IMG/VR virus record: IMGVR_UViG_3300025098_003561
Location: 1 to 48,656 of that record
DNA: 48,656 nt
Strand: one strand, 5' to 3'
From: a virus
The notes under the pieces: generated by a model
Told to the model about the DNA's origin: nothing
The model's input: only the letters and a program-made list of their open reading frames with translations
Database searches by the model: none
Position numbers and translations under genes: made by a program
In this document: positions 1-48,656 of the stretch, in pieces
Position numbering within the stretch: position 1 is the first letter of the stretch
How the letters are laid out: each line of letters opens with the position of its first letter

Positions 1-536
1 AGATAGTTGAATAAATCGTCATGTAAAAGTTGTGTAGTGTTTGTTTCAAATGTAACATTTTTTAAGTCCTGCATACGTGGGTGCTCAAATAATTCTACGT
101 ACAATCGTTGCCACGCCAACAATGGTTCGCCGCCTGTCATGATTAAATGGATATCTTGTCCATTATTCATAGTCCATTTACCTTCTGGCAATAAACTTAA
201 TAAATGTTCTACTACTTCATCTACAGTTGCTTGTTTATTGAATTTTTTAAACTCTGGATAGATACTTGCATAAGTATCACAACCTGTATGTATAATAGGC
301 AAGTCATTAAACTCTTTTGTAGTTTCATGTACACCTGCATCTATTAAGTCTTGTACTTCTTGATTACGAATAATACCAGCCTTTTGCTTTTCATCACGCA
401 TTGGTTGATTTTCTAAACCAAAGTTCATACAACGAAAATTACAACCAAACGTTCTTAAAAAGACAGAAGGAACGCCTACGTAACGCCCTTCGCCTTGTAC
501 ACTATAAAATGCTTCTGAGTATCGTAGTTTTTGCAT
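1..536 (-). CDS. queE: 7-carboxy-7-deazaguanine synthase QueE (3' end beyond window)
   Basis: Radical SAM enzyme that converts 6-carboxytetrahydropterin to 7-carboxy-7-deazaguanine in the preQ0 pathway. I translated it from the ATG at 534-536; 178 residues are visible and the C-terminus lies left of base 1. Visible signatures are FYSVQGEG near residue 10, GCNFRC (Cys32, Cys36), GCDT (Cys86), MTGGEP near 133 and FETN near 163. The third cluster cysteine is separated from the second by about 49 residues instead of two, so the cluster loop carries an insertion. The ATG sits one base after the folE stop, so the two genes form one unit. Together with FolE, QueD-like and DpdA genes it points to 7-deazaguanine placed in DNA. 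Confidence 0.88.
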   Translation of the reverse strand, partial: MQKLRYSEAFYSVQGEGRYVGVPSVFLRTFGCNFRCMNFGLENQPMRDEKQKAGIIRNQEVQDLIDAGVHETTKEFNDLPIIHTGCDTYASIYPEFKKFNKQATVDEVVEHLLSLLPEGKWTMNNGQDIHLIMTGGEPLLAWQRLYVELFEHPRMQDLKNVTFETNTTQLLHDDLFNY

Positions 537-537
537 A

Positions 538-1227
538 TTAAGATCCTGCCGCGAACGATTGTTGAAGTTTAACGTTATCCATAAACTCTTTCTTAGTTGC
601 GGGATCATCTTTAAATGCACCACGTAGTACAGTTGTTTGTGTAAGACTACTGTGTGCTTTAATACCTCTGTTCTCACAACAACCGTGTGTTGCTTGTACG
701 TATACACCTACATGTTCACTGCCTGTTTGCTCTTGGATTGCATTTGCAATCATAACATTCAGTTCTTCTTGTAGTGTACCACGTCTTGCACACCATTGTG
801 CGATTCTTGTGTACTTACTAAGACCTAATAATTTAGGACCTGCAATAATACCAATGTATGCTACACCCTTTACTGTTTGGTGATGATGCGAACATAAACT
901 TGTAAGTTCACTTCGCACTACCAACATACCTTCATAACCACCTTCAATGTAGTTAGGAAATGCACTTGGGTTAGGCATTACATCATAACGTCCAGCCATG
1001 ATCTCATTAACGTACATCTTGGCCATACGTCTTGCAGTATCCATACTGTTAGGATCTGTTTCTGTATCAATTAACAGAGTTTGCAATACATTTTCAAAAG
1101 CAGGAACAGCCTCTTCGATAAGTGCTTGTTTGTCACCTTCGTTGAGTACTTCGCTAATATTATCATTAGCCCAGTACCTGATACCTGCTTCTTTAAGTTT
1201 TGCTTTTAGTTCTTCTACTTTACTCAT
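538..1227 (-). CDS. folE: GTP cyclohydrolase I FolE
   Basis: Opens GTP to dihydroneopterin triphosphate, the first step of folate and of 7-deazaguanine (preQ0) synthesis. At 229 aa it has the usual family length. Zinc and active-site motifs are visible: SLCSHHHQT near residue 110, GLSKYTRIAQWCARR, and the C-terminal HGCCENRGIKAHSS supplying the second zinc cysteine. The ATG at 1225-1227 is preceded by GGAGAAG at good spacing and by a consensus promoter at 1277-1305. Directly downstream is queE, so the phage probably uses it to feed deazaguanine synthesis for DNA modification, although folate supply for ThyX cannot be excluded. Confidence 0.93.
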   Translation of the reverse strand: MSKVEELKAKLKEAGIRYWANDNISEVLNEGDKQALIEEAVPAFENVLQTLLIDTETDPNSMDTARRMAKMYVNEIMAGRYDVMPNPSAFPNYIEGGYEGMLVVRSELTSLCSHHHQTVKGVAYIGIIAGPKLLGLSKYTRIAQWCARRGTLQEELNVMIANAIQEQTGSEHVGVYVQATHGCCENRGIKAHSSLTQTTVLRGAFKDDPATKKEFMDNVKLQQSFAAGS

Positions 1228-1276
1228 TTACTTCTCCGATGTTAAGGCAGTGGATTGCCTGTCTTAGTTGTGTTAT

Positions 1277-1305
1277 ATTATACGATATATTTAGGTTAAT
1301 GTCAA
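1277..1305 (-). promoter_or_regulatory. Sigma70-type promoter for folE-queE
   Basis: On the minus strand TTGACA (1300-1305) and TATAAT (1277-1282) are separated by exactly 17 bases, a full consensus host promoter. The predicted start near 1270 gives a leader of about 43 nt before the folE ATG. It lies in the 96-base gap between folE and the 67-aa gene. Confidence 0.85.
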
Positions 1306-1323
1306 CAGTAAATAACAATGGGT

Positions 1324-1527
1324 TTAACCAAAGTACTTGTTTAACATTTCTAAACGATCGTGTGCCTGTGCCATTTTGTCAAGTTCTTTTTGAATAGTTT
1401 CGATGATATCGGAATGTTCTCCAATACCTACAACCTTACTCATGTAAACTTCAACATTAGCCTTGTGCAGATCAATCTCTGCTTCTGCGTGTTTCCTTGC
1501 CGCGTTTAACATAATTTCTTTCAACAT
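1324..1527 (-). CDS. Small alpha-helical hypothetical protein (67 aa)
   Basis: No family recognised. The 67-residue product is charged and predicted helical throughout (heptad-like spacing of Leu/Ile/Met with many Lys and Glu), ending in LNKYFG. The start ATG at 1525-1527 overlaps the stop of the upstream SGNH-like gene, a coupling arrangement common in this genome, which supports it as a real gene. It is the last gene before the folE promoter gap. Confidence 0.6.
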   Translation of the reverse strand: MLKEIMLNAARKHAEAEIDLHKANVEVYMSKVVGIGEHSDIIETIQKELDKMAQAHDRLEMLNKYFG

Positions 1528-2342
1528 ACACTTCCTTCCATTTTAATATTGGGTACAAAGTCCTCTGCAATCAATTTATGTGCATCATAATTGTAATGTT
1601 CATCATCGATTAAAAAGGTTTCTAAGTTGCCCTTGGTTGATAAAAACTGCTCTACAGTTTTGTTGGCTACTACATTATGATTGCAGTCTCCAATGATATT
1701 TAGATCTTTTGGTAGCCATGTACTCTCATTCATGGCAAAGATCTTAAGTTGTGCATTATTTTCTTTGCACAACGTATTCCAAAGATATACTTCTTTGAAA
1801 AACTCTCTTTGATTTATAACGGTCATTAATTCGTAATTTGCTTTTAGTCTTTGATATCCTTCTGTTTGTAAGTTCGGTTCGGTTAATTCAAAAGGATCAA
1901 AACTCAACCCAATGTTAGCAGGTATAACAAAGTCGTCTGCAACAGTTATTCTACCACCGTCAAAACTTTTTAGTTTGTCATTCCACATATTAATATTATA
2001 ACAATCGATACGTTCTTTTGTTTCTTCTAAATTCATGTGTGCATCAAGTGGAATAAGATTTTCGTAAAAGTTTGGAGTACTATACCCAATTCTAAAACGA
2101 TTCCAATAAGTTTGTTGTATAACAACTTCGTCAATGTCGTCATACTTTTTAAATAAGAAAGCAAGACGCTCACTGTAATCATACCAACCTCTACCAGGAC
2201 AAGCAAATATAACACCGTCCTTGTCTTGGTTGTTAATATAAATTTCTGCCCAGTTGTTATCATTCCAACGGTCACGTGTACCATCGGGAGCAGGGAATTG
2301 ATATCCTGCACTATGACTACAACCTATAACGGCAGTTCTCAT
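1521..2342 (-). CDS. SGNH/GDSL-like hydrolase family protein
   Basis: Probable serine hydrolase-fold protein of 273 aa. The N-terminus MRTAVIGCSHSAG places a serine in a GCSHS context right after the first beta strand, as in the SGNH block I. Near the C-terminus DDEHYNYDAHKLIAEDF resembles block V (DxxH) with His followed by a helix. I chose the ATG at 2342 because it shares its A with the stop of the HIT gene (TAATG); the longer reading starts with TTG at 2351. The substrate is unknown; in phages such proteins may de-esterify surface glycans. Neighbours are nucleotide and DNA-modification genes. Confidence 0.55.
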   Translation of the reverse strand: MRTAVIGCSHSAGYQFPAPDGTRDRWNDNNWAEIYINNQDKDGVIFACPGRGWYDYSERLAFLFKKYDDIDEVVIQQTYWNRFRIGYSTPNFYENLIPLDAHMNLEETKERIDCYNINMWNDKLKSFDGGRITVADDFVIPANIGLSFDPFELTEPNLQTEGYQRLKANYELMTVINQREFFKEVYLWNTLCKENNAQLKIFAMNESTWLPKDLNIIGDCNHNVVANKTVEQFLSTKGNLETFLIDDEHYNYDAHKLIAEDFVPNIKMEGSVC

Positions 2343-2734
2343 TATACGCAATCCCCTTCAAGGAATAAGTCTGGTTGATTAGGATTTTTAATTTTGTACT
2401 TTTGCATGTTTGGAATAACTCCACGTACACCGCCTTTTGGATCAGACATATCGCCTTTGCGTCTCGGAATCAAATGTACATGCGGATACATAACAGTTTG
2501 TCCTGCTTCTTCACCAATGTTCTGTCCTACGTTAAAAGCATCGCAGTAACCACGTTCAACCCAATCGTAACCCCATTTGTACGCCGCTTCCCAGCACTTG
2601 ACTATTGATTGCCAGTCCTGTTCTTTAGGTACAAAAAGAAGATGTCCTTCTGTTACTGGATAACCATCTCTAAAAACTTTAAAGCCTTTTGCATCAAGTA
2701 ATTCATCGTTCCAAGGTGTTTCGCTTAATTGCAT
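2342..2734 (-). CDS. HIT-family nucleotide hydrolase/transferase-like protein
   Basis: A 130-aa protein with the histidine-triad core. The C-terminal block reads QTVMYPHVHLIPRR; aligned to the usual HxHxHxxPR triad the first histidine is Tyr while the central (nucleophilic) and last histidines are kept. Family members hydrolyse or transfer nucleotidyl groups (AMP-amidates, dinucleotide polyphosphates). N-terminal FKVFRDGYPVTEGHLLFVPKEQ matches the HIT strand with the conserved P-x-x-x-GH-x-L-x-x-P. Its stop overlaps the next start (TAATG) and its ATG directly follows the phosphoribosyltransferase stop, so the three are co-translated. Confidence 0.8.
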   Translation of the reverse strand: MQLSETPWNDELLDAKGFKVFRDGYPVTEGHLLFVPKEQDWQSIVKCWEAAYKWGYDWVERGYCDAFNVGQNIGEEAGQTVMYPHVHLIPRRKGDMSDPKGGVRGVIPNMQKYKIKNPNQPDLFLEGDCV

Positions 2735-3304
2735 TTAGTATTCTCCTACGTTCTCCCAAGGATAAACTAACCACACGTCCTCCTCGGCTTTGTTAACTTC
2801 ATGGCAACTATAATTTACTAAATCAAAGTTGCTGGCTAAATTTTCTGTAAGGGTAGCAAACCTTACACTATTACCCCACACAGTTTCCCATGTAGATTCT
2901 TCTGGCAAACAACTTGCTTGCCAATCGTCCTTAATCCAATTAAATGTAGCACCAGTATCATTGATGTCATCTACAATAAGTATCTTTTTTCTTAAACTCG
3001 GATCCCATCTTGAACCTGATACTTTAGTTTGTTGTCCTGTAGGATCTTCATTATAACCAAATGCATCACTGGCCATCCATAACATACTATCGCCAGTCTT
3101 ACCTGACTCTCCATCACGTAAACTTACTTTAAGTGCTTCACAACGTATACCTGTCATGTTACTAATAATAGTAGCAGGTACATTACCACCACGTGTAATA
3201 CCTACAATGTAATCTGGTTTCCAATCGTCCTTATACATCTGATTTACAATTTGTGTACACATAGTTTCTACATCTGCCCAACTGTAATAATGCTTCTTAA
3301 TCAT
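2735..3304 (-). CDS. Phosphoribosyltransferase
   Basis: Type I PRTase of 189 aa. The PRPP-binding loop is KKILIVDDINDTGATF near residue 105-120, with the N-terminal YIVGITRGGNVPA strand and loop that bind pyrophosphate. Closest in style to xanthine/hypoxanthine-guanine phosphoribosyltransferases, but the base specificity cannot be read from the sequence. A purine PRTase could supply nucleotides or make a deazapurine nucleotide, given the surrounding deazaguanine genes; that is inference. The gene overlaps the 2OG oxygenase stop by four bases and abuts the HIT gene. Confidence 0.83.
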   Translation of the reverse strand: MIKKHYYSWADVETMCTQIVNQMYKDDWKPDYIVGITRGGNVPATIISNMTGIRCEALKVSLRDGESGKTGDSMLWMASDAFGYNEDPTGQQTKVSGSRWDPSLRKKILIVDDINDTGATFNWIKDDWQASCLPEESTWETVWGNSVRFATLTENLASNFDLVNYSCHEVNKAEEDVWLVYPWENVGEY

Positions 3305-3930
3305 ACTTGACTCCTTATATCTAACATTTGTTGATTGCCTTTTTGAACAATAATTCCAGTACCGTTACCTTTGCCTGCCTCTACAAATTTTAAAGCAGGT
3401 ACAAATCTTGCGTTAGATCTAAATCCTGTAGCACTATGATTAATACTACTTTTAAAGAAGCAGAGTCTGCCTGGTATTGGTGCGATACTTAACACCAATG
3501 GATTTGTATTTCCTTTTACATCTTGAAGTTTATAGTCACCTAAATCATCATCTGTAATAAAGAACTTTGTTTCGCCTTTTTCATCTGGTTGCCATTTACT
3601 GTTACAGTAATAGAGCAATGTCCAATCACAATCATCTTTGTGATAATAAGCATCTTCATTCATTCCAAAGAAGTTTAAATTACTTCTACGATATTCTAAA
3701 CCTTCAAGGTCTTCAAGTTTTTCATTAACTACGTTCCACAGAGTTTGCCATGCATGGAAGTGTTCAAACTCAAAGCATTGTAAACCTGTAGGTGGTTGAT
3801 CAGGATTATCTCTTGTACCATACTTAAATGGTGCGTCCATGATATTTGTTTCAAGGGCACTAATGGCATTTGTAGAAAATACATTATCGTATGTAGTAAT
3901 AAGTCCGTCGAAGTAAACTGTCTTATCCAT
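3301..3930 (-). CDS. 2OG-Fe(II) oxygenase-like protein
   Basis: Putative 2-oxoglutarate/iron-dependent dioxygenase of about 209 aa. An HxD pair sits in YYHKDDCDWTLLYYCN and the distal His/Arg in INHSATGFRSNARFVPALKF, following a GRLCFF strand, the order expected of a double-stranded beta-helix hydroxylase. I prefer the ATG at 3930, which overlaps the upstream stop by 8 bases; an alternative ATG at 3948 adds six residues (MKEKIK). Substrate unknown; prolyl hydroxylase-like phage proteins and base-modifying dioxygenases share this fold. It lies in the DNA-modification operon. Confidence 0.75.
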   Translation of the reverse strand: MDKTVYFDGLITTYDNVFSTNAISALETNIMDAPFKYGTRDNPDQPPTGLQCFEFEHFHAWQTLWNVVNEKLEDLEGLEYRRSNLNFFGMNEDAYYHKDDCDWTLLYYCNSKWQPDEKGETKFFITDDDLGDYKLQDVKGNTNPLVLSIAPIPGRLCFFKSSINHSATGFRSNARFVPALKFVEAGKGNGTGIIVQKGNQQMLDIRSQV

Positions 3931-4456
3931 CTTTATTTTCTCTTTCATTTAAGTACACTTCGTTGTGTACCCAACGATAACCTGCATCGTACATATTAGT
4001 TGTTGTAGCATGTACAAAACGTACAAAGCCCCATTCTTTCTTTTTACGACCCATATAGAATAAACTTACACAAGGTATTTCATTACCATCTTTGTCTTTA
4101 ACAAGTTCTAACCAATGCAAGTCATCTGCTTTTCTATATCTGTAACTGCCTGGACCACGCCATTCTCTTGTACTACCAACAACCTTACCTTCTTGAGAAA
4201 TAACAGGAATGTGTTCCCAATATCCTCCTTTGATAATATATGCTCCCCAATTCCATGGATGGTCATGTAATACAGGTTCGTCGCTTACAAGAATCTTATG
4301 CAAGGTTACGTTAAACGGAAACCATGTACGATTTTTCAAAAACAAATAGTAACGAATAAGGTATGGAACCTTACCTGTTCTATCTGTAATTACTCGGCGT
4401 CTTCCGAGCATTTCCATTAACTTACTCAAGAAGTTCAATATCATTTTTATAATCAT
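3923..4456 (-). CDS. Cupin-like metal-binding protein
   Basis: A 177-aa beta-rich protein that looks like a single cupin. Motif 1 is LHDHPWNWGAYIIKGGYWEH (two His, later Gly and a Tyr/His end), and a second His occurs in DDLHWLEL, consistent with a metal site. No enzyme can be named. The start is uncertain: the ATG at 4456 overlaps the upstream gene by 35 bases, whereas the ATG at 4417 (MEMLGRRR) would lie just beyond the upstream stop. Co-oriented with and overlapping the 2OG oxygenase gene. Confidence 0.6.
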   Translation of the reverse strand: MIIKMILNFLSKLMEMLGRRRVITDRTGKVPYLIRYYLFLKNRTWFPFNVTLHKILVSDEPVLHDHPWNWGAYIIKGGYWEHIPVISQEGKVVGSTREWRGPGSYRYRKADDLHWLELVKDKDGNEIPCVSLFYMGRKKKEWGFVRFVHATTTNMYDAGYRWVHNEVYLNERENKDG

Positions 4457-4709
4457 CTTTCACTAAATTGTACACTTCTAAAAACTTTTCGTATTGTATT
4501 TTAAGTGCAGGATACCGTAGTATCATTTCATTAACTTTGTATTCGCTTGGCCAATTTTCTTCTGCATCAAAGTCAGGCATTGTTACTGTAATACCTGATG
4601 TTGTATCATGCAGTGGATCAAATGTATATTCGTACTGCGGACTTGCTATACGGGACTCCTCTGAAGTAAGTGTAATCTTAACATCATTAAAATCGTAATC
4701 ATCACCCAT
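4422..4709 (-). CDS. Conserved phage hypothetical protein (95 aa)
   Basis: Not assigned to a family. The acidic 95-aa product starts MGDDYDFNDVKITLT and has a central segment YEYTFDPLHDTTSGITVTMPD, then a helical C-terminus rich in Tyr and Lys. Its ATG shares an A with the stop of the glycosyltransferase gene (TAATG), which fixes the start and indicates coupled translation. Confidence 0.6.
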   Translation of the reverse strand: MGDDYDFNDVKITLTSEESRIASPQYEYTFDPLHDTTSGITVTMPDFDAEENWPSEYKVNEMILRYPALKIQYEKFLEVYNLVKDDYKNDIELLE

Positions 4710-5755
4710 TACTTGCTCCCTATGTGCTTGTATAATGCAGTACCTGAAAAGAATTCTACTTTTAGTTTGTTTACTTGTTGTTGCATATCTAACAAGTAAC
4801 TATCATAGTTTTCCATATATTCTGTAATAAGATTCATTATTTTAGTTTTATTTTTTCTATATGAATCTAACGACTCTGTCCATTCACTTGGATATTTAAA
4901 CTTAGGCAATGCCATTTCACTGTAACTTAATCTATCTGGCATCATTGGAATAGTATCTACAAGAGCACCTTCATACCAACTAATACCAAGTGTTTCTTGT
5001 AAGTTAGCACTAAACACAATCTTTGCTTCACCTAATAAGTTGTGATACTCATTCTTTGTAAGTTGCTTGTCTTGACAAACAACAAATTCATATTGTGACA
5101 TACTGTCTTTTAAATCATAGAAAATATCTGGTTGCTTCTCTGGAGCAATTCTATGCGGAAATAAAATTAAGTTTTTCTTAGGCATACCTTTATACTGTGC
5201 AAAACTATTTGCCAAGTACTCCATAGGCCAACCAACTATACATGTTTTTGCTATTAAGTTTGGAAAACTTTCTGCAAACAATTTTTTATGGAATTCTGTT
5301 GCAAAGAAGTTGTCATCGTAACATTCATACATACTACGTTCTGCACTTCTACACCAATCAGCATCGCCAATTAATCTTCCTAAAAAGTCTTGTGGATCAT
5401 AACTACCGGCGTGCCACATACCACCTACTTTAATTTTAACACCAAGTAACTCTGCCATATACTTTATTTGTATAACAGTAGGATTCCAAGCATCAGTGTA
5501 TAAAAAGTAGTCGCCATCTTTAACTTCGCCATTTGCAAACAATCTACTAATCTCTAACATTTGTTGTGACTTGTAATTGTTAGTTCCTGCAAAGTTTAGA
5601 AAGGCCCCAGGCGTTGTAGCCTGAGGTACCTCTCCACCACTAATGACAACTACATTAGAGTTAGTTGCACGTTGCATTTGCTTTGGAAGATGTTCTTTCC
5701 ATTGCTTTGTGTAACGTGTATCAACTGCTTCTATATCAACTATGTATATTGTCAT
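4709..5755 (-). CDS. Glycosyltransferase, GT-B fold
   Basis: A 348-aa protein resembling GT4-type glycosyltransferases. The C-terminal nucleotide-sugar half shows LFPHRIAPEKQPDIFYDL (Arg/Lys phosphate contact) and FSANLQETLGISWYEGAL, where the two Glu match the EX7E sugar-nucleotide motif. The N-terminal half contains DGDYFLYTDAWNP. Possible acceptors are a modified base in phage DNA (as in T4 glucosylation) or host surface sugar; location in the deazaguanine operon favours looking at DNA but does not prove it. AGGAGACAC precedes the ATG. The stop overlaps the next start. Confidence 0.7.
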   Translation of the reverse strand: MTIYIVDIEAVDTRYTKQWKEHLPKQMQRATNSNVVVISGGEVPQATTPGAFLNFAGTNNYKSQQMLEISRLFANGEVKDGDYFLYTDAWNPTVIQIKYMAELLGVKIKVGGMWHAGSYDPQDFLGRLIGDADWCRSAERSMYECYDDNFFATEFHKKLFAESFPNLIAKTCIVGWPMEYLANSFAQYKGMPKKNLILFPHRIAPEKQPDIFYDLKDSMSQYEFVVCQDKQLTKNEYHNLLGEAKIVFSANLQETLGISWYEGALVDTIPMMPDRLSYSEMALPKFKYPSEWTESLDSYRKNKTKIMNLITEYMENYDSYLLDMQQQVNKLKVEFFSGTALYKHIGSK

Positions 5756-5768
5756 TAGTGTCTCCTGT

Positions 5769-6368
5769 TTATTTTACGTTGTACTTCTTTTGAAGTTGGT
5801 TTAATAAAATACCATAAGCCGGAAGGAATACAATCAAGCCTACTGCAATCTTAATGATTACCTGTGAGCCTGCAATTTCCATCCAGTTTGCCGCCATATA
5901 TTCGTCAGCACTATTATTAAATGCTACGGCAAAGAAAGTGTAAGTATCAATGATATTTGCCGCGATTGTTGAAACCGCAGGTGCTAACCACCATACTGAC
6001 ATCTTTTCTCGAATGTATTGGAATACATATACGTCAAGCATTGTTCCAACTGCATAAGCAGTTGCTGAAGCAAACCCAATACGCATTGCTACTGATTGCG
6101 GTGCTCCTTCTGCAAGTACCACTGCGATTGATCCAATAATTGCTAATGGATACGCCGCCGCGATTGTTGATCTTGCTATATTCTTTCCTAATAGTCTAAC
6201 AGTCAAATCTGTTGCTATTACAACTAATGGGAAAGTAAATGCCGCCCACGTTAACTTAACTCCTGCAATTTCTACAGGAATTGCCACCAACGCATTAGAA
6301 ACTGTAATTACTACAACATGTAATAACACAAGTTTCATCAGCATACTTTTATCTACGTCTTTGAACAT
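5769..6368 (-). CDS. yhhQ: YhhQ/VUT-family queuosine precursor transporter
   Basis: Integral membrane protein of 199 aa with about six hydrophobic segments. The N-terminal stretch LLHVVVITVSNALVAIP, the segment WAAFTFPLVVIATDLTVRLLG and VSTIAANIIDTYTFFAVAFNN are hallmarks of the VUT_1 family (E. coli YhhQ), which imports preQ0 or related 7-deazaguanines. Placed between a QueD-like and a FolE/QueE gene, it probably boosts deazaguanine supply for DNA modification during infection. Its ATG follows the preceding stop immediately (TAAATG). Confidence 0.88.
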   Translation of the reverse strand: MFKDVDKSMLMKLVLLHVVVITVSNALVAIPVEIAGVKLTWAAFTFPLVVIATDLTVRLLGKNIARSTIAAAYPLAIIGSIAVVLAEGAPQSVAMRIGFASATAYAVGTMLDVYVFQYIREKMSVWWLAPAVSTIAANIIDTYTFFAVAFNNSADEYMAANWMEIAGSQVIIKIAVGLIVFLPAYGILLNQLQKKYNVK

Positions 6369-6602
6369 TTAAGTCCTCCTATACATCTTTTTGTTTTTCG
6401 GCTTGTACTTAGGCTTCTTGCCTTGAGTGAACATGACGTATGTTCTCCAAGCCTCGCTTTTGTTATTGTAAAGATCACGTTCGTCAAAGCGATAAGAACG
6501 TCCGTAACCTGTTACCCAAGAAGTCTTAGAACAAAATTCTTTGAACTTCTCGAGATCCTCGAAGACCTTATCATAGGTTTCGCGATTAAATTTGAGTGAC
6601 AT
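6369..6602 (-). CDS. Small basic hypothetical protein (77 aa)
   Basis: Unrecognised 77-aa protein. Aromatic- and lysine-rich; the middle reads TSWVTGYGRSYRFDERDLYNN and the tail KKPKYKPKNKKMYRRT is strongly basic, suggesting nucleic acid contact (inference). It sits between the QueD-like gene and the transporter with no intervening promoter, so it is expressed with the deazaguanine genes. Confidence 0.6.
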   Translation of the reverse strand: MSLKFNRETYDKVFEDLEKFKEFCSKTSWVTGYGRSYRFDERDLYNNKSEAWRTYVMFTQGKKPKYKPKNKKMYRRT

Positions 6603-6614
6603 CTCATTTTTCCT

Positions 6615-7055
6615 CTATCTATCATACTCAATGTGGGCGCCGTTTTCTCCATCTTCACTTACATCAATATGGACTTCACGACCTGGGTGTTTAGCAATAA
6701 TTTGTGCATACAAATCATCTGCCATCATTTCACAACTTTTATAGTCTAACTCTATTGTTTTCTCCTCATACAGTTTTTCTAACCATCTTTTAAATTGAAT
6801 AAATTCAATGTCTCTATCATTATGTGTAACAGTGATTGCTACCTTAAAATGAAAAATGTGTCTGTGTGGATATCCTAAAAAACTTACATCATACTCATCG
6901 CCTGTTGCAAGTGCTGGGTCATCAAGTGCCGCCGGATACTTGTGGATACCTTCTTTTCTAAAAGTAACCCAAATCATTCTTTTTGCAGTATTCATAATTC
7001 TTGCCTTGTTATCTTTTTCCATTTGTTCTTTAATTAATTGATCTGTCATACTCAT
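6615..7055 (-). CDS. queD: QueD-like 6-carboxytetrahydropterin synthase / PTPS family
   Basis: Member of the 6-pyruvoyl-tetrahydropterin synthase superfamily, which makes 6-carboxytetrahydropterin, the QueE substrate. At 146 aa it keeps a probable zinc triad: His38 in GIHKYPAA, His64 and His66 in YPHRHIFHF; the pterin-anchoring acid is in VSEDGENGA near 132-140. The catalytic cysteine that normally lies four residues before the first His of the HxH pair is absent (that region reads LGYPHRH); the only nearby cysteine is Cys108 in SCEMMADD. So the family call is firm and the exact reaction less so. Its ATG overlaps the aminotransferase stop (ATGA). Confidence 0.78.
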   Translation of the reverse strand: MSMTDQLIKEQMEKDNKARIMNTAKRMIWVTFRKEGIHKYPAALDDPALATGDEYDVSFLGYPHRHIFHFKVAITVTHNDRDIEFIQFKRWLEKLYEEKTIELDYKSCEMMADDLYAQIIAKHPGREVHIDVSEDGENGAHIEYDR

Positions 7056-8284
7056 ATTATAAAGCCTTTCGTATCATTTGTCAATGGTTTTCCTTGATTT
7101 ATTTTGGTTATTAAGTCATCGAATACGTTCAAAATATAATCCGTTTCAACTTTCTTAATTTCGTAAAAACTACAAATCTTAATTGTAGTAGTTGAGTATT
7201 GCCATAAGCCTGCGTTGTTAAGGAATCCTCGAATGTCGTTTAGTGTCTTTTGGTCACCTGTTTTATCTATCTTACAGTTTAAGAAACTGTTCTTTTGTGT
7301 TACATCAAAAGTTTCTACTTTGCGTAAAATATCAGCAACATCTACCAAAAACTTTGTAACTTGATTTGTTACACTAAACATAACTTTATTCTTATCACAG
7401 TATTCAAGTGTGGCCAATACCGCAGTTGCTCCTACAGGATCTTGGCTTCTTGAATTGCCAACTGCTATAGGTAATGCCCAACCATCTGGACCTGGTTTAG
7501 ATATGCCATCAAACATTTCTTTAGTGATACAAGTGATTGCAAAAGAACTAAATCCTCCTGCAAGTGCTTTACCAAAACAAGCAATATCAGGTTGTAGGTC
7601 ACGTTCCATACTGTGTGCAAAACTACCAAACCTATACATGCCTGTAAATACTTCGTCTGCAATAATTTTATAATCGTGTACAAAACGTCCTTGTTTAATT
7701 TTCTTAATAAGACTATCTGACATTTCATCAACACCATGAAACCAACTTACAGTATCACACATCACGGCACAAATGTTGCCTTGGTGTTTATCTAATACAG
7801 TTGCAAAGTCTTCGTCATAAAAGTCTACAAACTCAACATCAGGTAAATGATTACTCCAACCTCTGTAATCACTCATTGCCCAACCAGTAATACTTCCGCT
7901 ATGGAAACTACCTTTACGTACAAGTACTATGTTTTTCTTTTTGTTATTGTAAAATTGGAAACAAAATTTTAATGCATTGTCTGTTGCATCACTTCCACTA
8001 TGTGCTGGAACAAATGCAAAGTAACCTGGAAGTTTCTTTTGTAAGGCAGTTTCTAACTTGTTCCATATTTCAGGTTTAGCATTCCAGTCGTTGCTTGGAA
8101 ATGTTCTATGTGCATGAGCAACATGATATTGTACATATTCGTTGTTAAATCCTAATACGTTACAACCTTTGCCAGCCATTAAGTCATAGTAATGTGTACC
8201 TTCAGAATTAATAAACCTTCCGTTATAACTCGTAACAGTAGGCATTGTTTCAATAGGATCACAAAAACTATGCAGTAGTTTCAT
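7052..8284 (-). CDS. Class III PLP-dependent aminotransferase
   Basis: A 410-aa fold-type I PLP enzyme related to BioA/GabT/GSA aminomutase. Visible are HSGSDATDNALKF (PLP phosphate cup), KGSFHSGSITGW, IIADEVFTGMYRFG (Asp contacting the PLP ring) and CFGKALAGGFSS, whose Lys forms the Schiff base. The amino acceptor cannot be read from the sequence. It is translationally coupled to the QueD-like gene and lies two genes from dpdA; a role in adding an amine to a modified base or to a surface sugar is possible. The ATG follows the previous stop directly. Confidence 0.85.
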   Translation of the reverse strand: MKLLHSFCDPIETMPTVTSYNGRFINSEGTHYYDLMAGKGCNVLGFNNEYVQYHVAHAHRTFPSNDWNAKPEIWNKLETALQKKLPGYFAFVPAHSGSDATDNALKFCFQFYNNKKKNIVLVRKGSFHSGSITGWAMSDYRGWSNHLPDVEFVDFYDEDFATVLDKHQGNICAVMCDTVSWFHGVDEMSDSLIKKIKQGRFVHDYKIIADEVFTGMYRFGSFAHSMERDLQPDIACFGKALAGGFSSFAITCITKEMFDGISKPGPDGWALPIAVGNSRSQDPVGATAVLATLEYCDKNKVMFSVTNQVTKFLVDVADILRKVETFDVTQKNSFLNCKIDKTGDQKTLNDIRGFLNNAGLWQYSTTTIKICSFYEIKKVETDYILNVFDDLITKINQGKPLTNDTKGFII

Positions 8285-8791
8285 TTAGTCCTCCGAAGGG
8301 CTATCGTCTCCGTATTTAGACCAGTCAGTAAACTTATCTCTCTGTAGCAATGGGTGAACGTTGTGTACCCATACGCCAGGATTAGAATGATCAAAGTCTG
8401 CATCATCGATCTTAATACAAGCATTGTAGTTAAGTTGGTTCACGTATGGAAGTTTAACACTAATCATACTAATAAAATTATGTCTTTCGTTGTATCCTGT
8501 TTCAAGTACCCATTCATGATACTTCGCATCATAGTCAAGTGTTACAAGATATTTCTTGTCAAGCAAACCAAACACAAGGTCGTCCCAACTTTCTTTTGGA
8601 ACAAAACTGTGATTAGCACCTAAGTAAATATGATCTACTACGTGCTTCTTTGCTTGTTCTAATACATCTTCTAATGGTTGACATCCTGTAACAAACAATG
8701 TATGCTCACCTTCTGCAGGAGTTTTTTCTACTTCATATCCTGTAAAGTAGATTACATCGTCTTTAGTACCTGTTGAATATTCTCTTTCCAT
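8285..8791 (-). CDS. Conserved hypothetical protein beside dpdA (168 aa)
   Basis: No family recognised. I chose the ATG at 8791 (MEREYSTG), two bases after the dpdA stop (TAATATG); a longer reading would begin inside dpdA. The product has a compact alpha/beta look: VIYFTGYEVEKTP, HTLFVTGCQPLED, VDHIYLGANHSFV, LVTLDYDAKYHEWVLE, MISVKLPYVNQLNYNACIKIDD, and GVWVHNVHPL near the end. The position between dpdA and the aminotransferase/QueD genes suggests a part in making, recognising or inserting the modified base, but no catalytic signature is clear. Confidence 0.68.
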   Translation of the reverse strand: MEREYSTGTKDDVIYFTGYEVEKTPAEGEHTLFVTGCQPLEDVLEQAKKHVVDHIYLGANHSFVPKESWDDLVFGLLDKKYLVTLDYDAKYHEWVLETGYNERHNFISMISVKLPYVNQLNYNACIKIDDADFDHSNPGVWVHNVHPLLQRDKFTDWSKYGDDSPSED

Positions 8792-8792
8792 A

Positions 8793-10253
8793 TTAAGCCT
8801 CTGAAAATAAGTTGCCAAATTGTGTTTGTGCGTTTACTGTTTTCTTACCTATTGCTCCACGTGTTCCAATAATTGACATCCAGAACTTACTATAATGTTC
8901 AATTATTGCGTTCGCTTCATCTCTATTATCAGTTGCAAAGATTGCCTCTACAACATCTTTAAAGTATAGTCTATCAAACTGTTCTTCTACAAGCATGTTA
9001 GGAACAACACCAGCGTCATATTGTCTGTTTGCTTCTTGTACTGCATTAATATGACTCCACACATTATGACCCATTTGTATTGCATAACTAAATGAATCCC
9101 AACTTGTCTTGCCTTCTTTGCCTATCTTATTTAGGTCGCCGGGTGCATACTTACAAATATCTTGTGCAGTTAGTCCTGATGTAATAGGCGAGTCTTTAAA
9201 ACTTGTGTGCTTACCTTCACGTACAAATGCTTGACTAAATGGAGTAGTGTCAGTTGCCATCGACTTGTCATCAATGCTTGGCACCATTCTATAAACCCAT
9301 TTCTTACGATCTAATGTTTCAAGTTCACAATAAATTTGTCCGTTAGCAGTTGCTAAGAAAGGACTTGCACAATCAAACGTAATCATAAAGTTTGAATTAT
9401 GATACTTACGTACTGCTCTTTGTATGTCTGTGAGCAACGTAGCCCACTCTAATTTCGACGTTCCTAAGAAGTGCATTACATCGTGTACACCTTTTTCTAA
9501 TAGTCCGTCAAATCTAAGTGCTACAAGTCTTTTAAGAACAAGATGTACATCACACATGTTCTGTCCACCCATCGACCAACCATTAAAGTGTGTGTCAGGA
9601 TACTTAACAGGATCACAGTAATCTTTCATTTGCTGATACCAATCTTCTGCATCAGCATGATTCTCACCTTGTAATACATTTAAAAACTTACAAGCACCGC
9701 TTCTGTGTTTCATGAAGTAGTCGTTGTTAATACGTGTAGCATTAACGGCGTCTTGATAGTTGTCAATTCCAGTTGCTTTAGCACCTTCGGGAGACCGTGC
9801 TACCCAAGCCGGAATATCAAGTATCATTCCATAATCCATATAAGCGTCCATCCACGCAAGAACTTGCTCACGTTTCTTTTGTGCTTTCGGACAATTAGGA
9901 TCTTTCCAATTGCCTTCCCAAACACCTTTACCAATTTGGAAACCACCACTATCGCCAAGCATCCAAGAAGTGTTACGATCTCTATCTCGTATCATATCTT
10001 CTTTAGGTGCATCTTTGTTAATGTCAAGTTCGGCGTGTCCTGCGGAATACAAACTCCATTGATAGTTAAACAACGACTTACTTGGATTAAGCCAATTCAT
10101 GCTCTCAACACCATTAGTAAAGTGTTTAGGTATACGATTATACTCTACGTATTCCTCACGTCTTTGCTTACCTACAAAGGTTGCAAAGAAACCGCTCAAT
10201 GCTGGTAGGAATGTAGCATAGTCCTTTTGTTCTGTTGTTAAGTCTGTGTTCAC
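8793..10253 (-). CDS. dpdA: DpdA-like DNA-guanine transglycosylase
   Basis: TGT-superfamily protein of 486 aa, the class that exchanges guanine for a 7-deazaguanine base in DNA. Motifs match the TGT active site: GDSGGFQIGKG at 100-110 (base-binding Asp101), LDIPAW near 145, LQGENH near 194, GWSMGGQN near 225 (Gly-rich loop) and FDCASPFL at 293-300 with Asp294 as likely nucleophile. The C-terminal CxCxxC zinc site of bacterial tRNA TGTs is not seen, as expected for phage DpdA. It is downstream of the sliding clamp gene and heads a run of deazaguanine genes. Whether the base is preQ0, preQ1, CDG or a derivative cannot be deduced. Confidence 0.87.
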   Translation of the reverse strand: MNTDLTTEQKDYATFLPALSGFFATFVGKQRREEYVEYNRIPKHFTNGVESMNWLNPSKSLFNYQWSLYSAGHAELDINKDAPKEDMIRDRDRNTSWMLGDSGGFQIGKGVWEGNWKDPNCPKAQKKREQVLAWMDAYMDYGMILDIPAWVARSPEGAKATGIDNYQDAVNATRINNDYFMKHRSGACKFLNVLQGENHADAEDWYQQMKDYCDPVKYPDTHFNGWSMGGQNMCDVHLVLKRLVALRFDGLLEKGVHDVMHFLGTSKLEWATLLTDIQRAVRKYHNSNFMITFDCASPFLATANGQIYCELETLDRKKWVYRMVPSIDDKSMATDTTPFSQAFVREGKHTSFKDSPITSGLTAQDICKYAPGDLNKIGKEGKTSWDSFSYAIQMGHNVWSHINAVQEANRQYDAGVVPNMLVEEQFDRLYFKDVVEAIFATDNRDEANAIIEHYSKFWMSIIGTRGAIGKKTVNAQTQFGNLFSEA

Positions 10254-10451
10254 TTATACGTCCGTCCTTATAATGTGTTTCCTAAGGGCTCTAACAAGTT
10301 CTTCAATTTTGTCTACTACAGATATCATATCTTTGTCTGTAATATACTTTTGCTTTTCTCTCAACCTGTCATACTCCTTAAGAGGTATAGTTACTGTACT
10401 TTGTTCGTTTTCAAATGTTTTGTCATCGTCATTAATATCAACACTTGTCAT
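10254..10451 (-). CDS. Small acidic/coiled-coil hypothetical protein (65 aa)
   Basis: Unrecognised 65-aa protein lying between the clamp gene and dpdA. An acidic N-terminus (DINDDDKTFENEQ) is followed by a helical stretch with heptad-like hydrophobics (LKEYDRLREKQK, VVDKIEELVRALRKHI). AAGGAC sits before the ATG and the stop abuts the dpdA start, so it belongs to the same transcript. Confidence 0.6.
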   Translation of the reverse strand: MTSVDINDDDKTFENEQSTVTIPLKEYDRLREKQKYITDKDMISVVDKIEELVRALRKHIIRTDV

Positions 10452-10458
10452 AAAGTCC

Positions 10459-11187
10459 TTATTTTGTTTGAGCTGGAAGAATATAATTATATTCTGCTAA
10501 TCCAGAATCAACAGTTAATTGCATTGCACCTTGATCTGAAATACTCATTGTTATTTTGCCGTCTAAATTCAGTACTGCTTGTACCTGTGCCACTGGCCAT
10601 GCCCATGCATGTTTTAGTGTACCTGTAACATCAGTTTGGAATACAAACGAACCTGCGTGTTGTGAAGCATCACCAAAACTAAACACAAGACTGTTGCCTT
10701 CTGTTCTTACTGTAAATACAGTTTCTTCTGCGTGTGCCATACTCTGAAACTTCATTCTTTGAATTGAAGCCATACTTGGTTCTACAACAACGTCCCATGA
10801 TGCACCTTTAAACTTTACAGTTTTAAGTTTCTCATCAATAATTTGTTTGTTCATAAAGCGATAATCATTTTCAAAGTCACCTGCTTCATTTTCAAAGTGA
10901 ATGTGTGTTGGAACAGTTTCACCGTTACGTTCTGCTTGTTCAACACTAACCTTTGCATTAGTTTGATACTCAGGACACTTAAGGTGTAATGCTAACTTGT
11001 CTAAGTTAGGCATACCAAATGTACCAGTAAATTCTGACACAGGGTTCTTAGTCTGTGAACTTAAAATCACAGAACGATCTTCAGCCATCGATTCGATAGT
11101 TGTATCTGCTTCGCTCGTTACTTTTACAATGTTGAGAAATCCCAACGAGTGTGTATGTGCAACGATATCTTGTAAAATGTCTTTCAT
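10459..11187 (-). CDS. 45: Sliding clamp, DNA polymerase accessory protein (gp45-like)
   Basis: T4 gp45-type processivity clamp, 242 aa, close to the T4 length. Clamp features include the early segment FLNIVKVTSEADTTIESMAEDRSVILSSQ, the FMNKQIIDEKLKTVKFKGASWDV middle and the repeated strand pattern ending in AEYNYILPAQ. It tethers the gp43 polymerase and in T4 also activates late transcription, consistent with the late motifs in this window. GGAGAC precedes the ATG, inside the end of the epimerase gene. The clamp loader gp44 is far away at 36875-37789. Confidence 0.87.
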   Translation of the reverse strand: MKDILQDIVAHTHSLGFLNIVKVTSEADTTIESMAEDRSVILSSQTKNPVSEFTGTFGMPNLDKLALHLKCPEYQTNAKVSVEQAERNGETVPTHIHFENEAGDFENDYRFMNKQIIDEKLKTVKFKGASWDVVVEPSMASIQRMKFQSMAHAEETVFTVRTEGNSLVFSFGDASQHAGSFVFQTDVTGTLKHAWAWPVAQVQAVLNLDGKITMSISDQGAMQLTVDSGLAEYNYILPAQTK

Positions 11188-11190
11188 GTT

Positions 11191-11955
11191 TTAGTCTCCT
11201 ATTGTTACATTATATTTAGAAAATGCACTTTTGTCAAGTTCTTTTTCTTGGCATAGATAATCTATGACATCAATTCTTGGCACTATGCCAATAGCAGTTA
11301 ATTGATTAGTATCTGCTTTATTGTCTTTTCTTTCGTGATCACCGCCTTCTTGCATGGGTATAGTATCTATGCCATATGCGTCAAGCAGTTGTTGTAAGTG
11401 GTACGACTTACCAGTTCCTACATCAATTACACCGTTTATGTTTTTTTGAACAAACGTTGTAATTGCTCTACACACATCTGAAATGTGTATAAAATCTCTT
11501 GTATGATTATTAATGTACGTAACTTCTTTTCTTAAAAGTTTTGGAATAAACATTTGTGGTCTTGTTTGTGTTCCATATACAGTTGTAAATCTCATACCTA
11601 AACTTTTTTCTGGAGCAAGTACTTCCAAAGTATATTTTGTAAGTGCATAAGGATTCCTATGTGGTTCCTTTGCAGTACTTGAACTCGCATAATACACAGG
11701 AGTATCTGTATAATGATCAAATAATCTTTTAGTTGCCATTACATTATTTTTCCAATACTCCATAGGATTACCAAAACTTTCTCTTACACCACTCTTACCA
11801 GCCAAATGTACTACTGCATCTACTTCAGGTAAGTCACAGGTATTTAGGTCAGTACCTAACTTTAAGTCTATAAAGTGTAACTTGTACATACCAGCCCAAT
11901 ACTTTTTAAGTTCTGAGCCAATCATTCCTTCGCTACCTGTTAATAGTATCTGCAT
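11191..11955 (-). CDS. NAD-dependent epimerase/dehydratase (extended SDR)
   Basis: A 254-aa extended short-chain dehydrogenase. It has the Rossmann start LLTGSEGMIGSELKK, DAVVHLAGKSG, the YYASSSTAKEPH strand and the catalytic NPYALTKY (YxxxK) followed by LGMRFTTVYG, typical of nucleotide-sugar epimerases such as GalE. It is shorter than full epimerases (about 310-340 aa). The likely role is making a sugar nucleotide for the phage glycosyltransferase or altering host surface sugars. Its start overlaps the end of the glycosylase gene by 16 bases. Confidence 0.83.
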   Translation of the reverse strand: MQILLTGSEGMIGSELKKYWAGMYKLHFIDLKLGTDLNTCDLPEVDAVVHLAGKSGVRESFGNPMEYWKNNVMATKRLFDHYTDTPVYYASSSTAKEPHRNPYALTKYTLEVLAPEKSLGMRFTTVYGTQTRPQMFIPKLLRKEVTYINNHTRDFIHISDVCRAITTFVQKNINGVIDVGTGKSYHLQQLLDAYGIDTIPMQEGGDHERKDNKADTNQLTAIGIVPRIDVIDYLCQEKELDKSAFSKYNVTIGD

Positions 11956-12347
11956 TCTATACCCATTTCTTCTGCAATATATCTTTTTAATTCATGATCG
12001 CCTACGTTCTCAGGTATTTCATTTTTATAAAATAACCTATAACTGTCACTACCGTACTTGCCAATACCATGTAGTTGTGTAGCATCTTCTCCATCCCAGT
12101 CTTTAAACTGTTCACTCATTCGATATAATCTTTCTGCTCGAACATGTTTCATACCTAATGGAGCAATTACTTCTTCAATCTCTCTGCGTGTTGCATGTAC
12201 AAGACTATCGTGTGTACTCCATTTAGCAAAGAACTTAGGTAGTACTGCTTTAACTTGTTTACGATTAGTTAGGTTCAAACAAATAACACCAACCATATGT
12301 TGCCATACGTTTGCGACTTGTTGTTGTACCATTAGTTCGTCTTTCAT
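11940..12347 (-). CDS. MBD4-like HhH-GPD DNA glycosylase
   Basis: A 135-aa protein matching the glycosylase domain of eukaryotic MBD4 (mismatch T/U glycosylase) and nothing else. From memory of the human sequence, the alignment covers the whole protein: VICLNLTNRKQ, EVIAPLGMKHVRAERL, the helix-hairpin-helix LHGIGKYGSDSYRLF at 92-106, and VGDHELKRY whose Asp117 matches the catalytic Asp560. It should remove T or U (or modified pyrimidines) from mismatches in DNA. It overlaps the epimerase gene and lies among replication genes. Confidence 0.8.
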   Translation of the reverse strand: MKDELMVQQQVANVWQHMVGVICLNLTNRKQVKAVLPKFFAKWSTHDSLVHATRREIEEVIAPLGMKHVRAERLYRMSEQFKDWDGEDATQLHGIGKYGSDSYRLFYKNEIPENVGDHELKRYIAEEMGIECRYY

Positions 12348-13037
12348 TTATTCCTCGTAAAAGTAAACAGAATAACCTTTGCCAGTTGTATCACCACCTT
12401 GGTTATCAACTTCGTGTTCTCCGTATGTTATACTTGATAATATTTCTTCATCGTTTGGCATTGTTTGTGAATAAAACTTAAGGTTGTTAATATCAAAAGG
12501 TTCACCTTGTAGATGTAATGTTCCTTCAAAGAAAGTACCTTTCTCAGAACTAATCATCTGTGCATAATGTCCTTTAGGAATATTGTAACCACTATCATCA
12601 ATGTCATGTTCACATGTTACATCTGTAAAGAAATCATTAAATTCACCATCATATAATTCGTCTAATACAGTTGCAGTGTATCCAGGACCATCTACTTCTT
12701 CAATAGTCATCTTTGCATTGTCAATACTACAACCATACCAATGACATTGTTCATTGGGTGGCTCATGCCATTCACTGTGTGTTTCATATTCGCTATCCCA
12801 AAGAAAGTCTGCTTCTTGTGGTATGTCGTGTGCTTCTCTAAATTCTTCAGCACCACTCATATAGTTTTCAGCATAGATGTCATTCTCGCCGTGATTAGCA
12901 TTCCACCAATCATGACATTTTTTTGTAATAGGGCACCAAGACATTTCTGCACCATACCCATAAACTTGGAAACGAAAGTACCTATCGGGTCTTTTAATAG
13001 TTTCAATAAGTTGTTGTTTTTCTTCTGTTGTAGCCAT
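12348..13037 (-). CDS. Conserved phage hypothetical protein (229 aa)
   Basis: No recognised domain. Acidic, aromatic- and cysteine-containing, 229 aa. The N-terminal RYFRFQVYGYGAEMSWCPI and mid-protein CHWYGCSIDNAKMTIEEVDG suggest a beta-rich fold; the C-terminus GKGYSVYFYEE is strand-like. Encoded between dexA and the glycosylase gene with no gap, so presumably expressed early with replication functions. Confidence 0.6.
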   Translation of the reverse strand: MATTEEKQQLIETIKRPDRYFRFQVYGYGAEMSWCPITKKCHDWWNANHGENDIYAENYMSGAEEFREAHDIPQEADFLWDSEYETHSEWHEPPNEQCHWYGCSIDNAKMTIEEVDGPGYTATVLDELYDGEFNDFFTDVTCEHDIDDSGYNIPKGHYAQMISSEKGTFFEGTLHLQGEPFDINNLKFYSQTMPNDEEILSSITYGEHEVDNQGGDTTGKGYSVYFYEE

Positions 13038-13583
13038 CTATCTTGCTTTCGTAATGTTAAAATGCTTATACGTTTGTTGTACACACTTTGCTTGATAATA
13101 ACAGTCAGCAAGTGCATTGTGCAATTCTTCTTGTATTGCTTTACGTGGATCGCTTGGCATAAGTGCAAACAATGTTCTACTATCTCTAATTTGCCAGTAG
13201 TTCCACGGAGTAGGTTTACCAATGTTCTTATACAAGTTTTGTAGTATTGCATAATCAAATAACGGACCTTGACACCATAAGTAGTCAAGACCTACGCACC
13301 ATTTGTTTAATTGTTTCGTCATACTATCCATGCTTGTTCTTTCATGGTCACCAAATGCTTCATCACGTATTTCTTTCTTTTGTTTACCCCACCATTCAAG
13401 TGTGTTGTCATCAATAGAACGTTTATACTTTTCACTTTGTTCTTCTATATCAAGACGTAGGTATAAAGGTGCATGTGGCTCTGCATTAGTTGTAGGATCA
13501 AACTTCATTGCTCCTAAAGTTATTACAACACTATCTGGTTCTACACCAAGTGTTTCTAAATCTATCATTCCATGTGTTGCCAT
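13038..13583 (-). CDS. dexA: 3'-5' exonuclease, DexA-like (DEDDh)
   Basis: Exonuclease of the DnaQ-like superfamily, 181 aa. Exo I is MIDLETLG at residue 6, Exo II is in CQGPLFDYAILQNL, and Exo III is HNALADCYYQA (His and Asp spaced as in DEDDh enzymes). In T4, exonuclease A degrades host DNA or processes ends. Its ATG overlaps the DNA polymerase stop, so it could also serve replication or proofreading. Confidence 0.85.
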   Translation of the reverse strand: MATHGMIDLETLGVEPDSVVITLGAMKFDPTTNAEPHAPLYLRLDIEEQSEKYKRSIDDNTLEWWGKQKKEIRDEAFGDHERTSMDSMTKQLNKWCVGLDYLWCQGPLFDYAILQNLYKNIGKPTPWNYWQIRDSRTLFALMPSDPRKAIQEELHNALADCYYQAKCVQQTYKHFNITKAR

Positions 13584-16258
13584 TATTCACTACCTCCAAA
13601 GTCAAACAAGTTGTTGAATGTATTTTTTTGTTTAGTACTTTGCAAGTCATAGTTTAGTGGACCAATCAAGTTACCAAGTTTATTATCAATAATTGTTTCT
13701 TCCATTGCGTCACCATCAAATGGCAAGTCTTTAAACCATTCTGGTAAATGCAATTCATCTACAGGATATGCAACACTTGTATAACCCATTGGGTTTTGTT
13801 TTAGTTTACAAACAATAACTTTCATACCATCTACAATCTCTTGCGAGTACTTGTCACTGTTCATACGTTTAAGTGTGTTCCAATTAATACTTGCTCTTAC
13901 GTGTCCAGGCATGTTTGCTTTGCCTTGTTTCTGTTCAAGTTTCTGATAATGTCCAATCTTGTTTGCACGTTTAGGCGAACCTTTTTCATGTCCAGGACGA
14001 CTCTTAAAGTCTGTACGGAATTCTGTAATACTATCAAGTATCTCATCTTCTGTGCCTTTTTGCAATACTTTAAGTAGTACTTCACTTAAGAAGTCTTGCA
14101 TAAACACAGGAGTATCAGAACGTTTAAGATCTAAACCCATTGCTTTTACTTTACCAGGCTTGCCATCTATATCACGTCTTGTACCTTCATCATCATACAC
14201 AAGAATTGCATAACGTTTCTTAGTAATAAACAATCCGCTTTCACCAACAATCTCTCTACCTGCCGCAATAACGTCCGACCTGCTTTTTGGACAATGGAAT
14301 GTGTCTAACATAAACTTACCAAATGACTTGTTTGCTTCATCACAAACTTGTTCATACAGTTGTACAACACTTTCTTTAGTCCAAGGAATACTACCTTTTT
14401 CTATTTCATCTTTTAGTATTGGATATGCACTAAAGTACACAGAGTCTGTATCTCCGTATATTACACTCTTACCTACGTGATTATATTCACCTGTAATAAC
14501 TTTGTTTACTTCTGCACTCATGTGCTTAACAATTTGTCTACCTGTTAGTGTAGTTGATTGTCCAATACGACCATCAAAGAATCTACAACCAGGATTAAGA
14601 ATAGCACCATACAAACTGTTCAAGTTAATCTTCTTAACAAGTTGTCGCTTATCCCAAAACTCAATCTCTGCTTTGTTCTCTGCGGCCAATGCCTTCTTCT
14701 TCATAGCCTGCATTTCTTTACGTTCAGCATACCAACGTTTAAGTAGTCCAGGTATAACACCTTCAAACTCTGTTGTAAAGATTGTACCGTTAGCACTGAT
14801 CATCCAAGGCTTATTACTATTAAAGATAACTTCGTTAATCTGTGCACCACTCATTACGTCTGACTCACCATTCTCCCAGTCAACTGTAATGCTGATATCT
14901 CTACGTTTCTCCATAACGGCTTCAAACTCAATAGTACCGAATCTGCCTTCCCATGCACCTGCGAAACTCTTTTTCTTTAGACCCATTTGCTCACCAACGT
15001 ATTTGTTAGTATGTTCAGGACGGAGTTGTCCTATAACAGTTGCTGGATCCATATTCAAACTTCTAATAACAGATGGATATAGTGAATTCAAGTCCATTGA
15101 ACCAATCCACTCATGTACTCCTACTTTTGGAAATGCAACATAGGCACCCGCGGCTGGCTCTGAACCAGGCTCACGTCTTATTCTATTTGGAACTTGTTGT
15201 CCACGTCTATGTGCTTCGTTGATAATTGCTTGTTCTGTAACTGCGACAGCACCCATAGTGGTCTGTAGCAAAACAGTATTTGCATGAGCAAGTTCATTAC
15301 TAAGATCAATGAACCTTAGTTTTTTGTCCAACTTGTCCAGTAGTGCAACGTCTTGTCTGTTGTACTCAATGAACGTTCTGAAGTCATTGTTATAAAGTGC
15401 ATCAAGTGTACCTTCGTACACAGTCTTTCTTTCGCCAACTTCCATTTCGCCAATGGCATCAAGTCTGTAAGTGTGTCTTTCTTCATACGTGTATTTACGA
15501 TATAATTCCAAACTATCTAAATGCACTCTGCCTATTAGGTCATAGGTTTCTTGTTGTCTACCAAACTTTTCATATTCACGTTTCTTAGGAAACTGATCAA
15601 ACAAACAAAAACGTCTTGTGTCGTCTTTGCTTAATACTTTTGCTACACGGTTAACAGTGTATGGAATATCATAACCTTCACTGTTCCAACCTGTAATAAT
15701 ATCACTATCTTGAATTAGATCAAGGAATGTTTTCAACATATCTCTTTCATCTGCAAACAAGTGTGTGTTGGGGAATTCTTTACATTGTTCTACTGCTTGT
15801 TCCATTGTAAGCGTCTTAGGCGGAACTGCAAGTGTTACAAGTGTGTCCATCCATTGTAAGTGTACAGAGATAGCAGTAATAGGCATAAACGGATCACTTG
15901 GATCAGCAAAGCCTCGTTCTGGATCATAGTCTGTCTCAATATCAAAAAATGCTACATTTAGTTTAGGAGCATCTTGATTAAGATAGTTTTCACTTAAACA
16001 TTGGAAGATAGGATTAATATCGCTTTCAAACAATTTTTTGTTCTTATTAATTGCTTGTTCTTTGCGAAAGTCTTTTGTATTCTTACATACAATTCTACTT
16101 AGGGGATCACCGTAAATACTTCTGTACTTGCCTCGTACATCGTCATAATAAAAAGTATATTTTACAGGGTATTCAGTAAACTGGCGTTTACCGTCTTTAC
16201 GTTCTACAACACGAATAATATCTGCGTTGCGATCGAAGTGTGCGTCTACATAACTCAT
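13583..16258 (-). CDS. 43: DNA polymerase, family B (gp43-like)
   Basis: Replicative polymerase of 891 aa, close to T4 gp43 (898). Exonuclease motifs: FFDIETDYD, GWNSEGYDIPYTVNRV. Polymerase motif A: DLNSLYPSVIRSLN; motif B: KKINLNSLYGAI; motif C: YGDTDSVYF, carrying the catalytic aspartates. No split or intein is seen. It acts with the clamp at 10459-11187 and the loader at 36875-37789. Its C-terminus ends in FDFGGSE after an Asn/Gln-rich stretch, where T4 polymerases carry a clamp-binding tail. AAAGGAGAATGA precedes the ATG. Confidence 0.96.
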   Translation of the reverse strand: MSYVDAHFDRNADIIRVVERKDGKRQFTEYPVKYTFYYDDVRGKYRSIYGDPLSRIVCKNTKDFRKEQAINKNKKLFESDINPIFQCLSENYLNQDAPKLNVAFFDIETDYDPERGFADPSDPFMPITAISVHLQWMDTLVTLAVPPKTLTMEQAVEQCKEFPNTHLFADERDMLKTFLDLIQDSDIITGWNSEGYDIPYTVNRVAKVLSKDDTRRFCLFDQFPKKREYEKFGRQQETYDLIGRVHLDSLELYRKYTYEERHTYRLDAIGEMEVGERKTVYEGTLDALYNNDFRTFIEYNRQDVALLDKLDKKLRFIDLSNELAHANTVLLQTTMGAVAVTEQAIINEAHRRGQQVPNRIRREPGSEPAAGAYVAFPKVGVHEWIGSMDLNSLYPSVIRSLNMDPATVIGQLRPEHTNKYVGEQMGLKKKSFAGAWEGRFGTIEFEAVMEKRRDISITVDWENGESDVMSGAQINEVIFNSNKPWMISANGTIFTTEFEGVIPGLLKRWYAERKEMQAMKKKALAAENKAEIEFWDKRQLVKKINLNSLYGAILNPGCRFFDGRIGQSTTLTGRQIVKHMSAEVNKVITGEYNHVGKSVIYGDTDSVYFSAYPILKDEIEKGSIPWTKESVVQLYEQVCDEANKSFGKFMLDTFHCPKSRSDVIAAGREIVGESGLFITKKRYAILVYDDEGTRRDIDGKPGKVKAMGLDLKRSDTPVFMQDFLSEVLLKVLQKGTEDEILDSITEFRTDFKSRPGHEKGSPKRANKIGHYQKLEQKQGKANMPGHVRASINWNTLKRMNSDKYSQEIVDGMKVIVCKLKQNPMGYTSVAYPVDELHLPEWFKDLPFDGDAMEETIIDNKLGNLIGPLNYDLQSTKQKNTFNNLFDFGGSE

Positions 16259-16305
16259 TCATTCTCCTTTATCCTTTGCGGCGGATATATACCAAATTGT
16301 TTCGT

Positions 16306-16566
16306 TTATTGGCCGAAAAAACCATCTTGTATAAGACCAGCAATATATATTATTGTAAGTCCTGCGTTTAAAATAATCAACGACTTTTCTTTCCAAAGGA
16401 TGCCAACGGCTACCCAAATACTATTTGCTAATGTAAATGCGTAACTGTAGTAAGGATACATATTAAAAGCGGCCATTGTAGCGGCAACTAATAGTATTGT
16501 TGTTCCTGTCCATGCTAACCACTGATATGGTTTAGCCTGGTTCCCCTGATCTTTTAAAGTACTCAT
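16306..16566 (-). CDS. Small three-helix membrane protein (SemiSWEET/PQ-loop-like)
   Basis: An 86-aa integral membrane protein from the ATG at 16566 (MSTLKDQGN). It has three hydrophobic segments: WLAWTGTTILLVAATMAA, YAFTLANSIWVAVGILW and LIILNAGLTIIYIAGLI. The arrangement and Asn residues in helices 2 and 3 recall single-repeat SemiSWEET/PQ-loop proteins, but the PQ motif itself is absent, so this is a fold-level guess. It overlaps the HAD gene by 35 bases. A second protein of similar layout is at 17353-17634. Confidence 0.55.
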   Translation of the reverse strand: MSTLKDQGNQAKPYQWLAWTGTTILLVAATMAAFNMYPYYSYAFTLANSIWVAVGILWKEKSLIILNAGLTIIYIAGLIQDGFFGQ

Positions 16567-16843
16567 CTGCGTTTTTTGCCTTGTCATCTATCCAAATATC
16601 GTAGTGTGGTTTGTGAAATCTTACACTTGTATATTTTACTTCCCACTCTTCTAATTGCCTAACTGTAAACTGTGACCAATCCTTGTGCGAGTTTGCACCT
16701 CGGGCAGTCCAGTAATGTATTTCATTGCCTTCGTCATATAGTCTATTAAAATGCTCAATACGATCTTTATTTGGAATACTATTTTCATAATTACTGTTAA
16801 CAGTATAACATATAGTTCCGTCGATGTCAACCATATATTTCAA
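16532..16843 (-). CDS. HAD-like phosphatase (polynucleotide kinase/phosphatase type)
   Basis: A 103-aa minimal HAD hydrolase. Motif I MVDIDGTIC (two Asp), motif II YWTARGAN (Thr), and motif III/IV in KPHYDIWIDDKAKNADEYF are in order. This set resembles the phosphatase domain of T4 polynucleotide kinase and small capsule/sugar phosphatases. The substrate is unknown. Its start overlaps the upstream gene by four bases. Confidence 0.78.
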   Translation of the reverse strand: MKYMVDIDGTICYTVNSNYENSIPNKDRIEHFNRLYDEGNEIHYWTARGANSHKDWSQFTVRQLEEWEVKYTSVRFHKPHYDIWIDDKAKNADEYFKRSGEPG

Positions 16844-17352
16844 TATTTTGACTCCTTTGGTTCTTCAAAAAAGTGTTTATCACCCATTGCTTCACGTATC
16901 TTTCTAAATATCATATTGTGCGGATATGTTTTATAATAGTCCGTTTGATATAATTTCTCACTTGCCTTTTTAGTTTCTGTAATTCTTTGTATAATGAATA
17001 GCCTAATTGTTGGGTCGTTTAATTCGTTTTTATAATGTTCGTAATTATATTCAATAAAAAGTAGATCTCTATCTACAAAGTATTGAGTCTTGCATAATCC
17101 AATTAAATCCTGACCTTCCATTCTATCTTGTACATTGTGTAATACAATTAACAATCCGTGTGTATTATCTTCGTACGGAAAATTAAACATATTTTTCATA
17201 ATGTCCATATATTGGTCAGTGTGTATAACTGGAACTTTTGAACTGTATGCCCAAGGGCATCTTGGCACTGAGCCATCTGCTGGTTGAGATAACTCTTTAA
17301 GATGTACCTCTAACCAATCGTCAATTCGTTTTTTATTTTCTTCTGTAATCAT
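16840..17352 (-). CDS. Conserved hypothetical protein (170 aa)
   Basis: No family recognised. A 170-aa charged protein with a CPWAYSSKVPVI segment near residue 32, a beta strand HGLLIVLHNVQDR and helical C-terminus ending HFFEEPKESKY. Part of the replication-region transcript between the two membrane-protein genes. Confidence 0.58.
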   Translation of the reverse strand: MITEENKKRIDDWLEVHLKELSQPADGSVPRCPWAYSSKVPVIHTDQYMDIMKNMFNFPYEDNTHGLLIVLHNVQDRMEGQDLIGLCKTQYFVDRDLLFIEYNYEHYKNELNDPTIRLFIIQRITETKKASEKLYQTDYYKTYPHNMIFRKIREAMGDKHFFEEPKESKY

Positions 17353-17634
17353 TTACCACCACATAGCGGCAACACCGTAACCAAATACGTTTATTACTGC
17401 AAAGTAACCTGTTAATAACATTACCCAAGCCGCGCCTCTACGAACTGCCGCGTAGCATTGAGTTACCGATCCTACAAAGAAGAACGGATATATAATCAGC
17501 ATGTTTGGATCTTTAGCATTGAAAGCCAAAGTTAAACTTGCCGCCACCGTAAATACAAAACTGATAAGTTCAAATGCAAATGCAATCTTATCACTTTTAT
17601 AACTATTAATCCAAAAGTCTTTTACCTTTTGCAT
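17353..17634 (-). CDS. Small three-helix membrane protein
   Basis: A 93-aa integral membrane protein with segments FAFELISFVFTVAASLTLAF, MLIIYPFFFVGSVTQCYAAV and AAWVMLLTGYFAVINVFGYG. The spacing mirrors the 16306-16566 protein (one helix, a short loop with N-M, then two helices separated by a basic turn), so the pair may be paralogues of a phage-specific SemiSWEET-like family. Its ATG lies at the last base of the dsbA stop codon region, implying co-translation. Confidence 0.55.
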   Translation of the reverse strand: MQKVKDFWINSYKSDKIAFAFELISFVFTVAASLTLAFNAKDPNMLIIYPFFFVGSVTQCYAAVRRGAAWVMLLTGYFAVINVFGYGVAAMWW

Positions 17635-17894
17635 TATTTGTCTTTGCCAACTGTAACAACAAGTGTTTCAAGATCATCAAACTCGTCAGCAACTTTATGC
17701 CAATCTTGTTTGTGTGCAATCTTAATTGCCTTGTTGATCAATGCAGGCTTAATATCTAATTCTTGAGCAACTGCTTTTACAGTTTCTCTTAGACCTTCTT
17801 GTAAGTCTTCGACTTCTCTAAGAACAGTAGCACCTTCATTTACCAATCTTTCAAGTTTGGCTTTTTCGTCACCACCATAAGTTCTGTCTGACAT
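17634..17894 (-). CDS. dsbA: DsbA-like dsDNA-binding protein
   Basis: An 86-aa helical protein with the length and pattern of T4 DsbA, a small dsDNA-binding protein thought to influence late transcription. The core ETVKAVAQELDIKPALINKA is followed by an acidic helix DEFDDLETLVV, matching the T4 order (helix, EL-x-V/I turn, helix, acidic tail). It is preceded by TTAGGAGATG and by a consensus promoter at 17927-17955, so it is probably expressed early and strongly. It leads the transcript that continues toward DNA polymerase. Confidence 0.62.
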   Translation of the reverse strand: MSDRTYGGDEKAKLERLVNEGATVLREVEDLQEGLRETVKAVAQELDIKPALINKAIKIAHKQDWHKVADEFDDLETLVVTVGKDK

Positions 17895-17926
17895 AAATCA
17901 TCTCCTAAGTTTTAATTATTGTGTAT

Positions 17927-17955
17927 ATTATATATTCTTTAGATACGGTTGTCAA
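17927..17955 (-). promoter_or_regulatory. Sigma70-type promoter for dsbA
   Basis: Minus-strand TTGACA (17950-17955), 17-base spacer, TATAAT (17927-17932): full consensus. Predicted start near 17920, giving a leader of about 26 nt with a clear ribosome binding site before the dsbA ATG. Confidence 0.85.
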
Positions 17956-17967
17956 CAGTTAATGTGA

Positions 17968-18618
17968 CTATGTGTCCAAAGTTTCGTCTTTTGATTTGTA
18001 TGCCCAATCATCAGTGTGTCCTACACTCCACTTGGGTGTGTTTTCAACTGTGTAATTTTGAGTACATACTTTAAAGTCTGGTACTTGTCTGGTTGGGTTT
18101 ACAAGGCTTTGGTCTGTGAATACAGTTCTGTTATTTGGTTGTGCCGCAAACTGTCCGTTTTCTAACTTAATAATATTGAATGTTTTATGTTCCGGATCGT
18201 GTTCACTAAAATTAATATCAAGTGTTGAGTGTTGTGCATGACACGTATCAAGTGTAAACATATACTCGCCTTTGTGCATCTTTCTATCTTTGCCAAAGAA
18301 CTCACAATCACATAGTAAAGGTTTTTTAATTAGTGTAATATCATAATCAAAACAATCCCATATTTGTAATGTGTCTAATGGTAGTTGTTCTTCTTGTTTA
18401 ATATCTTCTTTCCATACAAATGCTGATATAGGAAGTTTGTCGTACAATGCTCCGTACTCGGTTAGTAGAGTTTCAAAGTATAATGCTTTGGATTGAATGC
18501 TTCTAATGGAGATCCATATACCGGGAGTAAGTTCTCCGTGTCCCTTCTGATGATCATATAGATATTCTTTTTTAACGTATACTTCAACAGGCGGTAGGTT
18601 ATGTACTAAGAAAGCCAC
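17968..18618 (-). CDS. Conserved T4-like phage protein (216 aa, GTG start)
   Basis: A 216-aa protein with no known function that I recognise as a type shared by marine T4-like phages. It begins VAFLVHNLPPVEVYVKKEYLY and contains KALYFETLLTEYGALYDKLPISAFVW and a cysteine pair LLCDCEFFG. The start is GTG at 18616-18618 with AAAGG upstream; the overlapping ATG at 18618-18620 is in another frame that stops after four codons. A CATAAATA late-like motif lies 30 bases upstream, hinting at a virion or late role. Confidence 0.68.
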   Translation of the reverse strand: MAFLVHNLPPVEVYVKKEYLYDHQKGHGELTPGIWISIRSIQSKALYFETLLTEYGALYDKLPISAFVWKEDIKQEEQLPLDTLQIWDCFDYDITLIKKPLLCDCEFFGKDRKMHKGEYMFTLDTCHAQHSTLDINFSEHDPEHKTFNIIKLENGQFAAQPNNRTVFTDQSLVNPTRQVPDFKVCTQNYTVENTPKWSVGHTDDWAYKSKDETLDT

Positions 18619-18647
18619 ATGGATCCTTTGTTAATTTTGTTACAAGG

Positions 18648-18655
18648 TATTTATG
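18648..18655 (-). promoter_or_regulatory. T4-type late promoter motif (CATAAATA)
   Basis: Minus-strand CATAAATA lies in the 60-base gap upstream of the 17968-18618 gene, one base away from the T4 late consensus TATAAATA. The expected start leaves a leader of about 24 nt containing AAAGG. Confidence 0.5.
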
Positions 18656-18678
18656 TGATTATGTTGTGTGGAGTGGTG

Positions 18679-19386
18679 TTATGCTGGTACGCAGTTGTTG
18701 ACTCTAACTCCGCCCTTCATCTTTGTCTTAGGGCTACCAATCTTCTTACCCTTCCAACATTTTGGATCTAAGCGTTGTTTTGCTTCGTCATACTGTGCGC
18801 CTTCACTTGCGGCTTCGTTACCACATGTTCCACAGCAAGTCTTCTTTTTAATTTTCTCAGCAAGTACTGATGCTAAAGTTGACTTATATGATTCGTTAGT
18901 TCTTTTTAAAACCTTTTGAACATCTTTATGATCTGCTAAACCAGGCGCAAGTTTATTAATTGCCTTAACAGCACCTGTGTAATTGCCATCTTTATATCTC
19001 TTATCGTTTGCAATACCATATGCTTGTTTAATTTGTTTTGTCGAAAACTCTTTTTCTTGAACTTGAACGTCTTCTTTTTTCTTCTTGCTACCACGATCGT
19101 GATTGTATTTTTCTGTAGTTTGTTTTGCTTCTTGTACTTCGTCAAACTTTGTTTCGTAGTCCATATGGTGATAAACACTGCCCATATAGTCTGCGGCTTT
19201 AGTAATTTTACTTTGAACCCAACCTTCAAGACCTTCACGCTCTTCTACGCCTTTAAGCATATCATGCATCTTAATTGCGTACTTGGCAATCTTGTATAAC
19301 TCTGCACGAGCCATTTGCACTTCGTGATCTGACTCAGCCTTGTATGCTAAATCTGCTAAACCTTCTTTAAGTTGTTCTGCTTTCAT
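18679..19386 (-). CDS. Putative capsid-targeted internal virion protein (235 aa)
   Basis: Charged, mostly helical 235-aa protein. The N-terminus MKAEQLKEGLADL fits a T4-type capsid-targeting peptide with an L-K-E cleavage site for the prohead protease. Further features: GLEGWVQSKITKAADYMGSVYHH, a Lys/Glu-rich linker (SKKKKEDVQ), a cysteine cluster TCCGTCGN that may bind metal, and a basic C-terminus with MKGGVRVNNC. No enzyme domain seen. Six other genes in this block share the N-terminal pattern. Confidence 0.65.
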   Translation of the reverse strand: MKAEQLKEGLADLAYKAESDHEVQMARAELYKIAKYAIKMHDMLKGVEEREGLEGWVQSKITKAADYMGSVYHHMDYETKFDEVQEAKQTTEKYNHDRGSKKKKEDVQVQEKEFSTKQIKQAYGIANDKRYKDGNYTGAVKAINKLAPGLADHKDVQKVLKRTNESYKSTLASVLAEKIKKKTCCGTCGNEAASEGAQYDEAKQRLDPKCWKGKKIGSPKTKMKGGVRVNNCVPA

Positions 19387-19394
19387 AATAGTAT

Positions 19395-20303
19395 TTACCT
19401 TTTAACTGTTTTGCCGCCAAAGAAATTATCTTTAATATCAAGGGCGTTTTCTGCTGTACCGTCTGCTTTTTTCTTCTGTGGTGCTTTGGGTAAACCATTT
19501 TTATCTTTAGGTCTTTGCCCTTTTGCTTGTAAAGGGTTTGCAACTGAGGCAATGTTACCTGCACTGGTTGCTCCTGCTGTTGCAGATTCTCTTGTGATAC
19601 CTGCAAGTTTCATCATCTCTTGTTGATAGTTAGATGCTTGATCCATTTGCGTACTACCAGCACCTGAAACTAATTTTGCTAATTGTATAATTGAATCTGA
19701 CTCTTCATCAACTGGTTTGTCTTTTTCTAATTCTGCTTTTTTACGCATTAATTCTTTTTTAAGTTCTGGATCTTTAGATGTGTTTGGATCCATTTGAATA
19801 TCTTGTAATGCTTTTCGTTTATCTTTGTATTCGTCTTTGTCCATTGCTTCTTGTGGAGCCGCTGGAGCAGTTTTTTCTGCTTGTTTAACAAGCATCATAA
19901 ATTTTTGTCTTAGTTGTTGATTACCTAAAATGGTAGTTAACTGTTGTGCAAATGGAGCAATCTGTTTAGAAAGTGCACCTGTCATTGCGCCACCCGATGC
20001 AAGTTTATCTAAACCTTTTTGCATCATTGCGCCTGATCCGCCTTTTGCTCCCATAGCGTTTGCCGCCATCTTAGAACCTGAAGCAGTCTTTTGCGCCGCT
20101 TGTTTATCATCAGCACCTGTTGCCGCACCTGGAGCCGCGCCTGCTGTCGCACCCGCCACTTTTGATACTGCACCTTTTACTGCATTGCCTACTGCACCTG
20201 CGGCCTTCTTAACAGCACCAGCCGCCTGTTGAGCACCTGTTTTTACAGCGTCCAAAGGAGCCTCGTTTACTACTGTTGATTCTGTAATTTCTCTCAGTTT
20301 CAT
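19395..20303 (-). CDS. Ala-rich putative internal virion protein (302 aa)
   Basis: A 302-aa low-complexity protein. After the N-terminal MKLREITESTVVNEA, a capsid-targeting-like start with I-T-E as likely cleavage site, residues 15-110 are dominated by Ala, Gly and Lys. The middle has helical segments (QLRQKFMMLVKQAEK) and the C-terminus is basic. Composition suits a protein packed against DNA in the head. No catalytic motif is visible. Confidence 0.62.
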   Translation of the reverse strand: MKLREITESTVVNEAPLDAVKTGAQQAAGAVKKAAGAVGNAVKGAVSKVAGATAGAAPGAATGADDKQAAQKTASGSKMAANAMGAKGGSGAMMQKGLDKLASGGAMTGALSKQIAPFAQQLTTILGNQQLRQKFMMLVKQAEKTAPAAPQEAMDKDEYKDKRKALQDIQMDPNTSKDPELKKELMRKKAELEKDKPVDEESDSIIQLAKLVSGAGSTQMDQASNYQQEMMKLAGITRESATAGATSAGNIASVANPLQAKGQRPKDKNGLPKAPQKKKADGTAENALDIKDNFFGGKTVKR

Positions 20304-20307
20304 ACTA

Positions 20308-20904
20308 CTATTTACCTTTTTTCTTTCGTCCGCCCTTCATGTTGGCGCACCAATGATACATTTTAGCCTTCTCTCCAGATGCGTTTTTAGCCTTCTTACG
20401 CAACGATGTTACACTACCATTGCAACTTGCACCCGACTTTTTTACACGTCCTGGTCTACTTTTACCTTTTTTTTTACCGTCTGCAAAGTTTTCTTCTACT
20501 TTGTCTTCGCCACGCTTTTGCCAATCATATGACTTATCGTCATCTTCAATAGGACCACCTTTAGCCCAAGTATGACAACTTCTTGCACTATGACATTTGA
20601 AGTGATGCATCCAGCAATAACCTAAACGTCCATGTTCGTCTGATGTTTCGCCCGGCATACAATCGTCCATACGTGGTGATATATCAAATGCTACACAGTT
20701 ACCGCAGTTACTTGCTTTTGCGGCCTTTATATTTGTTTTCCAATACTTGGCAATCTTTTCCCAATAGTCACCTGGCTCGTCAACATTTAAAGGACCATAG
20801 TTAAAGTTCTTTAGTGTTGCGTCCCTGTTCTTTGTATTAAGTTCTAAGTCTTGTGTTGCCGCCGGACACTTTTTTGCTTCTAAGATAATTTCTAATATTC
20901 TCAT
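20308..20904 (-). CDS. Cys/His-rich putative internal virion protein (198 aa)
   Basis: A 198-aa protein starting MRILEIILEAKKCP; I-L-E fits the head-protease site. The central domain has cysteines at SNCGNCVAFD, DDCMPG, GYCWMHHFKCHSARSCHTW, a likely metal or Fe-S site. The C-terminal DGKKKGKSRPGRVKKSG and MYHWCANMKGG segment is a basic module I associate with head proteins of marine T4-like phages. TAATG couples it to the 772-aa gene upstream. Confidence 0.65.
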   Translation of the reverse strand: MRILEIILEAKKCPAATQDLELNTKNRDATLKNFNYGPLNVDEPGDYWEKIAKYWKTNIKAAKASNCGNCVAFDISPRMDDCMPGETSDEHGRLGYCWMHHFKCHSARSCHTWAKGGPIEDDDKSYDWQKRGEDKVEENFADGKKKGKSRPGRVKKSGASCNGSVTSLRKKAKNASGEKAKMYHWCANMKGGRKKKGK

Positions 20905-23222
20905 TACTTTTTCCTGACATTATTAATCTGTACTTCAACACCAGATAATCTATTATTCAAATCTCTAATCTTAGGTTCAAGTTTCTTTATATTCATTAGC
21001 GCCTTTTTAACTTTATTACTTTGCTTATTAAGTCTATTACCATGCTTGTTAAGTTTATTATTTTGCTTGTCATTAACAGCATCATCCTCGTGATCAGTAT
21101 CTATAACTGATTTAAGTAATGCCTCTAATGGATCACCGGCATGTGGATACTTTGCTCTAAGTTGTGCTAACGCCTGCATTGTCTCAGGGTCAAACCCTTT
21201 CATATCTATTTTGTCTTTGTTTTTGCTTTTATCTTCACGCTCATCTACGTGTGCATCATCTCCAGGCTTACCAGCGTCTTGTGTTTTATAACCTACACGA
21301 TTAAGGCCTTTTTTAAGATGTTGTTTTTCTTTCTTGCCGCCTATTGGTACTATCATAACATCAGGCTCATCTCTGTTTGCACCTTTTTTTACAGCATCTA
21401 AATTAGAAATAGTTTTACCTACACGTACAAAATCGTATGCTGTGTCAGACTTTGTAAGAAATGTATCTTTAGGATTAGGAATATGTTCGCCTTCTGTTGT
21501 ATCTTTATCTAAATTCTTCTTTAATCTATCCATTGGACTTTGAGGTATGTCAGCATCTGGATTGTTAGGTAGTTTAACATCAACTTCCATACCAAAGTTA
21601 TTAAATAATTGTTTTGCATTATTAACACTCTTTAGTGCTTTTTGCATTAGCTCTTGTTCATCTTCAGCTCTACTATCGTAAAACTTAATAAACTTACGTG
21701 CTTGGTCTGGTGTAAGACTAATTGTTCCACCTGTACTTGCACCGCCAGTGTCTTTGTAACTTAATGGAAAAGGTTTGCCATCTTTACGATCAGCAATATT
21801 TTGTATAACATCAATCTTAGGACGTTGTTGTTTTACAATTAACTCTGAAACTTGTTCTTCATCAACAGGCTTATTCATGTGTGCTTTTAGTTCTTTAGCA
21901 GTTCTTTCAAACTTATGATCCTTGTGTTTAAATCCAACACCACCAGCCGCTTCCCATTTAGCAACATTTTGTCCAAAGTCATCAATTAGTATGTTAGGTG
22001 TACCACCTGTTGAAGTAGCATACTTGGCTTTGTCTGTTGTAATAATAACTTTCTTAGGAGGAAATGCAGATAAGTTCTTTTCAATCCATTCACGCTTGTG
22101 TGGTTCTGCTCTTGGATCATCTGCAAGAGGAGCACTTAAAATATTGTACTCGCCTCTAATTTCTTTTACTAATCCTAACAGTTTATCTGCGTTAGGTGTA
22201 GGCTTTAGTTTAAGCCAAAAATCTTCTGTATCTCTAATGTCTTGTAATGCTTTGCCAACGTTTTTAATTTGTTTCCAATCTTTAACGCCCTGCATTTTAG
22301 TCCACTCGCCAAAGAAGTCAACAAGCACACCGTCCATGTCAATGTATATTTCACTTGCTTCTGATAATTCATCTGCTTGTAGTTCGTGTACTTGATCCTC
22401 TTTTGCCATTTTAGTTGCAGTTGCATACATAACAGCATCAGCATCTTTGCCGTAACGGTCTTTAAAGTCGCCTTTAGACTTCTTCATACCTTTTACAATA
22501 CGTTCTTTATCTTTTTCTTCGCCTTTAGTTAATGAACGTTCATCTACTGGCTCTACTTCATTTGCTAAATCTTTAAGTAATTTCTTTTCAAGTTTGTTTT
22601 CTTGATGCTTCTTTTTAAAATACTTTGCAGTTTTTGCCAGAGCGTAAATTGTTAATAATGTTAAACCTGCGGCCAGTAACATTTGAACTAATTTTGAACC
22701 AAGCAGTGCTATTAAAAATGCAATTATCTTATCTAACTCTGGATTTTTTCTTCTTGTTCCTTTTGTATCGATGTTACTTGGAGGTGGATTACGTAAAACA
22801 CGTTGAATAGAATCATCATAATCCTTTGGAACAGAGTTAACATCAATGTCAGGAAATTGTGCAGACAACGTTGATTCGAGATCCATACCATCTAATACTG
22901 ATTTACCTACTGCCGCTCTTCCTAACATATCTAATATACGCGGGCCGCCTACTCTTATTCCCCATGTTATTACAGGAATTAATGGTGCCGCCGCTATTGC
23001 TACTTCATTTAACTGTTTACTTTCAGCCATTCCTAAATTAAACAGTACGTTTGTTTTAGAACCTTTTACTTTTTTAGATAGTGTAGGTGGACGACCGTCT
23101 TTGTCTACTTTGTTTCCAAACTTGGCCGCTTGTTTCTTAATAGCATCAACGCCAACATCGGGTGTAGTATTAACACCTTTTACAACACGACCACCGTTTT
23201 CTTTTATATCAACGAATCTCAT
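20904..23222 (-). CDS. Multidomain putative internal virion protein with HAD nucleotidase-like domain
   Basis: A 772-aa mosaic. The start MRFVDIKENGGRV matches the capsid-targeting pattern (I-K-E). Residues ~150-215 contain a strong membrane-like segment (LDKIIAFLIALLGSKLVQML and LTLLTIYALAKT). Residues ~285-440 form a HAD-like domain: EIYIDMDGVLVDFFGEW (nucleophile motif), YNILSAPL, KVIITTDKAKYA and ILIDDFGQNVAKWEAAGG, like small 5'-nucleotidases. The rest is charged linkers and a coiled-coil tail. If packaged, it could carry a nucleotidase and a membrane segment into the host. Confidence 0.7.
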   Translation of the reverse strand: MRFVDIKENGGRVVKGVNTTPDVGVDAIKKQAAKFGNKVDKDGRPPTLSKKVKGSKTNVLFNLGMAESKQLNEVAIAAAPLIPVITWGIRVGGPRILDMLGRAAVGKSVLDGMDLESTLSAQFPDIDVNSVPKDYDDSIQRVLRNPPPSNIDTKGTRRKNPELDKIIAFLIALLGSKLVQMLLAAGLTLLTIYALAKTAKYFKKKHQENKLEKKLLKDLANEVEPVDERSLTKGEEKDKERIVKGMKKSKGDFKDRYGKDADAVMYATATKMAKEDQVHELQADELSEASEIYIDMDGVLVDFFGEWTKMQGVKDWKQIKNVGKALQDIRDTEDFWLKLKPTPNADKLLGLVKEIRGEYNILSAPLADDPRAEPHKREWIEKNLSAFPPKKVIITTDKAKYATSTGGTPNILIDDFGQNVAKWEAAGGVGFKHKDHKFERTAKELKAHMNKPVDEEQVSELIVKQQRPKIDVIQNIADRKDGKPFPLSYKDTGGASTGGTISLTPDQARKFIKFYDSRAEDEQELMQKALKSVNNAKQLFNNFGMEVDVKLPNNPDADIPQSPMDRLKKNLDKDTTEGEHIPNPKDTFLTKSDTAYDFVRVGKTISNLDAVKKGANRDEPDVMIVPIGGKKEKQHLKKGLNRVGYKTQDAGKPGDDAHVDEREDKSKNKDKIDMKGFDPETMQALAQLRAKYPHAGDPLEALLKSVIDTDHEDDAVNDKQNNKLNKHGNRLNKQSNKVKKALMNIKKLEPKIRDLNNRLSGVEVQINNVRKK

Positions 23223-23440
23223 TTTTTACGTCCTCTAAACGTTGGTGTGCCAGTCATGAAAGGTTGACTAAACCAAAGTTTAAACCATTCAGCATCGCCA
23301 GGCTTTAATCCTAATTTCTTTTCTTTTGCTTTTAATGCCGTAGCAGTAACACTTGGGTTCTCATCAAGTTTGTATGGCGAATAACCATTCCACTCGTTTA
23401 CACCTGCAAGTTTTTTAAGTTCGTCTATGCTATCGTACAT
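23219..23440 (-). CDS. Small putative internal virion protein (73 aa)
   Basis: A 73-aa basic protein, start MYDSIDELKKLAGVNEWNG. I-D-E near residue 7 fits the targeting/cleavage pattern of its neighbours. The rest (LGLKPGDAEWFKLWFSQPFM and FRGRKK) has no known domain. It overlaps the 772-aa gene by ATGA and the upstream nucleotidyltransferase-like gene by TAATG. Confidence 0.6.
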   Translation of the reverse strand: MYDSIDELKKLAGVNEWNGYSPYKLDENPSVTATALKAKEKKLGLKPGDAEWFKLWFSQPFMTGTPTFRGRKK

Positions 23441-24411
23441 TATGCCGCCGCCTTAAGTTCTGCTTTTAATTCTTTTTCTAAGTCACTAATATAACTGTTA
23501 TCAGGCTTAAAGTTTTTAATTACCTCAGTCATTTCTTTTCTGGACTTACCTTCTTTTTCTGCACTAACTAATTCATCGTATAATTTTTTACCACCGTACA
23601 CTGCTATAGCAACACCAACTGCTGGTAAACCGTATTTTAATAATCCTTTTACAATAGGATGATCAATAATATCTCCTAAAAATTCCATTGCATCTGATAT
23701 CCAACTTATACTTTTCCATGCAACTAATGAAAAACTAATTAGCCATTTATTGTTCCATAGAAACTTACCAAGTGTTAGTGCATGTTTACCGTATCTTAAT
23801 GTATTCATTATTGCCGGTAAAGCGAATTCATCTACTTGTTCTTCTTTTTTACCGCCAAGTATTCCTTGTAATTTTTCAAACATCTTTTTAGCATATGGTT
23901 TAGCCGCATCTGAAACATTATCTTCAAACGTTTCAAAGTCGCCGTCCATTGCCGCTTGTCTTAATTTTGTTGCACTTGCACCACTGGCATCATCTGCATC
24001 AGCATCACGTGAAAGTTTTTTTTGATTGATGTTATTGAATTCAAAGAAACCATGTGCGGCTTCTGTGCCGTTATACTTTTCTAACAATGGGCGTAGTTTA
24101 TCTTCACCTTCAAATATTGTTATGTCAGTGTAACCTTTATTGTATAAATCTACAGCAACAGGAAAAATATTTTTTGCAAGTGCTATAGTAATATCTGGAA
24201 AACTCTTTTGTGCCCAATCTAATTTTTCTTGTGGACTTAAAGGATCTGTAGGAACTTTTGCGGCTCTATCTGTTAAAAATAAAAATGCATCACCAGGACC
24301 TTGTTTGATAGCCTCTACAAGAAGACCATGTCCTCTATGTGCAGGATTCATTCTGCCTAAAGCAAAACTTGCTTCTTTTCCTGGGCCTTCAAATAGTTCC
24401 CTTAAAAACAT
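23440..24411 (-). CDS. Putative capsid-targeted nucleotidyltransferase-like protein (323 aa)
   Basis: The first ten residues MFLRELFEGP fit the capsid-targeting pattern (L-F-E). Immediately after comes FALGRMNPAHRGHGLLVEAI, the (H/T)xGH-type motif of NMN adenylyltransferase and cytidylyltransferases, then FLFLTDR, PLSPQEKLDWA and ITIFEGEDK, and a possible second motif SGASATKLRQA resembling ISxTxxR. The second half (residues ~205-280) is hydrophobic with two or three membrane-like segments. So the protein joins a nucleotidyltransferase domain to a membrane or pore-like region. Substrate unproven. Confidence 0.7.
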   Translation of the reverse strand: MFLRELFEGPGKEASFALGRMNPAHRGHGLLVEAIKQGPGDAFLFLTDRAAKVPTDPLSPQEKLDWAQKSFPDITIALAKNIFPVAVDLYNKGYTDITIFEGEDKLRPLLEKYNGTEAAHGFFEFNNINQKKLSRDADADDASGASATKLRQAAMDGDFETFEDNVSDAAKPYAKKMFEKLQGILGGKKEEQVDEFALPAIMNTLRYGKHALTLGKFLWNNKWLISFSLVAWKSISWISDAMEFLGDIIDHPIVKGLLKYGLPAVGVAIAVYGGKKLYDELVSAEKEGKSRKEMTEVIKNFKPDNSYISDLEKELKAELKAAA

Positions 24412-24752
24412 TAGTACTCGCCTTCTTTAAAACTGTCTACTTCCATTTCGTAGATTCTTGAAGCAAGTTCCTTTCGTTCTTCCATAGGCATAATATCATT
24501 TGCTTCGTATGGTAAGTCATATTTTTTAGTGTATTGTCCAACTGCTTGATCAATCATAGGCATTAATAATTTCATGCTTTGATCTTTATCGCCTTTGTTG
24601 TAACTTGATTGGCATCCACACATTGTTGGATAATAAGACTTTCTGTAAAATTGTGGATCGTCTTTCATAAACACAATTAAATCTGAAGGTACATCGTATG
24701 AAGGACTTTTATCAAATCCGTTTGCACCAATACCTAAATCACCTATATTCAT
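24411..24752 (-). CDS. Conserved phage hypothetical protein (113 aa)
   Basis: From the ATG at 24752, placed just after the upstream stop (TAATATG); a longer in-frame reading would lie inside the previous gene. The product starts MNIGDLGIGANGFDKSP and has LIVFMKDDPQFYRKSYYPTM and a helical C-terminus. No capsid-targeting peptide is present, unlike its neighbours. Function unknown; probably virion-related by position. Confidence 0.6.
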   Translation of the reverse strand: MNIGDLGIGANGFDKSPSYDVPSDLIVFMKDDPQFYRKSYYPTMCGCQSSYNKGDKDQSMKLLMPMIDQAVGQYTKKYDLPYEANDIMPMEERKELASRIYEMEVDSFKEGEY

Positions 24753-24753
24753 A

Positions 24754-25443
24754 TTACCACTTCCTACATGACCAGTAACGTGCTTTTGTACGCGGTCCTG
24801 GATTATCACAGTTATGTCTTGCTCTGAAGCTCTTGCGTCTTGCAGGATTAGACTTTTTAATCTTCATTGCTTTACCTTTAACACTTGATCCGCCGTGTCC
24901 AAAGTTTACTTTCTTTACGTTACCTGTTTTAGGATCTTTTACATATACCTTAAACTTCTTAACGTCACCTTGCATAGGCTTACCAAGTTTTACTTTGCGT
25001 CCTTGGTACTCTGCTTCGTCTACAATATCATCTTCATTGTACCACATTTCGCCATATGCATTATAAAAATCATCATCGTCATCATATGTTTCGTCTATAC
25101 TTGCATCAGCAAGTTCTTTGATTCTATCAAGTTCTGTTGATTCAAAATCTGCATACTTTTGTGCATCTCTATACATGTCTGCTTGGTCGGCCATGCTATC
25201 CATATGGTCTGACATAACCCAGTCATTTAATTCTGGAAGTTGATATAAATCATCAATTTCTTCTTCCGGAACTTCAGAGCCGTCTGTGTAATACACAGGA
25301 CCATCTAATTGATATATGCCATCGCTGGCATCTTCCATGTCGTATTCTAATCTACCTGTATCTATTTCTTTACCCTTGAAGATAATTCGGTCACTACCTT
25401 CACGGAAACCCGCTTCTTTTAAATATTCTTGAAATGTTTTCAT
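24754..25443 (-). CDS. Putative capsid-targeted internal protein (229 aa)
   Basis: Its N-terminus MKTFQEYLKEAGF is nearly the same as the targeting peptide of T4 internal protein III as I recall it (MKTYQEFIAEA), with cleavage expected after Glu10. The middle is very acidic (DETYDDDDDFYNAYGEMW). The C-terminus is basic and Cys-bearing: GSSVKGKAMKIKKSNPARR, SFRARHNCDNPGP and ARYWSCRKW, a module seen in other marine phage and giant-virus proteins. Leads the block downstream of the promoter at 25469-25497. Confidence 0.68.
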   Translation of the reverse strand: MKTFQEYLKEAGFREGSDRIIFKGKEIDTGRLEYDMEDASDGIYQLDGPVYYTDGSEVPEEEIDDLYQLPELNDWVMSDHMDSMADQADMYRDAQKYADFESTELDRIKELADASIDETYDDDDDFYNAYGEMWYNEDDIVDEAEYQGRKVKLGKPMQGDVKKFKVYVKDPKTGNVKKVNFGHGGSSVKGKAMKIKKSNPARRKSFRARHNCDNPGPRTKARYWSCRKW

Positions 25444-25468
25444 AACGATAATAACCCTTTATATTGCT

Positions 25469-25497
25469 AATATAAAGTATTTATCACAGTTTGTCAA
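25469..25497 (-). promoter_or_regulatory. Sigma70-type promoter upstream of the internal protein block
   Basis: Minus-strand TTGACA (25492-25497), 17-base spacer, TATATT (25469-25474). The spacer also contains GATAAATA (about 25479-25486), the late motif of this genome, so the site may be used by host sigma early and by the phage late sigma later. The ATG at 25443 lies 25 bases after the -10. Confidence 0.75.
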
Positions 25498-25505
25498 CTA
25501 AAAGA

Positions 25506-25772
25506 TTATACAGAGATCTCTATATCGAACTTGGAGAAGCCCATATCGAACAGCGTATTGGCTATATCTTCAGCAATTTCATTGCTTTGTGCTTCGTTTA
25601 ACTTGTTGTGGGTGTCAATAGTAAGGATAGTTTCGCCTTTGTCAGACTCAAATACTTCGAAGTGTGTTTCTGATTCATTAAGTGCTTCACCTGTACAGTT
25701 TAGTACTTGTTCTGCAACAATAGCATCAACATCGTCTTGTTTACCTTGCCATATAATACTAATACTTTCCAT
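25506..25772 (-). CDS. Small hypothetical protein (88 aa)
   Basis: An acidic 88-aa alpha/beta protein, MESISIIWQGKQDDVDAIVAEQ at the start and a final strand FSKFDIEISV. No family recognised. It is followed by the promoter gap at 25444-25505 and is co-directional with the structural-like gene upstream. Confidence 0.58.
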   Translation of the reverse strand: MESISIIWQGKQDDVDAIVAEQVLNCTGEALNESETHFEVFESDKGETILTIDTHNKLNEAQSNEIAEDIANTLFDMGFSKFDIEISV

Positions 25773-25780
25773 AATAACTC

Positions 25781-26122
25781 CTAATGATTCAGCATGATAC
25801 TGTTTACAGTACCATCAGTGTACACAAGTTTTGCTCTAATCCAAACATAGTTGCCTGTAAAGTTAGCAAATTTATTATCAGTTTCGTTTGCGGCTGTGTA
25901 AGAGTGTACTTCAAACCAGTCACTTTCTGCAGGTGTAGTAGCAAGTGAAGCCTGGATACTAATAGTACCTGTTAGACCTGCATAATTGTACTGTACAGTG
26001 TGCAAACCATCTGCACGACCGTAATACCCATCACCTTTATAATCAGTTCCTGTTACAGTCGTAACAGTACTATCTCCTGGATGTGTATTTGCTGATAAAA
26101 TTGTTTCGCTATTGCTTGGCAT
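25781..26122 (-). CDS. Beta-rich probable virion protein (113 aa)
   Basis: A 113-aa Ser/Thr/Gly-rich protein with alternating strand pattern: GLHTVQYNYAGLTGTISIQ, DWFEVHSYTAANETDNKFAN and TGNYVWIRAKLVYTDG. This resembles small Ig-like or lectin-like phage structural proteins. A perfect GATAAATA late motif lies exactly five bases before the ATG, supporting late expression. Confidence 0.65.
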   Translation of the reverse strand: MPSNSETILSANTHPGDSTVTTVTGTDYKGDGYYGRADGLHTVQYNYAGLTGTISIQASLATTPAESDWFEVHSYTAANETDNKFANFTGNYVWIRAKLVYTDGTVNSIMLNH

Positions 26123-26127
26123 ACATG

Positions 26128-26135
26128 TATTTATC
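26128..26135 (-). promoter_or_regulatory. T4-type late promoter motif, five bases from ATG
   Basis: Minus-strand GATAAATA followed by CATGT and then the ATG of the 113-aa gene. T4 late transcripts start about five to seven bases after this box, so the mRNA would begin at or next to the start codon. No Shine-Dalgarno sequence fits in between. Confidence 0.6.
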
Positions 26136-26142
26136 TAAAGGC

Positions 26143-28392
26143 TTATGCATCAACAGTTACGGGTTTTGTTGCTTTATCCGTAACAAGTACAATAGCATTG
26201 TCTTTAACATCGATAACTACGTGTCCGCCTGTTTTTAAAGCACCAAACAATAATAGTTTACTTAGATCCTTCTTGATCTCTTTATCAATAGTTCTTTGTA
26301 AAGGTCTTGCACCCATCTTACTATCAAAGCCTACATCAACAAGGTAATCAATGGCTTCATTTGTAATATCAACAGTAACTTTTTTCTCTGTAAGCATGTC
26401 TTTAAGTTCAACAAGGAACTTGCCAACAATCTTGATCATTACATTCTTCTCAAGTTTGCCAAATGCTACAACACCATCAAGTCTATTACGGAACTCTGGA
26501 GCAAAGAACTTTTTAAGTTCAGTATCTTCGTAATCCATTTCCATATCTTCATTGAAGCCGATTGCATTTTTCTCTGCCTGTTCTGCACCAAGGTTGGTTG
26601 TTAGAATCAGAATGGCATTTTTTGCATCGGCTTCTTTACCGTTGCTACCTGTAACTTTTCCGTTGTCCATTAACTGTAGTAAGATTTGTGAAACATCTGG
26701 GTGTGCTTTCTCAATCTCATCTAATAGTAATACACAGTTCGGGTGTTCTTGTAATTTTGTAATTAATAGTCCTGCACTATCTTCATAACCTACATATCCT
26801 GGAGGTGATCCAATTAGTTTTGCAACACTATGTTTCTCTTGATACTCTGACATATCAAATCTTACAAGTTCAACACTTAATTCATTTGCAAGTTGTCTTG
26901 CTGTTTCTGTTTTACCTACACCAGTTGGACCCATAAACACAAACGATCCAATAGGTTTGTTTTCTGCTTTTAGTCCTGCTTGTGCAACAAGAATCTTATC
27001 TACAATTTCATCTATTGCAGTGTCTTGTCCGTATACTTGCTTCTTAAGATTGCTATCTAAGTTAGCAAGGTTACTTGTTTCTTTTTGTTGTACTTGTTCT
27101 GGCGGTAGTTTAACTGCTTTAGCAAGTTCAAACTGTACTTCTTCTTTGCCTACAACACGTACTGTTGCTTCTTTTAAATTAAAACGTGAACAAGCCAAGT
27201 CTAATAAGTCAATTGCTTTGTCTGGTAGTTTCCTATCAGCCATATACTTCACACTTAATTTAATTGCTTCATCGATTGCATCATCAGTAATGTTAACTGA
27301 ATGAAATTCTTCGTAATACTTTTTAATACCTTGTAAAATTTCTGTAGTTACATTCTTATCAGGTTCTGAAACACTAAGACGTTGGAACCTACGCATTAAT
27401 GCACGATCCTTTTCAAAGTACTTACGGTATTCTTCCCAAGTAGTTGATGCTACAACTTTAATATCACCTTTACCTAATGCAGGCTTTAACATATTAGCCA
27501 AGTCATTCGATCCACCTGACCCTGCATTACCAGCACCATTCATCATGTGTGCTTCATCTATGAATACAATCGTTTTGCCTTGCTTTTTAATTGCACTCAT
27601 TACAAGTTTAAAACGTTCTTCAAAGTCACCTCTGTACTTTGATCCAGCCAACATAGCACTAATGTCTAAATTATATACTGAGTACTCTTGTAAAAACTCT
27701 GGTACTGCTTTATTAACAATATTATATGCAAGTCCTTCTGCAATAGCAGTTTTACCAACACCTGGATCACCAACAAGTAGTACATTATTTTTACTACGTC
27801 TGCCTAATGCAAGTGCAATGCCTTCAAGTTCTTCTGCACGACCAATTACAGGATCAATCTTTTGATTACCTGCTTCTTTGTTAAGGTTAGTTGTAAAGTC
27901 ACGTAAAGCCTTTTCAGCAACTTGACGCATTTCTTCATCTTCATAGATAGTATCTAATTCAGTGTTTAAGTAATCTGAAAAGCCTTCTTTTGTAAGACCT
28001 GACTTTTGAATATGATAGTATGACCAACTTTTCTTTTCGCCCATAATACTTAAGAACACATCAGTTGTTTCTATGTGTTGACGACCACTAAACAATACTT
28101 GTGTAAATGCTCTATTCAATACACGTTCTACTGTTGCAGTTTTCTTTGGCTTAAACTTTTTAACATCTTCTGGAACTTTGATCTCATCTAATTCTGTTTT
28201 AAGATAATGTTCAATGTTCTTTTTAATGAACTCAGGATCAGCACCAGCACCTTCAACTACTTTTACAAAGTTCTCTACACATAGCATAGAGAATAACAAG
28301 TGTTCAAGAGTAACATACTCATGTCTTAACTTCTTAGCGTCATTAATTGACTTGTCAAATACTGCTTGTAATTCGTCGCTCGGTTCTACCAT
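26143..28392 (-). CDS. clpA: ClpA-type AAA+ unfoldase
   Basis: Full-length class 1 Clp ATPase of 749 aa (E. coli ClpA is 758). An N-domain (HEYVTLEHLLFSML) precedes AAA module D1 with Walker A GDPGVGKT and sensor region, then D2 with GPTGVGKTETARQLA, VLLLDEIEKAHPD, ILTTNLGAE and a C-terminal FRNRLDGVVAF arginine-finger/sensor area. No ClpB/Hsp104 middle coiled-coil is present. Between the two Walker B-like areas of D2, NAIGFNED supplies an IGF tripeptide equivalent to the IGL/IGF loop that docks ClpP. It probably works with the host ClpP; no clpP is seen in this window. Confidence 0.92.
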   Translation of the reverse strand: MVEPSDELQAVFDKSINDAKKLRHEYVTLEHLLFSMLCVENFVKVVEGAGADPEFIKKNIEHYLKTELDEIKVPEDVKKFKPKKTATVERVLNRAFTQVLFSGRQHIETTDVFLSIMGEKKSWSYYHIQKSGLTKEGFSDYLNTELDTIYEDEEMRQVAEKALRDFTTNLNKEAGNQKIDPVIGRAEELEGIALALGRRSKNNVLLVGDPGVGKTAIAEGLAYNIVNKAVPEFLQEYSVYNLDISAMLAGSKYRGDFEERFKLVMSAIKKQGKTIVFIDEAHMMNGAGNAGSGGSNDLANMLKPALGKGDIKVVASTTWEEYRKYFEKDRALMRRFQRLSVSEPDKNVTTEILQGIKKYYEEFHSVNITDDAIDEAIKLSVKYMADRKLPDKAIDLLDLACSRFNLKEATVRVVGKEEVQFELAKAVKLPPEQVQQKETSNLANLDSNLKKQVYGQDTAIDEIVDKILVAQAGLKAENKPIGSFVFMGPTGVGKTETARQLANELSVELVRFDMSEYQEKHSVAKLIGSPPGYVGYEDSAGLLITKLQEHPNCVLLLDEIEKAHPDVSQILLQLMDNGKVTGSNGKEADAKNAILILTTNLGAEQAEKNAIGFNEDMEMDYEDTELKKFFAPEFRNRLDGVVAFGKLEKNVMIKIVGKFLVELKDMLTEKKVTVDITNEAIDYLVDVGFDSKMGARPLQRTIDKEIKKDLSKLLLFGALKTGGHVVIDVKDNAIVLVTDKATKPVTVDA

Positions 28393-28910
28393 TTAACATC
28401 CACCTTATATTTTTTAAATAATTTTTGTTGTTTTTTCTTAGCCATATCTAATCTAAGTTTACTTACTCTGTCTGTAAAGTTTATGCCTTGTAAGTGATCA
28501 TATTCATGTTGAAAGATCCTTGCATTATAACCTACAAACTCTATTGTACACTCTTTGCCGTTAGAGTCAAGATACTTGGCAACCAAAGCAGTTGCACGTT
28601 TAACTTTAAAGTATAATCCTGGGTAACTTAAACAGCCTTCTTCACCTTCAATAACCCTATCATCTATTTTAACAACTTCGGGATTGAATAGTGCAAACGG
28701 TTCATCAAAGCCTTCCATCTCGTGTGGCTTTAGAATAAAAACTTGTCCATCAAGTCCGACTTGGTTAGCACTTAGACCAACTCCTGCATTCTTATCCATA
28801 ATATCAATCATTTGTTTCTCAACATCTTTTGCATCAAGACTATTAAAATCAAAAGGTTTGACTTGTTTCTCTAACCATTCATTTGGGTGTAATACTAATT
28901 TTAATTTCAT
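28386..28910 (-). CDS. def: Peptide deformylase
   Basis: Metalloenzyme that removes the formyl group from new proteins, 174 aa, normal length. Motif 1 GVGLSANQVG (a Ser replaces the usual Ala), motif 2 EEGCLSYPG (metal Cys) and motif 3 QHEYDHLQG (HExxH) are all present, so it should be active. Marine phages encode PDFs with preference for certain proteins. Its ATG overlaps the dnaJ stop (ATGA) and its stop overlaps the clpA start. Confidence 0.94.
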   Translation of the reverse strand: MKLKLVLHPNEWLEKQVKPFDFNSLDAKDVEKQMIDIMDKNAGVGLSANQVGLDGQVFILKPHEMEGFDEPFALFNPEVVKIDDRVIEGEEGCLSYPGLYFKVKRATALVAKYLDSNGKECTIEFVGYNARIFQHEYDHLQGINFTDRVSKLRLDMAKKKQQKLFKKYKVDVKW

Positions 28911-29713
28911 AACTTCCTTAATATATCTTTTTGTTTGTCCGTTAAGTTCTTAGGAACTGTACCTTTTATGTTTAGGTATACGTTACCTGCTTGACCTGTA
29001 TTATAGTTTGGGAGACCTTGTCCGTGTATGCTTAATGTAGTGCCTGGTTGTGTGCCTTGTGGAACATTAATACTTATAGTACGTCCGTTGGGTAAACTTA
29101 AATTTGTGGCAGTGCCTAATATCAAATCAAAAACTCCAATTTCAGTTTGTACATGCAAGTCTAAACCGTTTATATCAAACTTTGGATCACGCAATATACG
29201 AACTTTTACATGAAGGTCGCCTTTGGGTAACTGTTGTATACTATCATCACCTAATCCGTGATAGTTAATAATGTCACCGTGTCTTGATCCTTTAGGAATA
29301 TCTATGTTAACAGTTTGTTCTTTACCACTTCTTGTTCTAAATGTAGCAATTACACCTTTACCTGTGTATACTTCTGCTAATGTAATATCACATGCTATAG
29401 TTACATTTGAATTACGTTGCGGTCTACGTTGTTGCTGTTGAAAGCCTTGTCCAAATGCTTGTGCAAATAAATCTTCAAACCCTCCCATTCCTTCAAAACC
29501 ATTTGGACCAAATCCTTGTGGTTGGGGGTTATCATATTGCTGTCTTTTTTGTGGATCTTTTAAAGTGCTGTATGCTTCATTGATTTGTTTGAATCGTGAA
29601 TCGTCACCACCAGTCCTGTCAGGGTGGTGTTGCATACTCAATTTCTTGTATGCTGACTTTAAATCTTTTTCGGATGCGTTTCTTGGAACGCCTAAAACTT
29701 CATAATAATCCAT
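28907..29713 (-). CDS. dnaJ: DnaJ/CbpA-type co-chaperone (class II J-protein)
   Basis: A 268-aa J-domain protein. The J-domain starts MDYYEVLGVPRNASEKDLK and has the HPD tripeptide in QHHPDRTGGD. A Gly/Phe-rich linker (FGPNGFEGMGGFEDLFAQAF) leads directly to the C-terminal substrate-binding domain; the cysteine zinc-finger of DnaJ is missing, as in CbpA/DnaJB-type proteins. It would recruit host DnaK. Heads the dnaJ-def-clpA operon. The ATG must be the true start since J-domains begin right there; a consensus promoter ends only six bases upstream. Confidence 0.92.
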   Translation of the reverse strand: MDYYEVLGVPRNASEKDLKSAYKKLSMQHHPDRTGGDDSRFKQINEAYSTLKDPQKRQQYDNPQPQGFGPNGFEGMGGFEDLFAQAFGQGFQQQQRRPQRNSNVTIACDITLAEVYTGKGVIATFRTRSGKEQTVNIDIPKGSRHGDIINYHGLGDDSIQQLPKGDLHVKVRILRDPKFDINGLDLHVQTEIGVFDLILGTATNLSLPNGRTISINVPQGTQPGTTLSIHGQGLPNYNTGQAGNVYLNIKGTVPKNLTDKQKDILRKL

Positions 29714-29719
29714 AGCACT

Positions 29720-29748
29720 ATTATATACTTATTTTAGACGAAAGTCAA
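29720..29748 (-). promoter_or_regulatory. Sigma70-type promoter for dnaJ-def-clpA, leaderless arrangement
   Basis: Minus-strand TTGACT (29743-29748), 17-base spacer, TATAAT (29720-29725). Only six bases separate the -10 box from the dnaJ ATG, so the normal start point coincides with the A of the ATG. Confidence 0.8.
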
Positions 29749-29773
29749 GAAGTATTTTGTTGGAAGGTATTAC

Positions 29774-30085
29774 TTACTTTTTACTTTTAGATGTACCAGT
29801 GTAAAGACCAAACCAAGCCGCGCCAGCACCAACTACGATACTAATTAAACCTGATTGTTCCATAGTAGGAGCAGGTAAGTTCATGTACCAAATTACGCAC
29901 TTGTATAGTAATACAATGTAAACAGTTAAGAATAATCTTGGAAAGATTCTCCAAGCATCAACTGCTCTTGCCATATGTATTAATTTTGCGTATGGGTTAA
30001 CGCCTAAGTCTTTTATACTTGTGTCTACTTCTAAATCTACTGTAATTTTTTGTTTAGGTTCTGCAACCTTTATATCATCAGCCAT
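29774..30085 (-). CDS. Putative holin-like membrane protein (103 aa)
   Basis: A 103-aa protein with a soluble N-terminus, then two hydrophobic segments (FPRLFLTVYIVLLYKCVIWY and GLISIVVGAGAAWFGLYTG) and a basic tail (SKSKK). Size, two helices and basic C-terminus suit a holin, and it closes a lysis block with endolysin, spanin and lipoproteins. Function is inferred from context only. TAATG couples it to the gene upstream. Confidence 0.55.
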   Translation of the reverse strand: MADDIKVAEPKQKITVDLEVDTSIKDLGVNPYAKLIHMARAVDAWRIFPRLFLTVYIVLLYKCVIWYMNLPAPTMEQSGLISIVVGAGAAWFGLYTGTSKSKK

Positions 30086-30366
30086 TATTTTTTACCCTCT
30101 AATTTTTTAAGACGAGCCTCTAACTCATCAATTTTCTTTGTTACGTGTGGATACTTTTTACGCCATGCATCCGTAGGTTGCTCTAACCAAGTCCACCCCC
30201 ATCGTTGTACCAAGTGGTCAACTATTAAATCAAACTTTGCATAGGCCCACAATCCAATACGTGTACCTTTGATATAAGTTGAAAACGCAAGACCGAAAAG
30301 CGATCCAACGAGTGCAGTGTATATCCACAGACGATCGCTCGCCATTCTTTCTATTAATTCCCACAT
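30085..30366 (-). CDS. Membrane protein with coiled-coil tail (93 aa)
   Basis: A 93-aa protein with one N-terminal hydrophobic segment (LWIYTALVGSLFGLAFSTYI), a Trp-rich middle (LVQRWGWTWLEQP) and a C-terminal coiled coil (KKIDELEARLKKLEGKK). It could be an accessory lysis protein or antiholin; no family is recognised. A late motif and a GAGGGA ribosome site precede the ATG. Confidence 0.58.
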   Translation of the reverse strand: MWELIERMASDRLWIYTALVGSLFGLAFSTYIKGTRIGLWAYAKFDLIVDHLVQRWGWTWLEQPTDAWRKKYPHVTKKIDELEARLKKLEGKK

Positions 30367-30389
30367 AGTATTCCCTCGTTAACTATGTA

Positions 30390-30397
30390 TATTTATC
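30390..30397 (-). promoter_or_regulatory. T4-type late promoter motif
   Basis: Minus-strand GATAAATA in the 37-base gap before the 93-aa membrane protein, 23 bases before its ATG, leaving room for a leader with GAGGGA. Suggests late expression of the lysis block's distal part. Confidence 0.65.
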
Positions 30398-30403
30398 TGA
30401 ATG

Positions 30404-30571
30404 TTAGAAAGAACAACTTAATTCACCCTTGGGTGTTAACTTATCAGTCCTTAAATCGTCTATAGTTTCAATGGATTCTGTGTCAATATCGACACCAGGC
30501 TTCATATTACAGCGTTCTGTTGAACAGCCAGCCAGTACTATGAGCACCAACACTATAAATGTAAGTCTCAC
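30404..30571 (-). CDS. Small lipoprotein (55 aa, GTG start)
   Basis: I found this by translating the gap after the 121-aa lipoprotein gene. GTG at 30569-30571 shares its first G with the previous TAG stop (TAGTG). The product starts VRLTFIVLVLIVLAGCST: a short lipoprotein signal with the lipobox LAGC (Cys16). The mature part is about 40 residues, acidic, with two further cysteines (ERCNMKPG, LSCSF at the end). Its place after a spanin-like gene makes an Rz1-type or accessory outer-membrane lipoprotein plausible. Confidence 0.65.
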   Translation of the reverse strand: MRLTFIVLVLIVLAGCSTERCNMKPGVDIDTESIETIDDLRTDKLTPKGELSCSF

Positions 30572-30936
30572 TACTCTGCTTTTGGAGTTTCAGGTTCGTA
30601 ATAATCTTTGTATTCGTCTATTACTTGTCTTTGTTTGATCATGTATGCACGGATCTGTGCAAAGTTTTTAGAAAGGAATTCGTAGTCTTTGTCGCTTAAA
30701 CCAAATAGTACAGGATCTTTACCTTGTTCTTTTAGTTTAGCAAATACTTCTTCTGCATTTTCGCTTGTAATGATTACCCATTCCAAAGGTTCCATCTTAG
30801 CCGCATCTGGATGTGGCAAATTAAGAGGTGCTCTTGGAACTTCTGTTTCAAATATTTTCAGTTCTTTTACACTTGAACAACCACTTACTATGATAGCAAG
30901 TAAACTAATGATTAATATGTTTTTAATATGGTACAT
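30571..30936 (-). CDS. Lipoprotein, probable outer-membrane spanin or lysis accessory
   Basis: A 121-aa protein with a lipoprotein signal: MYHIKNILIISLLAIIVSGCSS, lipobox VSGC at about residue 20. The mature part is proline-containing early (VPRAPLNLPHPD) and then helical (SKNFAQIRAYMIKQRQVIDEYKDYYEP). It overlaps the Rz-like gene upstream by 14 bases, as o-spanin genes do with i-spanin genes. Likely anchored to the outer membrane and acting in the last step of lysis. Confidence 0.72.
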   Translation of the reverse strand: MYHIKNILIISLLAIIVSGCSSVKELKIFETEVPRAPLNLPHPDAAKMEPLEWVIITSENAEEVFAKLKEQGKDPVLFGLSDKDYEFLSKNFAQIRAYMIKQRQVIDEYKDYYEPETPKAE

Positions 30937-31408
30937 AATTTGGGTTCGCTATACTTGGACACTCTGTGTTTGCTTCTGATTTCTTAGTAGCGTTAATCTC
31001 TTTTTCTGTTAATGGTGCTCCCATTGCAATTTCTACACATCGCAATGCTTTCTTAGTTGCATTATTAAGAACACGTTCGATTGGCTTTGTTCTTTTAACA
31101 GCAAGGTCGCCTAAATCTCTTACTTCACCTTTTGAATTAATTTTATTAAAACGTTTATCTAATGCTGTAAACTCTGCGGCAAGTGTTTTGTTTGTCTGTT
31201 CAAGTTCTTTATTAGCAACAAGAATTGCTTTAAAGTCATTAGCCTGTTGTGCAATAACAACCTTTTGACTTTCAACACTTTGTTCTAACTTTAAATTATT
31301 TGCTTCTGATATTGCTAAATCTGACTTTAGTGTTTTTACATACATAACACCGCCACCGGCGCCTGCTAACATTATTAACACTATTGCTATTTTAATTGAA
31401 CTAAACAT
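30923..31408 (-). CDS. Rz-like inner-membrane spanin (161 aa)
   Basis: A 161-aa protein with a single N-terminal membrane helix (IAIVLIMLAGAGGGVMYV) followed by a long coiled coil (NLKLEQSVESQKVVIAQQAN through LAAEFTALDKRFNKI) and a C-terminal tail with two cysteines. This is the i-spanin architecture. With the lipoprotein gene overlapping downstream and the endolysin upstream it forms a Gram-negative lysis cassette. Confidence 0.75.
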   Translation of the reverse strand: MFSSIKIAIVLIMLAGAGGGVMYVKTLKSDLAISEANNLKLEQSVESQKVVIAQQANDFKAILVANKELEQTNKTLAAEFTALDKRFNKINSKGEVRDLGDLAVKRTKPIERVLNNATKKALRCVEIAMGAPLTEKEINATKKSEANTECPSIANPNYVPY

Positions 31409-31569
31409 TATCTTCCCTGGTCACAAACTTTAATAGTGATGACTTTATTGTCACCATCTGTCATTTCTTTAAACAAAGGTCCTACGTGATACTCGTGGCC
31501 GCAGTTTTCACAACTTACTTGGCTTGAGCGATCGCTGTTTCTCTGGTCTCGTTTACTCTGCGTGTCCAT
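31408..31569 (-). CDS. Zinc-ribbon-like micro-protein (53 aa) overlapping the endolysin gene
   Basis: Read in a different frame from the end of the endolysin gene. ATG at 31567-31569, stop at 31408-31410 sharing its A with the spanin ATG (TAATG). The protein has a CENCGHEYHVGP motif near residue 20 and a further Cys near the end, a possible half zinc ribbon. The 5' half overlaps the endolysin for about 55 bases. The coupling to the spanin and the Cys pattern argue for a real gene; without them it would be dismissed. Confidence 0.55.
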   Translation of the reverse strand: MDTQSKRDQRNSDRSSQVSCENCGHEYHVGPLFKEMTDGDNKVITIKVCDQGR

Positions 31570-32042
31570 CCTCTACCAAACGTTTCAAAAGTTTTAAGTG
31601 ACTCATAAAAGTCTTGTCTAATTTGCTGGTATTCTTTGATAGCGTGTGTTACGCCTTTCGCTTCGCAATAACCTTGAGTCATCTTGATTGTGTTAGGGCC
31701 AATCCACCCGTCTATTTTAGAACCAACCATCTTCTGTAAGAATTTAGTTGCACGGTGACGTCCGCCGTTTACACACATGTCAAATACACATAAGTCTAAA
31801 CCTGCTGGAATATCATCTGCTAAGATTGCTTTCCAATAATTTTTCTTATAAATTGGAGTAACATCTTCAATAGTTAATTCTTTAATTCTATCTTTAGTAA
31901 CAACCTTACCCATCCAATCTTCGTAAGTTTGTTTAGTAACGCCTAAATTAGTTGCGCCACCTGGATCTTTAGGGTGATCAACATAACCGCCTTCATGATG
32001 TAGAATAATTTCTAAACATGTTTTAAAATTGTCTTTTGCCAT
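31515..32042 (-). CDS. Endolysin, GH108-type N-acetylmuramidase
   Basis: A 175-aa peptidoglycan hydrolase. The catalytic motif ILHHEGGYVDHPKDPGG near residue 12-28 (EGGY Glu) and TNLGVTKQTYEDW are typical of GH108 enzymes such as ZliS-like lysozymes, and the C-terminal half contains the DGWIGPNTI peptidoglycan-binding type 3 segment. No signal peptide, so it should depend on a holin. It lies upstream of the spanin and membrane-protein genes of the lysis block. Confidence 0.9.
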   Translation of the reverse strand: MAKDNFKTCLEIILHHEGGYVDHPKDPGGATNLGVTKQTYEDWMGKVVTKDRIKELTIEDVTPIYKKNYWKAILADDIPAGLDLCVFDMCVNGGRHRATKFLQKMVGSKIDGWIGPNTIKMTQGYCEAKGVTHAIKEYQQIRQDFYESLKTFETFGRGWTRRVNETRETAIAQAK

Positions 32043-32048
32043 TTGTGT

Positions 32049-32759
32049 TTATCCTCTTTTACAAATTAGTGAGTACCCATTGTTTTCAAGTACCAATTTT
32101 TTACCGTACTTTGTGATGTCATAGTCACCTAAGTACTTTGTTAAGTAGATGACTTCAGCGAAGCCGTTGACATCTAATGACTCATTGATATTTACCTTCT
32201 CATTGGGTGCGAAATCCACTATATTGAGATAAATTGGATCCATGTATGTGTTCTTAATACGCAACTGGTTCTCATTTATAATATCAATTTCTTCAGCATA
32301 ACTCTTGCTAAAGAAGTTCTTATAGTTATCCATATTACTTTCATTAACTTTGATTTCATATGCATTATGATCTGTTGGGACCATTTCGGCTAAGTTAGCC
32401 TCATTACAATCTTGACTCTTAAAGCCTTTGTAATATCTAAATTTCATACCGTCTAAACCGGAAATCTTTGTTATGCCGTCTACTATCTCATGTATTTGAC
32501 TTGGAGTATCTTTACTTCTTTCAACTTCGATGAATACTTTATACATACCATCACGTTGCTCACCGTTAGTAGCATCAGCATCAAGTACAAATGGATATCC
32601 TTTTTCAACAAAGTTTTCTAAGTCTTTTGCACTACCTTCGTTCTTAGTTGAGAAACTTAAAACACAAATGTCTTTGTCGTCACCCATTTTAGATTTGAAA
32701 CTATCAATCTCAAAAATACGATCAACAAGGTCGATTAAATCATCTTTGCGTAGGCCCAT
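32049..32759 (-). CDS. Conserved T4-like phage protein (236 aa)
   Basis: A 236-aa acidic protein that I recognise as conserved in marine T4-like phages but without assigned function. Start MGLRKDDLIDLVDRIFEIDSF, middle FVLDADATNGEQRDGMYKVF, and a C-terminal beta-rich part (EVIYLTKYLGDYDITKYG). Coupled by one base to the 180-aa gene upstream and therefore likely on the late transcript starting near 33326. Confidence 0.62.
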   Translation of the reverse strand: MGLRKDDLIDLVDRIFEIDSFKSKMGDDKDICVLSFSTKNEGSAKDLENFVEKGYPFVLDADATNGEQRDGMYKVFIEVERSKDTPSQIHEIVDGITKISGLDGMKFRYYKGFKSQDCNEANLAEMVPTDHNAYEIKVNESNMDNYKNFFSKSYAEEIDIINENQLRIKNTYMDPIYLNIVDFAPNEKVNINESLDVNGFAEVIYLTKYLGDYDITKYGKKLVLENNGYSLICKRG

Positions 32760-33301
32760 TATACTGCACCTTCTGCTGGCATTTCTGTTCCTGCACCTGT
32801 ACCTGCTTGAACGCCTGCTTCTGCTGGCTCAGCCTCTGGTGCGGCACCTGGTGCTTGTCCAGGCTCAGTATTAAGATCAATCATTTCATTATATCCACTA
32901 TAAATGTCTACAATAAGTTTTTTAGGCATATTAATTTCTACGACCCAAATCTCTCTGCGGTCAAGTTTGCCTTTTTTAGTGCCAGGACGAATATCTTCTG
33001 GCTTACGAATTCTTCTTGGTTCCAGTATATGGTCTTTTTTGTACGAAACTTTACAGTCGTAATCTAATAGACGTTTACCGCCCATTGGGTCAGGCATAGC
33101 ATCTCTTGGCCACATAAATGCACAAGTAACCCAATGTCTACCAATCTTAGGACCAGCAACTAATTCGCCATCTTCCCAGTTCTCGTACACATATAGATCT
33201 AACTCGTCTAAGACTCTTTCAAAGTCTTTAAGCACCGTAAATGCAGTATCGCTTTCGTAGATACCCTGAATATTTTGTATAACTTCTAATACGTCTTTCA
33301 T
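32759..33301 (-). CDS. Conserved T4-like phage protein (180 aa)
   Basis: Another conserved marine T4-like protein of unknown role. It has VLKDFERVLDELDLYVYENW, RHWVTCAFMWPRDAMPDPMG, and a lysine-rich middle, then a Pro/Ala/Gly/Glu low-complexity tail (PGAAPEAEPAEAG). A late motif at 33326-33333 and GGAAAGAG precede the ATG, so it is probably made late, as a virion or assembly protein. Confidence 0.63.
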   Translation of the reverse strand: MKDVLEVIQNIQGIYESDTAFTVLKDFERVLDELDLYVYENWEDGELVAGPKIGRHWVTCAFMWPRDAMPDPMGGKRLLDYDCKVSYKKDHILEPRRIRKPEDIRPGTKKGKLDRREIWVVEINMPKKLIVDIYSGYNEMIDLNTEPGQAPGAAPEAEPAEAGVQAGTGAGTEMPAEGAV

Positions 33302-33325
33302 ATGCTCTTTCCAATCTTATACACT

Positions 33326-33333
33326 TATTTATC
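33326..33333 (-). promoter_or_regulatory. T4-type late promoter motif in divergent region
   Basis: Minus-strand GATAAATA, 24 bases before the ATG of the 180-aa gene, in the 138-base region between it and the divergently transcribed phoH. The leader contains GGAAAG. Confidence 0.65.
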
Positions 33334-33359
33334 AGGTTTAGGATTATAAGTATGTGGTT

Positions 33360-33388
33360 TTGTCACGAGATATATCGCTAAATATTTT
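33360..33388 (+). promoter_or_regulatory. Possible sigma70-like promoter for phoH
   Basis: Plus-strand TTGTCA (33360-33365), 17-base spacer, TATTTT (33383-33388). Weaker than the other promoters in the window. A short inverted repeat (GTAGG ... CCTAC) follows at about 33390-33407 in the leader, before AAAGGAG and the phoH ATG. No Pho-box-like repeat was evident. Confidence 0.4.
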
Positions 33389-33439
33389 TGTAGGGAAGGT
33401 ATCCTACGAATAGTTTGTATTTCATAAAAGGAGAACTTA

Positions 33440-34171
33440 ATGGGTGCAAAAAGAAGTGCTCGGAAGAGCAAACAACGCAACGAGAACAACATTGTTGCAA
33501 TCAACAACTTTCTTCCACAGAAGAAAAAAGAAGTCAAAATACTACCCCGAAACATTAACCAAGAAACATACGTACTGAAACTGTTAGACCCTAAGAAGGA
33601 CATAGTCTTTGGCATAGGGCCGGCAGGAACAGGTAAAACTCTGTTGGCAGTACAAACCGCGGTTAAACAGTTTAAAGATGGGGCGGTAGATAAAATAGTC
33701 GTAACAAGGCCTGCTGTAAGTGCAGATGAAGATCTCGGATTTTTACCGGGTACTATGGAGCAAAAAATGGCACCATGGACACGGCCGATCTTTGATGTAC
33801 TAAAAGAATACTTCACAGCAACAGATCTTGAAGGTATGACACAAGAAGGTGTACTTGAAATTGCACCTTTGGCCTACATGCGTGGTAGAACATTTAAGAA
33901 AGCATTTATAGTTGCTGACGAAATGCAAAATGCTACGCAAAATCAAATGAAAATGTTATTAACAAGATTAGGTACTGGAAGTAAAATGGCAGTTACTGGT
34001 GATCTTGCACAGGCAGATAGACTTGCTGATAACGGACTCATAGATTTTTGTAGACATTTAGAAAACAAAGGTACCACAGACCGTTTAACAGTTGTCGAAT
34101 TCACAAGAGGGGATATTGAAAGACACGAGGCAGTGAAAGAAGTACTTGAAATATATGGAGATGTTTATTGA
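33440..34171 (+). CDS. phoH: PhoH-like ATPase
   Basis: A 243-aa PhoH-family ATPase, the only plus-strand gene here. Walker A GPAGTGKTLLAVQ near residue 60, VVTRPAVSADEDLGFLPG typical of PhoH, AFIVADEMQNATQNQ (Walker B) and GTGSKMAVTGDLAQ-D follow in order. Role in phage infection is unclear (RNA/phosphate-stress links). AAAAGGAGAACTTA gives a strong ribosome site. The N-terminal 40 residues are basic. Its stop overlaps the end of the convergent gene by seven bases. Confidence 0.94.
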   Translation: MGAKRSARKSKQRNENNIVAINNFLPQKKKEVKILPRNINQETYVLKLLDPKKDIVFGIGPAGTGKTLLAVQTAVKQFKDGAVDKIVVTRPAVSADEDLGFLPGTMEQKMAPWTRPIFDVLKEYFTATDLEGMTQEGVLEIAPLAYMRGRTFKKAFIVADEMQNATQNQMKMLLTRLGTGSKMAVTGDLAQADRLADNGLIDFCRHLENKGTTDRLTVVEFTRGDIERHEAVKEVLEIYGDVY

Positions 34172-34935
34172 TCGCCGGGTAAATCGGTATCGTGAGCGTC
34201 AACAGTATAATATTTCTTTTGCTTGACCCACTTAATCCAGCCTGCGTAAGTAATATTATGTAGGCTGGATATGGCACGGTGACGTTTAATAACAGTTTCG
34301 TCAAGTTCAAATGTTCTTGCAACCTGTGTTTCACGTTTGAAAGGTATAACTTGTACCAATGGTTCACCCATTTTAATCATAGTGGGTTTAATTTCTTTTA
34401 ACATAATATTAATAGGACTTTGTGGAGCACCTGTATCGTGATCCATTACACCTGGAACTGCTTCCCAGTTCTTTCCTTCATGATAATACATTGGAAGATA
34501 CAATGTACTGTATCCAACCTTGTTCCATGTAAACCAAGGATTGTCTAATTTAATTGCACCTCTAACAGAAAACTTTTTATTTAGAAGTTCGCCTAACTGT
34601 TCTTCAGGGTGATAAGCATCATTGTAATTAGGTTCACTATAACGTGTTTCTATATGTTTTCCATCTGGTGTTGGAATAATTTCAATATCACAAAACGCAG
34701 GAATAACAAATCCCATACTCATATAATCTGTAATACCAGGACATGATCTAACTGTTTTATGATGATCTATATTGTGTCGTCCTTTTTCATAGTACGGACT
34801 CATTTCTTTAAACTTCTCTGGAAAGAATTTACCTGCTGGTTGTATTGGAGCATACTTACGTACTCCCCAATTTGCACAAGCAAAATTAATCACAGGTGTT
34901 TCTTTAGAAAAGAGATTTTTTATGAAATTGAACAT
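34165..34935 (-). CDS. Conserved phage hypothetical protein (256 aa)
   Basis: No enzyme family assigned. I start it at the ATG at 34935 (MFNFIKNLFSKE), just after the thyX stop; a longer reading runs into thyX. Motifs include RSCPGITDYMSMGFVIPAFCDIEI, FSVRGAIKLDNPWFTW and MGEPLVQVIPFKRE, a pattern I have seen in viral and bacterial proteins of unknown function. Converges with phoH, with a seven-base overlap of the tails. Confidence 0.62.
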   Translation of the reverse strand: MFNFIKNLFSKETPVINFACANWGVRKYAPIQPAGKFFPEKFKEMSPYYEKGRHNIDHHKTVRSCPGITDYMSMGFVIPAFCDIEIIPTPDGKHIETRYSEPNYNDAYHPEEQLGELLNKKFSVRGAIKLDNPWFTWNKVGYSTLYLPMYYHEGKNWEAVPGVMDHDTGAPQSPINIMLKEIKPTMIKMGEPLVQVIPFKRETQVARTFELDETVIKRHRAISSLHNITYAGWIKWVKQKKYYTVDAHDTDLPGDQ

Positions 34936-34943
34936 ATAACTAC

Positions 34944-35606
34944 TTATTGGAGGTTTCCAGCAAGAGGAAATATTGTGGCTATTACTTTTGCACATGCATG
35001 AGCAATTTCCATATGTTCTTTTTGTGTACCATTAGCACCACGTAATTCAATATAATGCACCCAACTACGTAGAGTACCATTCATGTACAATGTTGTTTTA
35101 GTAATGCCTTCGGGTAATACCTTACGTGCTTGTTCTTTAGCAATACCTTTTTCAATAGCATTATCGTAAATAACCTTAGATGCTTCGGCAATATACTTTT
35201 GTTGTGCGTCCCACCACATTGCTAATTCTTTGTCTTCGGTCTCAATACTGTTTTGTCTGTTCTTAGTATCTTGTAAACGTGCTTCACTGTATTCAAACAT
35301 GTCGCCTTGTTCTTCTGGATTAGCATAACGTTGACTAAACTCTTGGAAACTAAAACTTCTATGTCTTACAATCTGATGTGCAATATCACGTGTGGTTTGA
35401 ATTTCTAAACAAGCACTTACCATCTCAAGTGGAGACCAATGTTGATGTTTAATCAAATATTTGATAAGTTTCTCATTAGTTTCTTTATTCATTTGATTGC
35501 TTGGGTTACTTACCCTGGCACAAAACGCAATAAGGTCTTGTACATTGTGTAAATCGTTTTCATAATCTTCAGTAGGCTTTGAATAACTTACTAACTTAAC
35601 TTGCAT
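34944..35606 (-). CDS. thyX: FAD-dependent thymidylate synthase ThyX
   Basis: Makes dTMP from dUMP using FAD and methylenetetrahydrofolate. A 220-aa protein with the ThyX signature QIVRHRSFSFQEFSQRY (RHRxxSxxE/Q) near residue 75 and HWSPLEMVS before it; C-terminal GTLRSWVHYIELR also matches. Full length. Provides dTTP for phage DNA; folE may support its folate supply. It overlaps the preceding oxygenase gene by 11 bases. Confidence 0.95.
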   Translation of the reverse strand: MQVKLVSYSKPTEDYENDLHNVQDLIAFCARVSNPSNQMNKETNEKLIKYLIKHQHWSPLEMVSACLEIQTTRDIAHQIVRHRSFSFQEFSQRYANPEEQGDMFEYSEARLQDTKNRQNSIETEDKELAMWWDAQQKYIAEASKVIYDNAIEKGIAKEQARKVLPEGITKTTLYMNGTLRSWVHYIELRGANGTQKEHMEIAHACAKVIATIFPLAGNLQ

Positions 35607-36174
35607 GTTCGTATTCCTCTTTTGTTACGGTTGCACTAATGTTGCCTGATATTGCAACTCTGTCATGGTCACAATTTTGATGTGGTACATTGTGACTTGT
35701 ATTACCAGGGAATAAAACCAATAAACCACTTCTTGGTTTTACTTTGAAATTTGATCTTGTAAATTGTAATGGAGAACATTTCTCACATGCATTTACATAA
35801 TAACAGAAACTAAATGTAGCAGGCCAATGAGCATGTTCTACTGTGTGATGTCCTGCTTGATTTTTATAAACCATTCCCCAACAATCAATAATATTCCAAC
35901 GCATCATTTGTGCGCCACGTTGACTTAATCCTTCTACACTATTAATACATTGTAGTATAGCAAAGTCGCAAATCTTTTTAAAGTCAGGGTCTTCGTAAAG
36001 TCTAAAGTCAGTCATATCGGCTTTTACGTTGCTTCTATGACCCATCTCGTCACCCATACTACGTATTTTTTCTTCGAGTATAGGATTAAGTGTATCGGAT
36101 TTGTTGTAACTTACTTGTATTACATCAAATTCTTCTTGTGATATTAATGGTGTTACTTGAAAAAAGTCTTCCAA
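35596..36174 (-). CDS. 2OG-Fe(II) oxygenase-like protein (192 aa)
   Basis: Putative non-heme iron dioxygenase. The metal motif region VEHAHWPATFSFCYYVN gives His (H-x-H) and the distal SGLLVLFPGNTSHNVPHQN with a following Arg (HDRVAISGNI) fits the His/Arg of the 2OG site. This pattern is common in phage P4H-like proteins named 2OG-Fe(II) oxygenases. Substrate unknown. The stop and the thyX start overlap; the ATG directly follows the parvulin stop. Confidence 0.72.
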   Translation of the reverse strand: MEDFFQVTPLISQEEFDVIQVSYNKSDTLNPILEEKIRSMGDEMGHRSNVKADMTDFRLYEDPDFKKICDFAILQCINSVEGLSQRGAQMMRWNIIDCWGMVYKNQAGHHTVEHAHWPATFSFCYYVNACEKCSPLQFTRSNFKVKPRSGLLVLFPGNTSHNVPHQNCDHDRVAISGNISATVTKEEYEHAS

Positions 36175-36516
36175 CTATCCCGTCCTTAATAATACGTGAT
36201 ACCCGTATTCAGTTTCAATTGGGAATGTAAGCATTTCATCTTTGTTTATTCCACTTATAGGTTTAGCAATCTCGTATTCCATATCCCCTGGATAATCAAA
36301 CCAACCTAAGTCGCCACCATTCTTTGCACTTTTTCTACAAGCACTATGTTCTTTTGCGGCTTGATCAAAAGTTAGTACACCTTCTATAATATCTTGAATA
36401 ATAAATCCTGCTTCTTGCTCCGCCGCTGGCTTAGGACGATTACTTGTTTGTGCAGTAGCACCTTGATGACTAATTAGAATATGACTTGCTCTAAGTCTTT
36501 GTATTTTTACACTCAT
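36175..36516 (-). CDS. Parvulin-type peptidyl-prolyl isomerase (PpiC-like)
   Basis: A 113-aa stand-alone parvulin domain. [12 protein letters not shown] at the start, a helix with [27 protein letters not shown] (the conserved GGDLGW), and [12 protein letters not shown] with the active-site His at the end. Catalyses prolyl isomerisation during protein folding. No signal peptide, so cytoplasmic. Starts within the ferredoxin gene end by four bases. One more phage folding factor besides DnaJ, ClpA and the GroES-like protein. Confidence 0.9.
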
Positions 36517-36857
36517 TCTCCTGCTCCAGGTTTAGGAGAGAAATATTTGTTAAACTTATCAGGAACGTCCACCCAGTCTTCGGCGTCTTCCGGAACAGCA
36601 TCATCATCTTTCTCAGTAATGTTAGGCCATATGTTTGAATATTTTTGATTAATGTCAAACCATCGTTTATCTGTATCTTCTGTATCTGTAATAATTGCAT
36701 CTACAGGACATTCAGGAACACAAACTCCGCAGTCAATACATTCATCTGGATTAATAACAAGCATATTTTCACCTTCGTAAAAACAATCTACTGGACAAAC
36801 TTCTACGCAGTCCATGTGCTTACACTTTACACAATTTTCATTTACAAGGTATGTCAT
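36513..36857 (-). CDS. fdxA: 7Fe ferredoxin FdxA-like
   Basis: A 114-aa bacterial ferredoxin with [3Fe-4S] and [4Fe-4S] ligands: [18 protein letters not shown] (Cys9, 12, 17, 21, 25) and [12 protein letters not shown] (Cys40, 43, 46, 50). The C-terminal extension with NIWPNITEK and FSPKPGAGE matches, as I recall, alphaproteobacterial FdxA. An electron carrier, here perhaps serving radical SAM QueE, ThyX-linked metabolism or host enzymes. It overlaps the parvulin start; a late-like box (AATAAGTA) lies five bases before the ATG. Confidence 0.93.
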
Positions 36858-36874
36858 ATTACTACTTATTAAGT

Positions 36875-37789
36875 TTACAAACGTGCTAACCTAATCATGG
36901 TCGCCGCTAAATTAATCTCAGGATCTGCAACAAGTGTATGATCCACCAAGCCTTGTTTAATCACAAGTATTGCACTCTCTTGTTTTTCTTCATCACCGAA
37001 CAATGCAATGTTATCATACATCCATTTGTAAATATCTTCTACTTCATCTGGACGTACTTGACTACAAACAAGTTTCCTTGCTTGGCCAATCTTACCTGCT
37101 TTAAACAGTTCAACCATCTCAATCTTATAATCTGCTTCACCTGTGTCACCATCAGTAGGTTTGTTAAGTACACCGTCTGCACTATTCATTTGTACTGTGT
37201 TAATACACTTACGCAAGTCTGGATAAGTTGCTTTTACATAAGTGTCAAGTGTGTCTAAGTCTGGAGTAACACCTTCTTCAATTAAGATCTGTGCTACACG
37301 AGCCGTAAATTCATTTTGATCAATACGTTCAATATGAAAGCCTTGACATCTACTATGCAATGCAGGAATAATTCTGTTAGGGTAGTTACAGGTTAAAATA
37401 AATCTGCTTGTAGTATGATACTCTTCCATCACGCCACGCAACGCCGCTTGTGCGTTTGGACTTAGATAATCAGCCTCATCAAGTAATACAACTTTAAAGT
37501 CACCAAATGGAATCATTTGTACAAAGTTTACAATCTTGTCACGTACATCTTCTACACTGTTTGTTCTTGATGCGTTAATTTCTAAGATGTCTAAATCGTT
37601 AAGATCAAGTTCATTGAATAAAAGTTTTGCAAGTGTTGTTTTACCAATACCTGCATTACCGCTAAAAAGTAAATGCGGAATTGTTCCTTCTTTGATCCAT
37701 TGTTTTACTTGATTCTTTTGATGTTCATCTCTGAACACATAACCGTCAACTGTATTAGGACGATATTTTTCTACCCATAATTCTTTCAT
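36875..37789 (-). CDS. 44: Clamp loader ATPase subunit (gp44-like)
   Basis: AAA+ clamp loader of 304 aa, the T4 gp44/RFC small-subunit type. [15 protein letters not shown] at the start, Walker [15 protein letters not shown], Walker [17 protein letters not shown], and the SRC motif [11 protein letters not shown] (arginine finger) are all in place. It loads the clamp encoded at 10459-11187. The partner gp62 is not seen next to it; its place is taken by a cytidylyltransferase-like gene. Confidence 0.94.
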
Positions 37790-38193
37790 GCCTGTTTTAT
37801 CCTCTTTCTTAATTCACTTGTACTAAATGAATGTTGCCTTTTATTATAATATATTTCTATGCCGTTGTCAATACATAATTGCTTACCTGTATACTCTTTT
37901 GTACGATATTCTTCACCAATAAAACGAGTACAAATTTGGTAAGTTAATAAGATATCAATTACGTCTTGTTCTGTAGCATAAGGAATAATTTGATCAATAT
38001 ACTTACAACCTTCAAGTTGTACATATCTTTCAAACACACTCTGTATTGGTTGGTTCTTTTCTGGTCTATCAATAGTAGGGTCAGTTTGTAATCCTACTAT
38101 TAAAAAGTCGCAGTTTTGTCTTGCTTCTTTAAGCATAGCAACGTGTCCACTATGGAACAAATCAAATGATGAGAATGTTATTCCTGTATTCAT
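37786..38193 (-). CDS. Cytidylyltransferase-like nucleotidyltransferase (135 aa)
   Basis: Small Rossmann-like nucleotidyltransferase of the TagD/RfaE-C group. It has SSFDLFHSGHVAMLKEA (HxGH), FLIVGLQTD, and a final HSFSTSELRKRI, corresponding to the ISTSxL/R motif. Likely transfers CMP or AMP to an alcohol-phosphate substrate. The leading ITFSSFDLFHSGH must be near the true start, supporting the ATG at 38193, which lies only six bases after a consensus -10 box. Overlaps the clamp loader start. Confidence 0.85.
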   Translation of the reverse strand: MNTGITFSSFDLFHSGHVAMLKEARQNCDFLIVGLQTDPTIDRPEKNQPIQSVFERYVQLEGCKYIDQIIPYATEQDVIDILLTYQICTRFIGEEYRTKEYTGKQLCIDNGIEIYYNKRQHSFSTSELRKRIKQA

Positions 38194-38199
38194 AGTGTT

Positions 38200-38228
38200 A
38201 TTATACAGACAAACAGGACGTTTGTCAA
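38200..38228 (-). promoter_or_regulatory. Sigma70-type promoter, leaderless arrangement
   Basis: Minus-strand TTGACA (38223-38228), 17-base spacer, TATAAT (38200-38205), a full consensus. Six bases separate the -10 from the ATG of the cytidylyltransferase gene, so the transcript should begin at the start codon. It drives gp44, ferredoxin and following genes. Confidence 0.82.
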
Positions 38229-38235
38229 GTGTTTT

Positions 38236-38646
38236 TTAGAGGTCGCCGTCTTTGCGATTCTCCGAAAAGTGTACATCGAATTCACCTCCCGGATATCTTG
38301 ACTTCAATTTGTTTACGTTTTCTTCTAAGACGTCATTAGGGTCAAGGCCCAAAGCACGACAACTGTTAATCCAATACCAAGCGATGTCGCCAAGTTCTCG
38401 TTTAGCATGAAATATTGTGTCTGCATCCAATGGTTTACCTTGGAATATACATTTTTTAACAATTTCAGCAAATTCGCCTCCTTCTGATGCCATCCCAATT
38501 GATCCAGTTAGTAGCAATGCCATGTTAACATTACTGTCTTTTTCAAGTTTTTCTAACTGTGCTGTTAAGGCACCTGTTTCATTACTTTGTAATGATGTTA
38601 CTTCTTGTACAAAATCTTTGTACTTATTTAGATCTACGTTATCCAA
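38236..38646 (-). CDS. mazG: MazG-like nucleotide pyrophosphohydrolase
   Basis: A 136-aa all-alpha NTP pyrophosphohydrolase. ASEGGEFAEIVKK gives the first acidic metal-binding helix (ExxE) and KRELGDIAWYWINSCRALG the second (ExxD), followed by LEENVNKLKSRYPGG. Marine phages carry such enzymes to alter nucleotide or ppGpp pools or to hydrolyse unwanted dNTPs. It precedes the 38200 promoter. Confidence 0.85.
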   Translation of the reverse strand: MDNVDLNKYKDFVQEVTSLQSNETGALTAQLEKLEKDSNVNMALLLTGSIGMASEGGEFAEIVKKCIFQGKPLDADTIFHAKRELGDIAWYWINSCRALGLDPNDVLEENVNKLKSRYPGGEFDVHFSENRKDGDL

Positions 38647-38661
38647 TTTTTATTCCACTTC

Positions 38662-39108
38662 TTAGTTAGCGCCAAAGTCCTCTGGACTGTGTGCTTGATT
38701 ATCACCCGCACCTGAAAAGGCACCAAACATAGTTTCTTCTGGTTGTTCATCTTGCCAAGCAAGAATTCCTTCCGCTTCAACTGTACGCATGTCTACATAG
38801 TTTCCATCTTCGTTTTCGTCAACTTGGAAAGTACGTGTCCAACGTCCATGTGATACTAAAATCCAATCACCTACTTCATATGGATCTTTATTAGTGTTAC
38901 CTTTGGAAACAACTTGTCCCCAACGTGGCTTAATACCTCTATCCTTACCATCATCACTTGTAATAATAATTCCTCCAGCGGTCTTTTGTTCGCCGAAGTT
39001 CATATGTTTTACAATAACACGATCATGGATTGGTCTAATACTACCTGTAACCTTGGTTGGCATAGCAGGTTTTCCTGCCGCCATTGCTTCGTAATCTAAA
39101 TCAGACAT
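38662..39108 (-). CDS. GroES/gp31-like co-chaperonin
   Basis: A 148-aa GroES-fold protein. SIRPIHDRVIVKHMNFGE is the first strand pair, TAGGIIITSDDGKDRG stands where GroES has its mobile loop, and WGQVVSKGNTN, YEVGDWILVSHG continue the barrel. An acidic C-terminal extension (QPEETMFGAFSGAG) is unlike bacterial GroES. It probably replaces GroES on host GroEL, as T4 gp31 does for capsid protein folding. Confidence 0.8.
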   Translation of the reverse strand: MSDLDYEAMAAGKPAMPTKVTGSIRPIHDRVIVKHMNFGEQKTAGGIIITSDDGKDRGIKPRWGQVVSKGNTNKDPYEVGDWILVSHGRWTRTFQVDENEDGNYVDMRTVEAEGILAWQDEQPEETMFGAFSGAGDNQAHSPEDFGAN

Positions 39109-39485
39109 TAGTCACCTTTTTTTACAAAATTGCCATCGTCGTCTTCGACCCATTCGTCTTTAACAACAGTTTCTTTTTCAACTTTTTTAGTTGCTTTTTT
39201 AGCAACGGGTGTTTCCTCTACAACTTTGTTTACAGGTTCTTCAGCCTTTGCCGCAACAGGTAATTCATCTGTAACAACATTAGGATTGTCTCTGTAAAAG
39301 TCAGCCATAACATCTTCACGTTTTCTAATAATCTTACCGCCTGGGCCTAATTCATCGCCACGTGCATTTACACGAGCATTTCCTACAGCCGGAGTAAGTT
39401 CGTTTTTTTGACGTAATAGGTCCATGTCAACTTGTTTACCTTGCATTGACTTGTATACTTTACGTCCTTTTTGTTGTGCCGCCAT
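39108..39485 (-). CDS. Conserved T4-like phage protein (125 aa)
   Basis: A 125-aa charged protein, conserved in marine T4-like phages as I recall: GRKVYKSMQGKQVDMDLL, VGNARVNARGDELGPGGKI and KREDVMADFYRDN, then a Lys/Glu/Val low-complexity tail. Function unknown. AGGAGAAG precedes the ATG; the stop touches the GroES-like start. Confidence 0.63.
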   Translation of the reverse strand: MAAQQKGRKVYKSMQGKQVDMDLLRQKNELTPAVGNARVNARGDELGPGGKIIRKREDVMADFYRDNPNVVTDELPVAAKAEEPVNKVVEETPVAKKATKKVEKETVVKDEWVEDDDGNFVKKGD

Positions 39486-39509
39486 ATTCTTCTCCTATTA
39501 TATGTTTAC

Positions 39510-40058
39510 TTATCTCAGGAACTCCTGCCAGTCCAGGTCAAAGTGAATTGAGTTTATTCTATGTATTCCAATTAAGTATAGCACATAACTTGCTACACTT
39601 GAACCTCTACCTACACCCCATACTATATTGTTTTCACGCATGAAGTCTACCAAATATATCATATACTGCAATAACGGATACATTCCTCGTTCATCAAACT
39701 CAACAAGTTCTGCTTCAGTACGCATCCATTCTTCTCTGTCACCAATTTGTTCTTTGTCAAGTTCGTCTTGTAGTTTAGCATACATCCATTTGTGTATATC
39801 AATGTCTTTATACTTCTGTGGCATAAACCATTCACTTTGACATACATTGTCAAAAGTTTTTTGATCTACATCTAATGGAACATAAAATTGTAATTGGGGA
39901 TTGCCAAACTCTTTTGCCCACTTGTTAAACTGTTCAAGTTCATCAGTTTTATCACATAGGACAATATGACACTTGTCAATAGATCCTGTATAGATCATAT
40001 CGATTAAGTTTTGATTCGTAAATGTAGGAACTCCGTTAGAGTCTGTTTTTATCAGCAT
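39510..40058 (-). CDS. Stand-alone DNA polymerase III alpha-like fragment (182 aa)
   Basis: The C-terminal third NIVWGVGRGSSVASYVLYLIG followed by NSIHFDLDWQEFLR matches the GRGSxxGS motif and following segment of DnaE/PolC-type polymerases, which bind the incoming nucleotide's phosphate there. Nothing else of Pol III (PHP, the catalytic aspartates, beta-binding) is present. The remaining 130 residues are helical and acidic. The phage replicates with gp43, so this is not its replicase; similar short proteins occur in marine T4-like phages. Complete ORF with stop after FLR. Confidence 0.62.
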   Translation of the reverse strand: MLIKTDSNGVPTFTNQNLIDMIYTGSIDKCHIVLCDKTDELEQFNKWAKEFGNPQLQFYVPLDVDQKTFDNVCQSEWFMPQKYKDIDIHKWMYAKLQDELDKEQIGDREEWMRTEAELVEFDERGMYPLLQYMIYLVDFMRENNIVWGVGRGSSVASYVLYLIGIHRINSIHFDLDWQEFLR

Positions 40059-40067
40059 GTATATATT

Positions 40068-40292
40068 TTAACTGATATTAATCAGATTGTCAAGATCTTT
40101 ATCGCCATTTTCTACCATTTCTTTTCGGTAGCGTAGGCGAAGTTCGTCTCGATAGCCGTCTAATATCATAGACATTTGCATTTGGACTTCTGGGTTGCGT
40201 GTCATGAAGTACTTTTTGGATAGTTCCGTTAACTTCGCCTCAATTTGCGGAGTCGTGAATTCGGTTAAGTCTTCGTGGTGCGGGTGAATCAT
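40068..40292 (-). CDS. Small conserved phage protein (74 aa)
   Basis: A 74-aa helical protein (FTTPQIEAKLTELSKKYFM and MSMILDGYRDELRLRYRKEM). No family recognised. Its ATG directly follows the stop of the virion gene upstream, so it is read from the same late transcript. Confidence 0.6.
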   Translation of the reverse strand: MIHPHHEDLTEFTTPQIEAKLTELSKKYFMTRNPEVQMQMSMILDGYRDELRLRYRKEMVENGDKDLDNLINIS

Positions 40293-40293
40293 A

Positions 40294-40869
40294 CTATGCC
40301 GCGTATGTGCCGTCGTATTTTACAAAGATAGTTGAACCTGCATTGTAAGTCCAAAAATCGATTACAATAGGATTGCTGTCATTAGTTACAGAAATTTCAT
40401 TACTTGGTCCACTGTATGGCCAATCGTTATGGAATTTCAATGTTGAACCTGCTTCAGTACCAATTGTTAAAGTACGTGTTGTACCATCATTAACAAGAAT
40501 TACTCTAATCTTACCAACTTTACCTGACTCAGGCCAACCAGTTGTTGTAAGTGTAACATCGCCACTAATAATAAAAGTTTGAACTGGTCCAAATTGGAAG
40601 TCAATGTTCTGAGAGGCTTGAACAGTACCGCCAGCGTTTAGTTCTTCACTTACATCAACCAAATTTGCATTGGTAATGTTGTTACCTAAGAAGTTGTTCG
40701 CTTCGTTCTTCTTTGCTGTGTTGTCTTGTAGTGCTTCAATTTCTGCTTTTGATGCTACGAAATTGCTTTTGATTGTACCAAAATTATCTCTAAACCCTTG
40801 TGAGTCATTGTCCTGACCTGCTACAGGGTATGCTGAGTTAATGCTTACATCATCAATATTACTTGCCAT
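40294..40869 (-). CDS. Virion structural protein (191 aa)
   Basis: A 191-aa protein with a helical N-terminus (INSAYPVAGQDNDSQGFRD, FGTIKSNFVASKAEIEALQD), typical of T4-like neck or fibre-type proteins that start with a conserved attachment segment, followed by a beta-rich domain (SGDVTLTTTGWPESG, KIRVILVNDGTTRTLTIG). GATAAATA late motif and GAGGTAAT ribosome site upstream. Confidence 0.7.
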   Translation of the reverse strand: MASNIDDVSINSAYPVAGQDNDSQGFRDNFGTIKSNFVASKAEIEALQDNTAKKNEANNFLGNNITNANLVDVSEELNAGGTVQASQNIDFQFGPVQTFIISGDVTLTTTGWPESGKVGKIRVILVNDGTTRTLTIGTEAGSTLKFHNDWPYSGPSNEISVTNDSNPIVIDFWTYNAGSTIFVKYDGTYAA

Positions 40870-40890
40870 TATATTACCTCTCTATGCTTT

Positions 40891-40898
40891 TATTTATC
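40891..40898 (-). promoter_or_regulatory. T4-type late promoter motif
   Basis: Minus-strand GATAAATA, 21 bases before the ATG of the 191-aa structural gene, with GAGG in the leader. Confidence 0.68.
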
Positions 40899-40901
40899 TG
40901 T

Positions 40902-43445
40902 TTATATATTGTGTTCATAATTTGCGAACAGTATATATTGGTCTTGTGAACTGCCCGTAGTGCTATCTATAATGTATCTATCAATATCAAAATCAATTGT
41001 TTTAAAATTGAAATCAGCGTTTTTGATATTAAGCATTACTTGATCTGCTTGTCCTGCCTGGCAGTAAGCAATAGGTATGGCACTTGTATACCCTAATTCT
41101 TGTACACTGTTTGTTTGTGTTGTACGCATCCACAGTGGTAAAAAGTCTCTTTCTGTAACACCAGTTTCTGCTATTCTATCTCTCATATTTTGTAAATTTG
41201 AGATATATTTGGTATTATCGTTATCTTGACTTACTTTGACTGCACTGCTGTCAACTTTTAACGTATTAGTAATTGGTCTAAATCTATATGGTTCTGCTCG
41301 TTCAATTATAAACTCTTGTACACTTGTAACTGTAGCCCCTACTCTTGTTGTAACTGTAATATTACCTACTGTAGGAAATACAACACGACCGCTTCTTGTA
41401 ATAATCTCTAAATCATTACCAATGCTTTGTACATTAATTGTTGGAGTTCCTGTACCTCTAACTCCAAGTTCGAATGAGCTCTTACCTGAACCTAATGCAG
41501 TTGTATCATCTTGACTTTCAAACTCAACACTGTCTACTGTAATACTATTACTGTTTCTACTTTTAAACTGTTTTGCAGTTCTTCCGTTAGTTGGCTCTGC
41601 AGGATCAAACACTTCTAAATATACAACTTCGTATACAGTATCATTACTGCCAGGTTCTTTTGCTACTGCTTTTTTAACTTCGCCAACTTTGTAAACTTTA
41701 CGTTTATGATTCTTTGCTGTTGCCGCCACATATTTTCTAATGTCTTGTGTAAGTATACCTGCGTATGCTAACATCTTAATTTCTTTTTGTACACCAAATT
41801 GTGGATCACCTGCTCTGTAAACAAGGTCTGGTGGAAATATACTTGGATTAGATACAAATGCTTCGTAACTACTTCTAACAGTTTGTTTTAAGAAAGGCTT
41901 CATGAATAAGTTACTATACAAATTATCATCTGGGTCAAGTACGTCAAGTGTAAATTCTTGTTCAACTGCACTAAATCCAAAACGGTCTTCTGCTTTTACT
42001 GTAAACTTAAATTCTCTATCTATAACAGTCTTAGAACCATCAAAGTTCATTGTACCACTATCAAAGACTGTAAGTCCTGGATTAGTAGCAGTACCAAATT
42101 GATTCACTTTACCAATTATCTCACCGCTAATATCTAACTGTAAGCCTGAAGGTAAGTTACCTGATACAATGCTATATAACAACCTTGAGTCTGGAACAGT
42201 TGTTGTTGCTTTTATACTTTTTGTTGAAATAAAGTTTGCACTAATATTTCCTAAGTTTGGTAAAGTTGTAAACTTAATAGTTGAGTCAACTTCACCTAAT
42301 ATTTTAACTGTAAATGTTTTTGATTTTGTTGCAAGAACTGTTTCTGGTACGCCACCAAGTCTTGTTGCTTTAACTGTAAATTTATATTCTTTTGTAACTG
42401 CTGGTTGATAAGGTACACGACCTGCAATTTCACCCGTGCTACTATCTATTTGCATACCAGGTGGTAATGAACTTACACTATTATCATCGTTAAGTGCTTC
42501 AAGTGTATAAGTTAGTCTTCCTAAAATTGTTTCTGTATCTAATACATCAAGGAAGAATGTTAAGAAATTATTTGCTCTTCTAAATCCTAAGTTAGTAGGA
42601 GTTAGCCATAATGGAGTTCTTAAGTATGTATTGTCAGCACTAAACAAACCATTTGAGATTTGCATCTTAGTGTTGTCTGCTCTTAAGAAGTCATCACCTA
42701 CAAGATAAATTTGGAACTTACGTTTCTTAATAGTATCGCCATCACTAACACTAACTATAAACTCGTAAAACCTATTTAATTTTCTTGGTTGTTTAGTTGG
42801 AATTCTGTCATCGTATATACGTGTGTCATAAAAGAAACTATCGTAACCGTTAGCACTTCTGTCACCAAAGTCAAAAGGAAATGTACCATACACGTTTGCA
42901 TCATAGTGTCCGCTTCCTGCTTTCTTATCTAAAGCAAGTACAGGTTCAACTAATCCTACAATTCTTCCATCTGATGTAAGTTTTGTTCCTGGAGGAAGTT
43001 CACCATCGTCATCAGCAATGAAATATTCAAGTTCATCACCTGCAGGTAAATCTGCATCTATTGCTTGTAATTGGAAATCTAATAATGTGTTATCGAGTAC
43101 AAAATATTTGCTATTTGGGTCAACAGCAATTAGTCCTTCTTTTGTAATCCATTCAGGTTCATCAGCACCGTCAATTAATATTGTAAATGTTCTATCTTCA
43201 ATAGCACCTGAACTATCTGTTGCTCTAAGAACAAACTTTGATTCTGTTAGTCTTTCTACTTCAAACGGAGTACCTACAATATATAAACCTTCAATTCTAA
43301 GTCCGCCGGGTAAGTTTCCACTAATAACTTTTACTGTACTAATGGTGTTTGATACTGTGTTTACAGGGAGTGCAATTCCTATAGTTGCATTTTCTGCAAA
43401 TATACCTAAATTAGATCCTGTTTTTAAAGTCCAGATGGTTGCCAT
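40902..43445 (-). CDS. Virion protein with Ig/cadherin-like (He_PIG type) repeats (847 aa)
   Basis: An 847-aa beta-sandwich repeat protein. Several units carry the He_PIG-like signature L-P-x-G-(L/T/M)-x-(I/L): SGNLPGGLRIEG, DGELPPGTKLTSDGRIVG, SSLPPGMQIDSSTGEIAG, SGNLPSGLQLDISGEIIG, each ending in a D-G-x-I-x-G turn. Such modules are common in cell-surface and phage fibre proteins that bind sugars or proteins. The N-terminal 30 residues (TIWTLKTGSNLGIFAENATI) probably attach it to the particle. The C-terminal 150 residues lack the repeats. GATAAATA late motif precedes the gene. Confidence 0.8.
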   Translation of the reverse strand: MATIWTLKTGSNLGIFAENATIGIALPVNTVSNTISTVKVISGNLPGGLRIEGLYIVGTPFEVERLTESKFVLRATDSSGAIEDRTFTILIDGADEPEWITKEGLIAVDPNSKYFVLDNTLLDFQLQAIDADLPAGDELEYFIADDDGELPPGTKLTSDGRIVGLVEPVLALDKKAGSGHYDANVYGTFPFDFGDRSANGYDSFFYDTRIYDDRIPTKQPRKLNRFYEFIVSVSDGDTIKKRKFQIYLVGDDFLRADNTKMQISNGLFSADNTYLRTPLWLTPTNLGFRRANNFLTFFLDVLDTETILGRLTYTLEALNDDNSVSSLPPGMQIDSSTGEIAGRVPYQPAVTKEYKFTVKATRLGGVPETVLATKSKTFTVKILGEVDSTIKFTTLPNLGNISANFISTKSIKATTTVPDSRLLYSIVSGNLPSGLQLDISGEIIGKVNQFGTATNPGLTVFDSGTMNFDGSKTVIDREFKFTVKAEDRFGFSAVEQEFTLDVLDPDDNLYSNLFMKPFLKQTVRSSYEAFVSNPSIFPPDLVYRAGDPQFGVQKEIKMLAYAGILTQDIRKYVAATAKNHKRKVYKVGEVKKAVAKEPGSNDTVYEVVYLEVFDPAEPTNGRTAKQFKSRNSNSITVDSVEFESQDDTTALGSGKSSFELGVRGTGTPTINVQSIGNDLEIITRSGRVVFPTVGNITVTTRVGATVTSVQEFIIERAEPYRFRPITNTLKVDSSAVKVSQDNDNTKYISNLQNMRDRIAETGVTERDFLPLWMRTTQTNSVQELGYTSAIPIAYCQAGQADQVMLNIKNADFNFKTIDFDIDRYIIDSTTGSSQDQYILFANYEHNI

Positions 43446-43465
43446 GTTAATTCCTTATTCAATAG

Positions 43466-43473
43466 TATTTATC
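43466..43473 (-). promoter_or_regulatory. T4-type late promoter motif
   Basis: Minus-strand GATAAATA, 20 bases before the ATG of the 847-aa repeat protein; the leader has AAGGAATT. Confidence 0.68.
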
Positions 43474-43491
43474 GGAATATTATGGCTATGG

Positions 43492-44181
43492 TTATAGCGG
43501 GTTTGTAATTGTGCCGTTCTCAATAGTAATATCTGCAACGGTACTGTCTTCTTGTAACCCTGGATCATCAAGCGTACCTAAATCAATGTTAGTTGCTGAT
43601 CCTAAAAATTCAATAATACTTGAAACACTGCCTGTAATACTTCCAAAGTTAAAACCGTAAATATCTCTTACGTCAATACCGTATACAGTAGTTTCAGCAT
43701 CTCTTATATTGTACAGCAATTTATTATTAGCATCTAAATCGCCGCCTAACACTGGGGTAGCGTCTGTGCTTAATTCTGTAACAGAATTAATTGTAATACC
43801 ATTTGCACCATTTTGTGCTGTGGTTGTATTAGTACCGCCTGCAATAGTAAATGTATCACCTTCTGCAAGTGTAATACTTCCGCTATCAGTAGCAACAATT
43901 AATTGTTGTAATCCGCCAACACTTTCAATAATAACGTTACTGCTATCTGATGTAACTGTAACATTACCGCCTGCTTTGATTTTCTTAAATTGTAAATCAA
44001 ACCCAGTCTTTTGTGCAAAGACGCCTTGTCCTTCTGTACCTAAATTAGATGCAGTTGTTTGCTCAGGATTACGATTGTCAAGTTCTGTAAAGTTATTATT
44101 AACTTTTACAAACGCTTCACGTAAATCATCACCTGTTCCGTCATTTGCTACGCCGCCGATATTAACTGTTTGTATTGCCAT
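43492..44181 (-). CDS. Fibre-like virion protein (229 aa)
   Basis: From the ATG at 44181: MAIQTVNIGGVANDGTGDDLR, then AFVKVNNNFTELD, a start shared by many marine phage fibre and neck proteins. The body is Ser/Thr/Gly/Ile-rich with VIIESVGGLQQLIVATDSGS type strands. A longer reading from 44247 would lie inside the protease gene and is rejected. Its late motif sits exactly five bases before this ATG. Confidence 0.72.
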   Translation of the reverse strand: MAIQTVNIGGVANDGTGDDLREAFVKVNNNFTELDNRNPEQTTASNLGTEGQGVFAQKTGFDLQFKKIKAGGNVTVTSDSSNVIIESVGGLQQLIVATDSGSITLAEGDTFTIAGGTNTTTAQNGANGITINSVTELSTDATPVLGGDLDANNKLLYNIRDAETTVYGIDVRDIYGFNFGSITGSVSSIIEFLGSATNIDLGTLDDPGLQEDSTVADITIENGTITNPL

Positions 44182-44186
44182 ACTAA

Positions 44187-44194
44187 TATTTATC
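44187..44194 (-). promoter_or_regulatory. T4-type late promoter motif, five bases from ATG
   Basis: Minus-strand GATAAATA, then TTAGT, then the ATG of the 229-aa fibre-like gene. It falls between the end of the protease gene (44195) and the start codon, leaving no room for a ribosome binding site downstream of the predicted start point. Confidence 0.58.
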
Positions 44195-46891
44195 CTATTC
44201 TGGTGGTCTCTTACGTACTGTGCGTCTTGCTCTCGGATACAATGCACCTGTAGTAGGTCTTAAATTATAATCTTTCTTAGGGTGCATAGCACCATCTATA
44301 CTACGTTCAAAATTGTACTTTGCATGTACATTAGGTGAACCTTGTAAGTCATCTTCATCAGTTGGAGTGTCTGTAACTGCATCATGTAATTGATCTGTTA
44401 CTGCCCATTTGCTTATTAAATATTCTTTAACTTGTTCTTGTGTATAATGAGGATAAGTTTCCATTAGACAAGCAACCAATCCTGCTACTTGTGGACTTGC
44501 CATACTCGTACCTGAAATCTTTCCAATTTTATAACTGGGCGAACTGCCGCTTCTCGGATCTGTTGTTCCACCACCTGGATAACTTGTATTCAAAACTGAC
44601 ATGATAGATGTGCCAGGAGCGTAAAGATCAACACCAGGACCACAATCACTAAATGATACTTTTCTATCTTTGCTGTTTGTTAAACTGGTATCAGTAGCAC
44701 CAACACAGATATTAGGTATATCGTATGTGCCATCTACAGCATTATCATTTGCTGTTGGACTTGTGCCACGCATATAATATCTTGCACCCGCCGTTGTTGT
44801 TTCAAATGTATTATCCCAATCAGCATCACCTGGTGCGGCATGTTTCCATTTTCCGTTACCAGCCGCGCCTATTGTAATAATACCTTCATCAATAGCATCT
44901 TCGATGTCTGCATCAAGTGCCGCAACTCTTACAGGAATACGTTGATCTGCTATAAGTCCCCAAGCATTAAGTTGTGCAGTTGAAAAAGAACCATCAGTTG
45001 TTTTGTTATCATTTTGTTCAATAGTTAAATCAATCTGTGTAGGTGTTGCTTCATAAAATTTATATTCATATCTTATAGTAGGAGATCCAAGTGTGCCACT
45101 TGTGTTCTTATTACCTTCCCATACTAATCTATAAATTCTACTACCAACTGTACCTGTTGTTCCGTAAAAAATTCTTTGACAACTACAGTCTTCTGCTGTT
45201 ACCATAATCTTTGGAAGAGAAGGTGTATTCTCATCAATACCAGAATACGTTGTTGCGCCACCACCAAATGTAAGATAACTGTTTGTACCCATATAGATAT
45301 AGGGTGAACTTTCATTTAAAAATGTTACATTGAATGGCATTATAAGTTCCCAGTACCCGTCATCATTGCCACCTGTTGTTGGAGATACACTTGCTGTTAA
45401 AGTATCTACGTTAGCAATAGGAATATTTGTACCTAATGAAGTAACTGTCGCCGAAGGACTTCCTCCTGCATATCCTATAAGTGTACATCTTAATAATGCC
45501 GCTGACGTAGGGTCAGTACCTTCTGTAACTGTTGATTGCCATGTGATACTATAAACATCATTGTCTGGCAAACTTAAACTTGATTGTGTTATGTCAACTT
45601 CTGCAAAACCGCCGTCAACTGATGTTTCGCTATCTGTTTGTGTTTCAATTACAGCACTGGCTGAATTTTGAACAGTAACAGTAAGATCAACCTCTGAAAT
45701 TCCTGTTATACCTTGTGTACTAACATTGTGTTTATAACTGATAGTAGCAGGTCCTTGTATGGTTGTTGTATAACTTGCATTAGGTAACACTTCTATATCT
45801 AACTCAATCGTTCCGCCTGTTCTTGTAAACCCTGTAGGGGTTGACCCAAAGTCGCCGCCAACTGTACCTTCAGAACCTGAAGTTGTAATACGTTGTGAAA
45901 TGTTTTCTGGATCTGCTGTAAAAGCACTTATTCCTGCTGTAGAAGTAAACACTCCTGAAGTACCGTTGTATGTTGTTGATCCACTTGGTGTAAATCTTGT
46001 GCCTCTAAAAGTAACTGCCTGAATGGAGCTCATACTCCATTGATTTGGAAAAATACTCATTCCCCATGAGTTGTTGACGACTGTTGGGTTTTTGATCCCT
46101 GTGGATCCATTGACTGCTTTTGTTGCGTGAAATTGTCTAATGTAATCGAACACGTAAGGAAAATTGTTATTACCAACAGCGCCAGCATAGTAGTAAAGAT
46201 TATATAAGTTCGCATCTCTTGCCCATCCTTGTCTGTTGCCCCCTGCTGTACCCATAACGTGATTAGCATGATAACTGCCTGGATTACCGTAACTGTAGTT
46301 ACCTGCTGATCCGCCTGTTACTGCGGGGTTGTGTTGATACCAATTATACTGCACTATTCTTTCTGCTGAGCCGTCGGCTGTTTCTTGTCCTGATATTTGT
46401 GTGTATTCCGGATGTCCAGTGTATATACCGTCACCATCACAAATTACCAAGTCAACGTTTCGACCAGTTGCATTAAATGATATTGTTGTGTTTACTTCCG
46501 TAAAAGTTTGACCCCAACTTGATTGATTTTGTCCGTCTAATAGGCGTAGCAATCCCCAGTTAAGATCTGTGTCTGTGTTTGTGCTATTTCTTGCAAAATT
46601 TCCTGTTTGTTCTACTATTGAGAATTCACTAACATCGATTTTTGCATCTTTAGGGTTTAGTTCAACCGCTAAAACTCTTTCATCATTTTTGATTAAATTA
46701 TGTTCGGCTTGTGAGAGCCAATATTCTGTTGTTCTGGATATTGGTCTTGAGGCGTGTGGTACAACTGCTCTATTTGGTATGTAAAGTGCGCCGCCTGGTG
46801 TTTCCATGTCATCGGAAAATGCTACGCTGTCTACACCCTTTTTGAGTGTTACCATGTAGATCTTTTTTTCTACATGTTTCCTTAAAGACAT
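44195..46891 (-). CDS. Subtilisin-family (S8) protease with large insertion, virion-associated (898 aa)
   Basis: A serine protease with all four subtilase active-site elements: Asp152 (LVICDGDG), His208 (SYHANHVMGTAGG), oxyanion Asn678 (IGAAGNGKW) and Ser796 (GTSMASPQVAG). Between NNSWGMS near 277 and the Asn strand lies an extra block of about 370 residues, Ser/Thr/Gly-rich and beta-like, that resembles fibre or carbohydrate-binding material. The first 110 residues may be a prodomain or particle anchor. No signal peptide. GGAGGG precedes the ATG. It lies between fibre genes, so it is probably displayed on the tail and degrades host surface protein. Confidence 0.9.
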   Translation of the reverse strand: MSLRKHVEKKIYMVTLKKGVDSVAFSDDMETPGGALYIPNRAVVPHASRPISRTTEYWLSQAEHNLIKNDERVLAVELNPKDAKIDVSEFSIVEQTGNFARNSTNTDTDLNWGLLRLLDGQNQSSWGQTFTEVNTTISFNATGRNVDLVICDGDGIYTGHPEYTQISGQETADGSAERIVQYNWYQHNPAVTGGSAGNYSYGNPGSYHANHVMGTAGGNRQGWARDANLYNLYYYAGAVGNNNFPYVFDYIRQFHATKAVNGSTGIKNPTVVNNSWGMSIFPNQWSMSSIQAVTFRGTRFTPSGSTTYNGTSGVFTSTAGISAFTADPENISQRITTSGSEGTVGGDFGSTPTGFTRTGGTIELDIEVLPNASYTTTIQGPATISYKHNVSTQGITGISEVDLTVTVQNSASAVIETQTDSETSVDGGFAEVDITQSSLSLPDNDVYSITWQSTVTEGTDPTSAALLRCTLIGYAGGSPSATVTSLGTNIPIANVDTLTASVSPTTGGNDDGYWELIMPFNVTFLNESSPYIYMGTNSYLTFGGGATTYSGIDENTPSLPKIMVTAEDCSCQRIFYGTTGTVGSRIYRLVWEGNKNTSGTLGSPTIRYEYKFYEATPTQIDLTIEQNDNKTTDGSFSTAQLNAWGLIADQRIPVRVAALDADIEDAIDEGIITIGAAGNGKWKHAAPGDADWDNTFETTTAGARYYMRGTSPTANDNAVDGTYDIPNICVGATDTSLTNSKDRKVSFSDCGPGVDLYAPGTSIMSVLNTSYPGGGTTDPRSGSSPSYKIGKISGTSMASPQVAGLVACLMETYPHYTQEQVKEYLISKWAVTDQLHDAVTDTPTDEDDLQGSPNVHAKYNFERSIDGAMHPKKDYNLRPTTGALYPRARRTVRKRPPE

Positions 46892-46892
46892 G

Positions 46893-48464
46893 TTAGCCCT
46901 CCAATTTTAGCAGTTTCAGTGTAGTTGTTATTGTTGCAGTTCCACCACTTTTATTTTTCACTGCCGCATATATTGTTGTATCGTTTGCACTATTCCAACC
47001 TAACACTGCTGGACCAAATTCAATAGTTTCTGCTCCATTGGATAGTACTTCTGCAATTACGCCTGAGTCTGGTGTTGGATCAACTCCTTCACCTCTACTT
47101 GCGTCTGCTGTTCTTTTTGCCACACTTGTGTATAATCTTACCCATGCCGCTGATGATGTTTCTATACTCATTAGCATGTATGACTTAAATCCTGTAATAG
47201 ACACATCTTCGTTTGCATCATTGGCAATACTATTAGTTGATACTGCCGCTGTTGATCTTGTAGCAAGTCCTTCTGATCCACCTGCTCCTGCAACTGCTGT
47301 ATCAACATAAGTTTTTACAGCACTTTCTACTGGAACTGCTGAAGTACTATTACCAGCAAGTGTTCCGTCTGTACTAAATTCGTTAACAACTGTGCCTGCC
47401 GCAAAACCAACTGATCCTGCGTTAACTAAACTTACACCTGATAAGTTTGTTGCAAAAGTAAATGTACCTGATCCGTTTGTTGTTAATACTGTGTTTGCCG
47501 CACCATCTGAAATACCTAAGTCTGTTAATACACTTGGTGCGTCTGTAATTCCGTAACCTGCAAGTGTTGTTGGTTTACTTGTAATGGTTGTAAATGGTAA
47601 TTCAAAATCAACTGCGTCCCAAGTTAATCCTGTCCATTGCATAATTTGACCTGCTGTAACATCACCTACACTTGTGTCATCTAAGTCTGATACTTGATAA
47701 ACAGGTTTGCTTGTAACGTTGTTCCAGTCTAAATAATAACTTCCACTAAAGCCTTCAAGCGTTGATGCATCTAATCCACCACCACCTGATGTTATATCAT
47801 CTGCTGGTAACCATTTATTGTTTAACCATTTTAACACTTGTCCGTTTGTTGGAGGTGTTGTTGATGTATCAACATCTGACATGTCATCAATGTCATTTGG
47901 AATAATTGGCTTATTGCTTAAATCATTGTAACTACCACTTGTTGCCACAGTTGCATAAGTTGGTAAGTTAAGAAGATTGTTATAAGATACAAAACTGTTA
48001 ATCCAGTTGTTTGTAGTAGCATCGTATTTTAAAACTTGCTCGCCTGCTGGTGCTGTAATAGTAACATCAGTTAAGCCTGGTAAGTTACTTGCACCGCCAC
48101 CACTTCCAACTCCAGTTGCACCAATAGTTAATGTATTTGCACCATCGTCGTAGGTTAAAGTAATACCAGTTCCTGCTACAAGTAAATTATTTAATCTATC
48201 GTCTACACGTTCGTTTGAAAAATATTGTTTACTACCTTCAACAATATCATCTGTGTTAGCCGGAATAGTTGGAGCACCTGTTAAATCCGCATAGTTTCCA
48301 CTAAATGGATTATAAGGTATTCCTGCAATGGTTAAACTTGTTGCCGCAATATTACCAGCACCAATAACACCGGATCCTGTTAAGTTTAGATTATCACCAA
48401 TAGGTAATTCTTTTAACTTATTACCGTCTGCGGTATCTACTATAAGTGGTATTCTATCTGCCAT
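46893..48464 (-). CDS. Tail fibre-like structural protein (523 aa)
   Basis: A 523-aa fibre protein. The N-terminus MADRIPLIVDTADGNKLKEL is the common attachment segment of marine phage fibres. Repeated motifs in the body are typical of trimeric fibres: YADLTGAPTIPAN, YNDLSNKPIIPN, LAGYGITDAPS, and collagen-free Ser/Gly linkers. The C-terminal domain (about 140 residues, NSIANDANEDVSITGFKSYM onwards) is beta-like and may bind the receptor. GATAAATA late motif and AGGAAA precede the ATG. Confidence 0.8.
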   Translation of the reverse strand: MADRIPLIVDTADGNKLKELPIGDNLNLTGSGVIGAGNIAATSLTIAGIPYNPFSGNYADLTGAPTIPANTDDIVEGSKQYFSNERVDDRLNNLLVAGTGITLTYDDGANTLTIGATGVGSGGGASNLPGLTDVTITAPAGEQVLKYDATTNNWINSFVSYNNLLNLPTYATVATSGSYNDLSNKPIIPNDIDDMSDVDTSTTPPTNGQVLKWLNNKWLPADDITSGGGGLDASTLEGFSGSYYLDWNNVTSKPVYQVSDLDDTSVGDVTAGQIMQWTGLTWDAVDFELPFTTITSKPTTLAGYGITDAPSVLTDLGISDGAANTVLTTNGSGTFTFATNLSGVSLVNAGSVGFAAGTVVNEFSTDGTLAGNSTSAVPVESAVKTYVDTAVAGAGGSEGLATRSTAAVSTNSIANDANEDVSITGFKSYMLMSIETSSAAWVRLYTSVAKRTADASRGEGVDPTPDSGVIAEVLSNGAETIEFGPAVLGWNSANDTTIYAAVKNKSGGTATITTTLKLLKLEG

Positions 48465-48482
48465 TTTGTTTTCCTATATCAA

Positions 48483-48490
48483 TATTTATC
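48483..48490 (-). promoter_or_regulatory. T4-type late promoter motif
   Basis: Minus-strand GATAAATA in the 33-base gap between the two fibre genes, 18 bases before the ATG, with AGGAAA in the leader. Confidence 0.66.
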
Positions 48491-48497
48491 GTACTCA

Positions 48498-48656
48498 TTA
48501 CAGTGCCGCTATTCTTGTTTGGAAGTCTGCAAAGTCTGTACTTGCCGCTACTTCTGCTTTTAATGTTGTTAGTGTAATTGTCTCTGCTTGTAACGCACTT
48601 GCCGCCAATGCACCTTGTGCAGACGTTGCCGCATCTGTGATTCCATAACCTGCTTA
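48498..48656 (-). CDS. Tail fibre-like protein, C-terminal part (partial)
   Basis: Only the last 52 codons are in the window, read in frame to the stop at 48498-48500. The visible start AGYGITDAATSAQGALAAS carries the same AGYGITDA motif as the 523-aa fibre downstream, so it is another fibre or fibre-tip protein. The final segment (TTLKAEVAASTDFADFQTRI) is helical. The upstream part lies right of the window. Confidence 0.75.

Follow-up and report, generated by a model that had tools for sequence, protein, structure and literature searches.

Six genes of a probable late operon in a T4-like phage contig bear a T4-type head-loading tag, and their products are probably delivered with the DNA

Why should neighboring genes, some of them encoding putative enzymes, begin with nearly the same short peptide, and where would that peptide send their products? 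The question is raised by a block at positions 18679–25443 of IMG/VR record IMGVR_UViG_3300025098_003561, a metagenomic contig of a marine, Kyanoviridae-type T4-like phage (here “the window,” meaning the whole 48,656-nucleotide stretch that was analyzed). An earlier note had described seven open reading frames there that begin with a T4-type capsid-targeting peptide, and all seven, with the N-termini described, are present on the minus strand. We found [I/L]-x-E, with Glu at residues 6–12, in seven of the eight block genes; the same peptide, sought elsewhere in the window as the note had suggested, occurred in 4 of the 64 other called genes (Fisher p = 1.7e-6). When residues 2–15 of the block proteins were shuffled, a mean of 1.3 motifs resulted, and seven were reached at P < 1e-4 (20,000 shuffles).

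A motif this short could be a chance match or a compositional artifact of E- and L-rich starts. Indeed, [IL]xE is found near the N-terminus of about 6–10% of phage genes outside such blocks, and the block's own 73-aa gene (23219–23440, minus strand) is such a case. Its orthologues begin MDLDTLKRLAG and MDLETLKQLAG, and it ranks low with the matrix described below. With the motif unconserved and the rank low, it was ruled out as a tagged protein; the gene is probably untagged and its motif reads as a chance match. Therefore, six of the seven genes claimed hold, their motif being kept in orthologues, while the seventh drops out. For this set of six, chance is excluded by the shuffles and by whole-genome backgrounds, and an accidental origin is hardly credible. 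The motif is absent from the eighth gene, a conserved untagged member of the operon (24411–24809, minus strand; 132 aa from a GTG start, or 113 aa from the ATG at 24752).

The block is bounded exactly by two T4-type late promoter cores, both on the minus strand. One, GATAAATA (25478–25485), precedes the first tagged gene by 34 nt; the next, CATAAATA (18648–18655), lies just beyond the last tagged gene and closes the transcription unit. Across the window, ATAAATA occurs 9 times compared to 20.9 expected, always on the coding strand and with a gene start 5–34 nt downstream. We read the block as late-expressed, from a predicted T4-type promoter.

All six tagged genes lie on the minus strand. The first encodes a 229-aa protein (24754–25443) with the tag MKTFQEYLKE/A at 25443–25414 (slash, predicted cut) and a C-terminal module, phrog_7595, at about 25023–24757; both are conserved in orthologues of 123–489 aa. 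Its resemblance to T4 IPIII, pointed out in the earlier note, is borne out: MKTFQEYLKE and MKTYQEFIAE, the start shared by T4 IPII and IPIII, are identical at 6 of 10 positions, with three more conservative. Next among the tagged products are a 323-aa NMNAT/cytidylyltransferase-like nucleotidyltransferase (23440–24411; tag MFLRELFE/G at 24411–24388) and a modular 772-aa protein (20904–23222; tag MRFVDIKE/N at 23222–23199; orthologues of 593–845 aa) with two hydrophobic segments, at residues 74–92 and 166–184. The remaining three are a 198-aa protein (20308–20904; tag MRILEIILE/A at 20904–20878) with a C-terminal SRPGR/HWCANMK module, a 302-aa protein (19395–20303; tag MKLREITE/S at 20303–20280) with an Ala/Lys-rich low-complexity region, and a 235-aa protein (18679–19386; tag MKAEQLKE/G at 19386–19363) with a C-terminal CWKG...NNCV motif. 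In relatives, the SRPGR module either follows the tag directly, in a form of 68 aa, or terminates the 772-aa protein. By eye, the CWKG...NNCV motif is also present in S-CREM2 gp160 and S-SZBM1_139, both virion-detected.

Among orthologues, the tag was conserved though protein length varied up to fourfold. The form [I/L]-x-E given earlier holds in the window, but across orthologues it widens to [I/L/V]-x-E (MKWRDVIE, MRVLEIVE); in the 302-aa family, the Glu position drifts and one orthologue is without an exact [ILV]xE. The syntenic block of relatives was motif-enriched (30/64 vs. 89/1054, in a pool that includes the window), and 37 of 59 distinct metagenomic NMNAT N-termini had the strict motif, compared to 4.3 by shuffling. 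Simpler motif tests in S-CREM2, which used that genome's own annotation, gave no more than moderate significance (p = 0.007 and 0.037). Enrichment was weak in HTVC008M, whose NMNAT starts MKTLKELLRKK, with no Glu, and in S-SZBM1, the virion-detected block proteins 136 and 139 are without the tag.

BLOSUM similarity to T4 IPIII alone proved noisy and did not rank the virion-detected proteins of S-CREM2 higher overall, and we therefore substituted a trained matrix. Its training set consisted only of 37 metagenomic NMNAT orthologue N-termini, which represent one of the six tagged families. In the window, five of the six tagged genes took ranks 1–5 of 72 (chance 4e-6), and the sixth, encoding the 198-aa protein, ranked eighth. 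Block genes occupied ranks 1–5 of 216 in Melnitz, and virion-detected proteins occupied ranks 1–5 of 219 in S-CREM2, where the top five include gp23 and the NMNAT, a homologue of the training set (chance 0.012 without both). In T4, IPII, IPIII, and gp22 fell within the top 7 of 274, and in related loci, 101 of 859 proteins were tagged vs. 2 in shuffles. The top ranks in HTVC008M were without any block gene.

The gp21-like protease that the earlier note had proposed looking for is missing from the window fragment but present in complete relatives. PF03420 (gp21-type) was single-copy in all five of these genomes, and none was found in the 48.7-kb window record or in five related contigs, as expected of fragments. 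The T4 gp23 site FLTE/A is retained in aligned relatives as FLGE, FLSE, FLTE, or LLTE, and in S-SZBM1, it was read as ILTE; the L-x-E capsid site, which is the predicted protease site, appears conserved in the complete relatives. Together, orthologue conservation, transfer of the matrix, the relatives' protease and capsid site, and the late promoters support the T4-type capsid-targeting reading. Since six of the eight proteins, at least two of them enzymes, have this T4-type head-loading tag, these six probably travel inside the particle and enter the cell together with the DNA at infection.

The enzyme roles of the block are uncertain. The 323-aa protein matched phrog_3041 (E = 1.7e-28), with an enzyme domain at about residues 12–190 and a hydrophobic C-terminal module. 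The nucleotidyltransferase motifs (H/T)xGH and Sx(T/S)KxR are present as HRGH and SATKLR, and the NMNAT-fold family conserves G-R-x-N-P, GH, and S-A-x-K-x-R. PDB sequence searches with NMNAT alignments, made before the fold comparison, returned nothing firm. The best Foldseek match of the model (pLDDT 84) was NadM 2qjo (E = 9.7e-6), with phosphopantetheine adenylyltransferases scoring about equal to NadM. As modeled, the protein is a nucleotidyltransferase of the NMNAT/NadM alpha/beta fold with NMN as a putative substrate. The 772-aa protein joins a deoxyribonucleotidase (HAD) domain (residues 288–447, about 22361–21882; PF06941, E = 4.4e-7, above the cut-off; phrog_2643, E = 7.9e-22) with several other modules. 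No ADP-ribosyltransferase match was found in the block. In relatives, DUF6267 was rejected as a ligase, which was a motif reading only; its model (pLDDT 77) had no confident PDB match.

Cytidylyltransferase/NMNAT proteins have been detected in virions of S-CREM2, S-SZBM1, S-SM1, and S-SCSM1 (PMC10665884, PMC9146016, PMC3037559, PMC9602691). The virion-detected kinase of S-CREM2 starts VKRFDAFLTE and its SAM-hydrolase MKDFDSFLEE, and the S-CRM01 virion kinase starts MISFDQFLSE; judged by their N-termini, the virion-detected nucleotidyltransferase, kinase, and SAM-hydrolase of relatives are all tagged. The virion-proteome papers cited here mention neither the tag nor its link to the T4 packaging signal, and cyanophage authors cautioned that virion enzymes might be carry-over (PMC10665884). 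With carry-over left open, and with phage NMNATs and nucleotidases usually annotated as metabolic genes, the block's enzymes could be ordinary auxiliary metabolic or host-takeover proteins of the producing cell, their N-terminus serving another purpose or being an unused inheritance. Yet the block lies behind a predicted T4-type late promoter, and in relatives, none of the genes checked for this feature (recA, helicase, DNA polymerase, and ribonucleotide reductase) has one; the same tag is carried by unrelated protein families in related loci; and virion detection is repeated across independent phages. We consider this explanation very unlikely, and the predicted packaging of the tagged proteins is well supported by homology with relatives.

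Packaged proteins could still be parts of the head structure or scaffold, retained or degraded and never delivered to the next cell. In T4, gp21 also processes core proteins such as gp22 and gp67, with most fragments exiting the head (PMC9026906), and among the products of the block are small, basic, repetitive ones. However, the block has catalytic domains with conserved motifs (NMNAT-fold, deoxyribonucleotidase), which scaffolds do not need, and in related loci and S-CREM2, adenylate kinase, kinase, and SAM-lyase domains stand behind the same tag. A purely structural role is therefore unlikely.

We think it highly probable that the block is an operon expressed late and encoding internal head proteins of the T4 type that are packaged by their tag, trimmed after Glu, and probably ejected with the DNA. 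Transcription would run from the promoter at 25478–25485 at the time of head assembly, and in six of the eight products, an 8–10 residue N-terminal capsid-targeting sequence ending (I/L/V)-x-E would dock each protein onto the prohead scaffold core. A prohead protease of the gp21 type, whose gene would lie in another part of the genome, would presumably cleave behind the Glu of each tag, and the proteins would then lie unattached amid the DNA. By analogy with T4, we infer that the trimmed proteins would be ejected along with the DNA at the next infection. This payload would include the NMNAT/NadM-fold nucleotidyltransferase and the deoxyribonucleotidase, along with hydrophobic modules and basic, Cys-containing ones. 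Its expected targets in the first minutes, before phage expression, are the pools of NAD+ or of nucleotides, host defense, or both.

As an addition to this internal-protein reading, the long proteins might be polyproteins whose modules lie between (I/L/V)-x-E sites, with domains freed in the head. Indel (module) ends fell near [ILV]xE 37 times vs. 17.6 at random (P = 2e-4, the events not being independent), V-x-E was 1.77 times as frequent as expected in block proteins, and x-x-E preceded the SRPGR module in every context seen (EIVE/NF, NITE/NF, SITE/NF). By contrast, strict [IL]xE was unenriched at boundaries (P = 0.11) and slightly scarce internally (39 vs. 47 expected), and V-x-E cleavage is not established for gp21. 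We regard the addition as possible but doubtful. Equally tentative is a broader proposal, that in marine T4-like phages (Kyanoviridae), the T4 head-address tag serves as an all-purpose means of loading, with freely recombining tag-plus-cassette genes, protease-like cassette bounds, and maybe a processed mixture of small domains in the head. The delivered set would then form a ready counter-defense kit guarding NAD+, nucleotides, and nucleic acids before phage expression, with NMNAT and nucleotidase, to which relatives would add adenylate kinase, SAM-lyase, kinase, and the ligase-like DUF6267.

If the internal-protein reading is true, one known mechanism would account for a puzzle of cyanophage proteomics, the recurrence of metabolic enzymes in purified virions. 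The N-terminal sequence would become a predictor, making the injected payload of abundant ocean viruses listable from sequence and testable, and genes now taken for late-acting auxiliary metabolic genes would count as effectors of the first minutes in the next host. T4-based protein delivery could also be informed by such a natural set of tags and cargo.

Like T4 IPI, IPII, and IPIII, the block proteins have an N-terminal peptide of about 8–10 residues ending L/I-x-E, are unrelated proteins with only this leader in common, and belong to a phage lineage with a gp21-type protease. The T4 proteins are small anti-restriction proteins, whereas here six tagged genes form one operon and their products are long and modular and include metabolic enzymes. 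T4 Alt, a large packaged and injected ADP-ribosyltransferase with an L/I-x-E propeptide (MELITELFDE), is similar in kind, but the enzymes here differ and their packaging is predicted. The virion enzymes of cyanomyoviruses S-CREM2, S-SZBM1, S-SM1, S-SCSM1, and S-CRM01 include a homologue with the NMNAT fold whose gene has similar neighbors, and proteins of S-CREM2, S-SZBM1, and S-CRM01 start with the same tag; those enzymes were detected in particles and described as possible passengers. Polyvalent proteins (Iyer et al. 2017, PMC5512222) are likewise multidomain, combine enzymatic, DNA-binding, and uncharacterized domains near late genes, and are injected, but they are linked to processing by zincin-like peptidases or MuF (PMC5512222) rather than to a T4-type prohead-protease address. 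Finally, in phiKZ, 201phi2-1, and SPN3US, a gp21 relative cleaves numerous head proteins behind Glu and these are ejected, as predicted here, but the cleavage motif is S/A-x-E and the propeptides are often much longer (PMC5694885, PMC9026906).

The record is a linear viral fragment of 48,656 bases, and its gene content and closest isolates (Melnitz EXVC044M, HTVC008M, and C48C1) place the virus among Kyanoviridae-like T4-type myoviruses. Eight tightly packed genes occupy 25443-18679 on the minus strand, and seven of their products start as an earlier note had written them. An [I/L]-x-E motif whose Glu falls at residues 6-12 was present in 7 of 8 block genes vs. 4 of 64 other window genes (p = 1.7e-6); shuffled sequences gave a mean of 1.3 block genes. 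Syntenic blocks were biased in the same way in Melnitz and C48C1, more weakly in S-CREM2 and HTVC008M, and not at p = 0.05 in S-SZBM1. HTVC008M was an outlier in the tag tests. Its nucleotidyltransferase (107221-109011) begins MKTLKELLRKK, which resembles a tag with the Glu missing. The 73-aa gene was rejected as a tagged protein, as some orthologues lack the motif, leaving six tagged genes. The earlier note, which proposed seven linked genes with a T4-type capsid-targeting peptide, was right in kind: the block probably encodes a rich set of such proteins within one late operon, but six rather than seven.

ATAAATA is the core of T4-type late promoters. The window contains nine copies where 20.9 are expected, all on the coding strand and each 5-34 nt upstream of a gene start (minus strand: 18648, 25478, 26128, 30390, 33326, 40891, 43466, 44187, and 48483), and permuted heptamers showed no such placement in the window. 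All nine look like late promoters that map the late transcription units, with the motif depleted elsewhere. Because one core lies 34 nt upstream of the first tagged gene and the next directly past the last, the tagged block corresponds to exactly one predicted late unit. Beside it, at 26143-29713, are consecutive genes for a ClpA-like ATPase, a peptide deformylase, and a DnaJ-like protein. In Melnitz, a core sits at -47 of the first tagged gene, and none was found for recA, helicase, primase, or ribonucleotide reductase. Making enzymes while heads are being assembled is more consistent with their packaging than with a role in the producing cell.

Across related contigs (L003-L011), tags were kept while the remainder of the proteins was rebuilt. 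The first block gene encodes products of 123 to 489 aa that share a C-terminal module and begin with MKTFQEYLKEA, MSEFKRYLKEA, MTKTFRDYLAET, or MTKKFVDYLKEA. A 68-aa counterpart of the 198-aa protein joins the tag MRVLEIVE straight to the last module, which is also C-terminal in the 772-aa protein of other relatives. The tag behaves as a unit. Module edges were weakly associated with [ILV]xE, as would be expected if the block encoded polyproteins with protease sites between modules, but strict L/I-x-E sites were not enriched inside block proteins, and we retain this idea only as a rival reading. The bodies of the tagged block proteins from the window and from L004-L006 contain V-x-E at 1.77 times expectation and slightly fewer [IL]-x-E than expected.

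The gp21-type protease (PF03420) is present in T4 and as one copy in each of five complete relatives, and segments around ELxHP and GVSSRG are kept in most of these phages. The T4 gp23 site FLTE|A aligned with FLGE, FLSE, FLTE, and LLTE in four relatives, and S-SZBM1 gp23 has ILTE|A at roughly the corresponding place. Given the protease and this conserved site, the relatives probably retain L-x-E specificity; PMC9026906 describes the cleavage specificity in T4 and what the ten-residue tag does.

Among 80 nucleotidyltransferase loci from IMG/VR, 37 of 59 distinct N-termini carried the strict motif vs. 4.3 expected, usually as MKxFxxYLxE. A position matrix trained solely on 37 N-termini of this family was run on whole gene sets. 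Ranks 1-5 of 72 in the window were block genes only (chance 4e-6), one being the nucleotidyltransferase, from a diverged branch of the training family, and four lying outside that family; the sixth tagged gene (198 aa) ranked eighth. Block genes also took ranks 1-5 of 216 in Melnitz. In T4, the first seven of 274 ranks contained IPII, IPIII, and gp22 as well as probable false positives (e.g., 9410-10729). A 54-aa T4 reading frame (18966-19130, minus), which the cited sources do not name, begins MKTFKEFIKE|D, a good match to the tag. In related loci, 101 of 859 proteins were tagged vs. 2 in shuffles. One 8-kb contig (L138:1293-7451) holds six matrix-positive genes and is possibly an even richer payload block.

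Every one of ranks 1-5 of 219 in S-CREM2 was virion-detected by mass spectrometry; excluding the nucleotidyltransferase itself and gp23, three of three remain (chance probability 0.012). Its virion proteins (PMC10665884) include cytidylyltransferase gp154 (MKNFSSFLTE|A), APH-like kinase gp14 (VKRFDAFLTE), SAM-hydrolase gp6 (MKDFDSFLEE), gp13 (MKDLHSFLTE), and gp136 (MQTFSMFFSE). The cytidylyltransferase was also detected in virions of S-SZBM1 (MRFRQFIIE|A; PMC9146016), along with two untagged syntenic-block proteins, and in those of S-SM1 (PMC3037559) and S-SCSM1 (PMC9602691). Earlier work cited in PMC10665884 reported the S-CRM01 kinase, which begins MISFDQFLSE, from virions. In S-CREM2 gp12 (OR473000 7704-10313, minus), a Cas9-like nuclease also detected in virions, a tag-like RFASFMAE|A follows a short lead, at about residues 18-25. 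The authors of these proteomes consider carriage or carry-over; in the portions of the open-access literature available, no link between these virion proteins and the T4 targeting sequence was found.

Enzyme domains in the block include a nucleotidyltransferase in the 323-aa protein (phrog_3041) and a deoxyribonucleotidase in the 772-aa protein (PF06941). The model of the former (pLDDT 84, with initial residues at low confidence) resembles NadM and related adenylyltransferases; NMN is a possible substrate. In related loci the tag sits on DUF6267 proteins, adenylate kinases, and additional nucleotidyltransferases, among others, and in S-CREM2 also on proteins with SAM-lyase and kinase domains. 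DUF6267 (about 410 aa; L127:4344-5564 aligned with 14 relatives) is a common tagged family adjoining the nucleotidyltransferase. Its stretches KWDG, EGFV, and KLVDR read like nucleotidyltransferase/ligase motifs, and it had no confident structural match. Because T4 internal proteins block type IV restriction enzymes (PMC12373910) and phages rebuild NAD+ against NAD+-depleting defences (PMC12774641), an early protective role of the payload on NAD+ or nucleotides is plausible, and we suggest it tentatively, at somewhat less than even chances. The targeting mechanism is already known from T4. What is new is that marine T4-like phages probably apply it to a modular payload that includes enzymes, and that a sequence predictor of such proteins matches the published virion proteomes.
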